From assembly GCF_009905605.1 (NCBI RefSeq), contig NZ_JAAAKZ010000010.1, positions 62,001 to 126,000 on the forward strand: 64,000 nucleotides of DNA. The letters run 5' to 3'. The notes beneath the pieces were generated by a model. That model did not search any database. It was not told where the DNA came from and was given only the letters and a program-made list of their open reading frames with translations. Made by a program: the position numbers and the translations under genes. The DNA comes from Runella sp. CRIBMP. GTDB lineage: Bacteria; Bacteroidota; Bacteroidia; Cytophagales; Spirosomataceae. This document shows positions 1 to 64,000 of this stretch, piece after piece. How positions within the stretch are numbered: position 1 is the first letter of the stretch; each line of letters opens with the position of its first letter.

Positions 1-1235
1 TGTTTACGGTTTTTAACACGTTCAAGTCAGCCATATTTTGGTCGCAGAAGTTAGGAATACCGTCGCCGTCGGTGTCTAGCAAGTCATTTCCAGCGCATTT
101 ATCCATACAATCCAACATACCATCGGCATCGCTGTCTGTTTTCACAAAGGCATAGTAGACATTTAGATCATAAGCTACTGATAATAAGCCGCCACCTGAA
201 ATTCTGATTTTATCAAAGGGCTGCGTTACTTTGAACCCAAGTTGTACACGCGTACCGCCCAATAATGAAGCCGTAAGCAAAGAGCCTCCTGAGATTGTCT
301 GAAGTGGAGTTGTGTTACTACCTAAATAAGTAGTGATGGTAATATTACCCAATACATTGACATCCAAAAGACCCGACCCCTGTTGTACCACAAAACCCGC
401 GTATACATCTCCAGGAGTAGGACTGGCTGTATTAGCCAAGGCAACCTGCAAATAACGTGCACAATTAATCCCAGCTACCAGACTTATCTGGGCCGCATTT
501 GTCGAATCAGCATCAATTGCGTTGTTAGGATTGGATACTCCCCCCCCAAGACATACTCCTAGACCAGTCGTTGTAGAACCTGTAGTAACTCCCGAAGCAT
601 CAGCACCTACCAATGCATTGACGCAGTCTAGTGGGCAAGAAGCAGGCCCTTCAAATGCGTAGTATACATCCAAAGAAGAAAGCAAACCTAAGAGACCACT
701 TGCCGCAAAAAGTTGCACTTCGTCAAAATCGCCCGTTGTAGTGAAGCTCAGGATTTGCTTACCCGTGGTTCCTCCAAAGGCCGTTGCCTTCAAAAGTCCC
801 GAACCGCTGTTGAACGTGGCCGTTTCCACAAGGGTTCCGTTGCGGTAAGTTCTGATTTGGATGTTGTTGAGGAGATTTACGTCCAAAAGGGTACTGCCAC
901 TTCCCACCACAAAACCAACGGTGTTGCCAGAGGGATAATACTGGAGAGAATCTTTTACCGAAACCGCCGAACCAGAGCCTAGCAAGCTGATTCCCGTGGT
1001 TAACGTAGCAAAGTTGGTTAAGTTGCCATCGATGATGTTGGCACCGCTTGCAGCAGTACAGCCAACGCACAAGCCAGTATTCACGGCATTGATAAACGCC
1101 CCACGACCAGCGATGGGGTCCATACAAATTTGGTTGTTTTCGAGGGTTTGCTGTTGGGCAAACACGGTTGTAAAGGCAAGCAGCAGCCCTGCCAGCATGA
1201 CAACAAAGCGCGAGTTTTTGTAAAACGTGGCCATA
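1..1235 (-). CDS. Secreted repeat protein with calcium-type repeats (3' end beyond window)
   Basis: The frame is open from an ATG at 1235 to the window edge, so the C-terminus is missing. The N-terminus (MATFYKNSRF, then a hydrophobic run ending in VFAQQ) is a signal peptide. Two related modules of roughly 160 residues follow, each with a GLLDVN/TLLDVN core and ending in DVYYAF or NVYYAF. After them comes a DSDADGMLDCMDKC...DTDGDGIPNFCD stretch, the Asp-rich thrombospondin type 3 calcium-binding pattern. In Bacteroidota such proteins are commonly type IX secretion cargo with a sorting domain at the missing end. Its role is not recognisable; surface adhesion is an inference. Confidence 0.8.
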
Positions 1236-1502
1236 GATAATTGAATTTGTTTAAGAGATTATTTAAGAACGACACCAAAATTTGGGTTCGTTGTTATGTT
1301 CTCTATTATCAATATCTCGGCCGATTTAGAAGAAATAAAAAGGAATGAAACTTTTAGGAATGGCTAAAAAGCGTACAGGAATGTTTAAGGATAAAAAATA
1401 GATATTGTAGTATTTTTGCGGCATTTGATTGTTTTCGTGCCAAAAATCAGGAGTTATATCAAAAACAACTGATAAGAATCAAAATACACCTTCTAGGCAA
1501 AA

Positions 1503-1542
1503 GAACAAAAAAAATGAAGCTACCAGCAGAGCCGATAGCTTC
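1503..1542 (-). terminator. Rho-independent terminator of the porin-amt transcript
   Basis: On the minus strand a stem GAAGCTA/TAGCTTC (1516-1522 with 1536-1542) is followed by an uninterrupted run of eight T (1506-1513 on the plus strand as A). A second inverted repeat, ACCACAG/CTGTGGT at 1558-1588, lies just upstream with a short TTTTG tail. Both lie 70-150 bases past the amt stop codon, so one or both would end that transcript. Confidence 0.7.
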
Positions 1543-1655
1543 AACGAGTACAACAAAACCACAGTCAATAGGGCTAACCCTCTGTGGTCTTGTTGGTATA
1601 TTTATTCATCCCTTGTTCATTGTCATTATTTAGATGATATGAACCGCGAGAATTA

Positions 1656-2978
1656 CTAAGCTTCAACTAAAAACTCATCGTGCTGGCTGATGTCCAAACC
1701 AACTTTTTCGTCTTCTTCAGATACACGAAGTGGCTCAATAAGGTCAGTTACTTTCAGGATAACGTATGACATCACGAACGCAAAGACGGAAACCAATACC
1801 AAAGCAATCAAGTGATTTTTGAACAACGTAAACGTGCCATATGCCAAACCTTCATCAACAACGGCCGAGTTTACACCCTTAGAAGCAAAGATACCTGTCA
1901 TCAACATACCCATCATACCGCCTACACCGTGGCAAGGGAATACATCAAGCGTGTCATCCAAGGTAGTTTTGGTACGAAGGTGTGCCAAATAGTTTGATAC
2001 CATTGAAGAAATAGCACCGATAAAGATAGACTGAGGAATGGTTACGAAACCACAAGCAGGGGTAATGGCCACTAAACCAACTACCGCACCGATTGAAAAT
2101 CCTAAAGCGGAAGGTTTTTTGCCTTTGGCAGTATCAAAAAGAACCCAAGCCAAACCAGCAGCAGCAGCAGCGGTGTTGGTAGCAGCCAAGGCTGAAACGG
2201 CCAATGGACCTGACCCTACCGCCGAACCAGCGTTGAAACCAAACCATCCGAACCAAAGCAAACCTGTACCTAACAATACATAAGGAATATTGGCTGGAGG
2301 TAAGAAATTAGCTTCTACGTGTGACCGACGACGCTTCAAGTACAAAGCACCCGCCAAAGCAGCCCAACCAGCCGACATGTGAACAACGGTACCACCCGCA
2401 AAATCTAATACGCCTAATTTGAAAAGGAAACCATCAGGGTGCCAAGTCCAGTGCGCCAAAGGTGCATAAACGAAAATGCTGAAAAGCACCATGAAAAGGA
2501 TGTAAGAGCGAAATTTGATACGCTCAGCCAACGAACCCGTAACGAGCGCAGGAGTAATAACGGCGAATTTCAACTGGAAAAATGCAAACAATGCCAATGG
2601 AATGGTAGGAGCCAGTGACCAAGGCTTGCCATCCAATACACCTTTGAACATAAAGAATGTCAGCGGATTTCCAACCCAACCTCCGATTGAATCACCGAAT
2701 GCAAGGCTGAAACCAACAACCACCCAAACAATGCTGATTACGCCCATGGCAATAAAGCTCTGCAACATGGTCGAAATTACGTTTTTGTGGTTAACCATAC
2801 CTCCGTAGAAATACGCTAAGCCGGGAGTCATTAGGAGAACGAATGCCGTGGCAACGAGCATCCAGGCGATGTCGCCTGAGTTGAGACCTTCGGTCACAAT
2901 TTGGGTAGGGATGGCAGGCATCAGAATCCCCAAAAGGCTCACGCCCAACAAAATTACGAGTGGGATGTACTTTTTCAT
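1656..2978 (-). CDS. amt: Ammonium transporter (Amt family)
   Basis: Integral inner-membrane channel for ammonium/ammonia. The start is set at ATG 2978 (MKKYIPLV), 26 codons inside the longest frame, giving 440 residues, normal for the family. A signal-like first helix is followed by about eleven membrane segments. The pore twin histidines are visible: His200 in GGTVVHMSAG and His350 in DVFPCHGVGG; the FYGGMV motif is at 57-62. It follows the porin gene on the same strand with a 114-base gap containing a hairpin, so the two probably form one transcript. No GlnB/GlnK gene is next to it. Confidence 0.95.
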   Translation of the reverse strand: MKKYIPLVILLGVSLLGILMPAIPTQIVTEGLNSGDIAWMLVATAFVLLMTPGLAYFYGGMVNHKNVISTMLQSFIAMGVISIVWVVVGFSLAFGDSIGGWVGNPLTFFMFKGVLDGKPWSLAPTIPLALFAFFQLKFAVITPALVTGSLAERIKFRSYILFMVLFSIFVYAPLAHWTWHPDGFLFKLGVLDFAGGTVVHMSAGWAALAGALYLKRRRSHVEANFLPPANIPYVLLGTGLLWFGWFGFNAGSAVGSGPLAVSALAATNTAAAAAGLAWVLFDTAKGKKPSALGFSIGAVVGLVAITPACGFVTIPQSIFIGAISSMVSNYLAHLRTKTTLDDTLDVFPCHGVGGMMGMLMTGIFASKGVNSAVVDEGLAYGTFTLFKNHLIALVLVSVFAFVMSYVILKVTDLIEPLRVSEEDEKVGLDISQHDEFLVEA

Positions 2979-3026
2979 AAAGTTACTTGACTGGTTTTGG
3001 TTGTACGTTTTATTAAGTAGGAATTG

Positions 3027-3077
3027 GTAGCGGGTAGTCAGCAGATTGACCGACAATCTATACTGACTACCTGTTAC
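3027..3077 (-). promoter_or_regulatory. Intercistronic hairpin between porin and amt
   Basis: GTAGTCAG (3034-3041) pairs with CTGACTAC (3063-3070), enclosing a second stem AGATTG/CAATCT; partial complementarity continues outward. There is no T run, so it is more likely an RNA processing, stability or partial termination element that sets the porin:transporter ratio. That role is inferred from position only. Confidence 0.5.
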
Positions 3078-3092
3078 GGTTTACCGAGTGTA

Positions 3093-4334
3093 CTAAAACT
3101 TATAGATGAAAGCCAATCCAAGGGTTGATTGTGAACTCTTGGTAAAATCACCGTTTTCATCCTCAAATTGCTGATTTTTTGCTTCGCTAGTGCCGCTCAC
3201 CTTCTTGTAAGCATCCAAACGGAACTCAGGTTTTATGAGCAAGTGACCATCGGCCAAAGTGAAGTTACCAGTCAAAGTCAATGAATTTACAGAAGTACCT
3301 TCTCCTTTTTTGTTAAGCAGGGCACGAACACCGCTACTATTGTCAAAATACTCATAACGCGCTCCGATACTGAATATATCGCTGGCCGCAACGTTGAAGT
3401 AACCCGCAGCACCGCCCCATGTTTGCGCTGTAGTTGGGCCACCTGCACCTTGATAATCACCTTTTTGTGAACCGTAAGCAGCGTTCAATCCAACCAAGAG
3501 CTTGTCAGTAGCCTGATAAGAAGTGGTCAAATCTAACACTCTGTAGTGCGCATCAGGAGTGTTTCCGTTGTCATCAGGGCTGGCTTCATTGCTGTTGATG
3601 AAGTTAAGGTATACGTTCCAGCCTTTAGCAGGATTGATAAACAATTGAGAGATAAGACCTTTTTTGCGGTTGTTATCATTCAAATTGTCAACGTTGTTGA
3701 CAAGACCCAACATCAACGATACTTTATCAGAAAAAGCATAGTTAGCTTTTACTCCAATGTGGTAGAATGGGCCGTTATTGAAAAGATTTGACAATGAATA
3801 GTTGAAGTTAACAGGCGCATCAATTACTTCATAACCGATGTGGGTACCAAACTGACCCGCCGTAAGCGTAAACTTGCTTGAAGCTTTCCAGTTAAAGTAA
3901 GCTTGCTTAATGGCTAAAGCCGTGTTTGTGTTGCTGCCCAAAGCACCCAGTACGTTACCGTAGTTTCCCAGGTCGGCGTTTGGTCCGAATGCCAAATCTA
4001 CCACCACATCCGACTTATCATTGCTATACTGCATTTTGGTTTGCACCAAACCCAAAGAGAACTGTCCTGATTTTTGATCAAATGCCCGAGCATAATAAGC
4101 ACCCAAGTTTGAACGTGAAGCTGGCTTGTTGAAATTGCCAATGTAGTAGGAATCAATATAACCCGAAAAAGTAAAAGTGCCTTTTTTCTCTTCTTCTCCT
4201 TCTGTTTTGGTTTCTACTTTAGTTTCTGATTTACTTTCTTCTTTCTTACCATCTGTTTTTCCACCTGCATTTCCCTTAGGAAAAGCCAAAAAGGTTGCAA
4301 ACAAACATAAAACAAGTAAATTAAATTTTTTCAT
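3093..4334 (-). CDS. Outer-membrane porin, OmpL-like beta-barrel (BBP2 type)
   Basis: Predicted 413-residue outer-membrane barrel. The start is taken at ATG 4334 (MKKFNLLVLCLFATFLAFPKG, a clear signal peptide); the longer frame adds 37 low-quality residues. A Lys/Glu-rich linker is followed by FTFSGYIDSYYIGNFN, then alternating amphipathic strands, and the protein ends in an aromatic residue (LGLAFIYKF), the usual barrel-insertion signal. The pattern fits the putative beta-barrel porin-2 family. It lies directly upstream of amt on the same strand, so it may be the outer-membrane route for ammonium or another small cation; this is inference from context. Confidence 0.8.
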   Translation of the reverse strand: MKKFNLLVLCLFATFLAFPKGNAGGKTDGKKEESKSETKVETKTEGEEEKKGTFTFSGYIDSYYIGNFNKPASRSNLGAYYARAFDQKSGQFSLGLVQTKMQYSNDKSDVVVDLAFGPNADLGNYGNVLGALGSNTNTALAIKQAYFNWKASSKFTLTAGQFGTHIGYEVIDAPVNFNYSLSNLFNNGPFYHIGVKANYAFSDKVSLMLGLVNNVDNLNDNNRKKGLISQLFINPAKGWNVYLNFINSNEASPDDNGNTPDAHYRVLDLTTSYQATDKLLVGLNAAYGSQKGDYQGAGGPTTAQTWGGAAGYFNVAASDIFSIGARYEYFDNSSGVRALLNKKGEGTSVNSLTLTGNFTLADGHLLIKPEFRLDAYKKVSGTSEAKNQQFEDENGDFTKSSQSTLGLAFIYKF

Positions 4335-4674
4335 AATATTATTTTGTTTAAGGTGGGTATTGAGTGGTTTTGTTTTCCGATACAAACTTTGACTTATTTT
4401 TATAAAAATCCAAATTTTTGGTTCGTTTTTTAAGTAATTTTTCATAAAAATTTAATATTTCCGCAGTTTTATACTTAATATTATTGATAAATTTAATTTA
4501 TTATTAAAAAAATACAACTTTTAGTTTTATTCTGCATTATTAAATAATCTCAAAATATTATTTGCCCACTACTTCAACAATATGTAAACAAAACATTTGA
4601 ATAATTATATTTTATTTCAACTTGGCCATTCGAAACATCCTTAAATTATTAAATCAAAATCGGCATAAAGCGCA
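4335..4674. other. A+T-rich intergenic region upstream of the porin gene
   Basis: Very A+T-rich leader and promoter region of the porin-amt unit. I found no exact TAnnTTTG box on the minus strand and no clear sigma-54 motif. No open frame looks protein-coding. Confidence 0.5.
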
Positions 4675-4706
4675 CAAAAAAAGCCCCTGAGAAATCTCAG
4701 GGGCTT
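4675..4706 (-). terminator. Rho-independent terminator of the ferredoxin gene
   Basis: A perfect 10-base stem AGCCCCTGAG/CTCAGGGGCT with a four-base loop (4682-4705) is followed on the minus strand by seven T. It lies 40 bases past the stop codon at 4746. Confidence 0.9.
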
Positions 4707-4745
4707 AGATTGAAGGAACTTTCCTCTTATTTAAAAGACATTGGG

Positions 4746-5093
4746 TTATTCACCGTGCATCCACGCTTTCTTGGCAAGCAATGTTTCTTCATCCTCTACA
4801 TTTTCTGGATCGGCCACACAACAATCTACGGGACAAACAGCGGCGCATTGCGGCTCCTCATGAAAACCCATACATTCAGTACACTTATCAGTAACAATGT
4901 AGTAAAATTCGTTTGAAATAGGTGCTTGTTTTACTTTGGCGTCTACAACGGTACCATCACCATAGTCAACTTCTTCCAAATGAGTACCACCTGCGTATGT
5001 CCATTCTACGCCACCTTCGTATATTGCAGTATTCGGACATTCCGGCTCGCATGCACCGCAGTTGATGCATTCGTCAGTAATCATGATTGCCAT
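4746..5093 (-). CDS. 4Fe-4S dicluster ferredoxin
   Basis: Soluble electron carrier of 115 residues with two iron-sulfur clusters. The start is ATG 5093 ([13 protein letters not shown]). The first motif is [12 protein letters not shown] and the second [22 protein letters not shown], with an insertion between the second and third cysteines typical of the 7Fe/8Fe Clostridium/Azotobacter-type ferredoxins. The C-terminus is acidic. It is divergent from the acyl-CoA reductase gene 133 bases away; a shared control region suggests linked expression, but no direct electron-transfer link can be claimed. Confidence 0.93.
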
Positions 5094-5144
5094 AATTGCA
5101 CTGTATCGTTTAGTTTTGGGATATTTGCACTTGTAATCAAAAAA

Positions 5145-5152
5145 CAAATTTA
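5145..5152 (-). promoter_or_regulatory. Candidate -7 box for the ferredoxin gene
   Basis: The minus strand reads TAAATTTG, an exact match to the Bacteroidota TAnnTTTG box, about 52 bases upstream of the ATG. No good -33 TTTG is seen at the expected distance, so this is only moderately supported. Confidence 0.4.
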
Positions 5153-5226
5153 ATTATTTAAAGTTTCGGTTGGGTCATAAAAATCATAATTCTTTGATTT
5201 TTTGTACTTTTCCCATAAATATTTCA

Positions 5227-6249
5227 ATGAATAATAGCACCGAACACATAGCACCCTTTGTTGAGCTGGGCAAAATCCTCACCTCCAATGCCATAGAAGA
5301 CGTTGTCTTTAAGGCATATTCACAAAATCATTGGTTCATTCCTGACTTTGTTACCCATGCACTGAAGGCCATCGGAGAAGAATACCTCAACGAAGAAAAA
5401 CTTCGAACTTGGCTCAGTACCTATCAATTACAGTCATGGCAGCCTGATTTTGTCCCCAAAAAAATCGGGGTGGTCATGGCTGGAAATATTCCCGCCGTTG
5501 GTTTTCATGATTTACTGAGCGTACTCCTCAGCGGTCATCACCTTATGGCCAAACTCAGCACCGACGACCGCGTCTTGATGCTGTTTTTGATTGAAAAATT
5601 GACTGAAATAGCACCCGCCTTGGCTCAACGCATCACCCTTGCCGAACGTTTAAACGCCGCTGATGCCTACATTGCCACGGGCAGCGACAACACCTCCCGC
5701 TATTTTGAATACTATTTTTCCAAGAAACCGCACCTTATTCGTCGCAACCGTACATCGGTCGGAATTTTGACGGGCGAAGAAACAAACGAAGAATTGATGG
5801 GATTGGGAAGAGATGTTTACTCCTATTTTGGCCTCGGCTGCCGCAATGTCTCCAAAATCTTTGTTCCCACAGGCTATGATTTTTCTAAATTTTATGAAGC
5901 CATCGAGCCGCAACTCGACTTTTTTAGAAACCATCATAAGTATTTTAATAATTATGAATACAACAAATCGGTGTATCTCGTCAACCGGGAGCCGCACCTC
6001 GACAATGGTTTTTTGATGCTCCGGGAAACCGAATCGTTGGTTTCGCCTATTTCGGTGCTGTTTTTTGAATATTACGCCAATGCCCACGACCTAAAATCAA
6101 AATTGGAAGCTCATTCTGAAAAGATCCAGTGCATTGTGTCCAAAGAAGGTCACTTCCCGTCAAGTCTTCCATTGGGGGAAGCTCAAAAACCGTCTTTGTA
6201 TGACTACGCCGATGGGGTAGATACGATGGCTTTTTTGACCAGCTTATAA
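5227..6249 (+). CDS. Acyl-CoA reductase, LuxC family
   Basis: Predicted NADPH-dependent reductase of fatty acyl thioesters to aldehydes (aldehyde dehydrogenase superfamily, LuxC branch), 340 residues. The start ATG 5227 (MNNSTEHIAPF) is chosen because the upstream 19 codons look non-coding. Family features: GVVMAGNIPAVGFHDLLSVLLSGH near residues 80-105, and GLGCRNVSKIFVP around 205-217, carrying the likely catalytic cysteine. There are no luxA/B/D/E genes here, so light production is not implied; aldehyde or lipid metabolism is more likely. A strong terminator follows. Confidence 0.85.
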   Translation: MNNSTEHIAPFVELGKILTSNAIEDVVFKAYSQNHWFIPDFVTHALKAIGEEYLNEEKLRTWLSTYQLQSWQPDFVPKKIGVVMAGNIPAVGFHDLLSVLLSGHHLMAKLSTDDRVLMLFLIEKLTEIAPALAQRITLAERLNAADAYIATGSDNTSRYFEYYFSKKPHLIRRNRTSVGILTGEETNEELMGLGRDVYSYFGLGCRNVSKIFVPTGYDFSKFYEAIEPQLDFFRNHHKYFNNYEYNKSVYLVNREPHLDNGFLMLRETESLVSPISVLFFEYYANAHDLKSKLEAHSEKIQCIVSKEGHFPSSLPLGEAQKPSLYDYADGVDTMAFLTSL

Positions 6250-6251
6250 TT

Positions 6252-6307
6252 ATTTCGGCCATTCGGATTTTTTTCAAAAAAGAACCCGAATGGCCGAAAA
6301 CTTTTTA
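6252..6307 (+). terminator. Terminator after the acyl-CoA reductase gene
   Basis: Stem TTCGGCCATTCGG paired with CCGAATGGCCGAA (about 6254-6266 with 6286-6298), followed on the plus strand by AACTTTTTATT. The convergent ligase gene ends 30 bases further on, so the hairpin may serve both directions. Confidence 0.85.
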
Positions 6308-6336
6308 TTCTCTCATTCTGAAGGCCAATTCCTTCA

Positions 6337-7434
6337 TTACAATCCATAGGCAGTTTCTTGCACAATGTAATCCACTACCCGAGTAAAATCCTGCGTGGCT
6401 TCCCATACCGCCAACTGACGGTCGGCTCCAGTACCCATTTCCAGAATTTTGTGAATGTATTCTACCTCTTTTCGACTACCGAGGTCGTCAACCACATCAT
6501 CCACAAACTCAAGCAGCTCTTGCGCCAAGTTATAATAAGGAACTTCTTCTTTACGGCCAAAATCAATGAGTTTGCCGTGAATTCCGTAACGAGCCGCCCG
6601 CCACTTGTTTTCGTTGATAAGGATTTTGCGATAATGCTGAAAGTTGAGGTTTTTGCTCATCAACTTATAAATCTTCACCACCAACGCCTGCATGAGCGCC
6701 GCCAAACAGATGGTTTCATCGGCCCGCATCGGAATATCACAGACGCGGTATTCGATGGTATTATAGAAAGGATGCAGGCGCAGGTCCCACCAAATCTTTT
6801 TGCCGTTGTCGATGCACCCCGTTTTAACGAGCAGGTTTACGTAATCGTCGTAATCGTGCGCCGTTTCAAAATATTCGGGAATACCCGTTCGAGGAAACTT
6901 GTCAAATACTTTTGAGCGATACGATTTAAAACCCGTATTGCGTCCGCACCAAAAAGGCGAATTGGTAGAAAGTGCATAAATATGCGGCAAAAAGTACGTC
7001 AATGAATTGATAAGTTTGACCCCCGTGTCCCGGTCAGGAATACCAATGTGAACATGCAACCCAAAAATCAAGTTGCCACGCGCCACGTCACGCATTTCTT
7101 CGATAAGCTTATCGTAGCGCGGATTGGGCGTAATCAGCTCATCCTGCCAATCAGAAAAAGGGTGCGTACCCGCCGCCGCAATCTTAAGATTTTGCTGCGC
7201 TGCCAAATCAATGATCATCTTCCGCAAGTACGTCACCTCCTGACGCGCCTCCTGAATATTGGTACAAATATTGGTTCCTACTTCCACGACCGACTGGTGC
7301 ATTTCGGCCGTAACGCGCTCTTTAAGAATGATTTTACCATCCTCTACAATCTTCGACATGTGGGAGCGCAGCCCACGAGTTTCAGGGTCTATTGTCTGAA
7401 ATTCTTCCTCAATTCCGAGTGTAAAAAGGGGCAT
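6337..7434 (-). CDS. Carboxylate-amine ligase, GCS2 / YbdK family
   Basis: 365 residues, full length for the YbdK-like glutamate-cysteine ligase 2 family, ATP-dependent enzymes that join a carboxylate to an amine. The N-terminal metal/ATP signature FTLGIEEEFQTID is at residues 4-16, EMHQSVVEVGTN follows near 44-55, and GLHVHIGIPD and WWDLRLHPFYNTIEYRVCDIP are the further family blocks. The substrate cannot be read from sequence. It is the last gene of a minus-strand set with an ATP-grasp ligase and an alpha/beta-hydrolase (gaps of 81 and 72 bases), suggesting a joint biosynthetic route rather than glutathione synthesis. Confidence 0.88.
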   Translation of the reverse strand: MPLFTLGIEEEFQTIDPETRGLRSHMSKIVEDGKIILKERVTAEMHQSVVEVGTNICTNIQEARQEVTYLRKMIIDLAAQQNLKIAAAGTHPFSDWQDELITPNPRYDKLIEEMRDVARGNLIFGLHVHIGIPDRDTGVKLINSLTYFLPHIYALSTNSPFWCGRNTGFKSYRSKVFDKFPRTGIPEYFETAHDYDDYVNLLVKTGCIDNGKKIWWDLRLHPFYNTIEYRVCDIPMRADETICLAALMQALVVKIYKLMSKNLNFQHYRKILINENKWRAARYGIHGKLIDFGRKEEVPYYNLAQELLEFVDDVVDDLGSRKEVEYIHKILEMGTGADRQLAVWEATQDFTRVVDYIVQETAYGL

Positions 7435-7515
7435 AGCAGATGAGTTTACAGGATGCCGTTTGCGGTTGGTACGCCGATGAGCCTAGCACCGCCGTACCAA
7501 CAGCAAACAATAAAC

Positions 7516-8586
7516 TTATTTTTTCTTGGGCGCTTTTTTAGCTGGTTCTTCGTCTTTTGCCTTTTTGGGCGCAGCTTTTTTGGGAGCCTCTTCGGTGGGT
7601 TCGACATCGCCCTTGGCCAAATTTGCAATCGGCAAATTCATGGCCGAAGTGCGCACAAAACTACCCCACGTAAGGTTGGTTTTGCCTTCTTTATGCGCTT
7701 TTGCTTTTTCGATGGCCATTTTAGCGGCGTTTTCAACAATCCAATCAAAGTTTTCCTGTCCTACGGAATGAATGTCGGCATCGGGCGCAGGATTACAAAA
7801 ATCAATGGCGTACGGAATGCCATCATGTACGGCAAATTCTACGGTATTAAAATCATACCCGAGGGCTTTGTTGAGACGCAATACATAATCAGTAATCGTA
7901 GCAATGAGTTTTTTATGGGCCTCACCCGTGGTTTTGGGCTGCGTAGCGTAGCGAAGGTGGTGAGGATTGCGCGGCTCATACGGCATGATGTGGACGTATT
8001 TACCACCCAAACAATAGCAACGATAATAATCTTCAAAGGTAACCTCACTTTGCAGCATCATCACCAACTGTTCGGTTTCGGCGTGTTTGTTCCACAAATC
8101 ATCCATATCATGGATTTTATAGACGCTTTTCCACCCTCCGCCCGCGTGGGGTTTCATGTAGGCTGGAAAACCCACGTATTCAAACATTTCTCCCCAGGCC
8201 ATCGGCATTTTCAGGTTACGAAATGAAGTTTCTGAAGTATCGGTCGGACGTTCTTTGGAAGGCATCAATACCGTATTTGGCACTGGCACACCTAGTTTCA
8301 CGGCTAGCGCATTATTAAAAAACTTCTCATCGGCACTCCACCAAAACGGGTTGTTGATAACCGCGGTGCCGCAAAGCGCGGCATTTTTAAGAAACGCCCG
8401 ATAAAAAGGCACATCCTGCGAAATACGGTCGATAATGACGGCGTAGTCAGTGGCTTCTCCCTGTACTACCCGATCAATTAGTACTGGCTCTGCAATAATA
8501 TTTTTACCATCTAATTGGTTGACCCGTTCAACAAAAGCTTGGGGGAATGTATTTTCCATTCCATGAAGTATTCCTATTTTTTTCAT
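7516..8586 (-). CDS. ATP-grasp ligase-like protein with Lys/Ala/Pro-rich tail
   Basis: 356 residues from ATG 8586 (MKKIGILHGMENTFP). The body resembles RimK/D-Ala-D-Ala-type ATP-grasp ligases: a central PAYMKPHAGGGWKSVYKI nucleotide-binding strand, a conserved EVTFEDYYRCYCLGG segment, and the metal-binding region NTVEFAVHDGIPYAIDFCNPAPDAD. The last ~40 residues (EEAPKKAAPKKAKDEEPAKKAPKKK) form a histone H1-like basic tail, which may bind nucleic acid or an acidic partner. It sits between the GCS2-type ligase and the hydrolase on the same strand. The product is unknown; amide or peptide bond formation is the family reaction. Confidence 0.8.
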   Translation of the reverse strand: MKKIGILHGMENTFPQAFVERVNQLDGKNIIAEPVLIDRVVQGEATDYAVIIDRISQDVPFYRAFLKNAALCGTAVINNPFWWSADEKFFNNALAVKLGVPVPNTVLMPSKERPTDTSETSFRNLKMPMAWGEMFEYVGFPAYMKPHAGGGWKSVYKIHDMDDLWNKHAETEQLVMMLQSEVTFEDYYRCYCLGGKYVHIMPYEPRNPHHLRYATQPKTTGEAHKKLIATITDYVLRLNKALGYDFNTVEFAVHDGIPYAIDFCNPAPDADIHSVGQENFDWIVENAAKMAIEKAKAHKEGKTNLTWGSFVRTSAMNLPIANLAKGDVEPTEEAPKKAAPKKAKDEEPAKKAPKKK

Positions 8587-8658
8587 AAATGAATCACCGG
8601 ATGCCCCGGCGCGGTTAGTGTGATTTTTAGATGACAATTATTTGCAAGATAGACTGAT

Positions 8659-9369
8659 TTATAGCCCCATTTGAGACACGTATTCGGGAAACATCCTGTT
8701 CCAAAGTGGCCAATCGTGTTTGTCCCAGCCTCGAATGTCCAACCAGTGCGGAATCCCTTTGTTTTTCAGAAGATTAGACATCTGGATATTGGCATCAAGG
8801 CAAATATCCCATTCCGAAGTCCCTAGCACAATTTTCATATGATGGAACTTCCATGCTTCTTCGTTGTGGATAAAATCAACGGGATTATTGAAGTAAACGG
8901 TATCATCGTGGTGGCCTTCTACAAAATTACGGATGTCAAAAGCCCCGCTCATGCTAATCATATAAGCCACTTTATCGGGGTGTTTGAAAGCAAAATTGAG
9001 TGCATGATAGCCCCCAAAGCTACATCCTGCCACCGCGATTTTATCCACATTGGCTTCACGGCGAATCGAAGGCACCAGTTCGTCGTTCAAAAAACGGTCA
9101 TAGACGGAATGGTTATGCGCCCGGACCGCCGGCGGTAAATGCTTGGCGTACCAACTATCTTCGTCGATTCCGTCGATTAGGTACAGTTTTATTTTCCCTG
9201 CGTCAACAAACCCTCGTACCGAATCAGTTAGCCCAAACTCTTTGTTTTGGTAGTACCTGCCCATCGACGTCGGGAACAGGAGAATGGGATACCCCCAATG
9301 CCCTATCACGAGCATTTCAATATCCCGGCCCAACGTGGGCGAATACCATTTTTGATAGGTTTCTTTCAA
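8659..9369 (-). CDS. Alpha/beta-hydrolase, esterase D-like family
   Basis: Serine hydrolase of about 236 residues. The nucleophile elbow is GCSFGGYH, with an acid in the EWD region and a late histidine in DKHDWPLW. There is no ATG at the front of the frame; TTG at 9369 is chosen because LKETYQKWYSP then aligns with the start of its paralogue at 20134-20865 (MHRELDGWHSP). TTG at 9417 is the alternative. No signal peptide is seen, so it is probably cytoplasmic. It is the first gene of the ligase set and may release or trim the product of the two ligases. Confidence 0.85.
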   Translation of the reverse strand: MKETYQKWYSPTLGRDIEMLVIGHWGYPILLFPTSMGRYYQNKEFGLTDSVRGFVDAGKIKLYLIDGIDEDSWYAKHLPPAVRAHNHSVYDRFLNDELVPSIRREANVDKIAVAGCSFGGYHALNFAFKHPDKVAYMISMSGAFDIRNFVEGHHDDTVYFNNPVDFIHNEEAWKFHHMKIVLGTSEWDICLDANIQMSNLLKNKGIPHWLDIRGWDKHDWPLWNRMFPEYVSQMGL

Positions 9370-9449
9370 GATTGATAAAGTGTTTAACGTGGTAATAATT
9401 TGTCGAAATATAGACAAAAAGTGAGAATAACAAGATTCTGTCCCAAAAA

Positions 9450-9480
9450 TTGTGTAAAAGACTATTTCCGAATACTTTTG
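9450..9480 (+). promoter_or_regulatory. Promoter of pdxJ
   Basis: TTG (9450-9452), a 20-base spacer and TACTTTTG (9473-9480): an exact TAnnTTTG box with a -33 TTG. Transcription would start near 9487, leaving a leader of about 100 bases before pdxJ. Confidence 0.75.
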
Positions 9481-9589
9481 AAACCATTATGATGCGTTGA
9501 AAGTTAGAATAACGGGCATAAGCATACTTTAAAATACGGCTTTACTCCCTCATTTCAACGCCCAACGACACTAAAATATTCGATCAAAA

Positions 9590-10309
9590 ATGACTCGCCT
9601 CAGCGTAAATATCAACAAAATAGCCACTCTGCGCAATTCACGCGGAGGCAACAATCCCAACGTTGTCAAAACCGCCCTCGATTGCGAAGCATTTGGTGCT
9701 CAAGGCATTACGGTACACCCCCGTCCCGACGAACGCCACATTCGTTACCAAGACGTACTGGATTTGAAACAAGTGGTAACGACAGAGTTCAACATTGAAG
9801 GAAATCCTACCGAGCTTAAATTCATTGAACTCGTACTCGCCACCCGCCCCGCCCAAGTGACGCTCGTTCCCGACGCGCTAGGGGCTATCACCTCCAACGC
9901 AGGTTGGGATACCATCACGCACCGCGACCGCCTTACCGACTTGGTACAGATTTTCAAAGGTGCTGGCATTCGGGTTTCTGTGTTTGTAGACCCTATCGAG
10001 GCAATGGTAGAAGGGGCCAAAATTTGCGGCGCTGACCGCGTTGAACTATACACCGAGCCATACGCCACGGAATACCCCGAAAATCGCGAAAAAGCCGTAG
10101 CTCCTTACGTAAAAGCCGCCAAAGTAGCGCAGGAAGTGGGGCTGGGATTGAACGCAGGCCACGATTTGAGCCTCGAAAATTTACGTTATTTAAAAGAACA
10201 AATTCCGCATTTGGATGAAGTCTCCATCGGCCACGCTCTCATTTGCGACGCCCTTTATTATGGGCTAGAAAATACCATCCAGATGTATTTGCGTGAATTG
10301 GACGTCTAA
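9590..10309 (+). CDS. pdxJ: Pyridoxine 5'-phosphate synthase
   Basis: 239 residues, the standard PdxJ length. It condenses 1-deoxyxylulose 5-phosphate with 1-amino-acetone 3-phosphate to make pyridoxine 5'-phosphate (deoxyxylulose-dependent vitamin B6 route). The family block [18 protein letters not shown] is at the N-terminus, [14 protein letters not shown] near residues 39-52, and [13 protein letters not shown] and [12 protein letters not shown] near the end. The ATG at 9590 is supported by the promoter upstream. A RidA-family gene follows after 33 bases, a sensible partner because RidA removes reactive enamines made by PLP enzymes. Confidence 0.97.
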
Positions 10310-10342
10310 CATCTATTGTCTTTCATTTCAAACCCAAAAGTC

Positions 10343-10726
10343 ATGCCCAAAAAAATAATCTTTACCAACGCCGCTCCCGCGCCGATTGGCCCTTATTCCC
10401 AGGCTGTAATGGTTGGAGATACACTGTATGTTTCTGGCCAAATCCCCATTGACCCTGCCACGGGCGCGTTGGTCAACGGAACGATTGAAGACGAAGCTCG
10501 TCAGGTAATGCTCAACATCAAAGCCATTTTGAATGAGGCAGGACTCGACTTCTCCAATGTCGTTAAGACGGGAATTTTTTTGAAGGATATGAACAACTTC
10601 ACTAAAGTCAACGAAGTATACGGTCAATTTTTTACGGATCAGTACCCCGCCCGCGAGACCGTCGAAGTGGCACGTTTGCCAAAAGATGTCAACGTAGAAA
10701 TCTCAGTGATTGCGGTAAATGACTAA
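10343..10726 (+). CDS. RidA family (reactive intermediate/imine deaminase) protein
   Basis: 127 residues from ATG 10343 (MPKKIIFTNAAPAPIGPYSQAV). It hydrolyses reactive enamine/imine intermediates released by PLP-dependent enzymes. The signature APIGPYSQAV, VSGQIPIDP, the catalytic arginine near the end of the fold (YPARETVEV) and the RLPKDVNVEISVIAV tail are all present, so an active RidA-type deaminase is expected. Co-transcription with pdxJ is likely from the short same-strand gap. Confidence 0.92.
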   Translation: MPKKIIFTNAAPAPIGPYSQAVMVGDTLYVSGQIPIDPATGALVNGTIEDEARQVMLNIKAILNEAGLDFSNVVKTGIFLKDMNNFTKVNEVYGQFFTDQYPARETVEVARLPKDVNVEISVIAVND

Positions 10727-10751
10727 TACAATCACAAGGTCAGCCTTGGAA

Positions 10752-10805
10752 AGTTTTAGACTGAAAAATTGGTATTCAGTCTAAAACTTTATAAGACTGA
10801 ATACC
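10752..10805. terminator. Two overlapping hairpins between convergent genes
   Basis: AAGTTTTAGACTGAA pairs with TTCAGTCTAAAACTT, while GGTATTCAGTCT can instead pair with AGACTGAATACC; the two stems share the central TTCAGTCT and exclude each other. The block fills the gap between the RidA gene and the convergent thiolase gene and ends at the thiolase stop codon. A bidirectional terminator is the simplest role, although neither side carries a long T run. Confidence 0.55.
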
Positions 10806-11984
10806 TTAATTCAGGAATTCATAAATTCCTGCTACGCCTTGTCCACCGCCCACGCAGGCCGTAACCATGCCGTATTTTTGATTGCGGAGGCGCATTTCAT
10901 TGAACAACTGCACCGACAAACGCGCACCCGTTGAACCCAACGCGTGCCCCAACGCAATGGCTCCGCCATTTGGATTTAACTTGGTCGGGTCAATGCCCAA
11001 CTCTCGAATGACCGCCAATGATTGTGCTGCAAAGGCTTCGTTTAACTCAATTTGGTCAATATCCGCCAGCTGCAATCCAGCTTGTTTGAGCGCAATAGGA
11101 ATCGCCGCCACGGGCCCAATGCCCATAATACGCGGCTCCACACCCGCCGATGCGTACGACATCATACGGGCCACGGGTTTGAGATTCAGCTCATTGACCA
11201 TCTTTTCTGACATCACGACCACAAAAGCAGCTCCGTCGGAAGTTTGGGATGAATTTCCTGCCGTAACACTACCACCCGCCGCAAAAACGGGCTTCAAGCG
11301 CGCCAGTGCTTCCAAGGTGGTATCTGCACGAGGCCCTTCATCTTGGGTGACTACGTATTCTTTGTTTTTCTTTTTGCCACTATTGACGTCAAAATAAGTC
11401 TCTTTGACGGTAATTGGCACAATCTGACTATCAAATTTGCCCGCTGCCTGCGCGGCAAGTGCTTTTTGGTGCGATGCCAACGCAAAAGCATCTTGGTCTT
11501 CTCGACTGATTTTAAATTGATTGGCCACCTGCTCTGCCGTCAGTCCCATACCAATATAGTAATCGGCGTGTTCTTTGGCGATTTCATAGTTAAGCGCCAT
11601 TTTCCAACCCGTTGTGGGCACCATCGACATAGACTCTACCCCACCCGCCACAATACAATCGGCAAAACCAGCGTGGATTTTGGCCGCCGCAAGGGCAATG
11701 GCTTCTACTCCTGAGCCACAATAACGGTTGATGGTAAAACCGGGCACGCTTTTGGGCAAGGCCAATAGCGAAATATAGCGGGCAATCTGCATTCCCTGCT
11801 CCGCTTCAGGCACGGCATTGCCTACGATGAGGTCGTCCACGCGAGCAGGGTCCAACGCTGGCAATTGTGCCATCATGTGTTTGATTACTTCGGCTCCGAG
11901 GTCATCGGGGCGTGTAAAACGGAAAGTACCTTTGGGGGCTTTGCCCACCGCCGAGCGGTATCCGGCTACAATATATGCGTTCAT
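10806..11984 (-). CDS. Acetyl-CoA acetyltransferase / 3-ketoacyl-CoA thiolase
   Basis: 392 residues, full-length thiolase fold. It catalyses reversible condensation or thiolytic cleavage of acyl-CoA in fatty-acid or acetoacetyl-CoA metabolism. The acylated cysteine is Cys89 in INRYCGSGVEAI, the catalytic histidine is in PNGGAIALGHALGSTGAR, and the second cysteine is in MVTACVGGGQGVAGIYE. The ATG at 11984 gives the expected MNAYIVAGYRSAVGK start. It stands alone, without a fadB-type partner here, so beta-oxidation versus acetoacetyl-CoA formation cannot be decided. Confidence 0.95.
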   Translation of the reverse strand: MNAYIVAGYRSAVGKAPKGTFRFTRPDDLGAEVIKHMMAQLPALDPARVDDLIVGNAVPEAEQGMQIARYISLLALPKSVPGFTINRYCGSGVEAIALAAAKIHAGFADCIVAGGVESMSMVPTTGWKMALNYEIAKEHADYYIGMGLTAEQVANQFKISREDQDAFALASHQKALAAQAAGKFDSQIVPITVKETYFDVNSGKKKNKEYVVTQDEGPRADTTLEALARLKPVFAAGGSVTAGNSSQTSDGAAFVVVMSEKMVNELNLKPVARMMSYASAGVEPRIMGIGPVAAIPIALKQAGLQLADIDQIELNEAFAAQSLAVIRELGIDPTKLNPNGGAIALGHALGSTGARLSVQLFNEMRLRNQKYGMVTACVGGGQGVAGIYEFLN

Positions 11985-12109
11985 GGTTTAAGGTTGTTTC
12001 TCAATTTGAAATTATTTACTACAAAACAAACATTTTTTTTGCAAAAAATACTCTGCAAGCATAACAAATTATTTTTTATCATTTAGTTTTATTCTTAGCA
12101 AAGGAACCT

Positions 12110-12144
12110 GTTGAGGTTTGACTTCGATGAAGTCAAACCTCAAC
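12110..12144. repeat. Perfect 16-base inverted repeat with 3-base loop
   Basis: GTTGAGGTTTGACTTC, loop GAT, then GAAGTCAAACCTCAAC. It lies between two divergent genes (thiolase and the PorU2-like gene), where no transcript ends, so it is not an ordinary terminator. It could be a cruciform or operator, or a mobile intergenic palindrome. Confidence 0.7.
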
Positions 12145-12271
12145 ACATCTCTTCTATCACCTTTCGTTAACATCTCTAAAATCCTCCTCTCCACTTACAG
12201 GATTTTTACTATTTCTGGAGTAAATTGCATCCGTTTCTACCGGCAGAGGTAAATCCGTAACATACAATCAG

Positions 12272-15200
12272 ATGCGAGTTAGGTTAGCGGCTGTTATCAG
12301 CATATTCTTTTTCACCCATTTCGTTTTATCCACCCACGCCCAAACCACCTATGGCAACGAATGGATCAATCATCAGCAAACGTATTTTAAGATTCCGATT
12401 GCGCAAAAAGGCATTTATAAAATTTCAACGGCCGAATTACGCCAAGCGGGGTTTCCAGTAGGAACAACCAATCCAATTTCGATGCAGCTGTTTTTCCGGG
12501 GTGAAGAGCAGGCCATTTGGATACAGGGAGAGGCCGATGGAAAATGGGATGAAGCTGATTATCTGGAGTTTTACGGAGAAGGAAACGACGGAACCCAAGA
12601 CTCTTTGCTGTACATTCCGCACAGTGCCCAACCCCACAAAATCTACAATTTGTACACCGACACCACGGCTTATTTTATCACTTGGCGTTTGGATGGGCAG
12701 CCCGGAAAGCGCATGGCTTCGTATCAGGAACAAAATACCTCCAACCTAACGCCAGAGGCATTTCACCGCGAAGATTTGTTGATTTCTAACATTGCAAGCT
12801 ATAACTACGTAGGTATGTCGGAAGGGCTGATGTACCCGTTGGGGACATCGCAGGGCGCTCAACATTCGTATTATGACTTTGGTGAAGGCTGGTCAGGTCC
12901 TGAACTTTACAAAAACGCGGTCGTTTCCAAACGAATTCAACTAGAACACCCCGTTCGTACCAGTTTTAAACCCCAACTCGAACTTCATTTGATGGGGCGC
13001 GACCATCGCCTGCATTTTGTGGAAATTAAGGTAGGAAGCAGCCCCGTAGCCAATCGGTTGGTGGATACCGTACGGTTTAACCACCAAAATGCACTCTTAG
13101 TACAAAGAGAAATTGCGTTTTCGGATGTATCGCTCGACAGTAACCGAATTTCTATTTCCACCACCTCACGCGGCACTTTTCCTGAGCAAGCAGAAGATGT
13201 ATACAGCATCACGTATTACCGCTTGCGCTATCCACAACGTTTTGATTTACAGAATAAAACCCAGAAATATTTTTACCTTAACCCAAGTGCCGTTGGCAAA
13301 TCTTACCTTGAAATCCCCAACTCTGTAAACGAAGTTCGTTTGTTTGACATCACGGATAAAAAGAACATCGTTCGCATCGGCACCACACTTGAAAATTCTA
13401 CCCTGAAGGCCGTTGTTCGCGGGACAAACACCGCCAAAACGCTTTTTGCTACGCGCACGGTTCTCTCCGTACCAAGTATTCAACGCGTTGGTTTTCGGAA
13501 TATAGACGCTACCAAAGCCAATTATCTCATCGTCACGCATCGCAATCTGGCAAGTGCAGCCAAACAATTCGGCGGCTATCGATCATCCATCGCAGGTGGG
13601 CGTTATGACACCCTGACCGTGGATACTGATTTCTTAGTGAATCAATTTAACTACGGTGAATTCAGTCCGTTGGCTATTCGCCGTTTTATCCAGTTTATGG
13701 CCGACAAAGGCAACCCTCGCTTTTTATTCATTATTGGCCGCACCGAGCAGGTAGACTTTAATCGCACCAAACCTACTCGCAGTCAAGTCGATATGGTACC
13801 GTCGTTTGGTTGGCCAGGGTCCGATAATCTTTTTTCTCATGGACTCAAAGGGCAACCCCAACTCCTTGCCGCCATTCCCACGGGGCGACTTTGGACCGAT
13901 AGCCCACTAACCGTACTGAATTATTTGGAAAAAGTACGTGAACATGAAGCTACGCCCATGAACGCTCTTTGGCGCAAAAATGTACTTCACCTCAGCGGCG
14001 GTACTACATTGTTCGAGCAAGGTCAATTTTTGCAAATCATGAATGGCTTTAAACAAAAAGCCCAACGCCAATATTTGGGGGCGCGTGTCACTACCATCAC
14101 CAAAAAAACAGACGAAGCAGTTGAGTACGTTGGTATCGCCAATGAAGTCAACGAAGGAGCAGGCATCATTACGCTTTTTGGCCATTCCAGTTTGCAGGTA
14201 ACTGATATCAACATTGGACATGTCTCGGATGATGTACTAGGATTTCGCAACAAAGGACGCTATCCGTTGGTCTATGCCAATGGCTGTGTATTGGGTAATT
14301 TCACCTTCGGTTCCAATACTTTTCCCATTGATTGGGTAGGAGCCAAAGACCGAGGCGCCATTCTATTTTTGGCCCATTCCAACTATGCCTTTGTTCACTC
14401 GCTCCGTGACTTTGCCAGCACTTTTTATGAAACCCTTCTCGGCGACAGCACCAATCTGAGCCGCCCGTTTGGGGAAGTGCACCAACAAATCATGCGCAAA
14501 ACATTAGCCAAACTCCCCAATGACCCTATTTATCAGGCAGATGCACAACAAATGACCTTGCAAGGCGACCCCGCCGTAGTATTGTTTCCAACCAAACAAC
14601 CCGATTATGCCGTAATAAGTCAGGGAATCAGCGTAAAAGGTAAAAACGGAAGCGCAATTGGGCCTTTGAGCGATTCATTGGAAGTACGGGTAGTGGTTTC
14701 AAATTTGGGACTTTACCGTAACGAAAAACTTCCCGTTCGCCTCACCCGTACTACCCGCGACGGAGCCGTGCAAGTATTTGAGGCTACTTTTCCCTCCGTG
14801 ACTTATCAGGACACCTTGCTGTTTCACATCCCAAGCGACCGTAACCAAAATGGACTCAATCGTTTTGAAGTGACGTTGGACCCTACCAATACACTTGTCG
14901 AAATGAACAAGTCGAATAATATGGCAGCCGTCGAAATCGCTCTGCCCGTAGCTGGTGCGTACCCTCTGATACCCGCAGAATATGCCATTGTTTCTTCCGC
15001 AGAAAACGGAATACCGACAGTACAGTTGTTGGCACAACACATCGATAACGCCAGCCGAAATTATACCATTGAACTTGACACCACCGCTCGTTTTGATAGC
15101 CCTTTTAAACGCTCACAAAATGTCACAGCAACCCTACTGCCTAGTTGGAAAGTAGCGTTACTTTCTCGCGACAGCCTCACTTATTTTTGGCGTATCCGCT

Positions 15201-17209
15201 ATGCCGACCGCCCCGCCGGAAGTGACAACGTATGGAGTGAAAGTTCTTTCACTTATATCCAAAACGCGGGCGAAGGCTGGACTCAGCGGCAAGCCGTACA
15301 GTTTACCAAAGCTACCCCACTCGACATTAACATTTCTCTAACGTCACAACCCACCTGGAACTACACTCCCATTGCGGTGCCCATAAAGGCGGTGGTGGCA
15401 GGAAGTTCGGTAGGTGGGTTTAATCAGGGGCATCAGGTGAATCAGCTCACTATCAGCGACATTTTATTTGTGGCCCAAAGCAATTGTAGCACCTTTCAAG
15501 GAGCCAATGCCGAAGCAAATATCGTCGTAACGGCCCTGCACCGCGACAATCTTCAGGCGTATTCGGTCATGCCAAGCCGAAATTGCGGCAACCCGCCTTA
15601 CGTCATGAACACGCTTCGTCAGCCCGAAATCATTAACAATCAACTGTTCAGCAAATGGATTGATGCAGTCCCCAACGGCGATTGGATTGTCCTTATGTCG
15701 GTCGGTGCTGTTCGTTTTGACCAATGGCCCTCCTCCGAAATCGCTAAATTGAAAGCTTTGGGGGTCAACGAAACTATTTTGCGTAGCCCAAATCTGCTCA
15801 TTCTTCAAAAGGGAGCCAACAAACCCGCCCTAGAGTTGTCCACCGACCCCAACGATATAGCCCCTAGCATTAAGACACTGACCTTGGATGGGTTTACCTT
15901 AAAAAGCACCAAATCAACGGGACAAATTACATCCTCACTCATTGGTCCAGCCAGTAGTTGGGCTTCACTTACCAACCAACAATCCATTGTCAATACCCAA
16001 CAATCAACCCTAACGGTGCTAGGTGTGGATTTGAACGGAAAAGAAACACCCTTGTTGGTCAATCAATCAGCCAATAAGTCATTGGACTTAAAAACCATCG
16101 ACGCTCGCCGTTATCCTTTCTTACGGTTACGCTTGCGGTTAACAAATCCTGACGTCAATATTACTACTCCCGCCCAGCTTCGCAATTGGCTCGTCATGTA
16201 TACGCCCGTTGCCGAGGGGAGCGCTACTTCTAATCTCAGCGGCGTGATTGAGCGACAGGAAGGAGAAATATTGACGGTGAATGTAGCTTTCAAAAACGTC
16301 TCCAACGTAGCGTTTCAAGATTCCGTGGTGGTACAGCAAACGATTTTCGGCCCCAGCGGCACACCTCAAATCACCGAAAAAAAACTGGCTAAACTCGCCC
16401 CCAATCAGGAAACCTCTTTTACGGTATCGCTCCCGACCTTGGGCCGTGGCGGTGATAATCGTTTACTGGTCAATTTTAACCCGCGACGGCAACCCGAACA
16501 AAGCTATGCCAACAATGTCGTCAATCTTCCTTACACCGTAATTGCAGACCGATTGGCGCCTGTACTGGATGTAGCCTTCGACGACCAGCGCATCAAAGAC
16601 GGAGAAGTAGTTTCGGCCAATCCACTGATTGTGGTGCAGCTTAAAGATGAAAATAAGTTTCTGTTTAAGCGCGACACGGTTGGTATTGATGTGTTTCTCC
16701 AGCGCCCGGGTCAAAGTACGTTTCAGCGCATCAGTTTTACGAATCCTGGCCTTAGATTCACGCCCGCCAACAACCAAAATGTAGTACGTATCGAATACCG
16801 CCCTGGCACGCTTCCCGACGGACTGTACACGTTGCAAGTACAGGGAGCTGATGCCACCAACAACCGTACAGGCCTGTATCAAATTACCTTTAGGGTCATT
16901 AATGAACAAAGGATTATAAGCGTTGAGGCCAACCCGAATCCTTTTCAAGATTTTCTACGTTTTGCATTTACGATTTCGGGAAAAGAAGCTCCTACCGAAG
17001 CCACCATTGTCGTTGCTGATATAGAGGGTCGGATTGTCAAAGAGGTAAGTCTTACGCCTCGCATAGGAGCCAACGAATGGATTTGGAACACCACCGCAGG
17101 ATTGGCGATGGGCACCTATCTATACCGAGTTACGGTCAAAAAAGACGGCAAAGAACTTACTTTGGGCGAAGGAGTGAAAACAACAGGTAAGTTGGTGTTG
17201 TTGCGGTAA
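12272..17209 (+). CDS. Gingipain-fold C25 protein, putative T9SS sortase PorU2-like
   Basis: 1645 residues with a signal peptide (cut near STHAQ). An N-terminal beta-rich region (about 25-400) is followed by a C25 cysteine peptidase-like domain (about 400-770): catalytic-type histidine near residue 638 in TLFGHSSLQ and cysteine near 672 in YANGCVLGNF. CARDB/Ig-like repeats follow to about 1540. The end is a type A-like sorting segment (NPNPFQDFLRFAF ... GMGTYLYRV-type strand ... KLVLLR). C25 proteins of this size in Bacteroidota include PorU, which removes cargo sorting domains at the cell surface; the retained C-terminal domain and length fit the PorU2 group better. The exact role is inferred. 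Confidence 0.75.
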   Translation: MRVRLAAVISIFFFTHFVLSTHAQTTYGNEWINHQQTYFKIPIAQKGIYKISTAELRQAGFPVGTTNPISMQLFFRGEEQAIWIQGEADGKWDEADYLEFYGEGNDGTQDSLLYIPHSAQPHKIYNLYTDTTAYFITWRLDGQPGKRMASYQEQNTSNLTPEAFHREDLLISNIASYNYVGMSEGLMYPLGTSQGAQHSYYDFGEGWSGPELYKNAVVSKRIQLEHPVRTSFKPQLELHLMGRDHRLHFVEIKVGSSPVANRLVDTVRFNHQNALLVQREIAFSDVSLDSNRISISTTSRGTFPEQAEDVYSITYYRLRYPQRFDLQNKTQKYFYLNPSAVGKSYLEIPNSVNEVRLFDITDKKNIVRIGTTLENSTLKAVVRGTNTAKTLFATRTVLSVPSIQRVGFRNIDATKANYLIVTHRNLASAAKQFGGYRSSIAGGRYDTLTVDTDFLVNQFNYGEFSPLAIRRFIQFMADKGNPRFLFIIGRTEQVDFNRTKPTRSQVDMVPSFGWPGSDNLFSHGLKGQPQLLAAIPTGRLWTDSPLTVLNYLEKVREHEATPMNALWRKNVLHLSGGTTLFEQGQFLQIMNGFKQKAQRQYLGARVTTITKKTDEAVEYVGIANEVNEGAGIITLFGHSSLQVTDINIGHVSDDVLGFRNKGRYPLVYANGCVLGNFTFGSNTFPIDWVGAKDRGAILFLAHSNYAFVHSLRDFASTFYETLLGDSTNLSRPFGEVHQQIMRKTLAKLPNDPIYQADAQQMTLQGDPAVVLFPTKQPDYAVISQGISVKGKNGSAIGPLSDSLEVRVVVSNLGLYRNEKLPVRLTRTTRDGAVQVFEATFPSVTYQDTLLFHIPSDRNQNGLNRFEVTLDPTNTLVEMNKSNNMAAVEIALPVAGAYPLIPAEYAIVSSAENGIPTVQLLAQHIDNASRNYTIELDTTARFDSPFKRSQNVTATLLPSWKVALLSRDSLTYFWRIRYADRPAGSDNVWSESSFTYIQNAGEGWTQRQAVQFTKATPLDINISLTSQPTWNYTPIAVPIKAVVAGSSVGGFNQGHQVNQLTISDILFVAQSNCSTFQGANAEANIVVTALHRDNLQAYSVMPSRNCGNPPYVMNTLRQPEIINNQLFSKWIDAVPNGDWIVLMSVGAVRFDQWPSSEIAKLKALGVNETILRSPNLLILQKGANKPALELSTDPNDIAPSIKTLTLDGFTLKSTKSTGQITSSLIGPASSWASLTNQQSIVNTQQSTLTVLGVDLNGKETPLLVNQSANKSLDLKTIDARRYPFLRLRLRLTNPDVNITTPAQLRNWLVMYTPVAEGSATSNLSGVIERQEGEILTVNVAFKNVSNVAFQDSVVVQQTIFGPSGTPQITEKKLAKLAPNQETSFTVSLPTLGRGGDNRLLVNFNPRRQPEQSYANNVVNLPYTVIADRLAPVLDVAFDDQRIKDGEVVSANPLIVVQLKDENKFLFKRDTVGIDVFLQRPGQSTFQRISFTNPGLRFTPANNQNVVRIEYRPGTLPDGLYTLQVQGADATNNRTGLYQITFRVINEQRIISVEANPNPFQDFLRFAFTISGKEAPTEATIVVADIEGRIVKEVSLTPRIGANEWIWNTTAGLAMGTYLYRVTVKKDGKELTLGEGVKTTGKLVLLR

Positions 17210-17219
17210 TGCATTGTTT

Positions 17220-17269
17220 CACGCAAAGGCGCTAAGGAGCAAAGTTTAGCTTCTCTGCGCTTTTGCGTC
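17220..17269. repeat. Family D intergenic palindrome, copy 1
   Basis: ACGCAAAGGCGC pairs with GCGCTTTTGCGT (one wobble), with inner arms AAGGAGC/GCTTCTC. Similar CGCAAAGG-type palindromes are at 30922-30990 and 50744-50809. The right arm runs into the acyltransferase gene and encodes its last residues (AKAQRS). Confidence 0.7.
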
Positions 17270-18283
17270 AATAATCAAGAAGTATAAAGGCCTTTCTACC
17301 CATCGGTACAGTCCATACGCCACAATCCACAGCAAAATCAACAACAACAAGCCGTTGTTGGAAACATAACGTTGTAGCACTACTGCGACAGGCCCAATAT
17401 GAATCAGATAAAATGCGTAAGAGGATTTACCCAAAGTCTGAGTAAATGAATAGGATAATACGCGGTTAATGAAGGTTTTTTCGGTAGAAAGCCCAACTAA
17501 CCCAAAACCAAGAACACCTGGTAGCAAAAGATTATAGAGAAGCCACTCGGTATAAAAAACCGAGAATTGCCCATAATAAACCGCTAAGACGTAGCCGATT
17601 ACCACCCCAATTACTCCCCCAACCGCTATGATGGTTTTGAACCGAAAGACTGGTGGGCTCTGATTTTTTCGTAGCCACAGCGCCGCATAAATCCCAACGC
17701 CAAATTCAAAGAAACGACCAAAAATTGTATAGAAACTCCCAAACGACAGGTGATTTTTGTACAACACAAACAGCCCCAAAATAAAGGAAGAATACAACAA
17801 AGCCAATACCAACCACCGACGCCTAGCCACCAGAGAAATCCACCACGGCGCAAGGAGGTAAAAACATAGTTCAACGCTCAACGACCAACTTTGGGGAATA
17901 CCGCTAAAAACCAACGATGAAATCAGCCCTTTAAGAAATAAAAAATTAGAAAATTGCGCAAAAAAAGAAGCCGTTTCATTTCCTTTTGTAAACCACTGAA
18001 GCCCATAAAGCCCCGTCAATAACAGCCAGTAAAGGGGCATAATTCGAGCAAAACGCAGAAGATAAAAGCGTTGTCGTTGGGCAGTAGCGCTTAGCTTGTC
18101 GACGTAATTCCACGTAATTAGAAAACCACTGAGTACAAAAAATACCGTCACACCCACGTAACCTTCACGCGCCAATTGATATAAAAAAGAGGATTCAGGA
18201 AACGGATTATAGTGATGAATATAAACCAACAAAGCCGCAAAAGCGCGTAAACCTGTAAGAGAAGGAACGGAGGAAGAGGTCAT
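17246..18283 (-). CDS. Acyltransferase family 3 membrane protein
   Basis: 345 residues with about ten membrane segments. It transfers acyl groups (often O-acetyl) to surface sugars. The family start SLTGLRAFAALLVYIHHYNPF carries the conserved arginine and histidine, and VTVFFVLSGFLI and SWSLSVELCFYLLAPWW (with the conserved glutamate) follow. The ATG overlaps the stop of the upstream gene (ATGA, four bases), so translation is probably coupled. The last six residues come from a dispersed repeat. The acceptor glycan is unknown. Confidence 0.9.
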   Translation of the reverse strand: MTSSSVPSLTGLRAFAALLVYIHHYNPFPESSFLYQLAREGYVGVTVFFVLSGFLITWNYVDKLSATAQRQRFYLLRFARIMPLYWLLLTGLYGLQWFTKGNETASFFAQFSNFLFLKGLISSLVFSGIPQSWSLSVELCFYLLAPWWISLVARRRWLVLALLYSSFILGLFVLYKNHLSFGSFYTIFGRFFEFGVGIYAALWLRKNQSPPVFRFKTIIAVGGVIGVVIGYVLAVYYGQFSVFYTEWLLYNLLLPGVLGFGLVGLSTEKTFINRVLSYSFTQTLGKSSYAFYLIHIGPVAVVLQRYVSNNGLLLLILLWIVAYGLYRWVERPLYFLIIDAKAQRS

Positions 18284-20022
18284 CGCACCAACAAAACTGA
18301 GCCTGTATAGTGGCTGGTTTCACCGTTTGTGAAGGCAACGGCGATTTTATAAACGTAAACTCCCCCTTCCGCAATTTCACCTAAATAACGTCCATCCCAC
18401 CCCTGCTTGGGGTCGGCAAAGGTAAAATTTTCATTCCGAAAAACGATTTCACCCCAACGGTTATAAATCGCCATTTCTTTTATTTGTTTAACGCAAGAGT
18501 TACCATACACGTAAAAGACATCGTTTTGTTGGTCATTGTTAGGTGAAAAAATATCGGGAATGTAAATATTACAGGGTAAGACAAATACATTAACTTTTTC
18601 GGATTGCTGACACGCCTGGCTTGCGTTCTTGATCGCCACCGTATATTGAGTTGATTTCAAAGGATGTACCCAAGTGGAAGGGCAACTAGCACACGCAAGC
18701 CCCAACGGCGGACTCCACTGCACACTGAATGCGCCTACCGGCTCTACCTGTACCTCGAGCCGTGTGCTGTCGCCTTGGGTAATAGACGAATTTCCTATGA
18801 TTTGAACCTGCATTTCTTCAACAATCAAACGGGTAGTTACCATGCTGTCGCAGCCTGAAGGCCGCGCCACCGCCGTCAGATACGTACCTGGTTTTGTGTA
18901 TACCGAATCCCCAACTCTTAGGCTTTGCCCAAGGCAAATGGCCACGGTTTGGGTATGATTAGCCGCAGGAATCACCGTCAGATTCAGCCGCACGGTGCTA
19001 TCGCATACGTTGGTCCGTAGAATTTTTTTTACGTGAATACCCGTCGTTTTAAAGCTTTCACCATCTACTTTGACTTCTTCCCCCTCACAAATCGTTCGCG
19101 AGATGGAGGTATCGGCTTTGTAGTATTTTATCTTGTAATCCAGTTGCAATTGGCAGCTTTCGTCCAGTTTATCCAACGGGGAAATTTTGACCGTATACAC
19201 TTCTCCCAAATTGGCTTTTACGCGCGCATTCGCCGTCTTTTCGCCGTTACTCCAGAGATAGCTCCCAAATCCATCGGGCGCGTTCAATGTCATGTATCCC
19301 TGTGCATCAGGGCAAAGCGTGTTTACTTTTACCTCTGATTTTACACATTGGGCATCAAAATACGCATACCCAAAATGCTCCCTACCCGTGCAGCCGTGGG
19401 CGGTTACTTCAATCTTAATGATTCGCCCTATATAATTGCGCAAATCAATGGCTCCCGTGGTCCAGTTTTTATATTCAATGTCGCCTTGGGTTTTGAATCC
19501 TTCGCTTGTACCTGCGTTTTGCAACTGAACCCCAAAAGAATTACAAGAAAGAGGCTCACCGTTACTATCAGTGATATTAATGTCAAATCCTGATTTTTGG
19601 GCGTCAACGTGTCGATTATCATTTTGCAGCACAAGTGCAAACTGATATTGAAAAAGCGTATTTTCGGGGGTGACGAGAAAAGACGTTTTGATACGGTCAA
19701 ACGAGCCGCCACCCATAGAATAGTTGGTGCCAATACGAATAGAATGCATACTTCCCGGAGCCACCATCGGAATTTTTTCGTTGGTAATCTTAGGGTCAAA
19801 TCCGTCGCTGATGCTTGTAATATAGTGTCTTGCGTTTATCGAACCCGTCGTTTCGTTTTGATAGGCGAGTTTTGCGTTTGAAATCCGTACAACGCCGTTG
19901 GTCAATTCCCACCCCAAGGTAGTCCCTGACTCAAAACCGATGTTGCCGCAGTCTACTTGCTGCCCCAGCATCCGGGCTTTGATAAAAACCAAAAGACTAA
20001 TCAATATCAATGCCCTTTTCAT
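18280..20022 (-). CDS. Secreted protein with T9SS type B (CHU_C) sorting domain
   Basis: 580 residues. Signal peptide MKRALILISLLVFIKARMLGQ; then a region of about 230 residues starting VDCGNIGFESGTTLGWELTNG, similar to ligand-binding jelly-roll modules; Cys-rich repeats with CLGQSLRVGDSVYTKPGTY and CEGEEVKVDGESFKTTGIH follow; and the last ~90 residues (IYIPDIFSPNNDQQNDVFYVYG ... NRWGEIVF ... GWDGRYLG ... GVYVYKI) are the gliding-motility-associated C-terminal domain, which directs export through the type IX system. Exported surface or adhesive protein; its ligand is unknown. Confidence 0.9.
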   Translation of the reverse strand: MKRALILISLLVFIKARMLGQQVDCGNIGFESGTTLGWELTNGVVRISNAKLAYQNETTGSINARHYITSISDGFDPKITNEKIPMVAPGSMHSIRIGTNYSMGGGSFDRIKTSFLVTPENTLFQYQFALVLQNDNRHVDAQKSGFDINITDSNGEPLSCNSFGVQLQNAGTSEGFKTQGDIEYKNWTTGAIDLRNYIGRIIKIEVTAHGCTGREHFGYAYFDAQCVKSEVKVNTLCPDAQGYMTLNAPDGFGSYLWSNGEKTANARVKANLGEVYTVKISPLDKLDESCQLQLDYKIKYYKADTSISRTICEGEEVKVDGESFKTTGIHVKKILRTNVCDSTVRLNLTVIPAANHTQTVAICLGQSLRVGDSVYTKPGTYLTAVARPSGCDSMVTTRLIVEEMQVQIIGNSSITQGDSTRLEVQVEPVGAFSVQWSPPLGLACASCPSTWVHPLKSTQYTVAIKNASQACQQSEKVNVFVLPCNIYIPDIFSPNNDQQNDVFYVYGNSCVKQIKEMAIYNRWGEIVFRNENFTFADPKQGWDGRYLGEIAEGGVYVYKIAVAFTNGETSHYTGSVLLVR

Positions 20023-20133
20023 TAGATGCTATAGAGTTTATCAGAGTAGAATAAATTACGCACGATGAAATCGGGATGTTGCATTTATTTTAAGGAACGC
20101 GGCGGGTGAGAGTTTTCACTGCCTAAAGTTAGC

Positions 20134-20865
20134 TCAAAATCTTGTTTCTAAATAGTATGGCAGCATTTTTTGCCACGAAGGCCAATCGTGCGGAATATCC
20201 TGCCCCCACACATCCAATTCATGATTGACGCCTTTTGAATGAAGAATGTCGGACAAATAACGCGAAGAATCTGGGTCCTCATAACTCCCCGAGCCCGTTA
20301 CGATATGAATATGCCCTTCAGAGCGGTATTTAGACAGATACGCCTCGTCTTTGAGATTGCGTAAATAATGTACTGGTGAATTAAAATACACATTGTCGTC
20401 GTAATGCCCTTTGGTATAGGCGGTCAGGTCATAACAACCACTCATCGCAATCACCCCATTGAGGAGGTCGGGCCGACGAAAATAAAGATTGGCCGAATGA
20501 AGGGCTCCAAAAGATGCCCCCGCCGCAATAATGGGAGTATCAGGCCCAACTTTACTTTTGATGTACGGAATTACTTCATTGTAAATGTATTCGTTGAATT
20601 GTTGGTGACGAATGCCTTTATCACGGCCATTCATGTGCGGGTTCATCCAGCTTTCGGTATTGATGCTATTGACCGAAAACACCTTCACTTTTCCTTCATT
20701 GATAGACTTACCAATGCTATCGATGAGCCGACATCGCTCGTATTCAAGGTAATCTGATGCCGCCGTAGGAATCATCAAAAGCGCAAACCCATAATGCCCG
20801 TAAGTGGCAATTTCCATGTGTTTATTAAGTGCTGGACTGTGCCAACCGTCTAATTCGCGATGCAT
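20134..20865 (-). CDS. Alpha/beta-hydrolase, esterase D-like (paralogue of 8659-9369)
   Basis: 243 residues from ATG 20865 (MHRELDGWHSPALNKHMEI). The nucleophile elbow is GASFGALHS and the late histidine is in DIPHDWPSW. It aligns along its whole length with the hydrolase at 8659-9369, with shared GHYDDNVYFNSPV / GHHDDTVYFNNPV blocks. No signal peptide. It stands apart from the ligase cluster, so the two probably act on related substrates in different contexts. Substrate unknown. Confidence 0.87.
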   Translation of the reverse strand: MHRELDGWHSPALNKHMEIATYGHYGFALLMIPTAASDYLEYERCRLIDSIGKSINEGKVKVFSVNSINTESWMNPHMNGRDKGIRHQQFNEYIYNEVIPYIKSKVGPDTPIIAAGASFGALHSANLYFRRPDLLNGVIAMSGCYDLTAYTKGHYDDNVYFNSPVHYLRNLKDEAYLSKYRSEGHIHIVTGSGSYEDPDSSRYLSDILHSKGVNHELDVWGQDIPHDWPSWQKMLPYYLETRF

Positions 20866-20937
20866 ATTGTTTTTTTGATTAATTGAAGAACTAATTACGA
20901 GAAAGGGTTGATCGAAAAGCGTAATGTATAAATGAAC

Positions 20938-20969
20938 TTTGCCAAAGTTCGTAAAACCCTTTATTTTTG
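20938..20969 (+). promoter_or_regulatory. Promoter of the sodium:solute symporter gene
   Basis: TTTG (20938-20941), a 20-base spacer, and TATTTTTG (20962-20969): an ideal Bacteroidota housekeeping promoter. Because a possible TTG start at 20967 lies inside the -7 box, the promoter fixes the downstream ATG at 20994 as the real start. Confidence 0.8.
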
Positions 20970-20993
20970 GCAACCTCCAAACCCATTCTTTAC

Positions 20994-22373
20994 ATGCTCA
21001 TTTTTGCTATTTGTCTTTATCTATCCCTCAATATAGCAGTAGGCGTATGGGCTTCTCGCCGCATTCATACCACCGAAGACTTTGTACTGGCAGGCCGTAA
21101 GCTCCCCTTGGTGATGGCAACAATGGTCACATTTGCCACGTGGTTTGGTTCCGAAACCATGATGGGCGCCCCTTCAGAATTTTTGGAAGGAGGTTTTCTG
21201 GCCGTTATGGAAGAGCCGTTTGGGGCAGCGTTGTGTTTAGTGTTGGTCGGTGTTTTCTTTGCCCGAACATTTTATCGCTGGAACATCATCACCTTTTGTG
21301 ATTTCTTTCTGGTGCGTTTTGGGCGCACTTCCGAGTTTGTATCGGCCGTCATGATTATCCCTTCGTATTTTGGCTGGATTGCCGCCCAGTTTGTGGCAAT
21401 GGGCATCGTAGGTCAGGTTATTTTTGGTTTGCCTTTGAGCACTGGTATTTGGGTGGGAGCACTCTTGGTCATGGTTTATACCTTTATGGGTGGAATGTGG
21501 TCGGTATCAATCACGGATTTTTTACACAACATCATTCTCATTATAGGGCTTATTATTTTGGCTGTTATTCTATTTACCAAAACGGGTGGAATCTCGCCCG
21601 TAACGAGCCAACAACCAGCCGATTTTTTTCGGTTTACGCCCAAAGAAGTAACATTTCAAAGCTACGCCGAATACTTGGCGGCTTGGATTACCATCGGCCT
21701 TGGCTCCATTCCACAGCAGGATATTTTTCAACGTGTAATGGCCTCTAAAGATGCCGATACGGCTGTAAAATCTTCGATATTGGCAGGATGTATGTACCTG
21801 ACGGTAGCCTTGTTACCGCTATTTATTGCGTTGGCGGCCAAAACGCTGTATCCTGAACTTATGCAGGAAAACACCGCATTGATTATTCCCAATATGGTGT
21901 TAAAACATACTCCCCTTTGGATACAGATTTTGTTTTTTGGAGCGTTGATTTCAGCCTTGTTGAGCACAAGCAGCGGGGCCATTCTAGCCCCCGCGGCGGT
22001 ATTGGGAGAAAATATCGTCAAACCCTACTTTCCCAAACTTAACGACCGACAGCTCCTGACCACGATGCGAATCGGCGTAATTTTGGTGACACTTGCGTGC
22101 ATTTGGATGGCCCAATCAAGGCAGGATATTTTCGAATTGGTGAGTGAATCCTCCGCTTTCAGCTTGGTTTCGCTCTTTGTACCGCTGACGTTTGGATTGC
22201 ACTGGAAACGAGCCAGCGCTGTTGGAAGTTTGGCTTCAATGATTCTGGGATTGAGCGTTTGGATTGTGTGTGAATTTGTGTGGCACACTACTTTTCCTGC
22301 CCTGCTCTACGGAATATCGGCCAGTTTGGTCGGGATGGTTGGGGGTTCGTACGCTTATCCGAAAAAAGACTGA
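20994..22373 (+). CDS. Sodium:solute symporter family protein
   Basis: 459 residues from ATG 20994, with about thirteen membrane segments. Takes up a small organic solute with sodium. Family features: RRIHTTEDFVLAGRKLPLVMATMVTFATWFGSETMMGAPSEF near the N-terminus, WSVSITDFLHNIILIIGL in the middle, and GLGSIPQQDIFQRVMASKDA, the conserved SSS block. The substrate cannot be assigned; the branch is close to uncharacterised Bacteroidota SSS proteins. The last 19 bases overlap the convergent NUDIX gene. Confidence 0.93.
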   Translation: MLIFAICLYLSLNIAVGVWASRRIHTTEDFVLAGRKLPLVMATMVTFATWFGSETMMGAPSEFLEGGFLAVMEEPFGAALCLVLVGVFFARTFYRWNIITFCDFFLVRFGRTSEFVSAVMIIPSYFGWIAAQFVAMGIVGQVIFGLPLSTGIWVGALLVMVYTFMGGMWSVSITDFLHNIILIIGLIILAVILFTKTGGISPVTSQQPADFFRFTPKEVTFQSYAEYLAAWITIGLGSIPQQDIFQRVMASKDADTAVKSSILAGCMYLTVALLPLFIALAAKTLYPELMQENTALIIPNMVLKHTPLWIQILFFGALISALLSTSSGAILAPAAVLGENIVKPYFPKLNDRQLLTTMRIGVILVTLACIWMAQSRQDIFELVSESSAFSLVSLFVPLTFGLHWKRASAVGSLASMILGLSVWIVCEFVWHTTFPALLYGISASLVGMVGGSYAYPKKD

Positions 22374-22780
22374 TCTATTTTTCCAACGTATCCGCCCGTC
22401 ATGGAAGCGATGTAAGAACCAACGTTAGGATAAAGATTAAGCTGAGCCAAAGCAGCAACGGGTTGCCACACTACTTCAAGGGCTGTTGTTTGGGCAGGAT
22501 TAAGGATGGGAATTCCTCCTACTATTTGGGCCCTAAAAATACAATGAAGCACATCTTCTTTAACGGGTGATAGCAACACTTCTCCCGCCATGAGCATTTC
22601 TTCGATTTCGGTTTCAATACCAAGTTCTTCACTCAGCTCTCTTTCAACGGCTTGCGTCAGCGTTTCGCCTGGGTCGGGATTTCCGCCAGGTAACGCAAAA
22701 ACATCGTGTCCACTGTAATTGTAGCGCAATAATAAAACGTGGTTGTTCTCAATAATCAAAGCAGAAGGACGTACTTTCAT
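22355..22780 (-). CDS. NUDIX hydrolase
   Basis: 141 residues from ATG 22780 (MKVRPSALIIENNHVLLLRY); a GTG four codons upstream is the alternative. The Nudix box is complete at about residues 33-55 (GNPDPGETLTQAVERELSEELGI), so an active pyrophosphohydrolase for a nucleoside-diphosphate-linked compound is expected. Substrate unknown; housecleaning of damaged nucleotides is common for this size class. It overlaps the end of the symporter gene tail to tail. Confidence 0.92.
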   Translation of the reverse strand: MKVRPSALIIENNHVLLLRYNYSGHDVFALPGGNPDPGETLTQAVERELSEELGIETEIEEMLMAGEVLLSPVKEDVLHCIFRAQIVGGIPILNPAQTTALEVVWQPVAALAQLNLYPNVGSYIASMTGGYVGKIDQSFFG

Positions 22781-22920
22781 ATAGTTTGGCACCCAAAAAG
22801 AAAAAAGGAACGTAAGAAAAACAGCTTTTTGACGGTAAATTTAATTTTTACCTCACTGCTCAATTTTAGTGTTTTTCCGAATATCTATCAAATTTCGCGC
22901 CTATTTTTCCATTCAATGGA

Positions 22921-23679
22921 TTAATAATCTCCGCCAGCACCACCGCCGCCGAAATCACCGCCGCCAAATCCGCCAAAGCTGCTACCGCCGCCACTGCTAC
23001 CACCACCCCAATTTCCGGAGGAGCTTCCCCAGCCAGAGTAAGTTGTGTATGGAATCCAGCCGCCGCCACGGTTACCCATTCCACCACCGCCGCGATTGGA
23101 ACGAGAGAAGATAATGATGATAATGACAAAAACGATAATCAAGAAGATAATCACCCCCAACGGAAATCCATCTTCGCCGTCAGAGGGGTCGGCTTTGAAC
23201 TCACCAGTAGCGTATTTAATAATTTCATCAGTACCACGGTCTAGGCCGCGATAGTACATTTCAGCCTTAAATTCAGGCGTAATTACTTCCCGAATGATTC
23301 GTTTGGCAATCACGTCTGGAATAGCCCCCTCTATGCCCCGGCCCGTAGCAATAAAAATCTTGCGGTCTTGCGTAGCCCATAGCAGCACTATTCCATTGTC
23401 TTTGTCCTTTTGTCCTACCCCCCAGCGGCGGCCCAATTCAAAAGCATAATCGCCAGCGGGATAATCGCCCGTCGTTTTCACTACCACCACCGTAATTTGG
23501 GTAGAAGTTGAGTCATTGTAAGTCCGAAGTTTTTGTTCAAGGGTATTAAGCTCGGTCCCGTTGAGCATACCCACATAATCATTGACCAATCGCTTCGGCG
23601 ACATGGGTTCAGGAATATCCTGTGCCCAAAGACCGACGGTTAAAAACGAAAAATATAGAATAAAAAGGAGTTGACGCAT
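22921..23679 (-). CDS. TPM domain membrane protein, YgcG family
   Basis: 252 residues from ATG 23679 (MRQLLFILYFSFLTVGLWAQ, signal peptide). An extracytoplasmic TPM domain follows at about 30-165 (PMSPKRLVNDYVGMLNG ... STQITVVVVKTT ... DKDNGIVLLWATQDRKIFIATGRGIEGAIPD), then a transmembrane helix (GVIIFLIIVFVIIIIIF) and a Gly/Ser/Trp-rich tail ending GGDFGGGGAGGDY. TPM proteins often travel with LemA and are linked to envelope stress or photosystem repair in other phyla. Third gene of the lemA-TPM-TPM set. Confidence 0.92.
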   Translation of the reverse strand: MRQLLFILYFSFLTVGLWAQDIPEPMSPKRLVNDYVGMLNGTELNTLEQKLRTYNDSTSTQITVVVVKTTGDYPAGDYAFELGRRWGVGQKDKDNGIVLLWATQDRKIFIATGRGIEGAIPDVIAKRIIREVITPEFKAEMYYRGLDRGTDEIIKYATGEFKADPSDGEDGFPLGVIIFLIIVFVIIIIIFSRSNRGGGGMGNRGGGWIPYTTYSGWGSSSGNWGGGSSGGGSSFGGFGGGDFGGGGAGGDY

Positions 23680-23751
23680 TGGGGTAATTAACGTTATGGA
23701 GCTAAGGGTTAGGGATTTAATCATTTCTTAATTCAAAACATACCTTGAAGT

Positions 23752-24186
23752 TTATCCAAAAGAAATATCATCTGAAAGCTCATTGGTGTCGTTATCCTGG
23801 CGAGGAAAGTACTTTTTAAGTTGTTGCCCCGCTTGTTCTATTCCAGCACTGAGCCCTTCCGAAAAAGCCTCTTTTACAAAATGGGCACGCATTTGGTCGC
23901 GGATAGCATCCCAAAATCCTGCAGGAACCCGTTTGTCAATTTCTTTATCTCCCAGTACGGCAAATTTGCGGTCGCCAAAAGCTAGATAGAACAAAACGCC
24001 GTTTTTCAACGCCGTTTTATGCATTCCCAATTGCGCAAACACCTGCTTAGCCCGTTCCATCACGTCGGTTTCGGGACAAGATTGCTCAATATGAACACGT
24101 ACTTCTCCCGAAGTTGCCATTTCAGCATTACGGATAGCCGCGACAATTCGCTCTTGGTCAGTTTTGGAAAAAGGGAGGTTTTGCAT
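23752..24186 (-). CDS. TPM domain protein
   Basis: 144 residues, one TPM domain (MATSGEVRVHIEQSCPETDVMERAKQVFAQLGMHKTALKNGVLFYLAFGDRKFAVLGDKEI), with no signal peptide or membrane helix, so probably cytoplasmic. ATG at 24186. Middle gene between lemA and the membrane TPM protein, 72 bases from the latter. Confidence 0.9.
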   Translation of the reverse strand: MQNLPFSKTDQERIVAAIRNAEMATSGEVRVHIEQSCPETDVMERAKQVFAQLGMHKTALKNGVLFYLAFGDRKFAVLGDKEIDKRVPAGFWDAIRDQMRAHFVKEAFSEGLSAGIEQAGQQLKKYFPRQDNDTNELSDDISFG

Positions 24187-24205
24187 GATTAAGTATTGAG
24201 TAAAT

Positions 24206-24250
24206 AGTAATGAGTATTAAGTAGAAAAAATATACTTAATACTCATTACT
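24206..24250 (-). promoter_or_regulatory. 18-base inverted repeat inside the lemA operon
   Basis: AGTAATGAGTATTAAGTA and TACTTAATACTCATTACT, perfect complements with a nine-base loop, fill the gap between lemA and the first TPM gene. There is no T tract, so RNA processing or differential stability is more likely than termination. Confidence 0.6.
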
Positions 24251-24259
24251 CCCTACCAG

Positions 24260-24841
24260 TTAGAATTTTACCGTTGGGGCTGTCTGCGAGGACTGAGATG
24301 CCTCAAAATAGCCTTTTTGCTGGAATCCAAACATGCCTGCAAACAACGCAGCGGGGAAAGTACGCACCGATTGGTTGTATTCTTTCACTACATCATTAAA
24401 ATCATTACGGGCTATGCTGATGCGATTTTCGGTGCCTTCCAACTGCGCCTGCAAATCCAGAAAGTTTTGATTTGCTTTCAGATTGGGATAGTTTTCGGAA
24501 ACGGCCAAAAGGCGCGACAGCGTTCCACTCAATTGGTCTTGAGCGGCCTGAAATTTCTGAATATTTTCGGGCGTAAGCTGATCAGCCGTCAAGTTAATGG
24601 AAGTAGCCTTTGAGCGGGCTTCCATAACGGCAGAAAGGGTACTTTTTTCAAAATCTGCGGCTCCTTTTACGGTATTGACCAAGTTAGGAATCAAATCAGC
24701 ACGACGTTGATATTGCGTCTGAACTTTGGCCCAGGCACTGTTGACGGTTTCATCCTTACCCACGAGGCCATTGTAGGTACTACAACCGTATGCACCAAAA
24801 AGAAGAATAACAACGACGACAATTATTGTGGTTTTTGACAT
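24260..24841 (-). CDS. lemA: LemA family protein
   Basis: 193 residues. An N-terminal hydrophobic helix (TTIIVVVVILLFGAYGCSTYNGLV) is followed by a long helical domain: VGKDETVNSAWAKVQTQYQRRADLIPNLVNTVKGAADFEKSTLSAVMEARSKA is the LemA signature, as is NYPNLKANQNFLDLQAQLEGTENRISIARNDFNDVVKEYNQSVRTFP. The cysteine in YGC may be a lipobox. First gene of the operon with two TPM genes. Molecular function of LemA is not established. Confidence 0.95.
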   Translation of the reverse strand: MSKTTIIVVVVILLFGAYGCSTYNGLVGKDETVNSAWAKVQTQYQRRADLIPNLVNTVKGAADFEKSTLSAVMEARSKATSINLTADQLTPENIQKFQAAQDQLSGTLSRLLAVSENYPNLKANQNFLDLQAQLEGTENRISIARNDFNDVVKEYNQSVRTFPAALFAGMFGFQQKGYFEASQSSQTAPTVKF

Positions 24842-24881
24842 GGTAATGTTTACATTTTAGTTAACGGATGCAAAGTTTGTC

Positions 24882-24889
24882 CAAATCTA
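24882..24889 (-). promoter_or_regulatory. Candidate -7 box of the lemA operon
   Basis: The minus strand reads TAGATTTG, an exact TAnnTTTG match, 41 bases upstream of the lemA ATG. A -33 TTTG is not evident at the usual spacing. Confidence 0.45.
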
Positions 24890-25082
24890 AGCGTTTTGTT
24901 GAAACATTTACATAAGCGGTTATTTTTCGTTTCAACTATGCCTTTTTTTGTTTCTGTACTGGACGAATTTTTGTTTCCATATTCAACAGAAGCAAGCGGC
25001 CCGCCGCTGCGGCCCCGCCCCTACGTTTTATATTTTACAGTTTCTCGGTTTTACATTTTTCGGTTGAACTGATGTCCCGCCG

Positions 25083-26612
25083 CTACTTGGTTTCATAAAT
25101 CATTTCCAGAATCCCTTCGAGGTATTCGCGGGAATTGCTCAGGCGCGGCACTTTGTTTTGACCACCCAATTTGCCACGTTTTCCCATCCATTGATAGAAC
25201 GTCCCCGAAGGTACGCTGTGAACCAAAGGTGTCAATAACGCCAAATCCATATAGCGTTTGGCATCATAATCCGAATTTGATTCGCGAAGGCGGGAATCTA
25301 GCAATGCACAAAAGCCCTCCCAGTCGGAAGGCATCCGACTGAATTCGATAATCCACTCGTGGCGCCCTTTCGTGCCGTCGTTCATATAAACAGGACCAGC
25401 GGTATAATCATTGATAACGGCCCCTGTTTGCTCACAAGCATACGTGATGGCCGAATCCGCATTTTCGATGATGAGTTCTTCTCCAAAGGCATTGATAAAA
25501 TGCTTGGTACGACCGCTTATTTTGATTCTGAACGGGCTTTTGGAGGTAAATTTAATGGTGTCGCCAATCTGGTACCGCCACAGCCCGCTGTTGGTAGAGA
25601 TAATCAGAGCATAATTTTTATCCAATTCTACTTCTTCGAGGGTAAAAGCACGCGGATGGGGTTTATCCCATTCTTCTACGGGTACAAATTCATAAAAAAT
25701 CCCGTAATCAAGCATCAGCAGCATTTCTCCAGGGTGAGCCAAGTCATCCTGAAGCGCAAAAAAACCTTCCGACGCGTTGTAGGTTTCCATATACGTCACC
25801 TTGTCGCTCGGGAAATATTTCTTCATAAACAACTCGCGATACGGCTGAAAGGCCACTGCTCCGTGGATAAAAACCTCAAAATTGGGCCACACCTCTAACA
25901 TGTTTTTTGCGCCCCGCTCTTCCATAATACGGTCCAGCAGCACAATGGTCCAAGTAGGAACGCCCAATATACTGGTTACGTTTTCTTGCGCACAGAGGTC
26001 GGCCATTTTTACCAGTTTTTCCTCCCATTTATCCATCAAGGCCACTTCAATAGGCGGTGTACGCAGGTACTCGGCCCAAGTGGGCAAATTGCGCATAATC
26101 ACCGCCGACACATCCCCCACCATACCGGCTTCTTCGTGGAACGGATTTGCGTGTAAGCTCCCCCCGATAGAAAGTCCCTTTCCCTCAAATACGAGGGAAT
26201 TGGGGCGATTTTGGGCATAGAGTGTCATCACATCTTTGCCTCCTCGGTAGTGGCAGTCTTCCAACGACTCTGGCGTAATTGGCAAATATTTACTCCGTGA
26301 ATTGGTCGTGCCCGATGATTTGGAAAACCACTCTACATCCGACGGCCAAAGCACGTTCTGCTCGCCACGCAATACACGCTCGATAGACGGATAAAAATCC
26401 TCATACGTCGAAATCGGAACACGTTCCTGGTACTGTTTGATGTTTTGAATACTATCATAACGGTATTTAATTCCCCAGTCGGTATAACGCGCGGCTTCAA
26501 TCAGTTCATGAAAAACCTGATGTTGGACTTCAATAGGATGTGCTTTGAAATGCTCGATGCGTTCGGCACGGCGTTTCATAAAAAAAAGGAGTATATCGTT
26601 CAGAAGTGGCAC
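25083..26612 (-). CDS. GH3 family acyl-adenylate-forming enzyme
   Basis: 509 residues, close to the usual length of bacterial GH3 proteins, which adenylate a carboxylic acid and may join it to an amine. The frame opens with GTG at 26612 (MPLLNDILLFFMKRR), the common start of homologues; ATG 26579 is the alternative. Motifs: the phosphate loop SKSSGTTNSRSKYLP near residues 98-112, YNASEGFFA in the centre, and YQIGDTIKF...KISGRTKHFINAFGEEL, the hinge and C-terminal lysine region. Plants use GH3 for hormone conjugates; the bacterial substrate is unknown. Confidence 0.92.
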   Translation of the reverse strand: MPLLNDILLFFMKRRAERIEHFKAHPIEVQHQVFHELIEAARYTDWGIKYRYDSIQNIKQYQERVPISTYEDFYPSIERVLRGEQNVLWPSDVEWFSKSSGTTNSRSKYLPITPESLEDCHYRGGKDVMTLYAQNRPNSLVFEGKGLSIGGSLHANPFHEEAGMVGDVSAVIMRNLPTWAEYLRTPPIEVALMDKWEEKLVKMADLCAQENVTSILGVPTWTIVLLDRIMEERGAKNMLEVWPNFEVFIHGAVAFQPYRELFMKKYFPSDKVTYMETYNASEGFFALQDDLAHPGEMLLMLDYGIFYEFVPVEEWDKPHPRAFTLEEVELDKNYALIISTNSGLWRYQIGDTIKFTSKSPFRIKISGRTKHFINAFGEELIIENADSAITYACEQTGAVINDYTAGPVYMNDGTKGRHEWIIEFSRMPSDWEGFCALLDSRLRESNSDYDAKRYMDLALLTPLVHSVPSGTFYQWMGKRGKLGGQNKVPRLSNSREYLEGILEMIYETK

Positions 26613-26690
26613 GTAACAATCTGATTTGTTGTGTCAAACATAAAGAAAAGAACTGAATGAATCACTTCATCCCCAAATATATCCCGTTTG

Positions 26691-27578
26691 TCAGTTTGGA
26701 ATCCGGTCAGGATAATCCGTAATGATTCCATCCACTCCCATGGCTTTTATCCGCTTCATTTCTTCGGCTGTATTCACGGTCCAGGGAATTACTTTCATGC
26801 CAAGCGCATGAAGTTGTTGTACTTTTTCCTTGCTTAATAATTGAAAATAAGGACTGTATACATCGGGCGTAAAGCCCAAATCCTCCAAATTTTTTTCAAT
26901 TCCCCTCAAATTGCTCACCAAAGCGGCCAAAGTCACTTTTTGATAAACGCCCGCGTCAATTTGTTTCTTCCAATGCTTCAATACATTGAAATCAAAACTT
27001 TGCAAAATCACTCGGTCAGCAGGCAACAATTTACTGATTTCGTGGTACACTAAATCCGAAAAAACGGCTGGTTGAGGCTGCGATTTATCATATTCTTTTT
27101 CTTCACTTTTGATTTCAATATTATACCAAAACGGCGGCAGGTTATTTTTGATTCGGTAGGTTTCAACGGCCTCGATCATCTCGCGCAGGAGTGGCTTGTA
27201 CACTTTCAGCTTTGTTTGTTTCGGAAAATTCGGGTTGCCGTTGCTTCCCACGTCGTACCGTTTTATTTCATCATAACTCAGCTCGTACAGATTTATTTTC
27301 TCCCCTCTTGGGACGGGCTTTCCGTAGGGGTCAATAGAAAAATCGGGGTGAAAGTACGGATCATGCGAGACTACTACTTGGCGGTCTTTGGAGACAACAA
27401 CGTCTAACTCAAGCGTATTCACCTTTAAATCAAGGGCTTTCAAAAACGCAGGGATGGTATTTTCGGGCATCAGTCCCCGGCTACCACGGTGGCCTTGCCA
27501 ATTAAAATCAGCTGTTTGGGCAAAAGAAGTTTGCATACATAACACAAAATAAAGGATTCCCAAAAAATGATTTTTCAT
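26691..27578 (-). CDS. Glycerophosphodiester phosphodiesterase
   Basis: 295 residues with a signal peptide (MKNHFLGILYFVLCMQTSFAQ), so periplasmic or exported. Hydrolyses glycerophosphodiesters to sn-glycerol 3-phosphate and an alcohol. The catalytic GHRGSRGLMPENT is near residues 29-41, the metal ligands LELDV and SHD follow, and the barrel closes with MKVIPWTVNTAEEMKRIKAMGVDGIITDYPD, a canonical GDPD end. Single gene. Confidence 0.95.
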   Translation of the reverse strand: MKNHFLGILYFVLCMQTSFAQTADFNWQGHRGSRGLMPENTIPAFLKALDLKVNTLELDVVVSKDRQVVVSHDPYFHPDFSIDPYGKPVPRGEKINLYELSYDEIKRYDVGSNGNPNFPKQTKLKVYKPLLREMIEAVETYRIKNNLPPFWYNIEIKSEEKEYDKSQPQPAVFSDLVYHEISKLLPADRVILQSFDFNVLKHWKKQIDAGVYQKVTLAALVSNLRGIEKNLEDLGFTPDVYSPYFQLLSKEKVQQLHALGMKVIPWTVNTAEEMKRIKAMGVDGIITDYPDRIPN

Positions 27579-27600
27579 CTGATTTTTTTCATGTGCTCTG

Positions 27601-27608
27601 CAAAGCTA
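27601..27608 (-). promoter_or_regulatory. Candidate -7 box for the glycerophosphodiesterase gene
   Basis: The minus strand reads TAGCTTTG, an exact TAnnTTTG match 23 bases upstream of the ATG. The -33 region is weak. Confidence 0.4.
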
Positions 27609-27696
27609 ATTATTTATCATAAATCTATCGAAAAGTAAAACAGCACTTCAGGGTATTTTTTTTCCACAAATCATGTGGATATTTTTTGAAAAACTT

Positions 27697-27727
27697 TTTG
27701 GATGAAAAAATTATTCCGCTACTTTTG
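27697..27727 (+). promoter_or_regulatory. Promoter of the leuA leader
   Basis: TTTG (27697-27700), 19-base spacer, TACTTTTG (27720-27727). Start of transcription is expected near 27734, about 33 bases before the leader-peptide ATG. Confidence 0.8.
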
Positions 27728-27766
27728 TAGAAGAAATACGCGTTCAGCGAAAATTCGCAACACAAA

Positions 27767-27823
27767 ATGACCATAAAATATATTATTTCACTCAACCGAC
27801 TTCCACTCACCAAAACGGTGTGA
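27767..27823 (+). CDS. Leader peptide rich in Ile and Leu (attenuation control)
   Basis: An 18-codon frame, MTIKYIISLNRLPLTKTV, with three isoleucine and three leucine codons, lying between a strong promoter and an intrinsic terminator, immediately upstream of leuA. Too short to be a normal gene call. The stop codon TGA (27821-27823) is embedded in the candidate pairing segment 2 of the leader RNA. Coding by this frame is inferred from position, amino-acid content and the RNA structures. Confidence 0.7.
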   Translation: MTIKYIISLNRLPLTKTV

Positions 27824-27877
27824 GAAGGGGATATTTTGTGAAATACAAACCCTTTCTCCTCCGAGAAAGGGTTTTTT
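27806..27877 (+). promoter_or_regulatory. Transcription attenuator upstream of leuA
   Basis: Four segments fit classical attenuation. Segment 1, CTCAC (27806-27810), overlaps the last Leu codon of the leader peptide and can pair with GTGAG in segment 2 (27820-27824). Segment 2, GAGAAGGGG (27822-27830), can instead pair with CCCTTTCTC (27850-27858, one G-U). Segment 3, the same CCCTTTCTC, pairs with segment 4 GAGAAAGGG (27863-27871), followed by six T: an intrinsic terminator. Ribosome stalling at Leu/Ile codons would free segment 2, block the terminator and turn leuA on. Seen in sequence; the regulation is inferred. Confidence 0.72.
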
Positions 27878-27950
27878 ATGAAATTAGATTAATTTTGGCG
27901 AAGTTTAACCCAAAAAGTACAACTCAATAATCAATCCCTCTTTACTAACA

Positions 27951-29105
27951 ATGAGCCAGAGAGTTCAAATTTTCGACACTACATTGCGCGACGGCGAGCA
28001 AGTGCCGGGTTGCCAATTGACCACCGATGAAAAGATTGTTGTCGCCAAGGAACTCGAAAAGCTGGGTGTTGACGTAATCGAAGCGGGTTTTCCGATTTCG
28101 AGCCCCGGCGATTTTCGCTCAGTCGTAGAAATTTCAAAGGCCGTTCGCGGACCCGTTATTTGTGCCTTATCCCGCGCAGTAAAAGGTGATATTGACGCCG
28201 CGGGGGAAGCACTCGCCTACGCAAAGTACAAACGTATCCACACCGGACTCGGCTCGTCGGATATTCACATTCAACATAAATTCAACAGCACGCGCGAAAA
28301 GATCGTTGAGCAGGCAATAGGTGCTGTGAAGCTCGCCAAAAGCTACGCAGAGGATGTAGAATTTTACTGCGAAGATGCCGGTCGGGCCGACTTGGCGTTT
28401 TTGGCCCATCTGGTAGAATCGGTCATCAAAGCAGGGGCAACGGTGGTCAATATACCCGATACGACGGGTTATTGTTTGCCGCACCAATACGGCGAGCGTA
28501 TCAAGTATATTTTTGAACACGCTTCCAACGCCCATCAGGCAACGATCTCTATTCACTGCCATAACGACCTCGGCTTGGCCACCGCCAATACCTTGGCGGG
28601 TGTGATGAACGGTGCCCGTCAGGTAGAAGTTACCATGAACGGCATTGGAGAGCGCGCCGGAAATACCTCATTGGAAGAAGTAGTCATGGCGCTTAGAGTA
28701 CACAAAGAATTGGGTTACGACACAGGCATCAATGCCGAATTACTCTACCCAACAAGCCAATTGGTCTCCAAAATGATGCGTATGCCCGTACAGGCCAATA
28801 AAGCCATTGTAGGTCGTAACGCCTTTGCCCACTCGTCGGGTATTCACCAGGATGGTTTTCTGAAACATACACTCAACTACGAAATCATGAGCCCCACCGA
28901 TGTGGGTGTCGACAAGTCCATGATCGTTCTGACCGCCCGAAGCGGACGTCACGCACTTAAGCACCGTCTGGAGTTGTTGGGGTTTGTATTTGAGAAACCC
29001 GTATTGGACGAACTTTACAAGCGGTTCCTTGACGTGGCAGACATCAAAAAAGAAGTAAACGATAAAGATTTGGTTGAATTGGCCCGCGAAGCTGTCGTGG
29101 CATAG
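27951..29105 (+). CDS. leuA: 2-isopropylmalate synthase, short form without regulatory domain
   Basis: 384 residues. Condenses acetyl-CoA with 2-oxoisovalerate, the first committed step of leucine synthesis. Catalytic features: [16 protein letters not shown] (residues 8-23), the metal site [11 protein letters not shown], and [23 protein letters not shown], plus the second half with [12 protein letters not shown]. It ends near residue 384, where classical LeuA (~510-570 residues) carries a C-terminal LeuA dimer domain that binds leucine, so direct feedback inhibition is probably absent. Control by the leader attenuator would compensate. No other leu or ilv genes are adjacent. Citramalate or homocitrate synthase activity is the alternative. 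Confidence 0.88.
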
Positions 29106-29137
29106 CCTTCATTCTAAACCGAAAAATGTAAAATATT

Positions 29138-29184
29138 AAACAACAAAACCGCAAAAGAACTTTGCGGTTTTGTTGTTTAGGAGT
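29138..29184 (+). terminator. Terminator of leuA
   Basis: An 18-base perfect stem, AAACAACAAAACCGCAAA with TTTGCGGTTTTGTTGTTT, loop AGAAC. The right arm is itself T-rich. It lies 33 bases past the leuA stop and just before the convergent GMC oxidoreductase end, so it may act in both directions. Confidence 0.85.
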
Positions 29185-29218
29185 ATTGCAAACAACGAAT
29201 TGACTAAAGTCTCAATAA

Positions 29219-30862
29219 TTAATCCCTTAATTCACCAATAATTGTTCGTCCTTTTACGGCATTTGTTCCCAAAATCATATCGGCGGCTTTTTCCCCAATC
29301 ATGATGCAAGTCGCGTTGGTATTTCCCGCAATGATGCGTGGCATAATAGACGCATCAGCCACGCGAAGCCCTTCAATTCCTTTGACCCGCAACTGAGGGT
29401 CTACCACGGCCATTTCGTCCGTGCCCATTTTACAGGTACCGACGGGATGGTATACTGTTTCCAAAACGGTTTTGATGTGTAATATCAATTCATCATCTGA
29501 ACTACGATGAAGCGGCAGAATTATTTCCTTCCGACACCCCGCAAAGGCCGTGGCCTCCATGATTTCTAACGCTTTTTTGGTTCCTTTCAACAGCGTATGC
29601 AAGTCCTCTTCTGCGGTCAAAAAACGTGGATCAATGAGCGGTGCATCAAGGGGATTGGCCGAACGCAGCCCTACGTATCCTATACTTTTGGGTTTTAAAA
29701 GCGTTGGCAATACCGTATAACCGCTTACGTGCGGAAACGTATCAGGGTTATAAAAATCCGCTTTTCCATCATTACCAAAATGGACGGGGGCAAAATGAAG
29801 TTGTAGGTCGACAGGGTCGGTGCCCTCATTGATTTTCATAAATGCAGCCGCTTCAAGTGGGCTGATGGTCAACGGCCCTTTTTTAAACAACAAATAGTTG
29901 ATTAAACCTTTGATTTGGTTTAGGGGCTTGAGGGCATCGTTGGCGGTCGGTACGGTCGAAAGCGCACTTACGCCCGTAAACAAATGATCCTGAAGGTTTT
30001 TGCCCACACCCGGCATGTTCTTTTTCACCTCAATCCTGTGGCGCTTCAAGGCTTCGCTTTCGCCTATTCCAGAAAGCATCAACAGTTGCGGCGACTGAAA
30101 AGCCCCTGCCGAGAGAATAACCTCTTTGTCGGCATAGGCTTTTTCGGTTGTGTTTTTGGCAGTCAAAAATTCGACCCCTACTGCGCGGTCATTTTCAATC
30201 AAAATCCGTTGGGTGTGCGCTTGCGTAATGATTTTGAGGTTAGGACGGTGCAAAATGGGCCGCAGAAACGCCACTGCGGTACTGCATCGTTTTTGCTCTT
30301 TGATGGTAAACTGAAGCAACCCCGCCCCTGTTTGTTCGGCCCCATTGCAATCATGATTTTCAGGAATACCTTTTTCAACACAGGCTTTCACAAACGCATC
30401 GGCTACGGGCGTACGAAAAACCTGCGCATAAGTCACATTGAGCAGACCACCTTTGCCATGATATTGATTATCAATTTGTTCGTTGTGTTCTGACTTTTTA
30501 AAATAAGGCAACACCGAGTCATAGTCCCAACCTTGGTTGCCCAGCGCAGCCCATTCATCATAATCAGCACGGTTGCCGCGTACGTAGGCCATGGCATTGG
30601 TTGAACTGCTCCCTCCCAGCGTTTTGCCCCTTGGAAGGTACATCTTACGGTTCAACACTTGCGGCTGTGGCTCGGTTTCAAAACCCCAATCCACGTTCGT
30701 GCGGTTGAGTTTGGAGTAAGCGGCTGGAATATGAATTTCCATTTTTTTGTCGGGGCCGCCCGCTTCCAGCAACAATACGTGATTGTCGGGGTCTTCGGAA
30801 AGGCGATTGGCCAGCACGCATCCCGCCGAGCCCGCACCGATGATGATGTAATCGAAGGTCAT
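29219..30862 (-). CDS. GMC family FAD-dependent oxidoreductase (choline dehydrogenase-like)
   Basis: 547 residues from ATG 30862 (MTFDYIIIGAGSAGCVLANRLSEDPD, the FAD-binding start); TTG at 30871 is a poorer choice. Oxidises a primary alcohol or sugar using FAD. PRGKTLGGSSSTNAMAYVRG (GMC signature 1), GAFQSPQLLMLSGIG (signature 2), and the C-terminal active site YHPVGTCKMG with NTNATCIMIGEKAAD are intact. Similar in length to BetA and alkanol dehydrogenases; the substrate cannot be assigned, and no betaine genes are nearby. Confidence 0.93.
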   Translation of the reverse strand: MTFDYIIIGAGSAGCVLANRLSEDPDNHVLLLEAGGPDKKMEIHIPAAYSKLNRTNVDWGFETEPQPQVLNRKMYLPRGKTLGGSSSTNAMAYVRGNRADYDEWAALGNQGWDYDSVLPYFKKSEHNEQIDNQYHGKGGLLNVTYAQVFRTPVADAFVKACVEKGIPENHDCNGAEQTGAGLLQFTIKEQKRCSTAVAFLRPILHRPNLKIITQAHTQRILIENDRAVGVEFLTAKNTTEKAYADKEVILSAGAFQSPQLLMLSGIGESEALKRHRIEVKKNMPGVGKNLQDHLFTGVSALSTVPTANDALKPLNQIKGLINYLLFKKGPLTISPLEAAAFMKINEGTDPVDLQLHFAPVHFGNDGKADFYNPDTFPHVSGYTVLPTLLKPKSIGYVGLRSANPLDAPLIDPRFLTAEEDLHTLLKGTKKALEIMEATAFAGCRKEIILPLHRSSDDELILHIKTVLETVYHPVGTCKMGTDEMAVVDPQLRVKGIEGLRVADASIMPRIIAGNTNATCIMIGEKAADMILGTNAVKGRTIIGELRD

Positions 30863-30921
30863 TTCCGTCAATGGTTTATTTTGCAGGAAATGTACTATTT
30901 TTTCGGCAAATTATATAGTAA

Positions 30922-30990
30922 TCACACAAAGGCACTAAGGGGAGAAGGCCGTACAGGTTGGTTCTTTGCGCCCCTGCGCCTTTGCGTGAA
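30922..30990. repeat. Family D intergenic palindrome, copy 2
   Basis: TCACACAAAGGCACTAAGG on the left is largely complementary to the CGCCTTTGCGTGA end on the right, with extra arms between. It ends exactly at the stop codon of the next gene (30991). Related copies are at 17220-17269 and 50744-50809. Confidence 0.7.
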
Positions 30991-31662
30991 TCAAAAGGCG
31001 TTGGACGGCAAAGAATGTAGAGCTCTTAGCGCTTTTCCAGAAAAAGACAAGGATGCTTTATTAGAAATATAAGTTGGGACAATCTGGGTTATTTTGGCAT
31101 TATTATCCCGTAAAACAGCGCTGTCGGTCAGTTTCACTTCCAATAAATCTACCGTTGCATCAGCCTTAAAACTCAGCGTAGATTTATCTTTCACTTCGGC
31201 ATTGATTTTTCTAAAACTGCTTTGCTCTACCAAAAGTTGACTGTTTTTTTCAATACGGGTGTTTAGCTCTTCCTCAGAATTGGCAATAATATTTGCATTG
31301 GCATTCAAAAGAATAAGGTTTGGAACCCTGTGAAAGTAGGTTTCAAAGTAGTTTCGCTCATGGTGTTTCCCGTCTTTTGAAGAAATAAAAAGTGTATCCC
31401 CTTGGGCCTTAAAAGTAATCCCCTCAGGCCGAACATCCTGTTTGAACCCTTGCTGATTTTTGGTGAGATACAACGTAAAACGAACCCCTTTGGCAATGAC
31501 AACTTTGATGTTTTCAAGAGGAAAATCGTTGATGGGAAATACCTGATTTTTCACAAACAAAAGGTGTTCTTCGTAGCCTTTTTTGAAACCCAAGTTGACC
31601 AGTACCTGCACAGCCAATGTACCAGCGCAAAAAATTGCAAACAGAATATTAGATAATTTCAT
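30991..31662 (-). CDS. Membrane-anchored protein, DUF2807-like (tandem paralogue 1)
   Basis: 223 residues: an N-terminal membrane anchor (KLSNILFAIFCAGTLAVQVLV), then a beta-rich domain that repeats short strands (NLILLNANANIIANSE ... LLVEQSSFRKINAEVKDKSTLSFKADATVDLLEVKLTDSAVLRDNNA). The pattern resembles the head domain of auto-transporter-like adhesins (DUF2807), where each strand carries alternating residues. It shares the MKLSN start and layout with the next gene. Last of the ABC-transporter operon. Function unknown. Confidence 0.7.
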   Translation of the reverse strand: MKLSNILFAIFCAGTLAVQVLVNLGFKKGYEEHLLFVKNQVFPINDFPLENIKVVIAKGVRFTLYLTKNQQGFKQDVRPEGITFKAQGDTLFISSKDGKHHERNYFETYFHRVPNLILLNANANIIANSEEELNTRIEKNSQLLVEQSSFRKINAEVKDKSTLSFKADATVDLLEVKLTDSAVLRDNNAKITQIVPTYISNKASLSFSGKALRALHSLPSNAF

Positions 31663-31685
31663 GATAAAATAGGTGAAGTAAATTT

Positions 31686-32342
31686 TTATTTCCGCAATTT
31701 ATAGGGTCTTGCGTTAAAGCTGACATGTGTTTTATCGCCAATTTCGCCGTAGTTGACATTGTTAATCTGGGATTCTTCTTCATAAAGCGTTGCTTCATCT
31801 TTCAACGTTAGGTCCAGATTCCTGATCGTTGACCTAGCTTTGATCATAAGGCTAGACTTGTTACGTGCTTCTGCTTTAAGCTGCTGTATGTTGCATCCTT
31901 CCATAAAAAGAAAGCTTAGCGATCGAATCATTATATCTAACGTATCAGCACTAACAGACTTCATGACTACAGAACTGTTTCGGCAAATAATATTGGGGGT
32001 TTTTACAAAATACAAGTCAAACGAAACATTCATCGTCCGTTTCAGATTGGTGATATAGAGTGTGTCATTCTGCGCTCTGAATTCAATGAGCTTCATATCA
32101 TCCTCGTCGCTGTACCGTACTTTGTATCCCTGCTGCGTTGGGTGGTTTTGGAGCGTAAATTCAACTCTGTCTGTCACAATTGTTGTAAAAAAATTGTTGG
32201 CAAAATTAGCTCCAAAAGGCTGAATACGAGATTGATTCAGCAATTCAAGTTTATACGCTTCACCATACCCAAAGGCAAGCAATACCTGTAAAAGAATCGT
32301 AACGACGAGGGCAGTGATGAGAATTCCGTTGGAAAGTTTCAT
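31686..32342 (-). CDS. Membrane-anchored protein, DUF2807-like (tandem paralogue 2)
   Basis: 218 residues; same organisation as the neighbour at 30991 (N-terminal anchor MKLSNGILITALVVTILLQVLLAFGYGEAY, then beta-rich repeats such as LKAEARNKSSLMIKARSTIRNLDLTLKDEATLYEEESQ). The two proteins share a clear tandem-duplication pattern. 23 bases from the next gene, so cotranscribed. A role sensing or stabilising the ABC system across the membrane is speculative. Confidence 0.7.
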   Translation of the reverse strand: MKLSNGILITALVVTILLQVLLAFGYGEAYKLELLNQSRIQPFGANFANNFFTTIVTDRVEFTLQNHPTQQGYKVRYSDEDDMKLIEFRAQNDTLYITNLKRTMNVSFDLYFVKTPNIICRNSSVVMKSVSADTLDIMIRSLSFLFMEGCNIQQLKAEARNKSSLMIKARSTIRNLDLTLKDEATLYEEESQINNVNYGEIGDKTHVSFNARPYKLRK

Positions 32343-32359
32343 GTTTTCAGCATTTTATA

Positions 32360-32722
32360 TTACGGTGCCAAAAGAGCTTCGTATCGTTTTTCGAGTTCGT
32401 CAAAATCCATTCTGAGCAAGCGCATCTGCTTGAAAAAAATCGGCAATTCGTTTTGAATAAAAGTCTCTCGTCGCCAATCCAAATAGTTCTGTTCGGCGGC
32501 TGGCGTAACGAAGTAACCAAGGCCACGCTTCGTATGAATCACTTCACGGGTTTGTAGAAAATCGTAGGTACGCTGAACAGTATTGGGGTTTACCTCCAAC
32601 TGCACCGCCAACTCCCTGATTGAAGGCACTTTATCATCAGGCTTCCAGTTTTGCACCAGTATTTGCTCACCTATGTACTCGGCGATTTGCAAATAGATGG
32701 CAGTTTGATTATGAAAATTCAT
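32360..32722 (-). CDS. GntR family transcriptional regulator, YtrA subfamily
   Basis: 120 residues from ATG 32722 (MNFHNQTAIYLQIAEYIGEQILVQNWKPDDKVPSIRELAVQLEVNPNTVQRTYDFLQTREVIHTKRGLGYFVT), a winged helix-turn-helix with only a short C-terminal extension and no ligand-binding domain, typical of the YtrA branch that controls ABC transporter operons. It sits inside the operon it probably controls; a palindromic pair at 35083-35108 is the candidate operator. The inducing signal is unknown. Confidence 0.9.
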   Translation of the reverse strand: MNFHNQTAIYLQIAEYIGEQILVQNWKPDDKVPSIRELAVQLEVNPNTVQRTYDFLQTREVIHTKRGLGYFVTPAAEQNYLDWRRETFIQNELPIFFKQMRLLRMDFDELEKRYEALLAP

Positions 32723-32727
32723 GATAC

Positions 32728-33537
32728 TTAAATTTCTTTTTCTTTGAGTTTCAAAAACGTAATTACCCACAAGACCATCGGCAAACAGTATACCCACCAA
32801 ACAAAATACGGAAGTTGCATCGTGGACCGGGGCGAAAGATATAACCCAGAAGCAGTCTCAATATTTAAAAATGTACCCCAATACGGAGCTGGTGAAAAAA
32901 ACATTTTCGTTGTATCGGGAATAAGTATCTGTAGTAAATTGAGTTTTATAAAATACAATACCACGCTTATTCCAAGTACGAAACTCAAGGTTTTAAGTAA
33001 ACTAAATCGTCCGAAAACCACTGCCCCAAGCATAAAAGCGGCGGTATAAACAAAAATAAAAACCGAGCTATAAATACCTACGCCGTAATATTTATTGTAT
33101 TCCACAAATGCTTTTGGATATATCACTTTGATAATCGGAGTCGCTATTCCCCAACTGAAATGCCAAAATAAATACACCAACAATAAGCTGACAGGGACGG
33201 TAATAATCCATGCAAAGCAAAAACGCTCAAATGCGGAAACAGGCAAGGTAAGTGCAAACAAAGATTTCTGAGGAGTAGCAAGGTATCGAAAGCTAAAACT
33301 ACCTACTAACCAAAGTGTTATACCCGCCGAAAATAAGAGCGACGGATATGGACGCAACATATATCCTGTGAGTTGTTTATAGTAAGCGTAATCACGTAAA
33401 GGCCCACATAACTGATAAATAGCCCCCAATTGTATAACTAAAATAATAAGCGGAAAAAGCGCATACGCTTTCCAATTTTCACGGAATTCTACGCGGGCAT
33501 ACCACCCAAAACGACGAATGTTAAATGTGTTGTTCAT
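32728..33537 (-). CDS. ABC transporter membrane protein (permease paralogue 1)
   Basis: 269 residues from ATG 33537 (MNNTFNIRRFGWYARVEFRENWKAYALFPLIILVIQLG). About six membrane segments. It is a tandem paralogue of the next gene, sharing FGWYAR(V/K)EFRENWKAYAL and the final ...WVITFLKLKEKEI. Five bases separate it from the regulator gene and five from the other permease. Together with the ATPase at 34364 it forms a likely exporter or ABC-2-type system; substrate unknown. Confidence 0.82.
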   Translation of the reverse strand: MNNTFNIRRFGWYARVEFRENWKAYALFPLIILVIQLGAIYQLCGPLRDYAYYKQLTGYMLRPYPSLLFSAGITLWLVGSFSFRYLATPQKSLFALTLPVSAFERFCFAWIITVPVSLLLVYLFWHFSWGIATPIIKVIYPKAFVEYNKYYGVGIYSSVFIFVYTAAFMLGAVVFGRFSLLKTLSFVLGISVVLYFIKLNLLQILIPDTTKMFFSPAPYWGTFLNIETASGLYLSPRSTMQLPYFVWWVYCLPMVLWVITFLKLKEKEI

Positions 33538-33542
33538 GGCTG

Positions 33543-34358
33543 TTAAACTTCTTTTTCTTTGATTTTCAGGAAGGTAATAATGTAAAGCAATAAGGGCACA
33601 CACAACACCCACCAAACTTGATGTATACCTTCAAAGGAAGAATGAATATCATAGGCAAAAACACCTTTCGTCGACTCTATCGTTAAGATAGGTCTTACCC
33701 AAGGGACTGGGCCAGAGGTGCGAAACCCGTAAGCATTGGGAAAAATGGCTTTAAAAAACATGCCTTGCCCCCACTCAAATATCAAAAGGATGATACCAAT
33801 TAAAATGCCCAATGTTTTCAAAAAATTTAACCGCCCAAGGCTAACTGCACCCCACATAAAGGCCGCTGAACCACCAAAATAGAAAACTGAAAAGTAGGGA
33901 TTTGTGACCAAAAACACAGAATCCTTTTCAAACGCCAGGCCTGGGGTATCCTTCAGAAAATAAGGCAATGCCATTGACCAAGCAATTTTCCAAAGAACAT
34001 AACAAGCACCTATCGAAAAGGGGACAGTCATTATCCACGCATATAATAATTGCTCAAAGGAAGAAACGGGTAATGTCAAAGTCGCAAACGCCCGCTTTTG
34101 CTCAGAAAAGGCTTTTAACGTATAACTCCCTGCAACCCAAGTCATCAACCCAATCATGATTGCCAAAGAACGAAATATATTTACTTTATAATCGCCTTTG
34201 TCAAAAAAGGGGCTGTGCAAATACCCCCATTCCTGATAAATAAAATACCAAAGTACAGCCAACACTGCTACTAAACCCAACGCATACGCTTTCCAATTTT
34301 CACGAAATTCTTTGCGGGCATACCACCCAAAACGACGACTGTCAAATGTGTTGTTCAT
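33543..34358 (-). CDS. ABC transporter membrane protein (permease paralogue 2)
   Basis: 271 residues, ATG 34358 (MNNTFDSRRFGWYARKEFRENWKAYALGLVAVLAVLWYFI). About six membrane segments; ends KIKEKEV. Sequence and length mirror the gene at 32728, so the pair probably forms a heterodimer. Five bases from the ATPase gene. Confidence 0.82.
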   Translation of the reverse strand: MNNTFDSRRFGWYARKEFRENWKAYALGLVAVLAVLWYFIYQEWGYLHSPFFDKGDYKVNIFRSLAIMIGLMTWVAGSYTLKAFSEQKRAFATLTLPVSSFEQLLYAWIMTVPFSIGACYVLWKIAWSMALPYFLKDTPGLAFEKDSVFLVTNPYFSVFYFGGSAAFMWGAVSLGRLNFLKTLGILIGIILLIFEWGQGMFFKAIFPNAYGFRTSGPVPWVRPILTIESTKGVFAYDIHSSFEGIHQVWWVLCVPLLLYIITFLKIKEKEV

Positions 34359-34363
34359 GGCTG

Positions 34364-35065
34364 TTATTTTTGAATTATATCCTGAAACAATGCTTCTAAA
34401 TCAGGCTGAGAAGTACTCTCTTCAGCGAGTACATTGAGGTCTTCTCGGTACTTAATTTTACCATTGTGCAATACCAATACCGTATCAATCAAACTTTCTA
34501 AATCGCGTACTTGATGTGTAGAAATAATGATACAGCGCTCATCGGAAGCCGCCCCAGCCACCAACTTCCGAAAGGTGCTTTTTGACGGGATGTCTAGGCC
34601 ATTGGTGGGCTCGTCCATCAACAGCACCGGCACATTGGTAGCCAAGGCAAAGCTGATGAGGGCTTTTTTTCGTTGCCCAAAAGATACTTTTTCCAGTTTT
34701 TGATCAGGATTCACCCCAAATTGTTGGAGATAATTAAAAAACTGTGCATCGTTAAACAAGGGATAGAATACCCCGTAGGTATCCGCCAACCGGCGGGCTG
34801 TAGTGTCGGGCACAAACGCATCTTCGGCCACAAAATACAACTGATGCATCAGCGAAGGCTGCCGTTTGCGCGGCTCGTGGCCAAGCGTAACTACCGTCCC
34901 GCCTTTAGGAAAAACCAGACCCGCAATCATTTTTAAAAGCGTGGTTTTGCCAGCGCCGTTCTCGCCCAAAAGCCCATAAATATGCCCCGCTTCGAGGTTC
35001 AATGAGAGCTCAGTAAACAACTTTTGAGACCCGTATCCAAAATGAACATGATTGAATTGTATCAT
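34364..35065 (-). CDS. ABC transporter ATP-binding protein
   Basis: 233 residues. Walker A GLLGENGAGKTTLLKMI (about residues 32-48), a degenerate signature loop KVSFGQRKKALISFAL in place of LSGGQ, Walker B PVLLMDEPTNGLD and the switch IISTHQVRDLE. Fits the ABC-2/YtrB group that pairs with YtrA-type regulators. First gene of the operon; a double palindromic operator lies just upstream of the ATG. Confidence 0.93.
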   Translation of the reverse strand: MIQFNHVHFGYGSQKLFTELSLNLEAGHIYGLLGENGAGKTTLLKMIAGLVFPKGGTVVTLGHEPRKRQPSLMHQLYFVAEDAFVPDTTARRLADTYGVFYPLFNDAQFFNYLQQFGVNPDQKLEKVSFGQRKKALISFALATNVPVLLMDEPTNGLDIPSKSTFRKLVAGAASDERCIIISTHQVRDLESLIDTVLVLHNGKIKYREDLNVLAEESTSQPDLEALFQDIIQK

Positions 35066-35082
35066 GGCTATATTGTTTTTAT

Positions 35083-35108
35083 TAGTGCACTAGACAAATA
35101 GTACACTA
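35083..35108 (-). promoter_or_regulatory. Candidate YtrA-type operator upstream of the ABC operon
   Basis: Two 10-base elements, TAGTGCACTA (perfect palindrome, 35083-35092) and TAGTACACTA (one mismatch from it, 35099-35108), are separated by six bases, 18 bases upstream of the ATPase ATG. The AGTGTA/AGTGCA half-sites resemble operators of YtrA-family GntR repressors. A TACTATTTG segment between them could be the overlapping -7 region. Binding by the operon's own regulator is inferred. Confidence 0.6.
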
Positions 35109-35158
35109 CAAAAGTGAGAGAAAGAAAAATAAAAACCAAGTTTTGAGGCAACATTTTT

Positions 35159-35230
35159 TTAACTACTGAGAAAGGGAGAGACACGGAGGCAATTTACTTA
35201 CTCTGTACTCCTCCGTTTTTCAGTGGTTAA
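35159..35230. repeat. Imperfect inverted repeat of the CACTGAGAA...CTCAGTGG type
   Basis: Left arm TTAACTACTGAGAAAGGG...CACGGAGG is matched by CCTCCG...TTTCAGTGGTTAA on the right. This long palindrome fills most of the gap between the ABC operon and the exonuclease gene. No coding signal. Confidence 0.6.
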
Positions 35231-35352
35231 TGGATAAAGGATGATTGTAGTCAAGGTCATTTATGAACACAAAGACATTGAAATCTTTGACGGAATTACG
35301 TTCAATATTCCGTCTTACTCAGAAAAAGAGGGCATTCCAGTGGAATAAATGC

Positions 35353-35360
35353 TAATTTTG
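35353..35360 (+). promoter_or_regulatory. Candidate -7 box for the exonuclease gene
   Basis: TAATTTTG, an exact TAnnTTTG match 21 bases before the ATG. The expected -33 TTTG is not obvious. Confidence 0.4.
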
Positions 35361-35381
35361 CGGTTCAATTCCAATTCTTGA

Positions 35382-36197
35382 ATGGCACACAACCTCAAAC
35401 TCAAAAAGCCTCTGGCGGTTTTCGACTTAGAAACCACCGGTATCAACATCCAAAAAGACCGCATTGTAGAAATCAGCGTGGTCAAAGCCTTGCTCAACGG
35501 TGAGATAGAAAGCAAGACCTTTCGCGTGAACCCGGGCATCCCGATTCCGATTGAATCTAGTCTGATTCATGGCATTTATGATGAAGATGTAAAGGATTGC
35601 CCTACGTTCAAGAACTTTGCCAAAACGCTGGCACAATTTCTGACAGGTTGCGATTTGGCTGGGTTCAACTCCAACCGTTTTGATGTGCCTATGCTGGTGG
35701 AGGAATTTCTGCGGGCCGACGTAGACTTTGACATCAAGAACCGAAAACTCGTGGATGCCCAACGGATTTTTCACATGATGGAGCCGCGCAATCTGGCGGC
35801 TGCCTATAAATTTTATTGTAACAAAGATTTGCAAAACGCCCACAGCGCTTATGCAGATACCATGGCCACTTTTGAGGTACTGTGCGCACAAGTCGCCCGC
35901 TACGAAGGCGTTAAGATTAAGAATGAAAACGGTGAATTATATGAGCCGATTCAGAACGATATGGAAGCCCTCCACAATCTGACGGCGTCAAAAATCGTAG
36001 ATTTTGCCAACCGAATGGCCTTTAATGCCAAAGGAGAAGAGATTATCAATTTCGGAAAACACAGCGGTAAACGCGTGGTGGACGTGCTTACGCAAGAACC
36101 CGCTTATTATGATTGGATGATGAAAAGCGATTTTCCGTTGGATACCAAGCGCAAACTTACAGAAATCAAAATGCGCATGGCTTTTGGAAAAAAGTAA
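35382..36197 (+). CDS. 3'-5' exonuclease, DnaQ-like (DEDD family)
   Basis: 271 residues. Exonuclease of the PolC/epsilon type. Exo I FDLETTG at residues 14-20, Exo II around GCDLAGFNSNRFDVPML near 88-104, and Exo III with the catalytic histidine NAHSAYADTMATFEV near 152-166, so it is probably active. A short C-terminal domain follows (FGKHSGKRVVDVLTQEPAYYDWMMKSDFP), which is found in many Bacteroidota DnaQ-like proteins. Proofreading or repair role; not proven to be DNA polymerase III epsilon. Confidence 0.9.
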   Translation: MAHNLKLKKPLAVFDLETTGINIQKDRIVEISVVKALLNGEIESKTFRVNPGIPIPIESSLIHGIYDEDVKDCPTFKNFAKTLAQFLTGCDLAGFNSNRFDVPMLVEEFLRADVDFDIKNRKLVDAQRIFHMMEPRNLAAAYKFYCNKDLQNAHSAYADTMATFEVLCAQVARYEGVKIKNENGELYEPIQNDMEALHNLTASKIVDFANRMAFNAKGEEIINFGKHSGKRVVDVLTQEPAYYDWMMKSDFPLDTKRKLTEIKMRMAFGKK

Positions 36198-36199
36198 AC

Positions 36200-36290
36200 A
36201 GTTGGCAGTAAGCAGTAAAAAAAACGGTAGGCAACTTACAGCAAAATTTAATTTTGATAACTGTAAACTGCCTACCGTAAACTAATTACT
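36200..36290. terminator. Long imperfect hairpin between convergent genes
   Basis: ACGGTAGGCAACTTACAG (36224-36241) pairs with CTGTAAACTGCCTACCGT (36261-36278), with further matching outside. It separates the exonuclease gene from a convergent gene and probably ends both transcripts. The CAGTAAGCAGTA text also resembles dispersed intergenic repeats of Bacteroidota. Confidence 0.55.
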
Positions 36291-36295
36291 GCAAA

Positions 36296-37558
36296 CTAAG
36301 TTTTCAGCTTTTTCTTCTTGGCCGCTGGGAACAGAATATTATTCAGAATCAACCGATAGCCCGCCGAATTGGGGTGAAGGTTTAAGTCTGTCGGCTCCTC
36401 ATTGATTTCGTGACGATAATCTTCGGGGTCATGACCACCGTAAAAGGTGAAAAAACCTTTGCCAAACGTACTGTGAATGTATCTGGCCTCACTTGCCGCG
36501 CGATTTTCCGCCAAAATAATGACTTCGGGCTTAATAAATTGCTTTTTAAACGCCGTTGTTTGTCCCATAAACCCTTTAATAATTTGCTGGTGGTTTTGGG
36601 TTAGCATGGTAGGTACGGGGTCCCACTTTGCCGAAAATTGAAACAACGTAAAATAATCATTGGCCTCGGTCAAGCCCCGGTCATTGGGTTGACTGTCGAC
36701 GGTCGAAAATTCAATTTCGTACGGATTAGTCACCACTTGAAAGTTCTGGAAGGCAAATGTTTGCGTAAAATCCAGTTTTTTCTGCGCTCCAGGGTCAGTC
36801 CCATCTCCGTCGTAAAGTACGTCGGCGATGTCAGTATTTTGGGACGCCAAGGCCACATCATAGGTATCAGTGGCATTGCACATGGCAAACATATACCCTC
36901 CTCCTGCTACATACTCCTGCACTTTTTTGGCCACCGCCAATTTGAGTTTAGACACTTTTGAGAAGCCCCATTTGGCAGCAATATCTTCAGCTTCGCGTTT
37001 TTGGGCACGGTACCAAGGATAATCCCTGAAATGAAAAAACTTTCCGTATTGGCCCGTAAAATCTTCGTGATGAAGGTGAAGCCAATCATATTCGGCCAGT
37101 TTACCCTGCATTACATCGTCATCGTACACAATTTCGTAGGGGATTTCGGCGTAGGTCATCACGAGCGTTACGGCATCATCCCAAGGTTGTTTTGTTTTGG
37201 GCGAATAAACCGCCACTTTGGGTGCTTTATGGAGTTTTACGTTGTCCATATTTGCATCGGGCTGTGCCACTTCGTTCAAAATGGCCGCACTTTGTGCATC
37301 AGAGATAACATCGTAACTTATTCCCCTGATGACCAACTCATTGACTACGCGCTGATTCCAATCCAGCATAAAACTCCCGCCCCGGTAATTGAGCAACCAA
37401 TCGATTTCTGTATCGTACGAACGGAGTACCCAATAAGCCAATCCGTAAGCTTTCAAGTGATTTTTTTGGGCTTCATCCATCGGAATAAAGACTTTAGAAG
37501 CCCATGCTCCCTGAACTAAGCCAAAAAAAATGATAAGTGGTAGGATGCACCGTTTCAT
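36296..37558 (-). CDS. Secreted protein of unknown function, glutamine-amidotransferase-like
   Basis: 420 residues. Signal peptide MKRCILPLIIFFGLVQGAWA, so exported. Relatives are, as far as I recall, often labelled asparagine synthetase B in databases, but the sequence does not show the N-terminal Cys glutaminase domain or the synthetase ATP-binding domain of true AsnB. What is seen is VAVYSPKTKQPWDDAVTLVMTYAEIPYEIVYDDDV...DWLHLHHEDFTGQYGKF, which looks like a DJ-1/GATase1-type fold, and a C-terminal FFTFYGGHDPEDYRHEINEEPTDLNLHPNSAGYRLILNNILFP block. No clear operon partner. I would call it uncharacterised. Confidence 0.7.
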   Translation of the reverse strand: MKRCILPLIIFFGLVQGAWASKVFIPMDEAQKNHLKAYGLAYWVLRSYDTEIDWLLNYRGGSFMLDWNQRVVNELVIRGISYDVISDAQSAAILNEVAQPDANMDNVKLHKAPKVAVYSPKTKQPWDDAVTLVMTYAEIPYEIVYDDDVMQGKLAEYDWLHLHHEDFTGQYGKFFHFRDYPWYRAQKREAEDIAAKWGFSKVSKLKLAVAKKVQEYVAGGGYMFAMCNATDTYDVALASQNTDIADVLYDGDGTDPGAQKKLDFTQTFAFQNFQVVTNPYEIEFSTVDSQPNDRGLTEANDYFTLFQFSAKWDPVPTMLTQNHQQIIKGFMGQTTAFKKQFIKPEVIILAENRAASEARYIHSTFGKGFFTFYGGHDPEDYRHEINEEPTDLNLHPNSAGYRLILNNILFPAAKKKKLKT

Positions 37559-37699
37559 CGGTTTGTGGATTTACTTTTTGATGTTGACTTTTGTATAAAC
37601 GAATATACTACAAAAAACGTGCAGAAAAGTGGAGAGCAGCCTTAATTCGGAAGCCTACATGAAAATATTTTTTGCCGCTGGCTTTTTAGTGCTCGTTGC

Positions 37700-37707
37700 T
37701 ACTTTTG
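37700..37707 (+). promoter_or_regulatory. Candidate -7 box for the permease gene
   Basis: TACTTTTG, exact TAnnTTTG match 12 bases before the ATG at 37719, implying a very short or nearly leaderless mRNA. The -33 region is poor. Confidence 0.4.
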
Positions 37708-37718
37708 ACTTATAAAAA

Positions 37719-38963
37719 ATGAACCTCCTGGAAAACATCCGCGAAGGCCTCCGTTCGATTCAATCCAACATCCTTCGAACCGTGCTGACTGCCCTTATCA
37801 TCGCCATTGGAATCACCTCTTTGGTGGGCATTTTGACCGCTATTGATGGCATGCAAAGCTCAGTTAACAACAGTTTCGCAGATTTGGGTGCCAATACCTT
37901 TGACATCATGGGACCTCGACCCTTCCGCCGACGTTCTGCTGGGCGTAGCGAAAAAGATTTTCCCGCAATCAACTACCGGCAAGCGCTTCAGTACAAAAAA
38001 GAAATTAGGGATACATACAACGCCACCGTTTCCATTTCTTCAAACGTAGGCGGAGCAGCGCAGGTAAAGTTCCGCTCCCAAAAAACCAATCCTAATACCC
38101 GCATCGTAGGCATTGATGAAAATTATTTGACCATCAAAGGCTATAAGTTGATCGGTGGTCGTAACCTCTCGCAAACCGACTTAGACAATGGGCTCAACGT
38201 GGTCATTCTCGGCTCAGAAATTGCGCAAAAATTGTTTGAAGGCAAAATTGACCCCATCAATCAGGAGGTGGTAGTTCGGGGCAATCAGTACAGGGTGGTG
38301 GGCGTTCTTGACAAAAAAGGCTCGCTCACTGGCGGCGGCGACGACCGCATCCTTTTAATACCGCTAGAAAACGGAAGGGCACTGGCCGCCAATCAGCAGC
38401 TCACCTTCGACATCACTACCTCCGTCAACAGCGGCGAAGCACAAGAGCTCATTATTGAAGAAGCGCGCGGTATTATGCGCCGCATCCGAAAAGACCGTAT
38501 TGGTAAAGCTGATTCGTTTGAAATTGAAAGCGCTGATGCCATCGCCAAGAATTTCGCTGATATTTCGGGCTATTTACGCATGGGAGGGTTTGGCATCGGC
38601 ATCATCACGTTATTGGGTGCCGCCATTGCTTTAATGAACATCATGCTGGTATCGGTTACGGAGCGTACGCGCGAAATAGGGATTCGAAAATCATTGGGAG
38701 CCACACCGCGCCTCATCAGGATTCAATTTTTGATTGAAGCCATTGTGGTATGTATTTTGGGCGGAATCGGCGGCTTAATCCTCGGAATCGGCATCGGAAA
38801 CCTGATTGCAAAACTAATCAGTGCCAATGCGAGTTTTATTGTCCCGTGGTTTTGGATGTTTATGGGCATATTGGTCTGCATCATTGTAGGAATTATTTCA
38901 GGAATTTATCCAGCCATAAAAGCCTCACGCTTAGACCCTATAGAAGCATTACGTTATGAGTAA
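37719..38963 (+). CDS. ABC transporter permease, MacB/FtsX type
   Basis: 414 residues. N-terminal helix (LRTVLTALIIAIGITSLVGILTAIDGMQ), a large periplasmic domain (about 45-275, MacB_PCD type, including FDIMGPRPFRRRSAGRSEKDF), then three more helices (GGFGIGIITLLGAAIALMNIMLVSVTERTREIGIRKSLGATPRLIRIQFLIEA, the FtsX/MacB coupling block) and SGIYPAIKASRLDPIEALRYE at the end. The ATPase partner is not adjacent. Mechanotransmission or macrolide/lipoprotein export is the family role. Confidence 0.93.
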   Translation: MNLLENIREGLRSIQSNILRTVLTALIIAIGITSLVGILTAIDGMQSSVNNSFADLGANTFDIMGPRPFRRRSAGRSEKDFPAINYRQALQYKKEIRDTYNATVSISSNVGGAAQVKFRSQKTNPNTRIVGIDENYLTIKGYKLIGGRNLSQTDLDNGLNVVILGSEIAQKLFEGKIDPINQEVVVRGNQYRVVGVLDKKGSLTGGGDDRILLIPLENGRALAANQQLTFDITTSVNSGEAQELIIEEARGIMRRIRKDRIGKADSFEIESADAIAKNFADISGYLRMGGFGIGIITLLGAAIALMNIMLVSVTERTREIGIRKSLGATPRLIRIQFLIEAIVVCILGGIGGLILGIGIGNLIAKLISANASFIVPWFWMFMGILVCIIVGIISGIYPAIKASRLDPIEALRYE

Positions 38964-38995
38964 CGATATTTTTATCAAAAAAAATCATTCGAAAA

Positions 38996-39026
38996 TTTGC
39001 ATATTAATCTGTAGACGCTACTTTTG
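38996..39026 (+). promoter_or_regulatory. Promoter of tRNA-Leu
   Basis: TTTG (38996-38999), 19-base spacer, TACTTTTG (39019-39026): ideal Bacteroidota promoter. Start would be near 39033, 15 bases before the tRNA. Confidence 0.85.
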
Positions 39027-39047
39027 CAGTCCCGTTTCCAATCAGAT

Positions 39048-39131
39048 GCCCAGGTGGCGGAATCGGTAGACGCGTTGGTCTCAAACACCAATGGGGTCAC
39101 ACCCGTGCCGGTTCGACTCCGGCCCTGGGTA
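39048..39131 (+). tRNA. tRNA-Leu, anticodon CAA
   Basis: 84-base cloverleaf. Acceptor GCCCAGG pairs with CCTGGGT (last pair G-U), anticodon stem TTGGT/ACCAA enclosing the loop CTCAAAC with anticodon CAA, long variable arm of class II tRNAs, T arm GCCGG/CCGGC with TTCGACT, discriminator A. The CCA end is not encoded. Reads UUG leucine codons. Confidence 0.96.
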
Positions 39132-39136
39132 CTCTT

Positions 39137-39183
39137 AAAGGCTTGTAAGTTACTGTCTAACAGATACTTGCAAGCCTTTTTTG
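39137..39183 (+). terminator. Terminator of tRNA-Leu
   Basis: AAAGGCTTGTAAGT pairs with ACTTGCAAGCCTTT (one mismatch), followed by six T, six bases after the tRNA. Confidence 0.85.
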
Positions 39184-39236
39184 ATTGTTCATTGAAACTA
39201 TACTGAAACAATTCTTAATTATCTCAAAGTGTCGAA

Positions 39237-39335
39237 TTAAACCATGCCACCTTTAATAACGGATTTGATTGTGCCTGAGTCAAGAAGTTTTTTTGTTTCC
39301 CTCTCAAAACGACGGTAACGGCGATAATAAAACAA
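39237..39335 (-). pseudogene. Possible 3' fragment of a lost gene
   Basis: The minus frame ends in FYYRRYRRFERETKKLLDS followed by GTIKSVIKGGMV and a stop, which reads like the C-terminal end of a real basic protein; upstream of it the frame becomes low-complexity. Identity unknown; it lies in the scar beside tRNA-Leu. Confidence 0.3.
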
Positions 39336-39356
39336 AAACCTAAAACACCTTTGAAT

Positions 39357-39863
39357 ATGAGTGATATATCTTATTATGAGCATGACGGTAAACAGTTTAT
39401 TACAGGTGAAACAGTAAAAGATTTGCAACGGAATAACAGAGTAGTTAACGCTGATAGGGGTGGATTCGTAAAGGGGCCGTTTCATACCGAGGGCGGTATT
39501 ATGTGTTTTAGAGAAAGCTTGGATTTTAAAGGTGAATTTGAGGTAGTAGCCGAAATAGAAGGTTGGGAGTACATAATAAATACGGTTGGTACGGACAGGT
39601 ATGCAAAAAGAATCGGAGAAATAAATGCAGAGATTGACGGAACACTTCCTTTTGAACCGTACGACGTTCCTAAAAACATCAGTACTATAAATGCAGAACC
39701 AATTATTATTTTAGGCAATTCCACGAGCAAATGGATTAAATTAAGTCCCTATAAACAATGGATTGTCAACCGACACTCAACTCAAAAATATCTCCGTTGG
39801 CTTATCGGAATAAACAACGAAACTTTGGGCATGTACCTAAAATCCTTGACAGGCCGACGTTAA
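39357..39863 (+). CDS. Hypothetical protein beside tRNA-Leu
   Basis: 168 residues from ATG 39357 (MSDISYYEHDGKQFITGETVKDLQRNNRVVNADRGGF). No signal peptide or membrane segment, and no family I recognise. Content is A+T-rich compared with the surrounding core genes. It stands between a gene fragment and a broken gene, so it is probably part of a mobile or decayed island, and could itself be a cargo gene. Confidence 0.6.
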   Translation: MSDISYYEHDGKQFITGETVKDLQRNNRVVNADRGGFVKGPFHTEGGIMCFRESLDFKGEFEVVAEIEGWEYIINTVGTDRYAKRIGEINAEIDGTLPFEPYDVPKNISTINAEPIIILGNSTSKWIKLSPYKQWIVNRHSTQKYLRWLIGINNETLGMYLKSLTGRR

Positions 39864-39929
39864 CAATTGCTTTAACTAATTCTTCAACATCTTGAATATT
39901 AAGGGGAGTAGCCTCTTTTTGAAAGCGTT

Positions 39930-40515
39930 TTACATTGTGCCCTGAAGCTCTAAATTCTTACGAAGTAGTTCTGATACATCAAAGGCACTTTTTCCCGAAG
40001 CAGTAGAGGGCAACTTTGCGAAATCTTCACGAATCTTTGCCCGACGTTTCTTCCTGTCTTCTTTTGTCAATACATCTTCAGGAATTGTTTTGAGCAATAA
40101 CAAAATCAAGTCTTCAGCATTGAAGCCAAAACGTCCTTCGGCCTGTTTGAGAGCAAGCAAATAGAGATTAGAAGCTGAAAGGTCTTTTTTATCCGTTGGT
40201 ATTTGGTAGACACTTTGCATAATACTTTCGTATGTGGTGAATAAATCAAATTTACATCGTTCGCCAAAATCAGGACTCAATAAATCAGCAACCAAAAGAG
40301 GGGTTTGTTTAAAACGAATTTGGGCTTTTTGTAATGGTTTTCAATCCTGACATAGTGAGCGTCTGGTTTATAGCCGTAATCCGTTTGTAGTGCATTTCTG
40401 ACTGATTGCGGCACTACCTGTTTAATCCTTCTACCAGCATCGTACATTTTTACAAGTGTGACCGAATCTTCAAAGTACCTCCCATAGTCTTTGGGATACT
40501 TACAAGCAAAGGTTG
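39930..40515 (-). pseudogene. Frameshifted, 5'-truncated gene remnant
   Basis: Two minus-strand frames join into one protein: the first ends in YGYKPDAHYVRIENHYKKPKF followed by VLNKPL and the second continues LLVADLLSPDFGERCKFDLFTTYE to the stop at 39930. They are offset by a one-base shift at a C run (GGGG at 40300-40303). The 5' end merges into the terminator of the upstream gene, so the real start is missing. The protein family is not recognised (helical C-terminus with LTKEDRKKRRAKIREDFAK). Confidence 0.6.
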
Positions 40516-40518
40516 CTA

Positions 40519-40552
40519 CAAAAAAAAGATGGCACATCAATGTGCCATCTTT
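40519..40552 (-). terminator. Terminator of the cytochrome/propeller gene
   Basis: AGATGGCACA/TGTGCCATCT stem with a TCAA loop (40527-40550), followed on the minus strand by eight T. Lies 45 bases past the stop at 40595. Confidence 0.9.
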
Positions 40553-40594
40553 TCTTATCAAACTGTTTTTATTTATTTTTCGCCTAGTTCTGCC

Positions 40595-43282
40595 TTATTG
40601 TTTTGCCGAAAACATCGGGCTCTTTTCGTTTCCTCCGGCCATCAAATAAGCCATCAAATCCTTCAATTCTTCTTCGCTAAGGCTATTGATTAAGTTACCA
40701 TACATGATAGAAACTGGTGAATACTTGTGCGATGCCACGTTCTTTTTCGCCAACTTCATGACAGTCTCAGGCTCGTATGGGTTCTGAGAAACATAGTAGT
40801 TATTGGCGTCTTCGTTGGTCAATCGCCCAACGACCGTTTGTCCGTTTTTGAGCGTAAAGTGCGTTGCAGCATATTGGTCAGAAATGGTTTTGTTAGGCTC
40901 TATAATGGCCTCCAACATATCTTTTGCGGAAAAACGAGTGGCTAACTGCGTCAAATCAGGACCGATACTTCCGCCTTCTCCACGCATACTGTGGCAACGG
41001 TTGCAGGTGATGGCGTTGTACATGTTTTTGCCTTGTTCAAAGTTCCGGCCCGACAATCCCGCTTCCACCAACGGAAGTGCATTCTCCAGTTTCCAGTTTC
41101 TGCCTGGACCTTTGGGATAAGTCAGTTTGACCAAGTCATTGCCATTTTTGCTCAGCAACTCACCCCCCGAAAGTTTGTCGTAATAAGCAACCTTATTTTC
41201 AGGAACGTGCTTCAAAGCTAACTTGCGGGCCCGGTCAATGAAACCAACGTAGCTACGGCCTCCTTTGTAACTAAAGGCATTGTAGAACCATTTGAAATAA
41301 CGCTCATGCAACTCGGGCGTCCAGTTTTTGCTTGCCAAGCTCAACATGTTGGCATAGTAAGTTTGTTGAGCAGGTGGCATGCTTTTCAACATATCAGCAA
41401 TGTCCAAACCATACTGCGGGTTACGCATGATCAACTCCGCAGAAGCAGTTGCGGTATTTCCGCCAGCAGTAAGGTTGGTGGGTTGCTCTTTTGCTTCCAA
41501 TAAAGCCAACGTTTTAGGGATTATACCAGGAGCCTCTAAGTAAATTAGGATTTTGCTTAATGCACGATTTAAATCCGAACTATTCACATTGGCGGGGAAA
41601 GATGGATTCAACGCGGCTACAATTTTTGAATTCGTAGCGGCATCTGGCGCGCCTGTACGCAAGAATACCAACTCATAAGCCCGAAGTAAGTCGATTTGTT
41701 GAGGCTCAGTAAGAGATTTAAAGTTGATATTCAACAACGAATTGAGCATTACCCCTTTAAGTTCTGGCTTCGTCTGACGTGCTAACGCGATTATAGCATT
41801 AATAGAAGTGATGGGGTCTTTTTCATTCAAAGCCTTGTCTTTCCATTCAGCTACTGGCTGATGTTCTACCGCCAAACGAGCCGCATAACGAATGAAACGG
41901 TCAGGGTGTTTCAGATAAGGCCAAGCGGTAGCAACAGCCTGAGGGTTTGGATCACCATGGAATTTCTCTAAGCTACGACGGAGTTCATTTTCCTTGGTTA
42001 GCGTAATGGGAGCGGTGGGAGCGGTACTTTCTGAGCCCGCATAATAGACACGATACACGTCAGACTCAAGGCGACGACCGCCTGTCATGAAGTACAATGC
42101 ACCATCTGGGCCAACCACACCATCGGTCAATGGCAATGGAATACCCGACAGGAATTCTTCATGCTCTGATGTGTAGGTTGAGCCTGAAGGCTTGAGGTGA
42201 ATCGCATGCATGATACCAAAACTCCAGTCAAATGCTAATAACGTTTTTTTGTATTTAGCGGGAAATTTGGCATCCCTCAAATAGATAAGGTTAGTGGGCG
42301 AGCCTTGGCCTATGTTCATGATAGGTGGGAGGTTGTCAGGCCAAGTAGGTGACCACTTGCTATTCCCTGTTCTCCAGCCAAATTCACTTGCACTTGTTGC
42401 GTGGCAAATGCGTGTAGGGCGATACCAAGGAAGGCCGAAGTCCCATTCCATATCGGCATCATACACAAATAAATCACCCACTTCGTTGAAGGCCATATCA
42501 AAAGCGTTGCGATAACCCGCACTGATCAGCTCCCAACGTTTACCTTCTGGGTCCACGTTGGCAATCCACCCCCCTGGAGCCATGCGGTCGTTGGCGTGGC
42601 CGCGAGGGTCTTTGATAAGTGGGAATAAGTTATCTTCTTGCCAGGTCGTAGGCAAACGGTGCGCATCCATTTTAGGCACATCCGTATGGTTTCCTGAAAT
42701 CACATAAAGAGACTGTTTGTCGGGGGATAAAAGAATACTGTGAGGACCGTGTTCGCCATCGCCCGCAAGTTCTTTCAACAGTGTAACTTTATCGTATTGG
42801 TCATCATTGTCGGTATCTTGTAAGCGATAGAGACCACTTTTGCGCGTAAAAATTTTATTGTTCTTGCTGTTGTTAATCATTACATACAAGCTATTGAAAG
42901 CATACAGCAAGCCATTGGCATATCCCATACCTACCGTATCAGTAGCAGCTCCTTTTTCAATTTTTAAGGCTTCCACTTTTGGTTTTCCCTCCGTTCCAAT
43001 AGGCGGAAGTTCTAACCGGTATAATGTTCCGTATTGGTCTGATGTAATCATTCGACCTTTGTTGTCGAAAGTCATCGCAACCCACGAGCCCTGTTTATTG
43101 TCGGAAGGACTGTAAAGGTGTTCGGCTTTAAAGCCAGGTTGAAGTTTTAATTTCTCCGTTTTGGGGTTGTCCCGGCCATTGACGGCGGGCTCGGTTTTAT
43201 TTAAAATCGTAAAGGAAGCTCCCAGTACGAATAAGGCTCCCACTGCCAACAATTTAGGGATAGACTGGTGTTTAGGATACAT
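40595..43282 (-). CDS. Beta-propeller dehydrogenase-like protein with c-type cytochrome domain
   Basis: 895 residues. N-terminal signal/anchor (MYPKHQSIPKLLAVGALFVLGASF), then a six-bladed propeller with PQQ/sugar-dehydrogenase-like repeats (about 45-440; FKAEHLYSPSDNKQGSWVAMTFDNKGRMITSDQYG ... GPHSILLSPDKQSLYVISGNHTD ... GMSYGNAFDMAF-type blades), a helical HEAT-like region (about 450-740), and a C-terminal cytochrome c with CNRCHSMRGEGGSIGPDL near residue 785. Domain order matches the PVC-type cytochrome/dehydrogenase proteins. Likely periplasmic oxidation of a sugar or sugar alcohol, with electrons passed to the heme. Paralogous in layout to 52461. Confidence 0.88.
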   Translation of the reverse strand: MYPKHQSIPKLLAVGALFVLGASFTILNKTEPAVNGRDNPKTEKLKLQPGFKAEHLYSPSDNKQGSWVAMTFDNKGRMITSDQYGTLYRLELPPIGTEGKPKVEALKIEKGAATDTVGMGYANGLLYAFNSLYVMINNSKNNKIFTRKSGLYRLQDTDNDDQYDKVTLLKELAGDGEHGPHSILLSPDKQSLYVISGNHTDVPKMDAHRLPTTWQEDNLFPLIKDPRGHANDRMAPGGWIANVDPEGKRWELISAGYRNAFDMAFNEVGDLFVYDADMEWDFGLPWYRPTRICHATSASEFGWRTGNSKWSPTWPDNLPPIMNIGQGSPTNLIYLRDAKFPAKYKKTLLAFDWSFGIMHAIHLKPSGSTYTSEHEEFLSGIPLPLTDGVVGPDGALYFMTGGRRLESDVYRVYYAGSESTAPTAPITLTKENELRRSLEKFHGDPNPQAVATAWPYLKHPDRFIRYAARLAVEHQPVAEWKDKALNEKDPITSINAIIALARQTKPELKGVMLNSLLNINFKSLTEPQQIDLLRAYELVFLRTGAPDAATNSKIVAALNPSFPANVNSSDLNRALSKILIYLEAPGIIPKTLALLEAKEQPTNLTAGGNTATASAELIMRNPQYGLDIADMLKSMPPAQQTYYANMLSLASKNWTPELHERYFKWFYNAFSYKGGRSYVGFIDRARKLALKHVPENKVAYYDKLSGGELLSKNGNDLVKLTYPKGPGRNWKLENALPLVEAGLSGRNFEQGKNMYNAITCNRCHSMRGEGGSIGPDLTQLATRFSAKDMLEAIIEPNKTISDQYAATHFTLKNGQTVVGRLTNEDANNYYVSQNPYEPETVMKLAKKNVASHKYSPVSIMYGNLINSLSEEELKDLMAYLMAGGNEKSPMFSAKQ

Positions 43283-43404
43283 AAAAGTGTATGCTTTTAA
43301 ATGTAATTAGTATGAATTTTTCTATTGTAACAAAAGCTAATCGGTCAGTATGTTTTACCCTATCGTTCACAAAATGGGCCATCCTTTTCTAATTTCATCA
43401 CGGT

Positions 43405-43446
43405 AAAAATCAAAAATGAGCCAGTCTCTATTGAAGAAACCGGCTC
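43405..43446 (-). terminator. Terminator of the SusC-SusD operon
   Basis: On the minus strand GAGCCGGTTTCT pairs with AGAGACTGGCTC (with wobbles), followed by ATTTTTGATTTTT. It lies 16 bases past the SusD stop at 43462. Confidence 0.85.
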
Positions 43447-43461
43447 GTTTTGGGGTATACG

Positions 43462-44970
43462 TTAGAAATTAGGACTTAAGTCTGCCTCGGCAGCAGGAAG
43501 ACCGTAGTAAGGGGTGATGTTAGTGAAAGCGTCGCTTGGCACAAAGCCTTCAGATGGGAAATAATATCTAAATTTATCAGCTTTGACCCGGTCGCCGTAG
43601 GCTTTGATCACGGTTTCAAGGCGGCCCGTACGGACTAAATCATGCAGACGCTTTGATTCGAAAGCCAACTCAACTCGGCGCTCCTGATATACGGCATCGC
43701 GCAGGGCAGCTTGGGTAGTGGCAGTCGTATTGGCCAATCCCGCACGCGTACGAACTTGATTGAGGAATGGAGCTGCATCCGCCAATTTGTTTTGCTCAAT
43801 CAATGCTTCTGCCAAGAACAACAGCACTTCAGAATAGCGATAAATGGGCCAGTTCATGCCGTGGTTATTGTGCAATGCGTGTGGTCTTGCGTACTTTTTG
43901 ATGTAAGGAAAAGTTTTGTTGGCATGCAGTGCCCCTCCCAATGTGATGTAGCCAATCGTGGCATCTTTACGCTTATCACCTGTTTCATAGGCCTCTATCA
44001 AATCGGGCGTAGGGATATTGTTGCCTTCGCCAGATAAAGGCTGGGGATTAGAGGTTCCTGTAATCGTTACCAACTCATTGGCCGCGATAGGAAAAGGAAG
44101 CATACTGTACAAAAAGTTTCCGTTGAGCCCTGCCGAGCCTTCCAAATACTGCACTTCAAAGACCGATTCTCTGGTGTTTTTGTTGCTGGTACTGTTAGAA
44201 AACGCATCGGCATAGTTGGGCATCAAGCTATACTCACCGCTTGATACAATGGCCCGAAGCTGGGTTTCGGCATCAGCCCATTTTTTCTGAATCATGTAGA
44301 CGTTGGCCAACAACGCACGAGCGGCTCCCGATGTGGCACGGCCTGCTTCCTGAACTGATTTTGCGGGCAATAAACCCACGGCATCGGTGGCATCCTTAAT
44401 GATTTGAGCGTACAACTGGTCGGCTGTACCGAGAGCGGCGGCGGCTTCCGAACGGTTACCTACGGGCGTTAATTGCAACGGCGCTTTATTGAAATAACGT
44501 ACCAAATCCAGATAGCCCAACGCTCTCAGAAACAATGCCTGTCCTTTTACATTCTTTTTGGTCGCATCTGGGATTGTAGCAGCATCAATCAACGCCAATA
44601 CTTGGTTAGCACGGGCTATCATCAAGTAATTTTGACGATACGCCGTCAAAACGTTACCGTTTGTAGTGATTCCATTGGCCGTAGGAACGTTAAAATCCGC
44701 CAAGTTAGATTGGTTTTCAGTTGCACCAAACAAAACGTTACGTACGTAGCGCGCATTATCCGAATGTTGCTCGGTAAGCAAATGCGAGTTGATGTTGTGA
44801 AGCGTGCGTAGAGGCACGTAAGCACTATTGACGGCCTGTATGAAGTCAGATTCTGTCTTAAAGAAAGTAACTGAACTCAACGCCGTTTCTGGCGTAACGG
44901 TCAGAAAGTCGTCACTACAACTAAATGCCCCTAGACTTAACGCAATAGAAAATATGATTGATTTTTTCAT
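43462..44970 (-). CDS. RagB/SusD family nutrient-uptake lipoprotein
   Basis: 502 residues. Lipoprotein signal MKKSIIFSIALSLGAFSCSDDF (lipidated Cys near 18), SusD-like N-terminal TPR region (FLTVTPETALSSVTFFKTESDFIQAVNSAYVPLRTLHNIN ... ANQVLALIDAATIPDATKKNVKGQALFLRALGYLDLVRYFNKAPL) and C-terminal domain with NWPIYRYSEVLLFLAEALIEQNKLADAAPFLNQVRTRAGL, then the RELAFESKRLHDLVRTGRL signature (here RRVELAFE). It captures glycans on the outer membrane and hands them to SusC. Gap of 99 bases to the SusC gene. Confidence 0.96.
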   Translation of the reverse strand: MKKSIIFSIALSLGAFSCSDDFLTVTPETALSSVTFFKTESDFIQAVNSAYVPLRTLHNINSHLLTEQHSDNARYVRNVLFGATENQSNLADFNVPTANGITTNGNVLTAYRQNYLMIARANQVLALIDAATIPDATKKNVKGQALFLRALGYLDLVRYFNKAPLQLTPVGNRSEAAAALGTADQLYAQIIKDATDAVGLLPAKSVQEAGRATSGAARALLANVYMIQKKWADAETQLRAIVSSGEYSLMPNYADAFSNSTSNKNTRESVFEVQYLEGSAGLNGNFLYSMLPFPIAANELVTITGTSNPQPLSGEGNNIPTPDLIEAYETGDKRKDATIGYITLGGALHANKTFPYIKKYARPHALHNNHGMNWPIYRYSEVLLFLAEALIEQNKLADAAPFLNQVRTRAGLANTTATTQAALRDAVYQERRVELAFESKRLHDLVRTGRLETVIKAYGDRVKADKFRYYFPSEGFVPSDAFTNITPYYGLPAAEADLSPNF

Positions 44971-45069
44971 GTTTTATTCAGTGTTTTTAAGTTGATTTTA
45001 TGCGATTTGGAGGAGTGCAACCACAGTGTAAACGGATTTACACCCTCCAAATCAACTAAATCTACTTTG

Positions 45070-48000
45070 CTAGAAATTAAAGTTTACCCCAATCGTCGAC
45101 GTACGTGGTACTGGATAGTTGAACAAATCAACCCCTGGGCTCAGGTTTCCACCATCACCTTGTCCGTTTTGCTGCGCGCTAGTCTCGGGGTTTGAGCCAC
45201 CCCAGTATTTAGTAAACACCAACGCCTGCTGAATAGAAGCATACACACGTGCCGAGCGGAAAAGCTTATTGCGCTTATTGATGGTATAACCTACCGTAAT
45301 ATTCTTGATGGTAAAGAACGAAGCATCCGCTACAAAGCGACTGTTTTGCCAGTCACGCTCTATACCTGTTGCAGTACCACCACCCACGGTTGTTCCGTAG
45401 AACCCTTTGCCAGGATTGGCTTCAGAGCGGAAGCGATATTTTACTTCTCTGTGCAGGTTAAACACCCCATCAAGGTTGGCAGTACTGTACAAGTGACGTA
45501 CCCACAATTGGTTGCCCTGCGAGCCCGAGCCTATTACGCTAAAGTCAAAGTTACCGTATGTTAAGTTTGTGGTTATTCCGTAAGTAAATTTAGGGAATGG
45601 ATTACCCAAGATCGTACGGTCATCTCTATCTCCACCGTTAGTAATTACACCATCGCCGTTGACATCCACGAGTTTAATTGTACCAACAAATGAACGCCCA
45701 GGCACAACAGGAGAGTTTTTGAGGTCTTCAGCATTCATATATACCCCATTGGCAAGGTGGCCATAGAATTGTCCAAACGGCTCACCTACCTTTGTAATAT
45801 GGTGTAAACCATACACACGGTCAATACCATCGGCAAGGGCTAACACTTTGTTACGGTTGAACGAGATGTTTGAGTTCACACTCCACTTCAACTTACCACG
45901 GTCAACGATGCGAGTGTTAAGCGAGAACTCGTGTCCCCAGAATTTAATCTCACCAATGTTGTCGTTGAAGTTGGTAAAGCCTGATTCTTGGGGGATTTGG
46001 ACAGCAAACAACAAGTTGGTGGTATTTTTAGTGTAATAGTCGTAAGTAAATTGGAAACGGTCATTGAGGAAACCAAGGTCAAAACCAATATCCAACTGAC
46101 GGGTTGTTTCCCAGCCAAGATTGGGGTTGGCAAGGGATGTTACAGCGGCACCAGGAGCTACGTTATTTCCAAAAACGGCATTCACCGTATTGTTAATCAA
46201 CGCGTACTGTGTGTAGTTACCGATGTTGTTGTTACCAGTCACCCCTAAACTCGCTCTCAATTTTGCAAAAGAGACTTTGCTAAAATTCTTCATAAAATCT
46301 TCATCTGACACTACCCAACCAGCTGATAATGAAGGGAAAGTACCCCAACGGTTGTTAGAACCAAAGCGAGAAGAACCGTCGCGACGGATAGAGGCTGTGA
46401 GGAGGTATTTGCCTTTGTAGTTGTACGCCAAACGCGAAAGCAATGAAGTCAATGTCCATTCTTGCACGTTGCTACTAGTTCCACCACGGGCGATGTTAAT
46501 GGCACCCTGTATCGTTGGAAGGCGGTCGTCTGAATAAGTATCTGCCTGAATACGGCTTGATTCACTCCGGAAACTTTGGTTGGTATAACCTGCCAATAGC
46601 TCAAAGTTGTGGTTGTTGAATGATTTGACATACGTAGCCAAGTTCTCGTTCAACCAGCCCAAATTGTCGGTGGCTTCTCGTATCGAAACCGCCGTAACAG
46701 GTACCGCAGTATTGATGGCACTGGTAGCCGTAGAAGGGTTAAAGAAGAAGAACTTCTGATTCAACAACTCGACGTTGAACGTTGATTTTAAAGTTAAACC
46801 CTTAATTGGGCTGTATGAAATGTAGGCGTTTGAGAGAATATTGGTTTGCTTGGTTTCGTTGACCAACTCATTTGCCGCCCGCACCCAGTTAGGATAGGCA
46901 AAGATATTACCCGTACTAGAAGGAAAACGGTTGAATAACGTGAGTTCTCCTTTATCGTCGCGAATAGGCATCACTGGCCATGTGTGGATGGCGTTAAACA
47001 AAATACCTGTACCACGGTCACCGTCTGTACGTGGCGTATTGTCAAACACATACTGGGGAGCGATGTTCAACCCAATCGTTACTTTGTCCGAAACTTTGTA
47101 TTCACTGTTCAAACGAAGTGAATAGCGTTGGTATTTAGTATTGATTACAATCCCCTCTTGGTTGAATACCCCTGCTACCAATGAAGTGCTTACCCGGTCT
47201 TTGTTTGAAGTCACGGTCAAGTTGTAGCTTTGCAGGGGAGCACGACGAAGCACGGCATCGTACCAGTCGTTGTTTTTGCCCTCATAAATAGAAGGGTTTT
47301 GGAATTCGGCAGGAACGGGCTGTTTGGCATCTTCGTAGTATTCTTTTTTAAACTGGGCAAACTCAACCGCATCCATCATTTCAAAACGTCCTTTCTTTGG
47401 CACTACTTGTGTACCCGTGAATACGTTAAAACTCACGTTAGTTTGACCTGACTTGCCTCTTTTGGTGGTAATTAGCACTACCCCGTTGGCTGCCCGCGAA
47501 CCATACAGCGAAGTAGAAGCAGCATCTTTCAATATAGAAATATCTTCAATTTCATCAGGGTTCAGCGCACCGATGTTACCCGTGATTGGAAAACCATCCA
47601 CGACGTAGAGTGGCTCACTACCGCCCGATACCGAAAGTTGACCTCTGATACGGACGTTCATCCCTTGTCCTGGCCGGCCTGTCGTTTGGTTAATTTGTAC
47701 CCCAGCCACTTGCCCCTGAAGCTTCTGGGCAATTTGAGAAACTGGCAAGTCTTTTATTTCTTTAGCTGTAATCGTCTGCACGGCACCAGTCACTTCCTTC
47801 TTTACCTGGCTACCATAACCCACTACAACAATCTCACTGAGGGTTTTGTCATTAACGGCTAAACTTACATTAATGGTCTGTTGGTTTCCCACAACAACCT
47901 CTTTGGTCAGATAGCCAATGTAACTGAATACCAACGTTGCACTGCTCGCCGCCTCAATTTTGTACGTACCGTTTGCGTCGGTTGTGGTACCTCTCGTGGT

Positions 48001-48168
48001 TCCTTTAACGCTTACGTTCACCCCAACCAACGTTTCTCCGTCGGCAGAAGTTACTTTACCCGTAATTGATTGTTGCGCAAACGAGGAAGATGTAAAAAGT
48101 AAAACCAGCGCCAGCAGGGAATAAAGCGTCCGGAATTTACTCTTAGATAGAATAAATTTTCTTTTCAT
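45070..48168 (-). CDS. SusC/RagA family TonB-dependent outer-membrane receptor
   Basis: 1032 residues. Signal peptide, an N-terminal carboxypeptidase-D-like domain (SITGKVTSADGETLVGVNVSVKGTTRGTTTDANGTY), TonB box region, plug (VVVGYGSQVKKEVTGAVQTITAKEIKDLPVSQIAQKLQGQVAGVQI), then a large beta-barrel ending in GVNFNF. Energised by TonB to import a glycan or peptide bound by SusD. First gene of the pair. No sigma/anti-sigma gene is adjacent. Confidence 0.97.
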   Translation of the reverse strand: MKRKFILSKSKFRTLYSLLALVLLFTSSSFAQQSITGKVTSADGETLVGVNVSVKGTTRGTTTDANGTYKIEAASSATLVFSYIGYLTKEVVVGNQQTINVSLAVNDKTLSEIVVVGYGSQVKKEVTGAVQTITAKEIKDLPVSQIAQKLQGQVAGVQINQTTGRPGQGMNVRIRGQLSVSGGSEPLYVVDGFPITGNIGALNPDEIEDISILKDAASTSLYGSRAANGVVLITTKRGKSGQTNVSFNVFTGTQVVPKKGRFEMMDAVEFAQFKKEYYEDAKQPVPAEFQNPSIYEGKNNDWYDAVLRRAPLQSYNLTVTSNKDRVSTSLVAGVFNQEGIVINTKYQRYSLRLNSEYKVSDKVTIGLNIAPQYVFDNTPRTDGDRGTGILFNAIHTWPVMPIRDDKGELTLFNRFPSSTGNIFAYPNWVRAANELVNETKQTNILSNAYISYSPIKGLTLKSTFNVELLNQKFFFFNPSTATSAINTAVPVTAVSIREATDNLGWLNENLATYVKSFNNHNFELLAGYTNQSFRSESSRIQADTYSDDRLPTIQGAINIARGGTSSNVQEWTLTSLLSRLAYNYKGKYLLTASIRRDGSSRFGSNNRWGTFPSLSAGWVVSDEDFMKNFSKVSFAKLRASLGVTGNNNIGNYTQYALINNTVNAVFGNNVAPGAAVTSLANPNLGWETTRQLDIGFDLGFLNDRFQFTYDYYTKNTTNLLFAVQIPQESGFTNFNDNIGEIKFWGHEFSLNTRIVDRGKLKWSVNSNISFNRNKVLALADGIDRVYGLHHITKVGEPFGQFYGHLANGVYMNAEDLKNSPVVPGRSFVGTIKLVDVNGDGVITNGGDRDDRTILGNPFPKFTYGITTNLTYGNFDFSVIGSGSQGNQLWVRHLYSTANLDGVFNLHREVKYRFRSEANPGKGFYGTTVGGGTATGIERDWQNSRFVADASFFTIKNITVGYTINKRNKLFRSARVYASIQQALVFTKYWGGSNPETSAQQNGQGDGGNLSPGVDLFNYPVPRTSTIGVNFNF

Positions 48169-48637
48169 TTGAAAATAATTTAAATGTTAAGTAGATAGAT
48201 AATAGTAAAAAGGATTCATAAAATAGAAATATAAATCCCCTTTATTGTACAAATATTTAAAAGTCCGCTAAAAGAACTATCCTATGCCATCCTGCCAAAG
48301 TCAAAACATACCCTGAAATTATCCTAGTGTTATACTACTTTGAAGCCAGTTGGGAACGAATGAGGAAGAAGTTGTCGTCACTCAAATTGGATTTAAAACC
48401 CCATTGGAGCGTACCTAAAATAAAAAAGCTCAATGTAGAAAAGCGAACTCTTCCACACTAAGCTGAATATCAATATATTACACTAATTATTTTAAGTTTT
48501 TTTTACTTAAAACCGAAATACCTGCCCCTAGTGAATTGGATATTTTTGTGATACAAAGTTTTTCGAAAACTTCTAAAAGAAGTGTTTTTTTAAAGTAAAT
48601 AAGGGCAATAACTTAAAAAAAATCTTCCTTAATTTTC
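48169..48637. other. Intergenic region between SusC and the ABC importer
   Basis: 469 bases with no convincing gene. It holds a TTTTAAGT/ACTTAAAA palindrome with a T7 loop at 48490-48512. A TATTTTTG string on the plus strand at 48541 has no -33 partner and no gene downstream. I cannot assign the SusC promoter. Confidence 0.5.
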
Positions 48638-49564
48638 TTATTTAATAAAGGTTGCTACGTTGTCTTTGGTAACCAACTGAAAAGGAATAAGCACCTCTTT
48701 TTCAACGGGTTCTCCTTTGTATAGCTTCACGGCAGTTTCTATGGCTTTGGCACCCTGTTGTTGCGCATTTTGAAAAACGGTCGCGTCCAAAGTGCCCTTT
48801 TTTACCGCTTGCAATGCATCAGGAATCGCATCAATACTGACAACAATCACTTTATCTTTCATGCCTGCCGCCGTCAGGGCATTGACAGCTCCCATGCCCA
48901 TTTCATCGTTTTGGGCAAATACGGCATTAATATCTTTGCCATAAGATTGAATCCAGTTTTCCATCAGCGACATTGACTTAGCGCGGTCCCATTCGCCCGT
49001 TTGATGCGCAATCAGTTTTAGGTCAGGGTATTGTTTCAAAATTTCACGCGCGCCCTGCTCGCGTTTGATTTGCGCGGCTTGTCCCATGTAGCCGTGCATC
49101 ATGACCACGTTTCCTTTACCGCTCAGTTTTTCGGCGATAAATTTCATGGCAATTCGGCCCGACTCCACGTCGTCAGAACCCACAAATGCCGAAGGTTTTG
49201 TGCTGGTTTCTGAATTAACATTGATAATGGGAATCTTGGCCGCCAAGGCTTTGGTCACCGCAGGCGAACTGGCCTCCACTTCGCAAGGATTCATCACTAT
49301 AGCGTCTACTTTTTGAGCAATGAAGCTCTCGACTTGCTCAATCTGTTTCAACGCCGAACGCTCGGCATCGACGGTGATTAGTTCAATACCCAACTCCTGC
49401 GCCTTTTTATCCATTTCATCGCTGACATTGACAATGAACTCATTCTGCATACTCAGCATCGTAACGCCAATGACCATTTTCTTTTCGCCGCTCTCTTTTT
49501 CACTTGTTTGGTTACATCCTGCCAACGTCGCCAAAGCAATCAATCCAAGGTATATTCTTTTCAT
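48638..49564 (-). CDS. Sugar ABC importer substrate-binding lipoprotein (RbsB-like)
   Basis: 308 residues. Lipobox TLAGCNQTSE (Cys near 16). Periplasmic binding protein type 1 fold: VIGVTMLSMQNEFIVNVSDEMDKKAQELGIEL, AIVMNPCEVEASSPAVTKALAAKIPIINVNSE, FVGSDDVESGRIAMKFIAEKL, INAVFAQNDEMGMGAVNALTAAGM, VVSIDAIPDALQAVKKGTLDATVFQNAQQQG; all typical of ribose/CUT2 binding proteins, including the IDA hinge. Captures a monosaccharide or sugar alcohol. Last of the importer genes. Confidence 0.94.
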   Translation of the reverse strand: MKRIYLGLIALATLAGCNQTSEKESGEKKMVIGVTMLSMQNEFIVNVSDEMDKKAQELGIELITVDAERSALKQIEQVESFIAQKVDAIVMNPCEVEASSPAVTKALAAKIPIINVNSETSTKPSAFVGSDDVESGRIAMKFIAEKLSGKGNVVMMHGYMGQAAQIKREQGAREILKQYPDLKLIAHQTGEWDRAKSMSLMENWIQSYGKDINAVFAQNDEMGMGAVNALTAAGMKDKVIVVSIDAIPDALQAVKKGTLDATVFQNAQQQGAKAIETAVKLYKGEPVEKEVLIPFQLVTKDNVATFIK

Positions 49565-49684
49565 TTTTAGTTAATATAGTTCAGTTTGTTACTACAAAAC
49601 AGTCAGGGCTAAAGCCCTTTTGGACAGCGTTTTATTTTCACTGCCCAAGCTAAAGCAAGGAGTTAGAAGAGACTGCCAGCTTAA

Positions 49685-50662
49685 TTATCGCTGCGCGGCC
49701 GACTGATTCCAACCATCTAGTACCACGGCTCCGATAATGATAGCCCCCATCACGACTTGCTGGTAATAGGAAGTGACATTGAGCAAGTCTAACCCGTTGC
49801 TAATCACGCCAATCAGCAAAGCACCGATGAGAGTCCCCGTCATGGTTCCTGTTCCTCCTGAGGTACTTGTGCCACCGATGATGGCGGCCGCAATGGCGTC
49901 AAGTTCAAAACTGGCACCCGCGTTTGGCTGTCCAGTGGTGATTCGGGAGGTCAGCAAAATGCCCGCTAAAGCCGCCAATCCGCCACATATCGTATAAACG
50001 GCCATTTTGACTTTATTTACTCGAATTCCCGATGCTTTTGCGGCCTGTTCGTTACCCCCAACGGCATAAATGTAACGTCCCAAAATCGTCTTTTTCAAAA
50101 CTACCGAACACACCACAAACGCCACAATAAGCACGATGATGGGAAAGGGAACCCCAAAAATACTTCCTCCACCAATAAAATTAAAAGAGTCGGAAAGATT
50201 GGAAACAGGACGACCCTTGCTCAGAATCAGGGCCAAGCCCCGCCCGATGGTCATGGTGCCGAGCGTAACAATAAACGGCGGCACTTTACTTTTGGTGATG
50301 ATGGTTCCGTTGAACGCTCCCATGAAAACGCCCGCCAACAAACCCGCCAGAACGGGCACAATGACGGGGTAGTCGTCGGGATGGGCCAATAACGATGCCA
50401 CAATCCCCGTTACGGCCACCATTGAACCCAGCGAAAGGTCAATCCCGCCCGTGATGATGACAAACGTAACCCCAAATGCCAGCAACGCATTGATAGACAC
50501 CTGCGTGACAATGATGGTCCAGTTGGAAACAGTCAAGAATTTGGGAGTAATGAGCGACAGGATGAGACAAATCACCACAAAAGCGATAAAAATCCCGTAT
50601 TGCCCCATGCCACGGGCCCGTTGTTTGGTGGAATTCCCTAATTGCGTAAAATAATTATTCAT
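49685..50662 (-). CDS. Sugar ABC importer permease (RbsC-like)
   Basis: 325 residues. About nine membrane segments with the CUT2 permease signatures GVTFVIITGGIDLSLGSMVAVTG, TLGTMTIGRGLALILSKGRPV, GRYIYAVGGNEQAAKASGIRVNKVKMAVYTICG, and LDAIAAAIIGGTSTSGGTGTMTGTLIGALLIGVI. Completes the importer with 48638 and 50823. Confidence 0.96.
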   Translation of the reverse strand: MNNYFTQLGNSTKQRARGMGQYGIFIAFVVICLILSLITPKFLTVSNWTIIVTQVSINALLAFGVTFVIITGGIDLSLGSMVAVTGIVASLLAHPDDYPVIVPVLAGLLAGVFMGAFNGTIITKSKVPPFIVTLGTMTIGRGLALILSKGRPVSNLSDSFNFIGGGSIFGVPFPIIVLIVAFVVCSVVLKKTILGRYIYAVGGNEQAAKASGIRVNKVKMAVYTICGGLAALAGILLTSRITTGQPNAGASFELDAIAAAIIGGTSTSGGTGTMTGTLIGALLIGVISNGLDLLNVTSYYQQVVMGAIIIGAVVLDGWNQSAAQR

Positions 50663-50702
50663 TCTAAAGTATTTGGGTTCTCGTTCCTATTTCGTCCGTA
50701 AG

Positions 50703-50809
50703 GGCGACGGTTGTGAGCAACCTCCGCCACGGTTTTTATAAATCCTTGCGTCCATTGCGCTGGGCCGCTGGAGCGGCTAACAAAACTTAACCGCAAAGAA
50801 CACAAAGGT
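50703..50809. repeat. Intergenic palindromes, including family D copy 3
   Basis: 50703-50728 is a GGCGACGGTTG/CAACCTCCGCC hairpin. 50744-50809 is a CCTTGCGTCCATTGCG ... CGCAAAGAACACAAAGG inverted repeat with an inner GCCGCT/AGCGGC stem, similar to the family D copies at 17220 and 30922. Together they fill the gap between two ABC importer genes. Confidence 0.65.
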
Positions 50810-50822
50810 TTTACCCAAAGGG

Positions 50823-52322
50823 TTAATGCTGCATTGCGTATTTCATTATCGTTTCTTGCGTAGCTTCTTCTTTAGAGAGCAGGGCCGTTTGTTTTCCTTT
50901 TGATAATACGACAATGCGGTCGCTCATGCCGAGTATCTCGGGCAGTTCTGACGAAATCACCAAAACGGCTATTCCCTTGATTGTCAACTCGTTGATTAAC
51001 TTATAAATTTCAAATTTGGCCCCAATATCAATTCCCCGAGTGGGCTCATCCAAGATGACGATTTCGGGAGTGGCAAGCAATACTTTCCCAATGACCACTT
51101 TTTGTTGATTACCGCCGCTCAAATGAGTTACTTTTTGGTCCATACCCGACGCTTTGATTTTCAGGTCGTTTATCATCTGAGTGGCTACTGCGCTTTCGCT
51201 TTTGTCCTGAATCATCCCCCATTTGGTATGATTAGACAGGCTCGCCAATGTAATGTTATGTTTGACCGACAGTGCGGGTATAAATCCTACGCCTTTTCGG
51301 TCTTCGCTCACGTACCCAATGCCATTCTTGATGGCGTCGCGCGGCGATTTAATGTTTATTTTATGGCCTTTGAGTACAATTTCGCCGCTGCTGAATGTAT
51401 CCAATCCAAATATAGCCCGCGCTATTTCTGTCCGACCAGCGCCCATCAATCCTGCGATGCCGACCACTTCTCCAGCGTGTACATCAAAACTAATATTGTC
51501 GAATTTACCGCGCTGACTAAGATTTTTTACGGATAAAACTACTTCTCCTTTTGAGGAAGATTTCTCGGGAAAAAGTGTGTTGATTTCCCGCCCGACCATC
51601 ATCGTTATCAGGCTTTTACGGTCAAGTTCGGCGGCTGATTTGGTGCCGATGTATTTCCCATCTCTCAACACCGTAATCGTATCCGCGATTTGGTAGATTT
51701 CATCCATTTTGTGCGAGATGTAAATTACCGATACGCCTTTGGCTTTCAGGTCTTTGATGATGGTAAACAGCGTTGCTACTTCCTTGTCCGAAATCGCAGA
51801 TGTGGGCTCATCCATGATGATGACCTTGGCGTTGTTCGAAATGGCTTTGGCAATTTCTACCATCTGCATTTCGGCCACGCTGAGGTATTTCATTTTAGTC
51901 TTGGGACTTACCTCTAGCCCTATTTGCTGCAACAGGGTTTCTGCTTGCTGATTGATGTCACGGTCGTTTAACCAGCTCGAAAACCATTGGGTAGACTCTC
52001 GTCCCAGAAAAATATTTTGGGCAACGGTCAACTCAGGGACAATCAGAATTTCCTGATGAATCATCGAAATTCCTTGTTTCAGGATATTGTTGACATCGTT
52101 GTTTTTCAACACGTTTCCTTCAAACAAAATCTCACCATCGTCGGGCGTAAGCAGGCCAATCAGAATTTTCATGAAGGTCGACTTACCCGCCCCGTTTTCT
52201 CCCATCAACGCATGAACCTCTCCCCTGCGCAGGTTTAACTGCACCTCATCAAGCGCTTTGACACCCGAAAACGATTTGGAAAGACCGTGAACCTGAAGAA
52301 TAGAATCCGAATGTAGGGTCAT
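50823..52322 (-). CDS. Sugar ABC importer ATP-binding protein, double-domain (RbsA-like)
   Basis: 499 residues with two ATPase halves, as in CUT2 importers. N-half: Walker A GENGAGKSTFMKILIGL near 40-56, signature YLSVAEMQMVEIAKAISNN, Walker B VIIMDEPTSAI. C-half: AGLMGAGRTEIARAIFG (typical degenerate Walker A), VTHLSGGNQQKVVIGKVLLATPEIVILDEPTRGIDIGAK. Energises the permease. Cotranscribed with 49685. Confidence 0.96.
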   Translation of the reverse strand: MTLHSDSILQVHGLSKSFSGVKALDEVQLNLRRGEVHALMGENGAGKSTFMKILIGLLTPDDGEILFEGNVLKNNDVNNILKQGISMIHQEILIVPELTVAQNIFLGRESTQWFSSWLNDRDINQQAETLLQQIGLEVSPKTKMKYLSVAEMQMVEIAKAISNNAKVIIMDEPTSAISDKEVATLFTIIKDLKAKGVSVIYISHKMDEIYQIADTITVLRDGKYIGTKSAAELDRKSLITMMVGREINTLFPEKSSSKGEVVLSVKNLSQRGKFDNISFDVHAGEVVGIAGLMGAGRTEIARAIFGLDTFSSGEIVLKGHKINIKSPRDAIKNGIGYVSEDRKGVGFIPALSVKHNITLASLSNHTKWGMIQDKSESAVATQMINDLKIKASGMDQKVTHLSGGNQQKVVIGKVLLATPEIVILDEPTRGIDIGAKFEIYKLINELTIKGIAVLVISSELPEILGMSDRIVVLSKGKQTALLSKEEATQETIMKYAMQH

Positions 52323-52417
52323 TTGGAATGGATACCGTTATTGAGAAAATTATTCTACTAAGCATAAAAAGCGTTTAAAATACTCACTCAAAGGCATAAA
52401 TTGAAGCAAAGGAGCTT

Positions 52418-52435
52418 GGCGGTGCGCGCACCGCC
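52418..52435. repeat. Perfect 18-base G+C palindrome
   Basis: GGCGGTGCGCGCACCGCC, identical to its reverse complement, in the gap between the ATPase gene and the upstream cytochrome gene. Possible mRNA-stability hairpin or part of a mobile palindrome. Confidence 0.65.
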
Positions 52436-52460
52436 GAGGGCACTGTCACGCAATACACAT

Positions 52461-54773
52461 CTACCGGTTGACGGGCAGTGGAGGAGCAAGTTTTTCCAAC
52501 CCTTCAATCGTCCACGCTTCATTGAATATAGCATGTTGCTCTCGCATTTTCTTAACATCGGCTGGATAGACCGCTGGATAGGGAAAGCCTCGATACTCTC
52601 TTGGGCGATTGGCCCCAAACTCATGCCGGGCATAACTCAGTACCGCCGCAATCCACTCATCGGTGTTGTCTTTCATTGCGGGCATTTCGGTTGGGTACGC
52701 TTTCCCCTCAATCGGACCTTTCAGGCCGTGGAGCAAAATTCGGATGGAGGTTTCTTTATCAGCAATTAGGTGCTTGGCCCCCAGCAGCGGTGGGGCGATA
52801 TTGGAAGACAAGCCTTTTCCGTCATTCCCGTGGCATACCGCGCACATAGCCTTGTAGATTTGGGATCCTTCCATCACTAATTTCCGGTCGCCCACCGACA
52901 ACCGCCCCAATCGGCTACCGTAGGTTTTAATGTCTTCGTTTTTATCAATGCTCGCTTTGGCGCTGACCAACATTTGTTTGTCGGCGTGTTGTTCCAAAAT
53001 ACCTTTCACAATGCGCTTCGCACTTTCGTTTTTGCTCGCTCCCAACGACAGAATCAACTGCGTTTTGACATCATAATCGGCGTCGGAAGCAAGCTCGCTT
53101 AGTTTTGCGATATACTCCTCGTCGTTTTGTTTTTGATACATTTCGCCAATCCAGATGGCCGCCCGTCTGATTTGTGGGTCAGGGTCTTTCATGGCGGTGT
53201 AAATCACTTCTTTGTCAATGGCGTTTAGGCCCTCTAAGGTCCACAAAGCATGAAGCTGGCCCAACGCCGAAGGGCGTTTTGGCAACGCCCCCTGCTGCCC
53301 TTTGGCCATTTGTTTCAGTACAGGAATGACCGATTTATCGCCCAAAACAACAATCTGTTTCTGGGCATTATCCCGCCACCAGCCATTCGGATGGTCCAAA
53401 TACGGAATCAGATTGCTCGCAGGCACATCCAACATTTTGGGTTGGGGGCCTCGGGTATATCCGTCATGGACCAGTCGCCAGATGCGGCCCCGTTGATTCA
53501 CTTTGTCCAACTTATAGCGCTCAATTTGGTCGCGCAAAAAACTTCCTTTGGGCGTCCAGTTAGATTCCTGAATAATTCCCCGGTTCATGTCTATGATGTA
53601 CACACAGCCATCGGGGCCAGTGTAAGTATTGACGGGTCGGAAAAAGAAATCAGTACTGGAAATAAACTCTTTGTTTTGGTACACATTTTCGAGATAGGTT
53701 TTTCCTTCTCGATTCACGACGTTGGCGCGTCTGATAATGCGGGCAACTGGCTCGGTAATTAAGTAATCTCCCACCAAATCGGCGGGGAGACGGTCGCCCC
53801 GAAAAATGGATTGACCATTGGCCGATGTAAAGTGGTTCAGGGTACTGTCGGAACGCAGCCGCTTAGGCCCGCCCTGCACGTCGGGGTTGGAAATGCTCGA
53901 CCACACGGGGCTGAAGGTTTCTTCACTGTATGCATCAGGAAATTCCAACGCGCCGTATTTGGGATTGATTTGGAAGCCCGAACCCGCATTTTCGCCCCCG
54001 CCTCTACTGAAAAACAAGCGTCCGTAGTTATCGTGCGTCAATCCCCATTGGCCGTTGGAGCCGCTGGGCAAGGAATCGGCCTTCAAAACGCCGTTGGTAT
54101 ACCGAAAACGGACGGGGTCTACGGTCTGATAAATATAATTGTCGAGGTTCCATACCAATCCACTACGCTGATGCTCTAAATTGCCAGGCGCTACTTTTCC
54201 CACGATATAAACGGGCTTTTTTACGTCCGCCACACCGTCGCCGTTGGTGTCTTTGTAGCTGTATATATCGTAGGTATCCGTTTCATTGACCAACAACTCG
54301 TGGTTGACGCAAAGCAGCATCCGGGGTAGCATCAGGTCTTTGATAAAAACGGAGCTCTTGTCCATTTTTCCGTCATTATCAGTATCTTCCAACAGCATCA
54401 CTCGACTGATTTTCTCTTTGGTGCCTGTGCCGTCGGCGTCTTGGGTATAGGTTTCCATCTGCGCCACGTACATTTTGGCATTGCCGTCCCACGCCAGCGC
54501 CACAGGCTCCGTAATCATGGGTTCACTGGCCACGAGTTCTATGTGGTAGCCTTTAGGCACGCGAAATGCCTGCTGACTTTGCGCCGGACTCAGCGGCACC
54601 ATGGCAGGGACCGTCTCCACTGGCAAGTTCAGACTGGCCTGTTCCTCGGCCTGGGTAATGACCACCGGCGCGGCCGACGGAGCAGACGAAGAGGTGGTGG
54701 TCATCTGCACTTTACAGGCATAAATCAAGGCCGTTAGGCTTACCAAAAAAAATACCAAGTTCTTACTTTTCAT
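52461..54773 (-). CDS. Beta-propeller dehydrogenase-like lipoprotein with cytochrome c domain
   Basis: 770 residues. Lipoprotein start LTALIYACKVQMTTTSSSAPSAAP (Cys near 20). Propeller of about 70-440 (FRVPKGYHIELVASEPMITEPVALAWDGNAKMYVAQMETYTQDADG ... DKSSVFIKDLMLPRMLLCVNHELLVNETDTYDIYSYKDTNGDGVADVKKPV ... TYTGPDGCVYIIDMNRGIIQ), a HEAT-like region, and a C-terminal cytochrome c with CAVCHGNDGKGLSSNIAPPLLG near residue 651. Similar overall plan to 40595, but with a shorter helical region. Probable periplasmic oxidation of a sugar. First gene of the block that includes the CUT2 importer. Confidence 0.87.
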   Translation of the reverse strand: MKSKNLVFFLVSLTALIYACKVQMTTTSSSAPSAAPVVITQAEEQASLNLPVETVPAMVPLSPAQSQQAFRVPKGYHIELVASEPMITEPVALAWDGNAKMYVAQMETYTQDADGTGTKEKISRVMLLEDTDNDGKMDKSSVFIKDLMLPRMLLCVNHELLVNETDTYDIYSYKDTNGDGVADVKKPVYIVGKVAPGNLEHQRSGLVWNLDNYIYQTVDPVRFRYTNGVLKADSLPSGSNGQWGLTHDNYGRLFFSRGGGENAGSGFQINPKYGALEFPDAYSEETFSPVWSSISNPDVQGGPKRLRSDSTLNHFTSANGQSIFRGDRLPADLVGDYLITEPVARIIRRANVVNREGKTYLENVYQNKEFISSTDFFFRPVNTYTGPDGCVYIIDMNRGIIQESNWTPKGSFLRDQIERYKLDKVNQRGRIWRLVHDGYTRGPQPKMLDVPASNLIPYLDHPNGWWRDNAQKQIVVLGDKSVIPVLKQMAKGQQGALPKRPSALGQLHALWTLEGLNAIDKEVIYTAMKDPDPQIRRAAIWIGEMYQKQNDEEYIAKLSELASDADYDVKTQLILSLGASKNESAKRIVKGILEQHADKQMLVSAKASIDKNEDIKTYGSRLGRLSVGDRKLVMEGSQIYKAMCAVCHGNDGKGLSSNIAPPLLGAKHLIADKETSIRILLHGLKGPIEGKAYPTEMPAMKDNTDEWIAAVLSYARHEFGANRPREYRGFPYPAVYPADVKKMREQHAIFNEAWTIEGLEKLAPPLPVNR

Positions 54774-55037
54774 TGAGCTGACTTATTGAGGAATATGAAT
54801 CGTGACGGGGCGTGCTGGGTAGCATTATTCGGAAACAATGACAAAATCATTTTAAGGCTCTTTTTTACTCGTTTGAGTAAACGAAAGTGGCGTGTCACAA
54901 AGTCTTCGGGGCCAAAAACGCCGCAATAGTCCACAAGAAATCACACTAGGACTACGTTTTCCCATCTTTTGGGGGAGAGTGATTTAAGAAAGGAATACTA
55001 ACTTGCGGCCCTATTCATATCACATTCCACTCCTCGT

Positions 55038-57251
55038 ATGAACTATAAGTTTGCGCTGGCCCTTTGCTTGTTACCGTTTCTTTGTTTTTCGCAAGATGTA
55101 CTTCTGTTTAAACCCGATTCTGTCCGTAAAGAATTTGAGGCCGTCCAGGTTTCCAACAACCTAAAAATAGACGGATTGCTCAATGATAAAGAATGGCAGC
55201 TGGCCAAACCCAAAAGTGATTTTATCGAAATAGACCCCCATCAGGGAAAAATTCCGCGCCACCGTACCGAAATGCGGGCGCTGTACAACCAACACTATTT
55301 GTACATCGGCGTGTTTAATTACGATACGCTGGGCAAAAAATCCATCCGCGTCATTGATTTTAAGCGGGACTTCAACACCCGCACTTCTGATTTTGTGGGC
55401 ATGACCATCGACGGCTTCAACGACCGCCGCAATGCCATGGTGTTTACGACCAATCCGCACGGCGTTCAGCGCGACTTTTTGGCTTTTGATGCCAACTACA
55501 TTGACTTAGATTGGGACGGCCTTTGGCGCGTACGTACCGCCCGCTCAGATTCGGGTTGGGTGGCAGAGTTTGCCATTCCTTGGAAAACTCTCCGCTATGC
55601 CAAGTCGGACTCAGCTTTTCAAAGTTGGGGTTTTAACCTCAACCGCAGCCGACGCATGACCAACGAAAATTATGCGTTTTCGCCGTTTCCCCGTTCATTC
55701 AATGTGTTACGCATGGACTACGCGGGCATCATCAAAGGACTGCAACCGCCCCCGCCGACGGCCAACGTACGCATACAGCCGTTCTTTTTGACTTCGTACG
55801 ACCGCTACCGCAACATGGACGGGCGCAAACCCCACGATGCCGCCGTGAAATTGGGGGGTGAAGTGAAATGGGCCATCAACTCCCGAGCCGTGTTGGATTT
55901 GACCTTTAATACCGACTTTGCACAAGCCGACGCCGACCGGCAGGTCAACAACGTAACGCGCTTTTCGGTGCTTTTCCCCGAGCGCCGGCAGTTTTTCTTA
56001 GAAAATGCCTCGCTGTTCGGGATTGGCGTTGGCCCAGCTTCTGACCTTTCGGGCGGTTCGATGCGGATTCAGCCCTTTTTTAGCCGGCAGATTGGCTTGG
56101 ACGGAGGCGGAAATCCCATCCCGATTGATGCCGGTGCCCGTTTTGTGAGCCGTTCGGCCAAGACCAATTACGGTGCCATGTATATTCGCCAACGCGGCAC
56201 CAACTCTTCGCCGTTGACAAACTATTTTGTGGGGCGCTATTCCGAAAACTTGGGAAAACAAAGCCGTCTGGGGGCCTTGGTAACGGTCAAAAGTGACACC
56301 GGCAATACCAATATCGTGGGGAATCTGGATGGTTTTGTGCGATTTAACGAAGCCCATTCGCTCAACTGGATGTTTAACCTGAGCCACGATTCCAAAGGCA
56401 ACGTAACGGGTGTGGCAGGAGCGGCGCAGTACTACTACGCCACCAACCAATGGAAAATTTGGTGGACGCAATCGTTGACTTCAAAATCGTTCAACCCTGC
56501 CGTAGGTTTTATTTCCCGTACTGACGTCATCGGCACTACGCCAGGCATCTTTTGGTTTTATCGGGGCAAACACCTGCCCTTCAAAAAAATCATTCGTTCG
56601 TTTGAGCCGAGTTTGTTGGTCGAGTTTTACAATCAAGCCAGTACAGGCCGGCTCATTGAGCGCTCATACGGCTTGAGTCCTTTCTGGATCATGCTTCAGT
56701 CGGGTGGGTTTATGGGGCATGTCATGACGCCCACGTACCAGTACCTCACCGAACCTTTCAGTCCGCTGGGGGTGAAAATTGCGGCGGGGGCCTACAATTA
56801 CACACGTCATACGGTGTATTGGGGAAGTGATGGCTCTAAAAAACTGAGTTTTACGTGGAATGGCGAATACGGGACGTATTACGACGGCAAGCTCAATACC
56901 ACCAACCTGAGCGTATTGGTTGCGCCGATTCCGCATATTTCCATCACGGGGCGGTTTAATCGGAATAATTTTAGAAATGTGGGCGTGAACAATACCACCA
57001 AAAATATAGATTTATTGTCGGTAGAGGGGCGTTTTGCGGCCAACCCGCGCCTTCAGCTCATCGGTTTTTACCAACGCAACACCGACACCAAAGCCAACAA
57101 CTACAACATCCGTTTGTCGTGGGAGTATCAACCGCTGTCGTTTATTTACATCGTATTCAACAAGCGCGAGTTCCAATCCACCACGCGCCTCGATACACGC
57201 AGTCAAGAAGACCATCTCATTGCCAAGATCAGCTATTTGCGGCAGTTGTAG
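55038..57251 (+). CDS. DUF5916 domain outer-membrane protein
   Basis: 737 residues with a signal peptide (MNYKFALALCLLPFLCFSQD). The N-terminal part (about 40-235) resembles carbohydrate-binding family 9-like domains (NNLKIDGLLNDKEWQLA ... VGMTIDGFNDRRNAMVFTTNPHGVQRDF ... WDGLWRVRTARSDSGWVAEFAIPWKTLRY) and the remaining ~500 residues are an aromatic-rich beta-barrel ending KISYLRQL. This is the DUF5916 arrangement common in Bacteroidota; its function is unproven. It is divergent from the 52461 block, so it may take part in the same carbohydrate use. Confidence 0.9.
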   Translation: MNYKFALALCLLPFLCFSQDVLLFKPDSVRKEFEAVQVSNNLKIDGLLNDKEWQLAKPKSDFIEIDPHQGKIPRHRTEMRALYNQHYLYIGVFNYDTLGKKSIRVIDFKRDFNTRTSDFVGMTIDGFNDRRNAMVFTTNPHGVQRDFLAFDANYIDLDWDGLWRVRTARSDSGWVAEFAIPWKTLRYAKSDSAFQSWGFNLNRSRRMTNENYAFSPFPRSFNVLRMDYAGIIKGLQPPPPTANVRIQPFFLTSYDRYRNMDGRKPHDAAVKLGGEVKWAINSRAVLDLTFNTDFAQADADRQVNNVTRFSVLFPERRQFFLENASLFGIGVGPASDLSGGSMRIQPFFSRQIGLDGGGNPIPIDAGARFVSRSAKTNYGAMYIRQRGTNSSPLTNYFVGRYSENLGKQSRLGALVTVKSDTGNTNIVGNLDGFVRFNEAHSLNWMFNLSHDSKGNVTGVAGAAQYYYATNQWKIWWTQSLTSKSFNPAVGFISRTDVIGTTPGIFWFYRGKHLPFKKIIRSFEPSLLVEFYNQASTGRLIERSYGLSPFWIMLQSGGFMGHVMTPTYQYLTEPFSPLGVKIAAGAYNYTRHTVYWGSDGSKKLSFTWNGEYGTYYDGKLNTTNLSVLVAPIPHISITGRFNRNNFRNVGVNNTTKNIDLLSVEGRFAANPRLQLIGFYQRNTDTKANNYNIRLSWEYQPLSFIYIVFNKREFQSTTRLDTRSQEDHLIAKISYLRQL

Positions 57252-57392
57252 GTTAAAATATTGGTGTAATTACGTTTTTCACTCCCTTGAAAGACAATGA
57301 TCGTTCTAACTCTATTCTCCAAATTAACGTTAATTGAGCGAATGTATTAGCCTGATTAGCGCTAATTTGGTGAATAGCAATCATAGAATAGA

Positions 57393-57474
57393 TTCCCAGC
57401 GCTCCCCGTGTTACAAACACTCTCTTTTTGGAAAGGTCGAAGTCACCCTTTATGAGGCTTCGACCAACGGGGGA
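57393..57474. repeat. Repeat family A, copy 1 (three-way junction fold)
   Basis: TTCCCAGCGCTCCCCGTG, then a GTGTT-ACA-AACAC hairpin, then a GGTCGAAG/CTTCGACC hairpin, closed by CAACGGGGGAG pairing with CTCCCCGT. Nearly identical to 59092-59172; see also 60293-60365. It overlaps the region just 3' of the toxin remnant. Confidence 0.8.
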
Positions 57475-57486
57475 GGAAAAGGACTT

Positions 57487-57834
57487 TTATAGCCTTCTTC
57501 TTCTTACCTGTTGCTTAGTAATAGTATAAAAACAATGCTCCTCAGTTTTAAAATGTTGCTGTAATGTACTCAGTAGTAAGTTAGCAATCGTTTCATAGTC
57601 AGGTTGATCGTAACGAAGCAGAATAACGGAAACGTTTTTAATATTTTGAGCAAACACGATATCGCCGAAATCTTTATCTTCCGTTACAATTAACGCATTT
57701 TTATCAATAGCTATCTTTGTGACCTCTATGTCAGTAATACCTGCGAAATGCTCTCTTACTGAAAAAGTCTCGTATCCACTCTCTTTAAGCGAGTTAATCC
57801 ATCGCTACGAAAGATTTTCGTCACATACAATCAT
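57487..57834 (-). pseudogene. DUF5615-family PIN-like toxin with in-frame amber stop
   Basis: A 115-codon frame from ATG 57834 reads MIVCDENLS, then TAG (57805-57807), then RWINSLKESGYETFSVREHFAGITD...ALIVTEDKDFGDIVFAQNIKNVSVILLRYDQPD...RRRL and a stop. LCDEN-type start, TEDKDFG and VILLRY are DUF5615 (VapC45-like, Mut7-C fold) signatures. The ATG overlaps the upstream antitoxin stop (ATGA). The single amber codon truncates the product after nine residues, so the toxin is either dead or made only by read-through or suppression. Confidence 0.85.
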
Positions 57835-58058
57835 GCGGCCAATATGAAGTCTTCGTTAGCAATCACATCAGCTGCGTAAGCGAGTGCCGCTAAAATTTGC
57901 TCATAGCGCAAGTGAGGATAATCTTCCAACAATTGTTCTATGGTATGTCCTCCAGAAAGTTTTCTAATGATTAGCTCCACAGAAATTCGAGTTCCTTTCA
58001 ATACAGGCTTACCCAACAACACAGCAGGATTACGTTCAATTAATGGGTGATGGTTCAT
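57831..58058 (-). CDS. DUF433 antitoxin (VapB45-like)
   Basis: 75 residues, MNHHPLIERNPAVLLGKPVLKGTRISVELIIRKLSGGHTIEQLLEDYPHLRYEQILAALAYAADVI: a DUF433 protein with the conserved GKPVLKGTRI core and a helix-turn-helix. DUF433 proteins act as antitoxins and repressors of DUF5615 toxins. Its stop overlaps the start of the toxin gene by four bases, so the two were translationally coupled. It is intact although the toxin is not. Confidence 0.92.
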   Translation of the reverse strand: MNHHPLIERNPAVLLGKPVLKGTRISVELIIRKLSGGHTIEQLLEDYPHLRYEQILAALAYAADVIANEDFILAA

Positions 58059-58224
58059 GGTTTTATTGATTTAATGAAGGAGACCAAAATTGCTGTTTTT
58101 CCCATTTCAAAAGAACAACAATGCTAAAATTCACCAAAAGCGTACAATTTCCCTAAAGTATATTCACAAAAAGGCAGACAAGAGAACCGGCGTTGGCTCA
58201 AAGACCTAATCCTGATTTGTCATG

Positions 58225-58292
58225 CTGGAGGCCTTGTGATAGTCGTCACGGTTCGGGCTACCCATCGCGGGACGCGAGCGACTGCGGGGGGG
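58225..58292. repeat. Repeat family B, copy 1
   Basis: Starts GCTGGAGGCCTTGTGATAG, then TCGTCACGG..., and TCGCGGGACGCGAGCGACTGCGGGG. AGTCG pairs with CGACT across the element and a TCGC/GCGA stem is inside it. Copies at 60214-60280 and 60379-60429 share the CCTTGT(G/A)ATAG and GGGACGCGAGC cores. Confidence 0.75.
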
Positions 58293-58375
58293 GATTAAAA
58301 TATTCATTAATCAATGAACAAAAGTCAGCATATATTGACATATTTGTATGAATAATGCAAAACAGAGGCATCGCC

Positions 58376-58552
58376 ATGAACGCAGTATCCGCAAAACATA
58401 AGAAAAAAATAGCTAAAAACGCCTCACCGTCCATCTTCGATATAATGAAACGTAAGTTGGAGGATAAGGAAGCTATTGACAAGTATTACCGGGGAGAAAT
58501 CACCTTAGAAGAATTGTATGCGAGAGGAATTAAGTTCGTACAACCCCTATAA
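58376..58552 (+). CDS. Small hypothetical protein (partner of DUF6169-like gene)
   Basis: 58 residues from ATG 58376 (MNAVSAKHKKKIAKNASPSIFDIMKRKLEDKEAIDKYYRGEITLEELYARGIKFVQPL); ATG 58355 would add seven residues. Lysine-rich start and a helical middle, with no membrane segment. The next gene overlaps it by 35 bases in another frame, so the two are translationally linked. The layout is that of a toxin-antitoxin or other two-part accessory unit; that is an inference. Confidence 0.65.
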   Translation: MNAVSAKHKKKIAKNASPSIFDIMKRKLEDKEAIDKYYRGEITLEELYARGIKFVQPL

Positions 58553-59054
58553 GTACGAAGGGAAAATTGGTACGAATGCCCTAGATTATACTTTTGTTAC
58601 TGACGTTGGAATCAAATACCAGGTTTATTTCATTCATTCTCAGGGCGATTTTCCTGCACACCCTCATTTAGACAATCAGACGTACACCTTTGGATTCGGT
58701 CCATCGGTTGAACAATCTACTCCTCTACCAGCAGCCCCAAGAGCCGGAATTGACAAAAGAGTCAAAGATACCATCATAGACATTCTGCGAAAGATATTAC
58801 AGGGTGATAAGGATATGGCATTGTTGTACATCTGCTCATCGGGTGGAGACAGGCAATCAGCAGCACGAAATAAATTATTCAACGCATGGTTACGCGAAAA
58901 AGACCCCAAAGCGTTGTTCGGCCTGCAACTAACCGTCCATACGTTAAAAGTGGATGATACCTATATGTCTATTTTGGTAAGTGATGCCAATGAATATTAC
59001 ATCGATTTTGAAGAAGCCATCGCTATTTTCAGAGAGCAGATAAAGAATAAGTAA
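58518..59054 (+). CDS. Hypothetical protein, DUF6169-like
   Basis: 178 residues (MREELSSYNPYKYEGKIGTNALDYTFVTDVGIKYQVYFIHSQGDFPAHPHLDNQTYTFGFGPSV...). The YTFVTDVGIKYQVYF and YTFGFGP blocks and the C-terminal part with LYICSSGGDRQSAARNKLFNAWLREKD are reminiscent of the DUF6169 family, which I name from memory at low certainty. Cytoplasmic. Overlaps the small gene upstream by 35 bases, so one unit. Function unknown. Confidence 0.65.
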   Translation: MREELSSYNPYKYEGKIGTNALDYTFVTDVGIKYQVYFIHSQGDFPAHPHLDNQTYTFGFGPSVEQSTPLPAAPRAGIDKRVKDTIIDILRKILQGDKDMALLYICSSGGDRQSAARNKLFNAWLREKDPKALFGLQLTVHTLKVDDTYMSILVSDANEYYIDFEEAIAIFREQIKNK

Positions 59055-59091
59055 GAGAGTACTCAATTCAACTTGCTGGACAAAAACAGCG

Positions 59092-59172
59092 TTCCCGGCG
59101 CTCCCCGTGTTACAAACACTTTGTTTATGGAAAGGTCGAAGTCACCCTTCGGAAGACTTCGACCAACGGGGC
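59092..59172. repeat. Repeat family A, copy 2
   Basis: Same order as copy 1: CTCCCCGTG, GTGTT-ACA-AACAC hairpin, a longer hairpin GGTCGAAGTC/GACTTCGACC, and closing AACGGGG. Differences from copy 1 in the second hairpin keep the pairing. Confidence 0.8.
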
Positions 59173-59329
59173 TGTAATGGGTAGGTTTTTCTAAAAACCC
59201 CATACTGAGGAACAATGTAGATTTCCCAGGCCAGAAACCCCTATTTGGGCTATCAACTCCTCTTTAAAAGGCCGTGGCGCAATTTTTTAGTAGATAAATG
59301 AGGTTTTCTCATTTACGTATCATCACGCC

Positions 59330-60073
59330 ATGCTGTTTCATCCCCTTATGCCAACGTCGGCTCATTGCCCTATTACCACAGTTTCGCTGTTCCGCTTTCC
59401 ATCGCCTCAACAATGGTGGGCTTTTACCCAAATGGGGCTAAAATCGCTGCTGAATCCGCTGCCCCATGGACTTACTTTCGGTAAAATGATGGGCTGCGGA
59501 CGCGCCGGATTTAGCCTGCTGCCCGATTTTTCGCAGTATGCGCTTATCGCGCAATGGAAAACCGAAGAGGAGGCAAACCAATTCTTTTCGTCAGAAAAAA
59601 CAAAAATGTACTTGGAACGCGCCAAAGAATCCTATACCATGCAGTTGGCTCCGATTCAATCGCACGGCCTTTGGGGCGGACAAAACCCCTTTGCCGCCAC
59701 GCCCCCCACTGCGTCTTTGGGCCCGATTGTGGTACTGACGCGGGCCAGCTTACGCATCAGCCAACTGCTCTCATTCTGGCGTCATGTTCCATCTACTTAC
59801 CGAGCCATGCAGGCAGCGGAAGGGCTCATTATGGCGGTGGGTGTAGGGGAAGTTCCGATTGTACAACAGGCGACATTAAGTATTTGGGAGAATGCAGAAG
59901 CCATCCGAAAGTTTGCTTACCAAAGCGGGTTTCATAAAGAAGTGATCAAAAAAACGCGGCAGCAGCATTGGTACCGCGAGGAATTGTTTGCCCGATTTAG
60001 TGCCATTGCCACCGCCGGAACCTATTTGGGAAAAGACCCTATCCTCTCAGCCGTAGCTCACAGCTTTCAGTGA
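59330..60073 (+). CDS. Spheroidene monooxygenase (CrtA)-like protein
   Basis: 247 residues. TTVSLFRFPSPQQWWAFTQMGLKSLLNPLPHGLTFGKMMGCGRAGFSLLPDFSQYALIAQWKTEEEANQFF matches the CrtA family start, and ILTRASLRISQLLSFWRHVP ... LIMAVGVGEVPIVQQATLSIWENAEAIRKFAYQSGFHKEVIKKTRQQHWYREELFARF the second half. CrtA adds a keto group to carotenoids such as spheroidene; Bacteroidota homologues are poorly characterised. No other carotenoid gene is in the window. ATG 59330, with ATG 59348 as the alternative. Confidence 0.75.
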   Translation: MLFHPLMPTSAHCPITTVSLFRFPSPQQWWAFTQMGLKSLLNPLPHGLTFGKMMGCGRAGFSLLPDFSQYALIAQWKTEEEANQFFSSEKTKMYLERAKESYTMQLAPIQSHGLWGGQNPFAATPPTASLGPIVVLTRASLRISQLLSFWRHVPSTYRAMQAAEGLIMAVGVGEVPIVQQATLSIWENAEAIRKFAYQSGFHKEVIKKTRQQHWYREELFARFSAIATAGTYLGKDPILSAVAHSFQ

Positions 60074-60213
60074 TTAGTAGCTACTTCGCGGCACGCATCA
60101 TGTTGCAAGTACTCACTTTTTCAGGCCGTAGGTATCTAATTTTTTTTCTCTAAAATGAAAGTACTGTGGAACGCAGCTCATGGGGAAAGAAGCAAATGTA
60201 TATAGGCAAAACG
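60074..60213. other. Gap downstream of the CrtA-like gene
   Basis: No convincing gene or structure; an A+T-rich gap before the B-A-B repeat cluster (60214-60429). Apparent small open frames across that cluster follow the repeats and are not credible genes. Confidence 0.5.
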
Positions 60214-60280
60214 GCTGGAAGCCTTGTAATAGGCATCACGGCTCGGGCCGCCACGTCGCGGGACGCGAGCGGATGCGGGG
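60214..60280. repeat. Repeat family B, copy 2
   Basis: GCTGGAAGCCTTGTAATAGGCATCACGG...CGTCGCGGGACGCGAGCGGATGCGGGG. The pair GCAT/ATGC replaces the AGTCG/CGACT pair of copy 1, a compensated change. Confidence 0.75.
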
Positions 60281-60292
60281 ATATTTGGGCAC

Positions 60293-60365
60293 TTACCGTG
60301 TTACAAACACTCTGTTTATTTTTTGTGCGGAGTATTCCTTCGGAGGACACCGCACAACGGGGGAC
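60293..60365. repeat. Repeat family A, copy 3 (diverged)
   Basis: ACCGTG, GTGTT-ACA-AACAC hairpin, a second hairpin with GTGCGG/CCGCAC in place of GGTCGAAG/CTTCGACC, then ACAACGGGGGACC. The second stem has changed in sequence but not in pairing. Confidence 0.7.
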
Positions 60366-60378
60366 CAACGGAGGTACG

Positions 60379-60429
60379 GCTGTAAGCCTTGTGATAGCCG
60401 TACCTCCCGGGACGCGAGCAACTGCAGGG
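60379..60429. repeat. Repeat family B, copy 3 (short)
   Basis: GGAGGTACGGC (60370-60380) pairs perfectly with GCCGTACCTCC (60397-60407) around TGTAAGCCTTGTGATA, followed by CGGGACGCGAGCAACTGCAGGG. The inner CCTTGTGATAG core and the CGGGACGCGAGC core are shared with copies 1 and 2. Confidence 0.7.
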
Positions 60430-60441
60430 ACACAGTTTAGT

Positions 60442-62196
60442 TTATTCAAATAATTTACTGATTGCAAGTAACTTCGGTCCTTCTAACAATATTGTGTTTG
60501 ATCCTTCTCTTACATAACTATGATTGCCAACAAATGATATGGCTTTTTGCTTTGGAATTCTGATTCTAATCACATTTTTTCCTTTATAGTCTATTAAATC
60601 AATTGAAGATAAAATTTGAGATTTTAGAGGTTCAGTAAGAACTGATCCTCTAATTGATGTAAGGATTCTGTTGATGTATGTGTCAATATCTATTCCTTCA
60701 ATTGCAAGTTCTCTATCTATTCCTACGACATACCTTGTATTTATTTGGTTTGGTTCAATTCCGTCAAGTACATTCACTCTATCAGCATCTTGCTTTTTGT
60801 CAGCTACACCTATAAAAATAAAACCATCTGAATCAGGACCACAGTTGGCTATTCCGCACATAGTATTGATTAAGTCAATATATAATTGCGCATTTAATTT
60901 TCTTTGATTTGATAAGTCGTAATAACCTTGCTTGCATTCATATCTACTAGTTTCAACTTTCGATCTCCGAATCGAGTTTTCAAAATCAAGTGAAAGTCCT
61001 GAGCCATGTCTTAAAACTGGAGGGTCTTTCTTTACAAAATAATTCTGAATCAGACCAATAGTTTGGTTTATATTATTTATTCGATCTTGAGTAACTGCTG
61101 TTTTTGCGGTATATTTCATTTTGGCCTGTAAACCAACTAATGCTGCAACAATTTTCTTATCTTGATCGGGTGATTTCTCTTTCTTAACAACTAAATAAAA
61201 AACTGCCATGAAGATTGCATAAAATGAACCTTTTACTGGATTACGAGAGCCAGGATTAACAACATTCTTGACAGTGGTTCCTTGGCTTTCAAAAATTTTC
61301 TTAACTATAGAAAAAGTAACTTTTATTTCATGCATCATCCTTTCAGCCCCGTAATGAGTTAATAAAGTATTCAGTTCTCTATTTTCATCTGCATTCTCGT
61401 CATACATTGAATTAAAAAGTTCCCGACTAATTGGCAGAGGCTCTTCTTTTAGAATACTTGATACGATATCTGCAATCATCTCTTCATCTTCACTATCTCT
61501 TAGTTGAGATTTCCAAACTATTCCATGTGAACACCAAAATATATCTTCAGCCGTCAACCCATATCCTATGTTTTCACGGTTAGAATCAATGCTTATTTGA
61601 GGCATCTCAGAAAGTTCTAAAATATCTTTTGATGAATCACCTCTGATTTCCGATGAAATTTTTCTAATTAAATCTGCAAAATTATCTGTAACTCCAGCTT
61701 GTCTTTTTTCTTGAGGACTAAGTTGTTTTCCTCCTGAATTAATCCTTCCAAATATGTCAGTAATCTTTTCTTCTTCCGCCGAAGGATAGATTGTTACTGC
61801 TAATTGATAATCTAAAATATTTGCACATTTATCTGCTGCTAAAAGTAAAGTTACATCTGTTTGTGCTTCAAAAATATCGTTTTCAAATTGTTGCTTAGCC
61901 CTTGCAGATTGTTCTATGTCAAAATACAATTCATTTACAGCAAACCTATTTTCTATATAAGAGAAGATTGCATTGAGCCTTTGTAATCCATCAATAATCT
62001 CTAATTTTCCTTCCTTTGTTTGAGCAAGAAGAATTAAAGGTATAGGCAAACCATTTAAGATACTGTCAATTAAAAATGCTTTTTCATCAACAGTCCAAAC
62101 AAGTTTCCTCTGATATTTTCTATTGACCAAAAATATTCCTTCCGTATAATTTCTATACGCTTCTTGAATACTCATTCCTCTCGGTGTAATACTCAT
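60442..62196 (-). CDS. DUF262 (GmrS-like) and Schlafen/AlbA_2 fusion, candidate phage-defence protein
   Basis: 584 residues. N-terminal part (about 10-230) is a DUF262 domain: RKYQRKLVWTVDEKAFLIDSILNGLPIPLILLAQ with the key motif DGLQR at 69-73. The middle is helical (about 230-410). The C-terminal part (about 415-584) is an AlbA_2/Schlafen-type domain: ETSRYECKQGYYDL, INTMCGIANCGPDSDGFIFIGVAD and YVREGSNTILL. DUF262 is the NTPase/nuclease part of GmrSD-type modification-dependent restriction enzymes, and AlbA_2 is frequent in antiviral proteins. The gene is clearly more A+T-rich than its neighbours, suggesting transfer. Defence role is an inference. Confidence 0.8.
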   Translation of the reverse strand: MSITPRGMSIQEAYRNYTEGIFLVNRKYQRKLVWTVDEKAFLIDSILNGLPIPLILLAQTKEGKLEIIDGLQRLNAIFSYIENRFAVNELYFDIEQSARAKQQFENDIFEAQTDVTLLLAADKCANILDYQLAVTIYPSAEEEKITDIFGRINSGGKQLSPQEKRQAGVTDNFADLIRKISSEIRGDSSKDILELSEMPQISIDSNRENIGYGLTAEDIFWCSHGIVWKSQLRDSEDEEMIADIVSSILKEEPLPISRELFNSMYDENADENRELNTLLTHYGAERMMHEIKVTFSIVKKIFESQGTTVKNVVNPGSRNPVKGSFYAIFMAVFYLVVKKEKSPDQDKKIVAALVGLQAKMKYTAKTAVTQDRINNINQTIGLIQNYFVKKDPPVLRHGSGLSLDFENSIRRSKVETSRYECKQGYYDLSNQRKLNAQLYIDLINTMCGIANCGPDSDGFIFIGVADKKQDADRVNVLDGIEPNQINTRYVVGIDRELAIEGIDIDTYINRILTSIRGSVLTEPLKSQILSSIDLIDYKGKNVIRIRIPKQKAISFVGNHSYVREGSNTILLEGPKLLAISKLFE

Positions 62197-62373
62197 ATAT
62201 TTCGATTTTTTTATTGTTTACTTGTGCCTAACATCTGCATGTCGCTAAATAGTTAAGTCAACTAAGGGACTTATCGTTTTCTGCCTTGCTTTATTAGTGA
62301 CACTGTAAATAGCATATATTTTGTAGTACTGTCAAGCGGTTATCGAAAAACTTATCCAGCGCCCCCCCCAAAC

Positions 62374-62403
62374 AATAAAAGCGCGAGGCAAAACCCCGCG
62401 CTT
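62374..62403 (-). terminator. Terminator of the Gfo/Idh/MocA gene
   Basis: On the minus strand AAGCGCGGGG/CCTCGCGCTT (with wobble), followed by TTATTG. It lies 23 bases past the stop at 62426. Confidence 0.75.
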
Positions 62404-62425
62404 CGTGTATAAAGAGGAAATGAAA

Positions 62426-63586
62426 CTACCCAATCGCCTCAGCACCCGTATCTTTCCAGCTTCGCGAATTGGCTGATTCAATGACCGCTTCGCATACTTT
62501 TTGGGTTTGGAGCGCGTCTCTGAACGTGGGGCCGCAAGGCTCGCCCGTTTCGAGGCTTTTGAGGAAATCGGCCACTTGGTGAATGAAGCTGTGCTCGTAG
62601 CCGATGCCGCAGCCCGGAATCCACCAACGGTTCATGTACGGTTGGTCGCCGTCGGTCACGTGGATAGAGCGCCAGCCGCGCACGATAGATTCGTCGCTGT
62701 GGTCAAAATATTCGAGGCGGTTCAGGTCGTGCAGATCCCAGCGGATAGACGCGTGCTCACCGTTGATTTCAAAGGTATAGAGGGCTTTGTGGCCACGAGC
62801 ATAGCGCGTAGACTCAAAAAGCCCCAGTGAACCGTTGGCAAAATGGCAATGGAAAAGGCAGGCATCGTCGATACCCACGGGCTGTACTTTACCCGTGATT
62901 TGGTGCATACGCTCTTTCACGAAGGTTTCGGTCATGGCCGATACGTCGGTAATGGCACCATTGAGCCACATGGCGGTATCAATACAGTGCGCCAATAAGT
63001 CGCCCGTTACGCCCGAACCAGCCGAATCTACATCCATGCGCCACAGGCCCGTTCCGCCCTGCGGCAGGTCGGCGTTGATGGTCCAGTCTTGGAGGAAGTT
63101 GGCGCGGTAGTGAAATATCTTGCCCAGCTTGCCCGAATCCACGATTTGCTTCGCCAAAGTCACGGCGGGTATGCGGCGGTAGTTGTACCAAACGGTGGTT
63201 TTCACGCCCGCTTTTTCGGCGGCTTCCACCATCGTTTCACCTTCGGCCAGGGTGCGCGCCAGTGGTTTTTCGCACAGAATCATCTTACCCGCAGCGGCAG
63301 CGGCCAAAGCGATTTCGGCGTGGCTGTCGTTGGGCGTACAGATGTCGATGGCGTCAATATCATCGCGGGCCACGAGTGCTTTCCAATCCGTTTCGTAAGA
63401 TTCGAAGCCCCATTGTTCGGCAAACGCCTTTACCTTCTCGGCGTTGCGCGAGCAAACCGCCTTCAATACGGGATGATATTCTAATTCAGGAAAAAAATTT
63501 GCAATTCGGTTATATCCATTGGAGTGCGTACGGCCCATCAAACCCGTTCCTACCAATCCAATGCGTATTTGTTTTTTTTGTGCCAT
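62426..63586 (-). CDS. Gfo/Idh/MocA family oxidoreductase
   Basis: 386 residues. NAD(P)-binding start [26 protein letters not shown], then [50 protein letters not shown] with the EKP motif, and a C-terminal alpha/beta domain ([11 protein letters not shown] ... [33 protein letters not shown]). Oxidises or epimerises a sugar or inositol-type substrate. It may function with the upstream truncated gene at 63681, 94 bases away on the same strand. Probably part of sugar catabolism. Confidence 0.94.
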
Positions 63587-63638
63587 TTTTCTTTAAGTTG
63601 TTAAGGGTTAACAAATTACAAAGCTACACTTCGAAAGA

Positions 63639-63671
63639 AGACGTGGAAAGTTTTTGAAACTTCCCACGTCT
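63639..63671 (-). terminator. Hairpin between the partial gene and the Gfo/Idh/MocA gene
   Basis: AGACGTGG pairs with CCACGTCT, with AAAGTTTTTGAAACTT forming the apex; follows the stop codon at 63681 by 10 bases. No long T run, so it may only partly terminate transcription into 63586-62426. Confidence 0.55.
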
Positions 63672-63680
63672 ATAAATTTC

Positions 63681-64000
63681 TTATGCTTCGTACCAGCCGT
63701 GTGCCTTACGCACGTTGATCATCGTAGCCAGAATGTCATTCCAAGTTTGTTGCTTGGTCATCACCTCGTTGGCAAACATACAGCCATCCCAGCAAATGTG
63801 CTTGAAGGCTTTGGTAAGCTCACCACTTTCGTCGCGGAGCCAAAGTCCAGCGTCATGCACTACGTCCAATTTTCCGTTGGGGTCAGTGGCCAAGCAGTGG
63901 CGACCCGTTTTATCGTGTGAGCCTGTTCCGTGTACGGTTCCGTCGTTTTGAGCCACGTGGAAATCAATCGTCCAAGGACGAAGCGCTGCGGTCAATTTCT
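63681..64000 (-). CDS. C-terminal part of an unrecognised protein (5' end beyond window)
   Basis: The frame is open from the window edge to a stop at 63681, 106 codons. Visible end: [85 protein letters not shown]. No start codon is inside the window. The family is not recognised, but its neighbour suggests sugar metabolism. Confidence 0.7.

Follow-up and report, generated by a model that had tools for sequence, protein, structure and literature searches.

A predicted ribosome-mediated leucine attenuator upstream of leuA in Runella and other Spirosomataceae, with a palindrome common to leuA and ilvD

Introduction

What controls a leuA gene that stands by itself, and does the DNA between its promoter and its start codon carry a leucine-responsive switch? 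We examined this question in a 64,000-nt stretch of Runella sp. CRIBMP (NZ_JAAAKZ010000010.1, positions 62,001-126,000), hereafter the window, to which all coordinates without a locus label refer. The family is Spirosomataceae and the order is Cytophagales; g-numbers denote genera, and L-numbers denote loci or pieces of DNA that were read.

The leuA locus

The following features were assigned around leuA.

27697-27727, plus strand: promoter by direct reading, -33 element TTTG (27697-27700), 19 nt, -7 element TACTTTTG (27720-27727)
27747-27758, no strand: palindrome GCGAAAATTCGC, putative operator common to leuA and ilvD, 19 nt 3' of the TTTG of the -7 box
27767-27823, plus strand: leader ORF MTIKYIISLNRLPLTKTV by direct reading, ATG at 27767, stop TGA at 27821-27823
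27800-27831, plus strand: possible 1:2 hairpin overlapping the stop and the Leu codons nearest to it, weak, not better than shuffles
27822-27858, plus strand: 2:3 antiterminator, GAGAAGGGG (27822-27830) with CCCTTTCTC (27850-27858), from fold and covariation
27848-27877, plus strand: 3:4 intrinsic terminator, stem 27848-27858/27863-27873, T run 27872-27877, from fold and covariation
27951-29105, plus strand: leuA, 2-isopropylmalate synthase, 384 aa, over the NF002086 cut-off, without a LeuA_dimer match
29137-29179, no strand: 20-pair inverted repeat 3' of leuA, likely terminator, from direct reading and mechanical scan

The leuA product scored 591 bits against NCBIfam NF002086 (2-isopropylmalate synthase; cut-off 532) and fell below the cut-off of TIGR00973. 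Its Pfam matches were HMGL-like and HCS_D2 and nothing else, which agrees with the sequence-only reading of a 384-residue LeuA lacking the regulatory domain. Since the adjoining genes point away from or towards leuA, it stands alone. The inverted repeat lies between leuA and a convergent gene (a GMC oxidoreductase by eye) and is probably a two-way terminator. In the Runella genome, leuC and ilvD, both over their family cut-offs, are on a different contig, where ilvN-, ilvC-, ilvA- and leuB-like proteins adjoin them (Pfam); a CimA-like protein with LeuA_dimer also belongs to this cluster (CimA model below cut-off), and ilvB and leuD would be placed there by position.

By reading, the promoter fits the Bacteroidota housekeeping form (TTTG, about 19 nt, TAnnTTTG), of which the TAnnTTTG -7 box is given in the available part of PMC9723704, and it is retained across many relatives whose upstream regions were read. 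Direct reading reproduced the leader letters and coordinates of the sequence-only reading: a frame of 18 codons with three Leu and three Ile, one G-U in pairing 2:3, and six T at 27872-27877, of which the first two or three could pair in the 3:4 stem. The Leu codons (27791, 27800 and 27806) are non-adjacent, and none is CTA.

Folding of the window leader (z -4.5 as a whole) gave -15.6 kcal/mol (z -4.8) for the 11-pair terminator, to which a 12th pair (27847-27874) could be added, and -15.0 kcal/mol (z -3.7) for the antiterminator. These two structures are thus beyond chance, and the 1:2 stem is not (-8.8 kcal/mol, z -0.6, equalled by 50 of 200 shuffles). Terminator and antiterminator are mutually exclusive and nearly equal in energy, as expected for a switch. 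A mechanical scan, whose counts were about the shuffled level, listed neither this terminator nor this promoter; it looks for hexamers of the sigma-70 type and, behind a fully extended stem, for a longer T run.

Conservation in the family

A LeuA match at E<=1e-100 was present in 213 of 222 family genomes. We read 110 leuA upstream regions, hand-chosen among the matches listed to spread genera (23 of 36), and scored a leader frame if it ended 15-45 nt 5' of a terminator. A terminator was scored in 89 regions, and leader frame plus terminator in 88, representing 17 of the 23 sampled genera. TTG and GTG starts were admitted post hoc, after the g9 sequences had been read, and nine of the leaders (eight g9, one g18) depend on TTG. 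Examples from relatives are MKPIAQNLILLLLITS, MNALELNLNLLILLIP and MTCTNYNIQSLLLLTLAM, and the TTG-started MNHSSIAISLLLLLNQSV.

The combination was missing in 22 regions (g2 5/5, g10 5/5, g11 2/2, g14 1/1, g22 6/6, g25 1/1, g36 1/2 and g8 1/30). In g11, g22 and the g36 case, leuA follows closely behind leuB by eye, with the leuB assignment supported in g11 and g22. The g8 case, L030, has the terminator without a frame; the part from promoter to start codon is apparently lost there, and the Leu codons, segment 2 and the terminator are retained.

Leader codon content

The ORF rule is permissive, since 1883 of 5280 dinucleotide shuffles also yielded an ORF, and these shuffle ORFs served as the control for composition. 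Leu made up 26.5% of leader residues (genus-weighted; 88 loci, 17 genera) compared with 10.9% in shuffle ORFs, a 2.4-fold enrichment, and 91% of the real leader ORFs but 26% of the shuffle ORFs had at least 15% Leu. At least two Leu codons were present in all 88 leaders and at least four in 55. Ile rose 1.2-fold (8.2% vs 6.8%); Gln was 1.7-fold and Asn 1.5-fold high, Met was 2.2-fold high from a base of 0.7%, and Val was depleted. Because Leu is the main enriched residue, the leuA leader is a leucine leader and not the Leu/Ile leader first described: the leucine half of that description holds, and the isoleucine half does so at best locally, as in the three g12 leaders, which all contain IIIKLL.

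The combination of a Leu-rich leader and a terminator stood before 54 of 79 leuA genes, compared with 15 of 517 control ORFs of at least 200 aa. The rule was almost that used above, with a minimum of 15% Leu in addition; most of these leuA genes come from species already among the 110, and the control ORFs include non-gene frames.

Could the leucines be a by-product of RNA pairing, with a CT-rich stretch serving as segment 1 opposite GAGAAGG and the frame left untranslated? In a number of leaders, CTTCTCCTCAC-like runs are indeed complementary to GTGAGAAGG. However, each of the 88 frames keeps its two or more Leu codons, those of other genera are interspersed and include CTA, the 1:2 pairing is not above shuffles at most loci, and Ile/Val-rich leaders stand at ilvD instead (see below); we regard this explanation as extremely unlikely. 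Among the Leu codons of the leaders, CTA has a share of 23% (weighted by genus over 17 genera). In eight genes of the window its share is 2.8% of 318 Leu codons; the two sets differ in genus.

Competing RNA pairings

In 79% of the 89 loci, pairing 2:3 beat shuffles with p<=0.05, and in 44% with p 0.01 (window p 0.015); for pairing 1:2 the share at p<=0.05 was 18% (window p 0.385). In an alignment of 65 non-redundant rows out of 88, compared with shuffles that ignore relatedness and with slid pairings, 93.4% of the 2:3 cells were paired (91.5% in shuffles and no more than 77.6% on sliding), two-sided changes occurred at six of eight pairs (slid at most four) with a covariation score of 0.228 (slid at most 0.151), and 14 two-sided cells were counted against 4.4 +- 1.7 in shuffles (0/500), a number that a +3 slide also gives. 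For 3:4 in the same comparison, 91.5% of cells were paired, where shuffles gave 86.3% and slid pairings no more than 74.9%. Two-sided cells numbered 65, with a shuffled figure of 21.1 (0/500) and no slide above 18; the number of 3:4 pair types was not unusual in this alignment (91/500 shuffles). Pairings 2:3 and 3:4 therefore covary. The claim that all four segments are present is upheld for these two pairings and weakened for 1:2, which does not rise above shuffles in the window or at most loci.

The stop lies at most 15 nt from segment 2 in 88 of 88 leaders and a Leu codon lies at least 16 nt upstream of it in 85 of 88, an arrangement that is partly built into the search rule. The size of the ribosome footprint underlies this geometry of stop and segment 2.

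Leaders at ilvD and hisG

In the Runella genome, ilvD is preceded by TTTG-N19-GCGTAATTTCGC, the leader MFANIIVVVVVILCTQTV and a terminator (L269 17250-17600, minus strand). This leader reads IIVVVVVIL, as in an Ile/Val/Leu attenuator. Twenty further sites with the promoter element were picked among the matches listed, and ilvD lies behind 16 of them; of the remainder, L292 runs into the end of its contig, and no ilvD was seen at L278, L291 or L293. Leader and terminator were found at 15 of the 16 relatives read (the exception being L280, g11) in addition to Runella itself, and Val, Ile and Leu together form 51.5% of the 17 leaders comprising these 15, L278 and the Runella leader. Leader codon content thus tracks the operon products at leuA and ilvD.

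Upstream of hisG in Runella (L270 about 3560-3620, minus strand), a short frame beginning with GTG, in which five His codons follow one another, was seen by eye; the region folds unremarkably (z 0.26), and no clear terminator was visible there.

A real premature terminator that answers to another input, such as an RNA-binding protein, a tRNA or a small molecule, without a translating ribosome, would make equal use of the terminator and antiterminator, which suit any sensor, and the conserved palindrome lies within the same leader. The fit of leader codons to the operon at both leuA and ilvD argues against it, as does the Rfam search, and we consider such an input very unlikely. In that search, nothing in the leuA leader was over cut-off, and no Leu leader, T-box or riboswitch was listed to E 10 or E 5; the weak listings to E 10 (e.g. 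a PyrR site and the L10 leader) were far below cut-off. Rfam includes Leu leader and T-box families; a T-box, a riboswitch or an Rfam leader was rejected as the identity of the element, with nothing over cut-off. The leader also did not match RF01692, which we take to be a Trp leader.

The palindrome upstream of leuA and ilvD

The form GCGA[AT]4TCGC occurs in 75 of the 110 family leuA regions, starting exactly 19 nt after TTTG in 70, at 18 nt in four, and without a TTTG in one. Palindrome and attenuator occur together in 71 regions, the palindrome only in four, the attenuator only in 17 and neither in 18. Across the family, TTTG-N19-GCGWANNTTCGC was found in at least 125 of 222 genomes and at least 21 of 36 genera, and its matches are not all promoters of branched-chain amino acid (BCAA) genes (L291, L293). 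TTTG-N19-GCGAAWTTTCGC, a pattern that does not fit Runella's own variants, occurred in 4 of 245 order genomes outside the family vs 29 of 46 inside, and its control in 1 of 291 overall.

As an RNA hairpin, the window palindrome folds weakly (-4.8 kcal/mol, z -0.95). Covariation is uninformative on RNA versus DNA because the outer pairs hardly vary; a DNA element is favoured because the distance to the promoter is fixed and the distance to the leader start is variable. The palindrome is probably an operator. This 12-nt palindrome, common to leuA and ilvD and retained in some attenuator-free genera, is the new part of this work.

The operator and its regulator might then be the main leucine control, with the attenuator for fine-tuning, which is compatible with the attenuator being real. 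Consistent with this are the fixed spacing at leuA and ilvD and the palindromes lacking a scored attenuator in 3/5 g10 loci, in 1/1 g14 and at ilvD in the 1/1 g11 read. Against it, 17 of the 110 loci, including all sampled g9, g12, g18 and g32, have an attenuator and no palindrome, and there the attenuator is on its own. We hold a leading role of the operator to be possible but rather unlikely.

In the Runella genome, GCGWAAWTTCGC occurs three times exactly (at leuA, ilvD and a desaturase-like gene), which is not a high count because the reversed control occurs four times. The third copy (L304 position 9427, minus-strand reading; also in G009/L307) lies 5' of the -7 box of the desaturase-like gene, whose product reaches the NCBIfam DesA family at E 1.9e-32 (below cut-off), shows weak matches to solved acyl-CoA desaturases and has no Pfam match at 1e-3.

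Outside the family, the palindrome at L295 is flanked by malate synthase and a divergently oriented XRE-type regulator, and at L294 one precedes a regulator that shares 48.6% identity with its L295 counterpart. Two copies precede malate synthase at L297, where no XRE homologue was found within the 14 kb read (L306). These XRE proteins have a Pfam helix-turn-helix, and one has a sub-cut-off Peptidase_M78 match. According to the consulted part of PMC10370305, RamB of Paracoccus, of the ScfR family, attaches to DNA upstream of malate synthase and is itself bound by CoA thioesters; a ScfR-like nature of the XRE proteins near the palindrome is a lead, not a result. Speculatively, and in our view improbably, the palindrome could mark a family regulon of leuA, the ilv-leu operon and (in Runella) the desaturase-like gene. 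An XRE/ScfR-like regulator that senses acyl-CoA might read it and keep iso-branched and unsaturated membrane lipids in balance, and individual operons would carry attenuators as a further layer; the choice of regulator, its ligand and the link to lipids are guesswork.

A gene for an AraC-family regulator lies inside the ilv-leu cluster 5' of leuC (L269 7557-8399, minus strand), and some loci of Dyadobacter and Spirosoma have a match to it. Its protein was not supported as the palindrome regulator: it has no match in the Fibrisoma (g11) loci, where ilvA adjoins leuC, yet the palindrome stands at the g11 ilvD; the gene could lie elsewhere.

Leader and regulatory domain

The sequence-only reading also proposed that the leader replaces the regulatory domain of LeuA. 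Outside the family but within the order, 65 LeuA matches were listed, and upstream DNA was read for 61 (all except G231, G253, G298 and G305). By eye, a Leu leader with a terminator precedes 2 of 17 long leuA open frames (L214 and L246, >490 aa) vs 2 of 44 short ones (L210, L211); terminator-like sites accompanied by other frames at L220, L248, L254 and L258 were left uncounted, being far upstream, Leu-poor or weak. The L214 LeuA (499 aa) has both LeuA_dimer and an upstream Leu leader, and the sampled leuA of g2, g10, g11, g14, g22 and g25 are short open frames with no scored leader. Substitution was therefore rejected as a rule. Leader absences outside the family mean little, because many of those leuA may sit inside operons.

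Proposed mechanism

Conservation and covariation strongly support attenuation before leuA, and the window leader is in our judgement very probably a ribosome-mediated leucine transcription attenuator. This assignment draws on what the aligned DNA displays, namely the frame, its Leu enrichment, the covarying competing pairings, their geometry and their conservation. RNA polymerase would start a few nucleotides 3' of the -7 box, and a ribosome would translate the leader frame. When charged leucyl-tRNA is ample, the ribosome would reach the stop, where segment 2 already begins, and cover that segment, so that the 3:4 terminator would form and transcription would end before leuA. When leucine is short, the ribosome would stall earlier, at one of the Leu codons that precede segment 2 by 16-31 nt, and segment 2 would be free to pair with segment 3; no terminator would form, and leuA would be transcribed. 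Translation, stalling and leucine dependence are what we infer from the leader. The operator-like palindrome just 3' of the start site, in common with the ilv operon, would probably set promoter output as a second layer.

An attenuator of this kind needs a ribosome close behind RNA polymerase, and such coupling is assumed here for Bacteroidia, whose ribosomes do not recognise Shine-Dalgarno sequences according to the part of PMC9976891 consulted. The conserved leaders at leuA and ilvD are indirect evidence of coupling in a phylum with ribosomes that ignore these sequences, and the common palindrome offers a handle for finding a BCAA regulator in Spirosomataceae.

Comparison with known systems

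A 2010 survey (PMC2965389, in part) knew of no demonstrated example from beyond Proteobacteria and Actinobacteria until it described its own in Firmicutes. In Bacteroidota, leader-peptide attenuation has been predicted upstream of amino-acid operons of Flavobacterium psychrophilum (PMC9723704, in part), and small frames reminiscent of leader peptides are described in Bacteroides thetaiotaomicron (PMC7366714, in part); the earlier wording that such leaders are 'rarely annotated' in the phylum is thus fair, and 'unknown' would not be. Because of this earlier prediction (same excerpt of PMC9723704), the Runella attenuator is of a known kind; the F. psychrophilum leaders share the phylum and the inferred mechanism but belong to a different order, and that excerpt names no leuA leader and gives no alignment. 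The Bacteroid-trp motif RF01692 is a cis-regulatory RNA candidate in Bacteroidetes (PMC2864571, in part). Leaders of actinobacterial ilvB, leuS and leuA encode peptides with Leu or Ile/Val/Leu runs (PMC1262725, in part) and resemble those of Runella in placing such codons before BCAA-related genes. In contrast, the actinobacterial leuA element is described as a pseudoknot: its run of Leu codons base-pairs with the Shine-Dalgarno box of leuA, and the same excerpt names no terminator for it (PMC1262725). In the one limited literature collection searched, we found no Cytophagales leuA or ilv leader and no Bacteroidetes branched-chain operator. Vitreschak 2004 reportedly mentions Bacteroidetes.

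The leuL leader of E. coli is an attenuator. Like the Runella leader, it provides a leader peptide with Leu codons (MTHIVRFIGLLLLNASSLRGRRVSGIQH) upstream of leuA on the same strand. The leader sequences themselves differ, and that of Runella has no Rfam match over cut-off. The gene order differs too: leuB lies behind leuA in E. coli, whereas Runella leuA stands alone, with leuC and a leuB-like gene in the ilv cluster.
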